Positions 1 to 10,316 of a stretch of 10,316 nt of DNA are shown here, in pieces; positions within the stretch are counted from its first letter, which is position 1; the number at the start of each line of letters is the position of its first letter. This DNA is from Spirochaetaceae bacterium. GTDB lineage: Bacteria > Spirochaetota > Spirochaetia > Treponematales > Breznakiellaceae. The translations under genes and the position numbers were made by a program. Under the pieces are notes generated by a model. The model saw only the letters and a program-made list of their open reading frames with translations. It did no database searches and was not told the DNA's origin. The stretch lies in contig JAIRTD010000054.1 of NCBI GenBank assembly GCA_031255115.1, forward strand, positions 1-10,316, written 5' to 3'.

Positions 1-127
1 CATCGCCGGGACCCGCTCACCGGTTCGCGGGATGAAGTCGGGCGGGGGGCGCGTCGATGATGTTTCTACGGCGAATGGCCGTATGGAAATGCGCCCCCCT
101 CTTCGGTCTTGGGTCAAAATTTAACCG
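1..127. other. GC-rich intergenic stretch with nested hairpins
   Basis: No complete gene is visible. A 9-bp perfect inverted repeat pairs 44-52 (GGGGGGCGC) with 91-99 (GCGCCCCCC). Inside it is a second hairpin, 67-72 with 78-83 (TACGGC/GCCGTA, 5-nt loop). A third weak one pairs 12-16 with 27-31. No T-run follows the large stem on either strand, so it does not look like an ordinary intrinsic terminator for the PHP gene that ends at 128. One minus-strand frame stays open from about 116 to the window edge (TTG at 112-114 would be a possible start), and a plus-strand frame is open from 2 to 124. Neither has a convincing start or a recognisable product, so I call neither a gene. Confidence 0.5.
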
Positions 128-1126
128 CTAAACAATATAGACGGGGCTGGTAAAGCCAAGGAGCGTATCTTCTGCGCCCATGCAGGAACCGTACAATTCC
201 AGGCGCGCCCAGCCGGGTGCAAGTTCACAGGGAGAAGTGTGCCGGAAACCATGCCCGGGGTGCTTGTTGTGCGAGCAGTCAAAAGAGGCTAGTTCCTGTC
301 CGTTGTGTACCAAAACCGCTCTTTTGCCTTTGATGCCGAAATCTTGCCAGAGCTCCCGCCTTTGGTTTTCGTCTATGCCGGCCTCAAGTTCGCAGTTTCC
401 GGGGGTAAGGCTGTCTCCGGGGCCGCAGGCCATGCCGTTACGCTTCAATCTAAAATCGAGGCAGGGTCCCAGGGTTACAAAACTCCGGCCCCTGGCTAGG
501 GCCTCCTTTACTGTGGCGGCGGTGATGATTCCGTTCTCCAGGGCAAGGTAGGTGGCAGAAGAAAGGACTTTTTCTTCCTGGTCGAGGCCGTGCCAGTCCC
601 TTCCGCTGACCGCGGCAAGGCGGGCGCCTTTGTTAAGCAATTCGGTCCACCAGGCGAGGGCCAGTTCGTTCTTAAAGCGTTTGTGGGGAAAGGTCCCGGA
701 CCAGACTTCTATATAATCAAGCTGATCCCAGTTTTCTATTCTGAAATCCCAGCAGCAGCCGGTACAGAAGGGGCTGCCTACTTCAAAGGGATGGGCTATG
801 CCCACCACTCCTCCGGCTTCTTTTATTTTTTTGATATAATCGTCAATGGTATGGGGCAGGGCAAAGCGCCAGTCAATATAGGCGTTAGACGCCAGGACCA
901 GCATGTGGCCAAAGTAGGTGGTCCACTCGATGCCGGGAATCACCGGCAGGGTACGGGCCATAAGTGTTTCGTCTATGGCTTCGAGGCCGGACATGGTATT
1001 GTGATCGGTCAGGGCTATGCCGTCGAACTGCCAGGCCAGGGCGCTTTCTAAAAGGTGTTGCGGGGTAAAGCTGCCGTCGCTGTGTACTGTATGGGTATGG
1101 AGTTCAAAGCATTTATAGCGCAACAA
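128..1126 (-). CDS. PHP-domain metal-dependent hydrolase (CehA/McbA-like)
   Basis: A 332-aa predicted cytoplasmic phosphoesterase of the polymerase-and-histidinol-phosphatase (PHP) superfamily. The metal-ligand set looks complete: HTH at 10-12, HSDG at 15-18, LTDH at 39-42, GIE at 65-67, GH at 73-74, GIAH at 109-112, and RDWHG at 176-180. The last ~110 residues form a beta-rich tail ending in GFTSPVYI, as in CehA/McbA-like proteins. The start is TTG at 1126-1124, with AGGAG 9 nt upstream inside the preceding gene, which it overlaps by 14 nt, so translation is probably coupled. It lacks the N-terminal beta domain that I recall in related proteins; the upstream 160-aa protein may supply it. No signal peptide is visible. 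The substrate cannot be told from sequence; phosphoesters are the usual class. The family call is firm and the biological role unknown. Confidence 0.88.
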   Translation of the reverse strand: MLRYKCFELHTHTVHSDGSFTPQHLLESALAWQFDGIALTDHNTMSGLEAIDETLMARTLPVIPGIEWTTYFGHMLVLASNAYIDWRFALPHTIDDYIKKIKEAGGVVGIAHPFEVGSPFCTGCCWDFRIENWDQLDYIEVWSGTFPHKRFKNELALAWWTELLNKGARLAAVSGRDWHGLDQEEKVLSSATYLALENGIITAATVKEALARGRSFVTLGPCLDFRLKRNGMACGPGDSLTPGNCELEAGIDENQRRELWQDFGIKGKRAVLVHNGQELASFDCSHNKHPGHGFRHTSPCELAPGWARLELYGSCMGAEDTLLGFTSPVYIV

Positions 1127-1595
1127 AATCTTTTTCTCCTTTGTCCCAGCCCCGTACCGTTAGGTGATAGGCTACGGAATCACATACCACCGCGTGGATA
1201 TTTATTACTGCCCGCCAGGGGCCTTTTGCCGCGGCGTGCCTGAAGAAACCGGGCGAGGCAAATTCTTTACAGATGATATGCCGTTGTTCCGGAGCGTGCC
1301 GGTGGGCGCAGCCCAGATAGCTGTCCCGGTAATCAATGGAAAGGGTTATCAGGTTTACCACTGGGAGGTAGTTTTCCCAATTGCTGTACTGGTCCATAAA
1401 TTTGTCAGGTACATATTTTTTTAACCCCTCTGTTATGAGTTCTCTGGACTTTTCCCGGTCTTCGAGAATTTTTGGCGTATAAGAACAGAGAAATTCCAGG
1501 CACCAAAAATCCCGGTCTACGGGGATAGCAACGCATAGATTGGTCTTGGAATCTTCGGGGTGCAGCGTATAAATCTTATTCCATATAACTTCCAT
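1113..1595 (-). CDS. Unrecognised 160-aa protein, possible partner domain of the PHP protein
   Basis: I do not recognise a named family. The protein has no signal peptide or membrane segment. It starts with an IYTLHPED-like segment, has a charged helical middle (about 40-70, many E/K/R), and ends in alternating hydrophobic strands: GPWRAVINIHAVV at 125-137 and YHLTVRGW at 143-150. That ending resembles the beta-sandwich found in front of the PHP domain in some CehA/McbA-type proteins, as I recall them. Here it stops 14 nt into the PHP gene, in another frame. The ATG at 1595 has only a weak ribosome site. It lies 40 bp after hpf, so it is probably the third gene of the rpoN operon. It could be a split-off domain, a subunit of the PHP enzyme, or half of a frameshifted fusion. 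Confidence 0.65.
   Translation of the reverse strand: MEVIWNKIYTLHPEDSKTNLCVAIPVDRDFWCLEFLCSYTPKILEDREKSRELITEGLKKYVPDKFMDQYSNWENYLPVVNLITLSIDYRDSYLGCAHRHAPEQRHIICKEFASPGFFRHAAAKGPWRAVINIHAVVCDSVAYHLTVRGWDKGEKDFVAL
1136..1140 (-). promoter_or_regulatory. Shine-Dalgarno site inside the upstream gene for the PHP gene
   Basis: AGGAG lies within the last codons of the 160-aa gene, 9 nt before the TTG at 1126-1124 (a second TTG follows directly). It supports separate, coupled initiation of the PHP gene rather than a frameshift product. Confidence 0.6.
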
Positions 1596-1635
1596 AATCT
1601 ATACTGTATACAACAGACCTAAACTTCTAACAAGC

Positions 1636-1926
1636 TCAGTGTCTTTTTTTGACTTTTTCTTTTTCCCGGCTGATTTTGGTTTCGAGTTTGTCCATGAGTT
1701 TGTCGATGGCGGGATTTAGTTCAAAGTCGCTTTCTTTGCAATGTATTGATACGCCCCAGCGGAAATTAACGGTTGCTTCGGCGGAAAATTCTTTTTCTTT
1801 GGTAAGGGTTACGAGAAAATCAACGATCATGTTCTCGGCGTTGTGGATGCGGGCTATTTTGCGGTCCAGGTAGTCCCGGCCGTCCTCTCTGAGGGTAAAA
1901 TGTACCGCTTTAATATCAATATTCAT
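1636..1926 (-). CDS. hpf: Short ribosome hibernation promoting factor
   Basis: A 96-aa protein of the HPF/YfiA (RaiA, sigma-54 modulation) family. Such proteins bind the 30S decoding region and silence ribosomes in stationary phase or starvation. It begins with MNIDIKAVHFTL and has the family pattern of a beta-alpha-beta-beta-beta-alpha fold, with a basic C-terminal helix ending KEKVKKRH. It is the short form: the C-terminal dimerisation domain of long HPF is absent. The start is well supported by a strong GGAGG 5 nt before the ATG. It follows rpoN after 68 bp, the classic rpoN-hpf order of many bacteria, so co-transcription is likely. A weak 5-bp hairpin (1968-1972 with 1980-1984) sits in the gap. 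Confidence in the family is high. Confidence 0.92.
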   Translation of the reverse strand: MNIDIKAVHFTLREDGRDYLDRKIARIHNAENMIVDFLVTLTKEKEFSAEATVNFRWGVSIHCKESDFELNPAIDKLMDKLETKISREKEKVKKRH

Positions 1927-1994
1927 GGCTTCCTCCTCGTTTGTTCTGGTTATTTTGAGGTCAACCCGAAAGACGCTCGCTTTCTGGATGGCCT

Positions 1995-3377
1995 TTACTG
2001 CCTGTTGTAGGATGAACCCAGGTCCAGTTCTTTCCGGTACTTGGCTACGGTACGCCGCGCCAGGGGGATGCCCCTTTTGGCAAGCATACCGGCGAGTTCC
2101 TGGTCGGAAAAGTGACGGGATTCTCCCTGTATCAGTTCCCTGATGATTTCCTTGACCCCCTCTTTCGAATAACGGGACCCGGACGAACCGGCTCCGCTTA
2201 TGGAATTGGTAAAGAAATGTTTGAGTTCAAAAATGCCCCATTCGGTCTGCATGTATTTGCCGTTGGATGTCCGTGATACTGTGGTTTCGTGGACGCCGAG
2301 TTCTCCGGCGATATCTTTTAGGGTAAGGGGTACAAGGTACTTTGGTCCTTTGGAAAAAAAGGCCCGCTGAAATTCCACCACGGCACGTGAAACTCTGAGG
2401 AGGGTATGGTTCCTCTGGTTTATGGACTGAATAAACCAGCGGGCTTCTTTGATATTTTCCCGGACAAAATCGCGGACCGGTCTGCCGTCCGCATTGCCTC
2501 CTTCCGGCTTTCCTGACGAAAGTTCCATAAAAAAGGGATTGATGCCCAGGACGGGGATTTCTTCATCATTAAGAATGATGACAAATTCGCCTTCCTTGCA
2601 GATGACCTGGATGTCGGGAACTACATAGCGGGTATCCGCCGAGGAAAACTGCCGCCCCGGAAAGGGTGAAAGTTCCTTGATGCGGCAGGAGATGAGGCGC
2701 ACTTCGTCTTCGCCGCGGTTGATTTTTTTTGCCAGATCCGCAAAACGGCCTTTTTCCAAAAGTTCGAGGTAGTTAAGAGCGGCGGCAAGCCCGGGCGGGG
2801 CATGGGGGAGCAGTTCGGCCTGAACCCGCAGTGATTCTTCAGACCCTGAAGTACAGGTCCCCTGGGGGTCCAGGGAGCGGATAAGGCTGAGCGCCTCGTC
2901 CAGTCTGTCTCTGTCCCTGCCCTTGAGCAGCAGGGATACCGGTTCCTTGTGGAAGCCGTCGGCGTCAAGATTTTGAATCAACAGTTCGCCTATGGCTCTG
3001 ATTTCTTCGTCTACCGGCTGCAGTCTGAGCTGCCAGAGAAGATGCTCCTGAAGCGTCTCCGGCCGGGAAAGCACGCCTTCGATGAATTTATGCTGCCGCT
3101 CGGTATCTTCGCTGCCGCCCCGTCTGATGAAGCCCGCGTCAGAGGCGTTTTCGAAGTACGATTCTTCTTCCTTAACTTGCGTGTAGGCTTCTTCCAGAGA
3201 AACTGTGCTGTGGTCTTCCAGTACCTCCAGGGCAGGGTTCCGTTCAAGTTCCTCGCCGATTTTCTGCCTGAGCTCAACAATGGGCAGCTCCATCAGTTTG
3301 ATTGACTGATAAAGCTGGGGATTCATTTTGAGATGCTGTTCCTGAAGAAAAGACGGACGTTGTATCTGCAAACTCAT
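1995..3377 (-). CDS. rpoN: RNA polymerase sigma-54 factor
   Basis: A 460-aa alternative sigma factor that directs RNA polymerase to -24/-12 promoters and needs AAA+ activators to open them. Region I is at about 1-50, with MNPQLYQSIKLMEL and the ELERNPALE motif. An acidic variable region II follows (about 51-95). The core-binding domain covers about 96-300, with ELLIQNLDADG at 131-141. The helix-turn-helix is at about 352-374 (LKDIAGELGVHETTVSR). The RpoN box ARRTVAKYR is intact at 440-448. An in-frame ATG exists 105 bp upstream, at 3482. I choose 3377 because region I starts here, AGGGG precedes it, and a TTGACA -35 lies between the two ATGs. It heads the rpoN-hpf operon, divergent from the DUF1015 gene. 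Length is close to normal for the family. Confidence 0.95.
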   Translation of the reverse strand: MSLQIQRPSFLQEQHLKMNPQLYQSIKLMELPIVELRQKIGEELERNPALEVLEDHSTVSLEEAYTQVKEEESYFENASDAGFIRRGGSEDTERQHKFIEGVLSRPETLQEHLLWQLRLQPVDEEIRAIGELLIQNLDADGFHKEPVSLLLKGRDRDRLDEALSLIRSLDPQGTCTSGSEESLRVQAELLPHAPPGLAAALNYLELLEKGRFADLAKKINRGEDEVRLISCRIKELSPFPGRQFSSADTRYVVPDIQVICKEGEFVIILNDEEIPVLGINPFFMELSSGKPEGGNADGRPVRDFVRENIKEARWFIQSINQRNHTLLRVSRAVVEFQRAFFSKGPKYLVPLTLKDIAGELGVHETTVSRTSNGKYMQTEWGIFELKHFFTNSISGAGSSGSRYSKEGVKEIIRELIQGESRHFSDQELAGMLAKRGIPLARRTVAKYRKELDLGSSYNRQ

Positions 3378-3408
3378 AACCCCTGTAAAGCGTGATACTC
3401 TGACTAAA

Positions 3409-3436
3409 CTATTATTCCATACTTCCGCTTTGTCAA
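3409..3436 (-). promoter_or_regulatory. Candidate sigma-70 type promoter for rpoN
   Basis: On the minus strand, a perfect TTGACA (3436-3431) is followed after 16 nt by a weak -10, TAATAG (3414-3409). Transcription would begin near 3402 and give a leader of about 25 nt before the ATG at 3377. The -35 is the strong part of this call. Confidence 0.45.
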
Positions 3437-3585
3437 GAAATTTCAAGGTCCATTCGCAAAGTCGCAAACATAGTTTGTGCACCGGTTTTGTGAACAGACA
3501 CTAATTCTACTACAATAATTGCGGTCAGTCCACCTAAACTGATTTTGGGCATGCGGCCGGAGTAAAGGGTTTGCCTGAGACGGCC

Positions 3586-3607
3586 TTCAATCTTACTTCA
3601 ATCTTAC
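3586..3607. repeat. Two-copy 11-bp tandem repeat
   Basis: TTCAATCTTAC occurs at 3586-3596 and again directly at 3597-3607, exact copies with no spacer. It is followed by an AT-rich CTTATATATAG tract. The role is unknown; it could be a paired protein-binding site or a slippage product. Confidence 0.8.
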
Positions 3608-3690
3608 CTTATATATAGAAGATTATAGATGAAATTTTTGCTGGTTTGGGCCGGGCCGGGGTTTTTTAGCCGCGAATTCCCGCTTTTTTC

Positions 3691-3714
3691 CGCAACGGTT
3701 GCGAAATACCGCAA
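3691..3714. promoter_or_regulatory. Candidate operator over the DUF1015 promoter
   Basis: CGCAAC-G-GTTGCG (3691-3703) is a perfect palindrome with 6-bp arms. Its right arm also pairs with CGCAA at 3710-3714 (TTGCG, 6-nt gap, CGCAA). Both overlap the candidate -35 at 3699. The position suits a repressor site, but no regulator is identified. Confidence 0.3.
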
Positions 3715-3727
3715 ATTCATCTATATA
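3699..3727 (+). promoter_or_regulatory. Candidate sigma-70 type promoter for the DUF1015 gene
   Basis: TTGCGA (3699-3704), 17 nt, then TATATA (3722-3727); each hexamer matches the consensus at four of six positions. Transcription would start near 3734, leaving a leader of about 43 nt before the ATG at 3777. Confidence 0.4.
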
Positions 3728-3776
3728 TTTGTTATCCTGTGTGCTGTTATCTACCGTGCCCTGTTTTGGAGGCTCC

Positions 3777-5285
3777 ATGAATCTGGTTGAACGGCTGGCC
3801 CGGCTGGCCATACACATTCCCGAAATACTTATCCCCCGGCAGGGTATAGCCATCGATACCTGGGCTGTAATCGCCTGTGATCAATTTACCCAGGACAGGG
3901 TCTATTGGGACCGGGTGGCCGCCGAGGCGGGTTCGGCCCCCTCCACCCTGCGTCTCATCTTTCCCGAGGTTTTTCTGGAAGACTCAGGCCGCCAGGAAAG
4001 GATAGAGGCTATACGCCGGGCCATGGAAAGCTATTTGGGGGACGTTGGCAGCTCTGTCCCCACTGGCGAAACTGGGGACAGAGCAATGGGTGTATTCGCT
4101 TCCCTTGGACAAGGCATCATGTATATTGAACGAAGCACTCCCCGCCATCCCTGCAGGAAGGGGCTGGTTCTGGCTGTGGACCTGGAATCTTACGATTGGG
4201 CCCCTGATTCCCGGACCCTGATACGGGCCACCGAAGGAACTGTGCCTGAACGTATAGCGCCGCGCATGGAAATACGCCGGGGGGCGGCCCTGGAATGTCC
4301 CCATATACTGCTTTTAATAGACGATCCCGGGGACAGAGTAATGAATATTCTCGGAGAAGCGGCAAAAAAACAGAAAAAAGCCTATCAGGGTGATTTGATG
4401 TTTAATTCCGGCTCTGTCTCCGGTTGGTTTTTGGATAAAACAGAAGATTTAATGCTGTTGGCTGATGAATTTGAACTATTGGCTGATGCTGCCCGGACGC
4501 GTTATGGCTCCTGCGGGGACAGAGCTTTTCCAGAAAGCGGATCAAATGGGGACAGAGCAAACGGGTCCGGCGGGGACAGAGCAAAGTCCGGCGGCGCTTC
4601 CCCCCTCCTCTTTGCCGTTGGAGACGGGAATCATTCCCTGGCCACTGCCAGGGCGGTCTGGGAAGAGTACAAGGCCTGCCACAAAGGTGAAAAAGGGCTG
4701 GAAAACTATCCCGGCCGTTATGCCCTGGTTGAAATAGAAAACATTTACGACCGGGGGATAGCGTTTGAGCCCATACACAGAGTTATATTCGGCGCGGGGA
4801 CAGAGCTTTTGGACAGCCTCAAAGCCCTTCCCGGTTTTACCAGCCGGGAAATACGCGGCGACAGTCCTGACGGAGACAGAGCAAGACTTTCAGAGCTTGC
4901 AAGACTTTCAGAGCTTGTAGCTGAACGGGGGACAGAGCATATCCGCTACGGTTTTGTGCAGGGGCCGCGTTGTGTGCTTATCGAAAGCACCGCGCCGGGA
5001 ATGGCCCCGGTTCCCCTGCAGCCGCTGCTGGACGCTTTTGTTGAAAAACACCCTGACTGTTCCATTGACTATATCCATGGGGCAGAATCCTGTATCCGCC
5101 TTGCCCTGGACCAGGCCCGCCCGGCCGCCGCCATACTGCTTCCTCCGGTAAAAAAGGAGGATCTCTTCGGCACAGTTGCCCGATCAGGCCCGCTTCCCCG
5201 AAAAAGTTTTTCCATGGGGGAAGCCTGGGAAAAGCGCTTTTACCTTGAATGCAGGAGGCTTTTTGCGCCTGGGACTTCCCGCTAG
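3777..5285 (+). CDS. DUF1015 family protein carrying internal DNA repeats
   Basis: A 502-aa protein of family DUF1015 (function unknown; I recall some members lying near serine-biosynthesis genes). Hallmarks present: WAVIACDQFTQD at 29-40, YWDRV at 43-47, the AVGDGNHSLATAR signature at 280-292, the IENIYDRGIAFEPIHR segment at 320-335, and LPPVKKEDLF at 455-464. The start is the ATG at 3777 with GGAGG 4 nt upstream; an in-frame ATG at 3699 would overlap the likely promoter. The protein is longer than the roughly 400-430 residues I expect. The excess lies at least partly in segments made by a repeated 11-bp word: GDR at 100-102, 185-187, 247-249, 258-260, 266-268 and 366-368; GTE at 341-343 and 385-387; SVP at 93-95. 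The core motifs remain, so the gene looks intact. It ends in a CTAG shared with the convergent NYN gene. Confidence 0.9.
   Translation: MNLVERLARLAIHIPEILIPRQGIAIDTWAVIACDQFTQDRVYWDRVAAEAGSAPSTLRLIFPEVFLEDSGRQERIEAIRRAMESYLGDVGSSVPTGETGDRAMGVFASLGQGIMYIERSTPRHPCRKGLVLAVDLESYDWAPDSRTLIRATEGTVPERIAPRMEIRRGAALECPHILLLIDDPGDRVMNILGEAAKKQKKAYQGDLMFNSGSVSGWFLDKTEDLMLLADEFELLADAARTRYGSCGDRAFPESGSNGDRANGSGGDRAKSGGASPLLFAVGDGNHSLATARAVWEEYKACHKGEKGLENYPGRYALVEIENIYDRGIAFEPIHRVIFGAGTELLDSLKALPGFTSREIRGDSPDGDRARLSELARLSELVAERGTEHIRYGFVQGPRCVLIESTAPGMAPVPLQPLLDAFVEKHPDCSIDYIHGAESCIRLALDQARPAAAILLPPVKKEDLFGTVARSGPLPRKSFSMGEAWEKRFYLECRRLFAPGTSR
4051..4084. repeat. Head-to-head repeat pair forming a 12-bp stem
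   Basis: GCTCTGTCCCCA (4051-4062) and TGGGGACAGAGC (4073-4084) are perfect inverted copies around a 10-nt loop. It is the only spot where two copies face each other closely, as in paired REP units. The stem lies within the coding sequence (residues 92-103). Confidence 0.9.
4881..4916 (+). repeat. 18-bp tandem duplication within the DUF1015 gene
   Basis: GCAAGACTTTCAGAGCTT occurs at 4881-4898 and 4899-4916, exact, encoding ARLSEL twice (residues 369-380). It begins at the tail of the repeat copy at 4872, and its own CAGAGCTT echoes the tail of the GGGGACAGAGCTTTT copies. Confidence 0.9.
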
Positions 5286-6058
5286 GGAATAAGGCGGCGT
5301 TTCTTCCACCTGATGTAGATTTGGCGGCCCGAGCTGTTTTCCTGGGGGCGTTCTTCGATCTCAAACTGAGGTATGGCCCGGAACAGGTCGCCGAGTTTTC
5401 TAAAGCCGTAGTTGCGGGGGTCAAACTCGCTCGAACGGTTGTTGATTTTTTTCCCGACGCCGCCGAGGTAGGCCCAGCCTGACTCGTCGGCCATGTCGTC
5501 AACAGCGTCCCTGAGCAGCTTGAGGAGCCGCCTGTCCACTTTGAATTCCTTCTTGGGCTTGGAACTGGGCCGCTCGTCATCACTTTCTTCTTCGGCTGTT
5601 TCCCGCAGAATTTCGGTGTAGATGAATTTATCGCAGACAGCCACAAAGGCCCTGGGGGTTTTCTTTTCGCCAAAGCCGTAGACGGTCAGGCCGTTTTCCC
5701 GTATGCGGGCGGCAAGGCGGGTAAAATCAGAATCGCTTGAGACAATGCAAAACCCATTGAGTTTTTCGGTGTACAGAAGGTCCATGGCGTCGATAATCAT
5801 GGCGCTGTCAGTGGCGTTTTTTCCGGTAGTATACGAAAACTGCTGTATGGGCTGTATGGCGTATTCCAGCAGTTTATCTTTCCAGGACCGCAGATGGGTG
5901 CTGGTCCAGTCTCCGTAAATGCGTTTAACGCTGGTTACGCCGTATTTGGCGACTTCGTTGAGGAGACCTTCGATAATCGAAGACTGGGTATTGTCGGCGT
6001 CAATGAGTACCGCCAGGGCGGCGTCGTTCTGGGGTCCGGAAAATGGCAATAAGGGCAT
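5282..6058 (-). CDS. NYN (PIN-like) nuclease domain protein with C-terminal LOTUS/OST-HTH domain
   Basis: A 258-aa predicted RNA-binding endonuclease. The N-terminal NYN/LabA-like domain (about 12-150) has the acidic pattern of PIN-fold nucleases: LIDADN at 18-23, TDSAMIID at 83-90, and SSDSDF at 107-112. A charged linker (155-173) leads to a LOTUS/OST-HTH domain (about 174-252, with YGFRKLGDLFRAIPQFEI at 217-234), a module known to bind RNA. The start at 6058 has GGAGG 5 nt upstream; an in-frame start at 6121 would overlap the preceding gene. It lies 52 bp behind the helicase-partner gene, so it is probably the third gene of the xpb operon. Its stop shares CTAG with the DUF1015 gene opposite. 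It is soluble, with no membrane segment. Substrate unknown; catalytic residues appear intact. Confidence 0.88.
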   Translation of the reverse strand: MPLLPFSGPQNDAALAVLIDADNTQSSIIEGLLNEVAKYGVTSVKRIYGDWTSTHLRSWKDKLLEYAIQPIQQFSYTTGKNATDSAMIIDAMDLLYTEKLNGFCIVSSDSDFTRLAARIRENGLTVYGFGEKKTPRAFVAVCDKFIYTEILRETAEEESDDERPSSKPKKEFKVDRRLLKLLRDAVDDMADESGWAYLGGVGKKINNRSSEFDPRNYGFRKLGDLFRAIPQFEIEERPQENSSGRQIYIRWKKRRLIP

Positions 6059-6095
6059 ATATTCCTCCGTTTCTTTCCGCGTCCGGCGCGGGGTT

Positions 6096-6125
6096 TTATG
6101 TTCCAAAAATTTATGTTCCAAAAAT
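6096..6125 (-). repeat. 15-bp tandem duplication spanning a stop codon
   Basis: On the minus strand, ATTTTTGGAACATAA occurs twice in a row (6125-6111 and 6110-6096), exact. The unit codes for IFGT and a stop. Because 15 is a multiple of three, readthrough of the first TAA would add IFGT and meet a second TAA. Confidence 0.9.
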
Positions 6126-8354
6126 AGATCTCTTTATCCGCCTGATTAAACTTATCTTTGCCAGGGGAACGCGGATTTCTTCCGCCTGGTCTCTGTTTCC
6201 CGCGCCGGCTGCTGTCCGCAGTACCAGTATACTTTCTCCGCCGTTTTTTTCCAGCGCCTGGGGAATGCCCAGGAGGCGTTCGGTCTTTCCGCCTGAGGGC
6301 CAGCTAAGTTCCACAAAAGATTGAAGCGATATGGCCTGCTTTGCCACAGTCTGCTTGCCCACATAATCAAGGCCCCTGGCTTCAAGACGTTCGTACTTGA
6401 CCGACGCGTCTTTAAGCTGGGAATCGGTAAGTATGAGCCGCCTTTCTATCCTGGCGGAAAGTTCTTCCCGTTCTTCCTTTGACAGCTTCATGGCTGAAAG
6501 CAGGGAACGGAAATGTTCCTTGAGCGCGTCCGCGGGATTTGCGGCGCTGGCGGTGGCTGCGGCGTTTTCGGTTGTGGCGGCGGCGCTTGCGGGATTTGCG
6601 GCGCTTGCGGTGTCTCCGGCGCTTTCAGCGTTTGCGGGATTTGTGGCGCTGGCGGCGGCAGATGTGGCGGCGGCGCTTGCGGCGCTGGCGGGGTTTTTGC
6701 CGGCGGGGCGGGGCGGGTTTTCTTCTGAACCGGACGCGGGGCGTTTGCCGGAATTTCCTGCAAGCAAAAAGTCTCCTCTGAGTTTGGAAGCAGGCGAAGG
6801 ATAGGGCGCGGTGAGCGGCGTTTGTTCCTGCGGGCCGGAAAGCGGCTGGGCGATGATGTCGACGCCCGCCCTGCAAAGGGCCTCAAAGGCCGTCTCCCGG
6901 TCTTCGTCCCTGAGCAGGTATACTCCCGGCGCGAGGGTCCTGGTTATAAGCGAAGAAAGGGCGGCGGTTTCGGCGAGGTAGCGTCTGTCTTTGGAAAGGG
7001 TCAGCACCAGTCCACGGTGGAAACTTACTTCGTGGTAGCGTTTTTCCCAGTCCGCAAGGGTCCAGGCAAGGCTTTGGTCAGGGGCAAAGCCTGACAGCCG
7101 TGTCAGCAGGGCGCACATGGTTTGTACCGTGATACCCCGGTCAAAGCCCCTGACCGCGGAAAGCCGGGTAAGCTCAAAACGGGGGGCGGTTCCCGCTTCG
7201 CGGACCGAACAAAAGCGGGCAAGTTCAAGCGCGTCGGCAAAGGCGATTTCAGGATAGAGTACCAGAGAAAACGCCGCGTCTATGGCGATGCGGGGTTTTT
7301 CTTCTCCGCCTGAATTGTCAGGAGAGACGCAGCGCATATAGGCCTGACCGTGTTCTTCGAGCAGTCCGGAAATTTCCAGGGCCTTGAGTATATGCTGAAT
7401 AAAAAGTTCCTGCTTTTTTGTTTCGATGTTAAGCGACTTAAAGAGAACCGGAAAAAGCCGGAGCAAGGTTGAACGGGGGTAGAGGAGTTCTTTGTCCAGG
7501 GTATAGATAAAACTGTAAATGACCCTGGCCAGGGCCTGCACCAGGGGCCGTTTAAGCCACGAGTTTGTTTTTTCGGGTTCTTCAAAATATGAAGTAAGGG
7601 CCGCGGCAAGGTATATGCGTCTTTCTTCCGGCGGAAGCCCCGCAAAAGAGCGGAGTTTTTCTTCGTCAATGCGGGAAGAGCCGTCATCGTCAAGGCGTAT
7701 AAGGGCCAGCGCCTGGAGGCTGCCAAAAAGGGCTTCCAGTTTTATGCCGGGAAAAATGCGCCTTCCTTCGTCGGAAACTTTTTTTCTGAGTTTGCCTTCG
7801 GCCTTAAAGAGGCTCCCCTGGTCGTAGATAAAGGCAAAAACAGCGGCAAGCATGGAGTCTGAAAGGCGGGCGGTTTTTCCCCTGGTTTTGGTTTCTTTTT
7901 TGGGCGGGCCCGCCGCGGGAAAGAGCAGTTCCGTATCACTGGCAAAGGGCCCAAGGACGCTTTCCAGCGCGGGGTTGAGGGCAAGGCGGCTTACCCCTTC
8001 ATCCTTAAAGCGGTATACGATAAAGCGTTCTTCCAGATTAAGCAGTTCGCTGTGAAGTTCCGTATAGGAAAGTTCTCCGCCAAAAAAACTTTCCAGCTCT
8101 CCGGGCAGCGGTTCGCCAAGTACCGCAATGGCAGCGATGATTTGTTTGTCCCTTTCGTTGATGTAGGCGGCGATGGTTTTTTGTATGTCCTTCCGGGCAA
8201 GAAAACCGGCAAGGTCATCGAGGAGTTTTTGTTTGTTGAACGGGGTCTTTATGTTGCCGAAGACGCTCCGCATGAGCTCAAAGAACGCGGCGTCAGGAAG
8301 GGTCATGAGGGCCGCCTTCCATTCTCCTGCCGGGCGGAACGGTGCGCCCTTCAC
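6111..8354 (-). CDS. Helicase-associated partner protein of XPB
   Basis: A 747-aa soluble protein. It is probably the spirochaete counterpart of the actinobacterial helicase-associated protein encoded next to XPB (Rv0862c beside Rv0861c). Residues about 355-452 match the XPB/Ssl2 N-terminal-like domain (Pfam Helicase_C_3): IAIDAAFSLVLYPEI, then RFELTRLSAVRGFDRGI and LAWTLADWEKRY. The same domain begins the neighbouring XPB. The N-terminal ~350 residues look helical, possibly winged-helix. Residues 550-609 are an Ala/Ser/Asn-rich linker, and about 610-747 resemble a WYL-like beta barrel ending KISLIRRIKRSIFGT. There is no ATPase motif. The start is GTG at 8354, sharing GTGA with the xpb stop, with GGAG 8 nt upstream. 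An ATG at codon 17 is the alternative. It is surely coupled to xpb. Its precise role is unknown; regulating or loading XPB is inference. Confidence 0.8.
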   Translation of the reverse strand: MKGAPFRPAGEWKAALMTLPDAAFFELMRSVFGNIKTPFNKQKLLDDLAGFLARKDIQKTIAAYINERDKQIIAAIAVLGEPLPGELESFFGGELSYTELHSELLNLEERFIVYRFKDEGVSRLALNPALESVLGPFASDTELLFPAAGPPKKETKTRGKTARLSDSMLAAVFAFIYDQGSLFKAEGKLRKKVSDEGRRIFPGIKLEALFGSLQALALIRLDDDGSSRIDEEKLRSFAGLPPEERRIYLAAALTSYFEEPEKTNSWLKRPLVQALARVIYSFIYTLDKELLYPRSTLLRLFPVLFKSLNIETKKQELFIQHILKALEISGLLEEHGQAYMRCVSPDNSGGEEKPRIAIDAAFSLVLYPEIAFADALELARFCSVREAGTAPRFELTRLSAVRGFDRGITVQTMCALLTRLSGFAPDQSLAWTLADWEKRYHEVSFHRGLVLTLSKDRRYLAETAALSSLITRTLAPGVYLLRDEDRETAFEALCRAGVDIIAQPLSGPQEQTPLTAPYPSPASKLRGDFLLAGNSGKRPASGSEENPPRPAGKNPASAASAAATSAAASATNPANAESAGDTASAANPASAAATTENAAATASAANPADALKEHFRSLLSAMKLSKEEREELSARIERRLILTDSQLKDASVKYERLEARGLDYVGKQTVAKQAISLQSFVELSWPSGGKTERLLGIPQALEKNGGESILVLRTAAGAGNRDQAEEIRVPLAKISLIRRIKRSIFGT
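6528..6707 (-). repeat. Repetitive GC-rich DNA coding for an Ala-rich linker
   Basis: About 180 bp of degenerate GCG/GCC repeats. On the plus strand, GCGGGATTTGCGGCGCT recurs at 6532 and 6589, with a one-mismatch copy at 6634. They encode runs such as NPASAASAAA and NPADAL. Composition differs from the rest of the gene, and such tracts expand and shrink by slippage. Confidence 0.8.
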
Positions 8355-10090
8355 GATAAAGGCTCCGCGGGGGCGTTCCGTAAATAGGCGCTTTCGGACG
8401 CGAGGATTTCTTCCAGGGTCCAGTGCTGAATCGAATAGGCATAGCCCTGTTCGGCGAGAAATTTTTGCCTGTTTGCCGCGAAATCTTCTTCTACCGTATA
8501 ACGGGATACGAGGGTGTAAAAATATGAATTCCGTTTTTTCGGCCTGATGATGCGGCCCAGGCGTTGGGCTTCTTCCTGGCGGGAACCAAAGGCGCCTGAA
8601 ATCTGTATGGCCATGGACGCGTCGGGAAGGTCTATGGCGAAGTTTGCCACTCTGGATACGACAATGACCCTGACCTCGCCGTTTCTGAACGCCTGATAGA
8701 TGGACTCCCTTTCGTTGTTGGCTGTTCTGCCGCTTACAAGCGGCACCTTGAGCAGGGCGGCTATGGCTTCAAGCTGGTTGAGGTACTGGCCTATGACCAG
8801 TATATGGTCCTCTGGGTGATTGGCGATAAGCTCCCGCACTATGGCCGCCTTGTACGGGTTTTCGCTGGCCATGCGGTATTTTTCCCGGGACGGGGCGACC
8901 GCGTAGGGTATCTTGAGTTCTTCGGGCATATCAAGGCGTATCTCGGTACAGAGGGCGCTGGCTATCCAGCCCTTGCTTTCGAGGTCCTTCCAGGGAACAT
9001 CGTAGCGCTTTGGCCCCACCAGGCTGAACACTGCGTCCTCGGCGTGGTCTTCCCTGACCAGCGTTGCTGTAAGGCCGAGCCGCCGTACCGCCTGAAGTTC
9101 GGCGGTAACCCTGAATACCGGCGCGGGAAGGAGATGTACTTCATCATAGATGATGAGGCCCCAGGACCGCTGGCGGAAAAGCGAAAAATGGGGAAACTCG
9201 GCGTCCTTGTCCGGCCGCCAGGTGAGTATCTGATAGGTTGCGATGGTAACCGGGGCCACGGTTTTTGAATCGCCTGAATATTCGGCGACGGCTTCTTTGG
9301 TCAATTCGGTTTTGTCGAGCAGTTCGTTTATCCACTGATGAACAGCCGCCACATTGGTAGTGAGAATGAGGGTGTTGGTTTTAAGCAGCGACATGACAAG
9401 CATGCCGACCATGGTTTTGCCCGAGCCGCAGGGCAGAACCACAACGCCGTAGCCCGAACCGGCGCCGCCCTTGCCAAGTACGGCCGCCGCCGCTTCGTTT
9501 TGGTAGTCCCTGGGGGCAAAGGCCTTGCCCGAAGTAGAGACCTCGCGGAGCTTGATTTCCAGGGCTTCTCCCTGAACCAGCGGGGCCTCGTCCTGTACCG
9601 GCCAGCCGAGTTTGATGAGTTCCCGTTTGACGCTTCCCCGGTCAATCAGGCGTACAAGAAAGCCGCCTTTGGTTTTCCGCACCAGTTTTTCGAGCGCTTT
9701 GGCCGCCCCGATTTCGGCAAGAATGGCCTCGTCGTTACTGGTAAGAAAAAGCGTTCCGTTTTCCGCTTCGGGCCCGCCGGGGCTGACAAGCCTTATCTTG
9801 CCATACCGGGACATGATGTCGGCAAATTCGTCCATGCTGCGCAGGGGAACGGGGTAGCGGGAATATTTTTCCAGCACATTGAGTACATCGGCGGGACCCA
9901 GGCCCGCGCTTGCGGCATTCCACAGCGAAAGCGGGCTGATACGGTAGGTATGCAAATGTTCCGGCGATTTTTCCAGCTCGGCAAAAGGCAGCAGGGCGGA
10001 CCGCGCTTCTTCGGCCAGCGGGGCGTGCACATCAAGAAGCAAAGTACGGTCACTCTGAACAATGAGGGGGTTCGCCGGATTATTTTCCAT
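8351..10090 (-). CDS. xpb: XPB/Rad25-type superfamily 2 DNA helicase
   Basis: A 579-aa ATP-dependent DNA translocase/helicase of the XPB (ERCC3) family. Bacterial members such as Mycobacterium XPB unwind DNA 3' to 5', and a repair role is assumed. The N-terminal XPB/Ssl2-like domain is at about 6-103. ATPase lobe 1 has Walker A PCGSGKT at 220-226, DEVH at 316-319 and TAT at 341-343, followed by the XPB-specific RED motif at 346-348. Lobe 2 has VIGQYLNQLE at 432-441 and motif VI QRLGRIIR at 509-516. All catalytic motifs look intact and the length is normal. The ATG at 10090 has only a weak ribosome site (TAGG). It heads an operon with the partner protein (4-nt overlap) and the NYN protein. It lacks the eukaryotic TFIIH-specific extensions. 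Confidence 0.94.
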   Translation of the reverse strand: MENNPANPLIVQSDRTLLLDVHAPLAEEARSALLPFAELEKSPEHLHTYRISPLSLWNAASAGLGPADVLNVLEKYSRYPVPLRSMDEFADIMSRYGKIRLVSPGGPEAENGTLFLTSNDEAILAEIGAAKALEKLVRKTKGGFLVRLIDRGSVKRELIKLGWPVQDEAPLVQGEALEIKLREVSTSGKAFAPRDYQNEAAAAVLGKGGAGSGYGVVVLPCGSGKTMVGMLVMSLLKTNTLILTTNVAAVHQWINELLDKTELTKEAVAEYSGDSKTVAPVTIATYQILTWRPDKDAEFPHFSLFRQRSWGLIIYDEVHLLPAPVFRVTAELQAVRRLGLTATLVREDHAEDAVFSLVGPKRYDVPWKDLESKGWIASALCTEIRLDMPEELKIPYAVAPSREKYRMASENPYKAAIVRELIANHPEDHILVIGQYLNQLEAIAALLKVPLVSGRTANNERESIYQAFRNGEVRVIVVSRVANFAIDLPDASMAIQISGAFGSRQEEAQRLGRIIRPKKRNSYFYTLVSRYTVEEDFAANRQKFLAEQGYAYSIQHWTLEEILASESAYLRNAPAEPLS

Positions 10091-10099
10091 AACCTATCT

Positions 10100-10105
10100 A
10101 TTATA
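10100..10105 (-). promoter_or_regulatory. Possible -10 element for the xpb operon
   Basis: A perfect TATAAT on the minus strand ends 9 nt before the xpb ATG, so a transcript from it would be nearly leaderless (about 3-4 nt). No good -35 is found 16-18 nt away. It could instead be chance AT-rich DNA, with the real promoter farther right. Confidence 0.3.
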
Positions 10106-10111
10106 ATGGAA

Positions 10112-10134
10112 AGTCCGGCAATTTAATAGTCCGG
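10112..10134. repeat. Paired AGTCCGG words upstream of xpb
   Basis: AGTCCGG occurs at 10112-10118 and 10128-10134, 16 bp apart start to start, just upstream of the possible -10. The spacing of about one and a half helical turns leaves a regulator site possible but unproven. Confidence 0.35.
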
Positions 10135-10169
10135 CTGCCTGGCCGCTGAACTTCGCCCGGCTTGTAAAT

Positions 10170-10184
10170 CCCGCGTAACGCGGG
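10170..10184. other. Short perfect hairpin
   Basis: CCCGCG-TAA-CGCGGG: 6-bp stem and 3-nt loop, in the non-coding region right of xpb. No T-run follows. Confidence 0.6.
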
Positions 10185-10218
10185 TTCAAAACGCGCCAGT
10201 ATCCCGGCAGCTATGAAA

Positions 10219-10250
10219 ATACGGTTTTGCTTTCCGGCGGAAAACCGTAT
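10219..10250. other. Ten-bp hairpin with an alternative inner stem
   Basis: ATACGGTTTT (10219-10228) pairs with AAAACCGTAT (10241-10250) around a 12-nt loop. A competing stem, TTTCC (10231-10235) with GGAAA (10239-10243), overlaps the right arm. On the plus strand the sequence after the stem is not T-rich; on the minus strand a few T residues follow, too few for a clear terminator. Confidence 0.6.
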
Positions 10251-10267
10251 CGTACAGCAAAGCGCAA

Positions 10268-10310
10268 GGGATAGAAGCGGAAATTCCGCAGGAATTGGAG
10301 CGGATAGCCC
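10268..10310. repeat. Structured element with symmetric purine-rich internal loop
   Basis: The order is GGGATA, GAAGCGGA, an apical hairpin AATTCC-GCA-GGAATT (10282-10296), GGAGCGGA, TAGCCC. The ends pair (GGG 10268-10270 with CCC 10308-10310, TA with TA), and two near-identical AGCGGA words face each other across the middle. I recall similar GGGAT-AGCGG-hairpin-AGCGG-AGCCC blocks between genes in several bacterial phyla, but cannot verify this or name a family. Confidence 0.5.
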
Positions 10311-10316
10311 GGTCCG

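Follow-up and report, generated by a model that had tools for sequence, protein, structure and literature searches.

An 11-bp word dispersed through protein-coding genes of spirochaetes and associated with RAYT genes in relatives

The word in the DUF1015 gene and in its genome

The window, i.e., the whole stretch of 10,316 nt that was analyzed, carries a DUF1015 gene (Table 1), whose mechanical ORF begins at 3699, ahead of the ATG assigned by homology. Beside this gene, the minus strand between 5282 and 10090 encodes a NYN + OST-HTH/LOTUS protein, an XPB/RAD25-like helicase and a protein with a weak match to Helicase_C_3, below the cut-off. When up to one mismatch was allowed, the word GGGGACAGAGC was found ten times in the window, i.e., in six exact forward copies, one exact inverted copy and three one-mismatch copies. 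All ten lie within 4051..4938 and none elsewhere in the window, exactly as a preliminary description of this DNA had counted them. Its reading of the copies as GDR, GTE and, inverted, SVP was likewise accurate, with four exact forward copies encoding GDRA, two encoding GTE and the exact inverted copy encoding SVP. In 200 dinucleotide shuffles of the window, the mean number of copies was 0.18 and the largest was 2.

Table 1. The DUF1015 gene of the window with its copies of the word and its insertions
Feature	Position	Strand	Remarks
DUF1015 gene	3777..5285	+	PF06245, E 4.5e-47; start ATG 3777 by homology (orthologue match 3777-5282)
Insertion of ~15 residues	4038..4082	+	absent from G001, G003 and 11 outgroups; limits by eye
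Exact inverted copy, SVP	4051..4061	-	within insertion
Exact copy, GDRA	4074..4084	+	same insertion as 4051 copy
One-mismatch copy	4329..4339	+	length unchanged; common to G001 and G002; homologous position
One-mismatch copy	4411..4421	-	conserved residues, length unchanged, homologous position
Linker insertion with three words	4512..4590	+	G003 without it; approximate limits, by eye
Exact copy, GDRA	4515..4525	+	within linker insertion
Exact copy, GDRA	4548..4558	+	within same linker insertion as 4515
Exact copy, GDRA	4572..4582	+	within same linker insertion as 4515
Exact copy, GTEL	4796..4806	+	G003 has AGEEL, equal length; automatic rule: ambiguous
One-mismatch copy	4872..4882	+	in small insertion; G002 copy exact
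Exact copy, GTEH	4928..4938	+	common to G001/G002; adjoins G003-specific expansion; automatic rule: ambiguous

The genome of the window (G000) is a draft of 323 contigs with 1.92 Mb, 74% complete. It was analyzed within a set of 58 genomes comprising itself and members of the same genus, family and order, among them G001, G002 and the congener G003, of which G001 is also an incomplete assembly. Most of the set are metagenome-assembled genomes (MAGs), and spirochaete MAGs of this kind come from termite guts; G055 and G038 are long-contig assemblies. G000 contained 69 exact copies of GGGGACAGAGC, and the pattern read backwards was found 0 times. With up to one mismatch, 159 copies were found, as compared to 22 for the reversed control. 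Since these 22 matches are spread over 34 words, about 0.65 copies are expected by chance per 11-mer. The similar-composition word GGGGACAGACC was found four times in G000. Exact copies of GGGGACAGAGC ranged from 0 to 102 per genome, and 46 of the 58 genomes had at least one. With 69 copies against about 0.65 expected, and with a mean of 0.18 in the window shuffles, chance was rejected as their source. Selection on the peptide was rejected as well, since all six reading frames are used across the genes of G000, in agreement with the preliminary description.

The conserved unit spans 11 bp and is often followed by TT (T in 49 of 67 contexts, the next T in 37 of 67), with flanks that look random; among the aligned GGGGACAGAGC contexts, no conserved flank was found beyond 11-13 bp. 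This excluded a MITE, i.e., a unit of 70-300 bp with terminal inverted repeats and target duplication. The 67 contexts of 41 nt folded no better than random 41-mers (-3.49 vs. -3.72), and a palindromic REP was rejected on account of the missing hairpin, the start with GGGG and the lack of a GTAG-type foot. Inverted pairs of the REPIN/BIME kind were rejected for distances within 100 bp, since neighboring words up to 100 bp apart in the sets compared lay on the same strand 45 times and on opposite strands once. The element is not palindromic and is therefore neither a REP nor a MITE in the strict sense, contrary to the REP/MITE-like nature suggested at the outset.

For neighbors up to 300 bp apart, the ratio of same-strand to opposite-strand pairs was 28/1 in G000, 24/0 in a subset of G038 and 9/7 in G042. 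Arrays with a spacing of 14 to 41 bp were observed, and elsewhere 37 copies were found in 19 kb. In G000, arrays occur on contigs C320, C141, C26 and C215, with a 41-bp array unit common to C26 and C215. Contigs C26, C141, C153, C215 and C320 end no more than about 130 bp from a word, mostly inside arrays, and the draft probably loses further copies at contig ends.

Insertions and equal-length copies in genes

The DUF1015 proteins of 15 genomes (G000, G001, G002, G003 and 11 outgroups) were aligned. Five of the seven exact copies (4051, 4074, 4515, 4548 and 4572) lie in insertions absent from the congener G003 and the 11 outgroups; those at 4051 and 4074 make up a 12-bp inverted pair, 10 nt apart. 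At the site of the insertion 4038..4082, G002 has a different, shorter one. The view that this gene absorbed repeated insertions was thus borne out for these five copies and failed as an explanation of every copy, since the copy at 4796 involves no length change relative to G003 and the one at 4928 is ambiguous. The one-mismatch copy at 4411 may be a chance near-match. Several copies are common to G001 and G002, and the process was therefore probably active before the species split.

Directly after the 4872 copy, the window contains an exact 18-bp in-frame tandem duplication (4881-4916; GCAAGACTTTCAGAGCTT). The G002 contig that bears the DUF1015 orthologue (C15, L310) is rich in the variant GGGGACAGAGTAA, and GAGT-type words were found upstream at two RAYT loci of G033. 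In the DUF1015 gene of the window, a second family of words may be at work.

A Pfam scan covered 30 word-bearing ORFs of G000, of which 10 were without a family. The families found included aminotransferase, TrpRS, EF-G, MnmA, RNase H, NUDIX and M32 peptidase, and further Y-family polymerase, Dus, TrkH, CheB, semialdehyde dehydrogenase and others. By an automatic rule, the 46 G000 copies with orthologues were classified as 21 equal-length copies, 12 insertions, 11 ambiguous cases and 2 shared by all genomes compared. With 21 of 46 copies of equal length, insertion as the sole mode was excluded. In G042, 31 of 37 clustered words lie in long ORFs, including genes named by eye as PolA-like (4 words), ParC-like (6) and ParE-like (6). 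Comparison of these 31 words with five relatives yielded 12 equal-length copies, 8 insertions, 10 ambiguous cases and 1 without an orthologue. The ParE-like protein, for example, has LGTEH where four relatives have LGIEN and one has LGIEA, and in the PolA-like protein ALSP replaces four varying residues after a conserved TF-x-x-V.

Equal-length sites were less similar to their orthologues than matched windows from the same alignments, with an identity of 0.419 vs. 0.580 in G042 (11 words; a value this low in none of 5000 draws) and of 0.621 vs. 0.701 in G000 (20 words; in 2 of 5000). This lower identity could reflect the replacement of a block or the survival of words only where residues vary; under either reading, the presence of one 11-mer at so many uninserted sites demands a directed process. 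Some equal-length copies in conserved peptides, namely of CheB, the Y-family polymerase and a radical SAM protein, differ from relatives by no more than 1-2 bases; these could be due to chance or point mutation.

The word uses both strands and avoids coding sequence little to mildly. ORFs of at least 150 aa contained 44 of 52 words in stretches of G055 (ORF coverage 0.86), 31 of 37 in G042 (0.92), 34 of 44 in the G000 pieces L091-L108, which hold part of the 69 copies (0.86), and 180 of 263 at the best 80 of 223 RAYT loci (0.85).

RAYT genes of relatives and their words

Y1_Tnp genes were found in 33 of the 58 genomes, i.e., in 14 of the 16 genomes with at least eight words and in 19 of the 42 others (Fisher p 0.006), a moderate association between genomes of differing completeness in which the G000 match is an IS200-type fragment. 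A same-strand word was present no more than 450 bp upstream of the Y1 domain in 26 of 30 evaluable RAYTs, which came from genomes picked mostly for having words; for 25 of these 26, the distance was 81-166 bp. The four without an upstream word count against the reading that RAYTs write the word. None of six RAYTs from word-poor genomes had an upstream word. In the protein tree, one group of 31 rows contained all 26 word-bearing RAYTs, and seven rows without the word stood apart.

The residues of the HUH and Y---NP motifs (H59, H61, Y119, N123 and P124) are invariant in seven of seven proteins, and no helix-turn-helix was detected in six of six at E values up to 1. In six of seven fragments, which were 111-116 aa long, the REP-associated model NF047646 scored above the IS200 model NF033573, yet did not reach its cut-off of 80 bits; the remaining fragment, from G000, is IS200-type. 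For the fold predicted from an alignment of seven rows (mean pLDDT 81), the best match was 4ER8, i.e., E. coli TnpA-REP in complex with a REP hairpin, which was also the sole match in a sequence search of the PDB (E 0.0042). By its HUH and Y---NP motifs, the REP-type model and the TnpA-REP fold, the linked gene of the relatives is a RAYT, i.e., a class 2 TnpA-Y1.

The words of the relatives cluster around these genes. In G042, 42 of 47 words lie no more than 25 kb from its two RAYTs, with at most 2.1 expected, and the 19 kb around one of them hold 37 words. In G055, 60 of 82 words lie within this distance of a RAYT (at most 5.5 expected), and clustering was much weaker in G038, with 28 of 100 words among those listed (at most 7.4 expected). 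A protein scan that took a single genome from each of 84,980 species yielded 223 RAYT loci, of which the best 80 were kept; 78 are titled as spirochaetes (Spirochaetaceae, Treponema etc.) and two only as "bacterium". At these best 80 of 223 loci, 670 words were found in 1.10 Mb, as compared to 40 for the reversed control, and counts per 2 kb within 10 kb of the RAYT were 42, 74, 76, 36 and 35, with 1, 2, 5, 3 and 1 for the controls. Among those of at least 10 kb, the most frequent 10-mer was the word in 33 of 58. The pattern GGGAC[AG]GA[GC]N occurred no more than 200 bp upstream in 49 of the 76 loci with enough sequence; its absence at the other 27 counts against the reading that RAYTs write the word.

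The word varies together with its locus. Among the best 80 of 223 loci, the upstream variant coincided with the one found most often at its locus in 31 of 40 cases, several of which come from one genome and are hence dependent; shuffling gave a mean of 20.7, and none of 20000 shuffles reached 31. Three congeners have three variants at one locus, i.e., GGGGACAGAGC in G042, GGGGACAGAGG in G048 and GGGGACGGAGG in G057. The syntenic region of G057 had 0 exact copies of GGGGACAGAGC and no RAYT match in 15 kb; it is not a clean negative, since 10-mer counts revealed a variant word of its own there. A second RAYT clade is present in G038 and G043, along with numerous copies of GGGGACAGACC (115 and 34, respectively); in G046 and G055, whose RAYTs on the tree include none of this clade, the copies number 5 and 4. 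G052 and G015 have 21 and 20 copies, with no RAYT of that kind among those examined.

The own genome of the window yielded a different picture. In G000, a 74% complete draft, no RAYT was found, the only match being an IS200-type Y1 fragment at a contig edge; this fragment was rejected as the source of the word, since its 1.6-kb locus contains no GGGACAG. No RAYT was found in the incomplete G001 either. In G003 and G002, the RAYT adjoins groEL. G000 has its densest word cluster on contig C320, on the opposite side of groEL, and neither a RAYT match nor a word was found there in the 7.6 kb beyond groEL. The DUF1015 cluster was tied to a RAYT in none of the genomes examined; in G002, the DUF1015 gene and the RAYT are on separate contigs. 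The RAYT of the window's own genome has presumably been lost or was left unassembled. The proposal that a RAYT elsewhere in the genome mobilized the word is therefore supported via the relatives, where the word lies upstream of RAYTs, clusters near them and matches them in its variant, and found no counterpart in G000.

Several further features were observed at these loci. A second block, GCAAGC or ATTAAAGCAA, was noted by eye about 15-60 bp before the start in RAYT upstream regions (L276 at ~3433-3496; loci L139-L178) and is perhaps part of a RAYT end signal, or a promoter. RAYT loci without GGGGACAGAGC showed other enriched words, i.e., GTCTGACAC (18 vs. 0 in L389), ACACTAGCCT (28 in L412), GGGACAGACA (12 in L410) and GGACTGTCCC (13 in L409), and loci L430, L386 and L175 likewise; it may be that every RAYT clade uses a word of its own. 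The word-poor genomes G029 and G025 contained at least 62 and at least 28 Y1_Tnp matches, many of similar length, and these Y1 genes seem to multiply, unlike the low-copy RAYTs linked to the word.

Origin of the copies and comparison with known systems

On the sequence evidence, GGGGACAGAGC is best explained as a hairpin-less relative of REPs, and a RAYT, a transposase-like enzyme whose predicted substrate is single-stranded DNA at this word, likely wrote the copies into the DNA nearby. What the sequences of the relatives provide is the upstream position, the locality, the variant match and the two kinds of copy, in-frame insertions and equal-length ones; we infer binding, nicking, copying and selection on length. 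The RAYT would nick single-stranded DNA at the word, and the 3' end set free in this way, or else a short single strand that carries the word, would pair elsewhere nearby. Repair or template switching would then leave about 11 to 13 nt of the word with a random net change in length, of which purifying selection in genes would retain 0 or multiples of 3. Events of this kind, some of them older than the split from G001 and G002, would have produced the copies seen in the DUF1015 gene.

Among other explanations, the word might be a functional binding site of the RAYT or another protein, kept and multiplied by host selection instead of copying. parS sites, for example, cluster near parAB, and the equal-length copies, the clustering near one gene and the fixed place upstream of RAYTs are in line with such a site. 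It would be costly, however, given 37 copies in 19 kb and arrays spaced at 14 to 41 bp; insertions into RNase H, MnmA, PolA- and ParE-like genes, the displacement of a motif that is conserved across five relatives and the fast change of the word between congeners also make this explanation unlikely. That RAYTs settle or survive in regions made word-rich by another process would account for G000 and G001, which are word-rich with no RAYT found, and for the variant words of G057 with no RAYT nearby. This is quite unlikely, however, as the upstream variant follows its locus; moreover, on the tree, the RAYTs of G055 and G046 pair up as orthologues, which looks like inheritance and not like a recent arrival.

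DUS and USS accumulate by biased uptake, and a DNA-uptake or similar exchange signal would share with GGGGACAGAGC the short length, the use of both strands and the equal-length copies in conserved peptides. Such an origin is nevertheless made improbable by the clustering around RAYTs in three relatives instead of a genome-wide spread, the tandem same-strand arrays, the low copy number and the variants that differ by species at one locus. Slippage and local tandem duplication probably contribute to the arrays, i.e., those on C320, C141, C26 and C215, and the 18-bp tandem duplication is of this kind; as the only process, starting from one origin per gene, they are very improbable, since the word occurs in unrelated genes, on both strands and between random flanks, without flank homology between dispersed copies past 11-13 bp, and in equal-length copies. 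Chance, base composition, peptide selection or assembly error might apply to a few copies in conserved peptides and to the one at 4411, and most assemblies are MAGs with contigs ending in arrays. As a general explanation, they can practically be dismissed in view of the excess over chance and the use of all frames. The same pattern was found in the long-contig assemblies G055 and G038, which excluded an assembly artifact as the only cause, and individual copies are common to orthologues from other assemblies.

Writing of the word by a RAYT might be taken further. We suggest, tentatively and as a possibility about which doubt prevails, that a relative of transposases writes its 11-bp recognition word over the chromosomal surroundings of its gene, by equal-length replacement and insertion and through polA, parE and rnhA; this would amount to a cis-acting word drive with protein edits as a by-product and with the word shifting between species. 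If the copies are RAYT-written, the spread of such repeats would become directly testable. Because the repeat is short, hairpin-less, RAYT-local in the relatives and located in conserved genes, a copy can be read as insertion or equal-length replacement against its orthologue; copies readable in this way would give a base-level record of events that is beyond the reach of extragenic repeats. RAYT/word pairs for in vitro tests would also be gained, and residues of essential proteins would be open to rewriting by a process at the DNA level.

Among known systems, DUS and USS are coding-sequence words with a length of about 10 bp, and no insertion is required for them to arise. The present word is like them in these respects and differs in that it clusters near a transposase gene, forms arrays, inserts and has a low copy number. 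Tyrosine transposases with terminal repeats sharing GGGGWSAS (TIRYT/TIRtron) are described in PMC3733652. The present system resembles them in its RAYT-like Y1 gene with an adjoining GGGGACAG repeat, a repeat that is also present elsewhere; GGGGACAG fits GGGGWSAS. Many upstream copies at the present RAYTs read AGGGACAG. The present repeats differ in lying upstream, often several in one direction, with copies through genes, and among the 26 RAYTs preceded by a word, an inverted word no more than 500 bp downstream was found for only 1 (for 2 when the match was loosened), unlike the two-sided repeats of TIRYTs. According to PMC6006769, all 20 TIRYTs assigned to subclass 2.1 have a C-terminal helix-turn-helix, which was found in none of the six present RAYTs; for subclasses 2.1 and 2.3, no REP-like sequences are reported there.

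Intragenic REPs and Rickettsia palindromic elements, palindromic inserts of 20-30 residues according to PMC3733652, likewise add in-frame residues to housekeeping genes; the present unit differs in its 11-13 bp and in its many length-neutral copies. GGGGWSAS TIRYTs and intragenic REPs are already in print (PMC3733652). In a search that left subscription papers and preprints mostly outside, no literature was found on hairpin-less RAYT words in genes, their clustering around RAYTs or equal-length copies, and the matches listed for GGGGACAG and GGGACAGAGC included no bacterial repeat paper; the REP/RAYT literature matched also comprised PMC2817692 and PMC8266576.

The REP/REPIN systems (TnpA-REP, REPtron) share with the present one a dispersed short repeat that is specific to a single-copy-type Y1 transposase and located beside its gene, and the modeled fold of the present RAYT is closest to TnpA-REP. 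The present word differs by having no palindrome, direct instead of inverted neighbors, a mostly genic location and clustering around RAYTs. For P. fluorescens SBW25, 14 gene-overlapping REPs are reported among 1,067 (PMC3116915). The present word is thus not extragenic as REPs are; it is RAYT-adjacent and RAYT-specific like them, as found in the relatives and at the best 80 of 223 loci (49/76 and 31/40, respectively).
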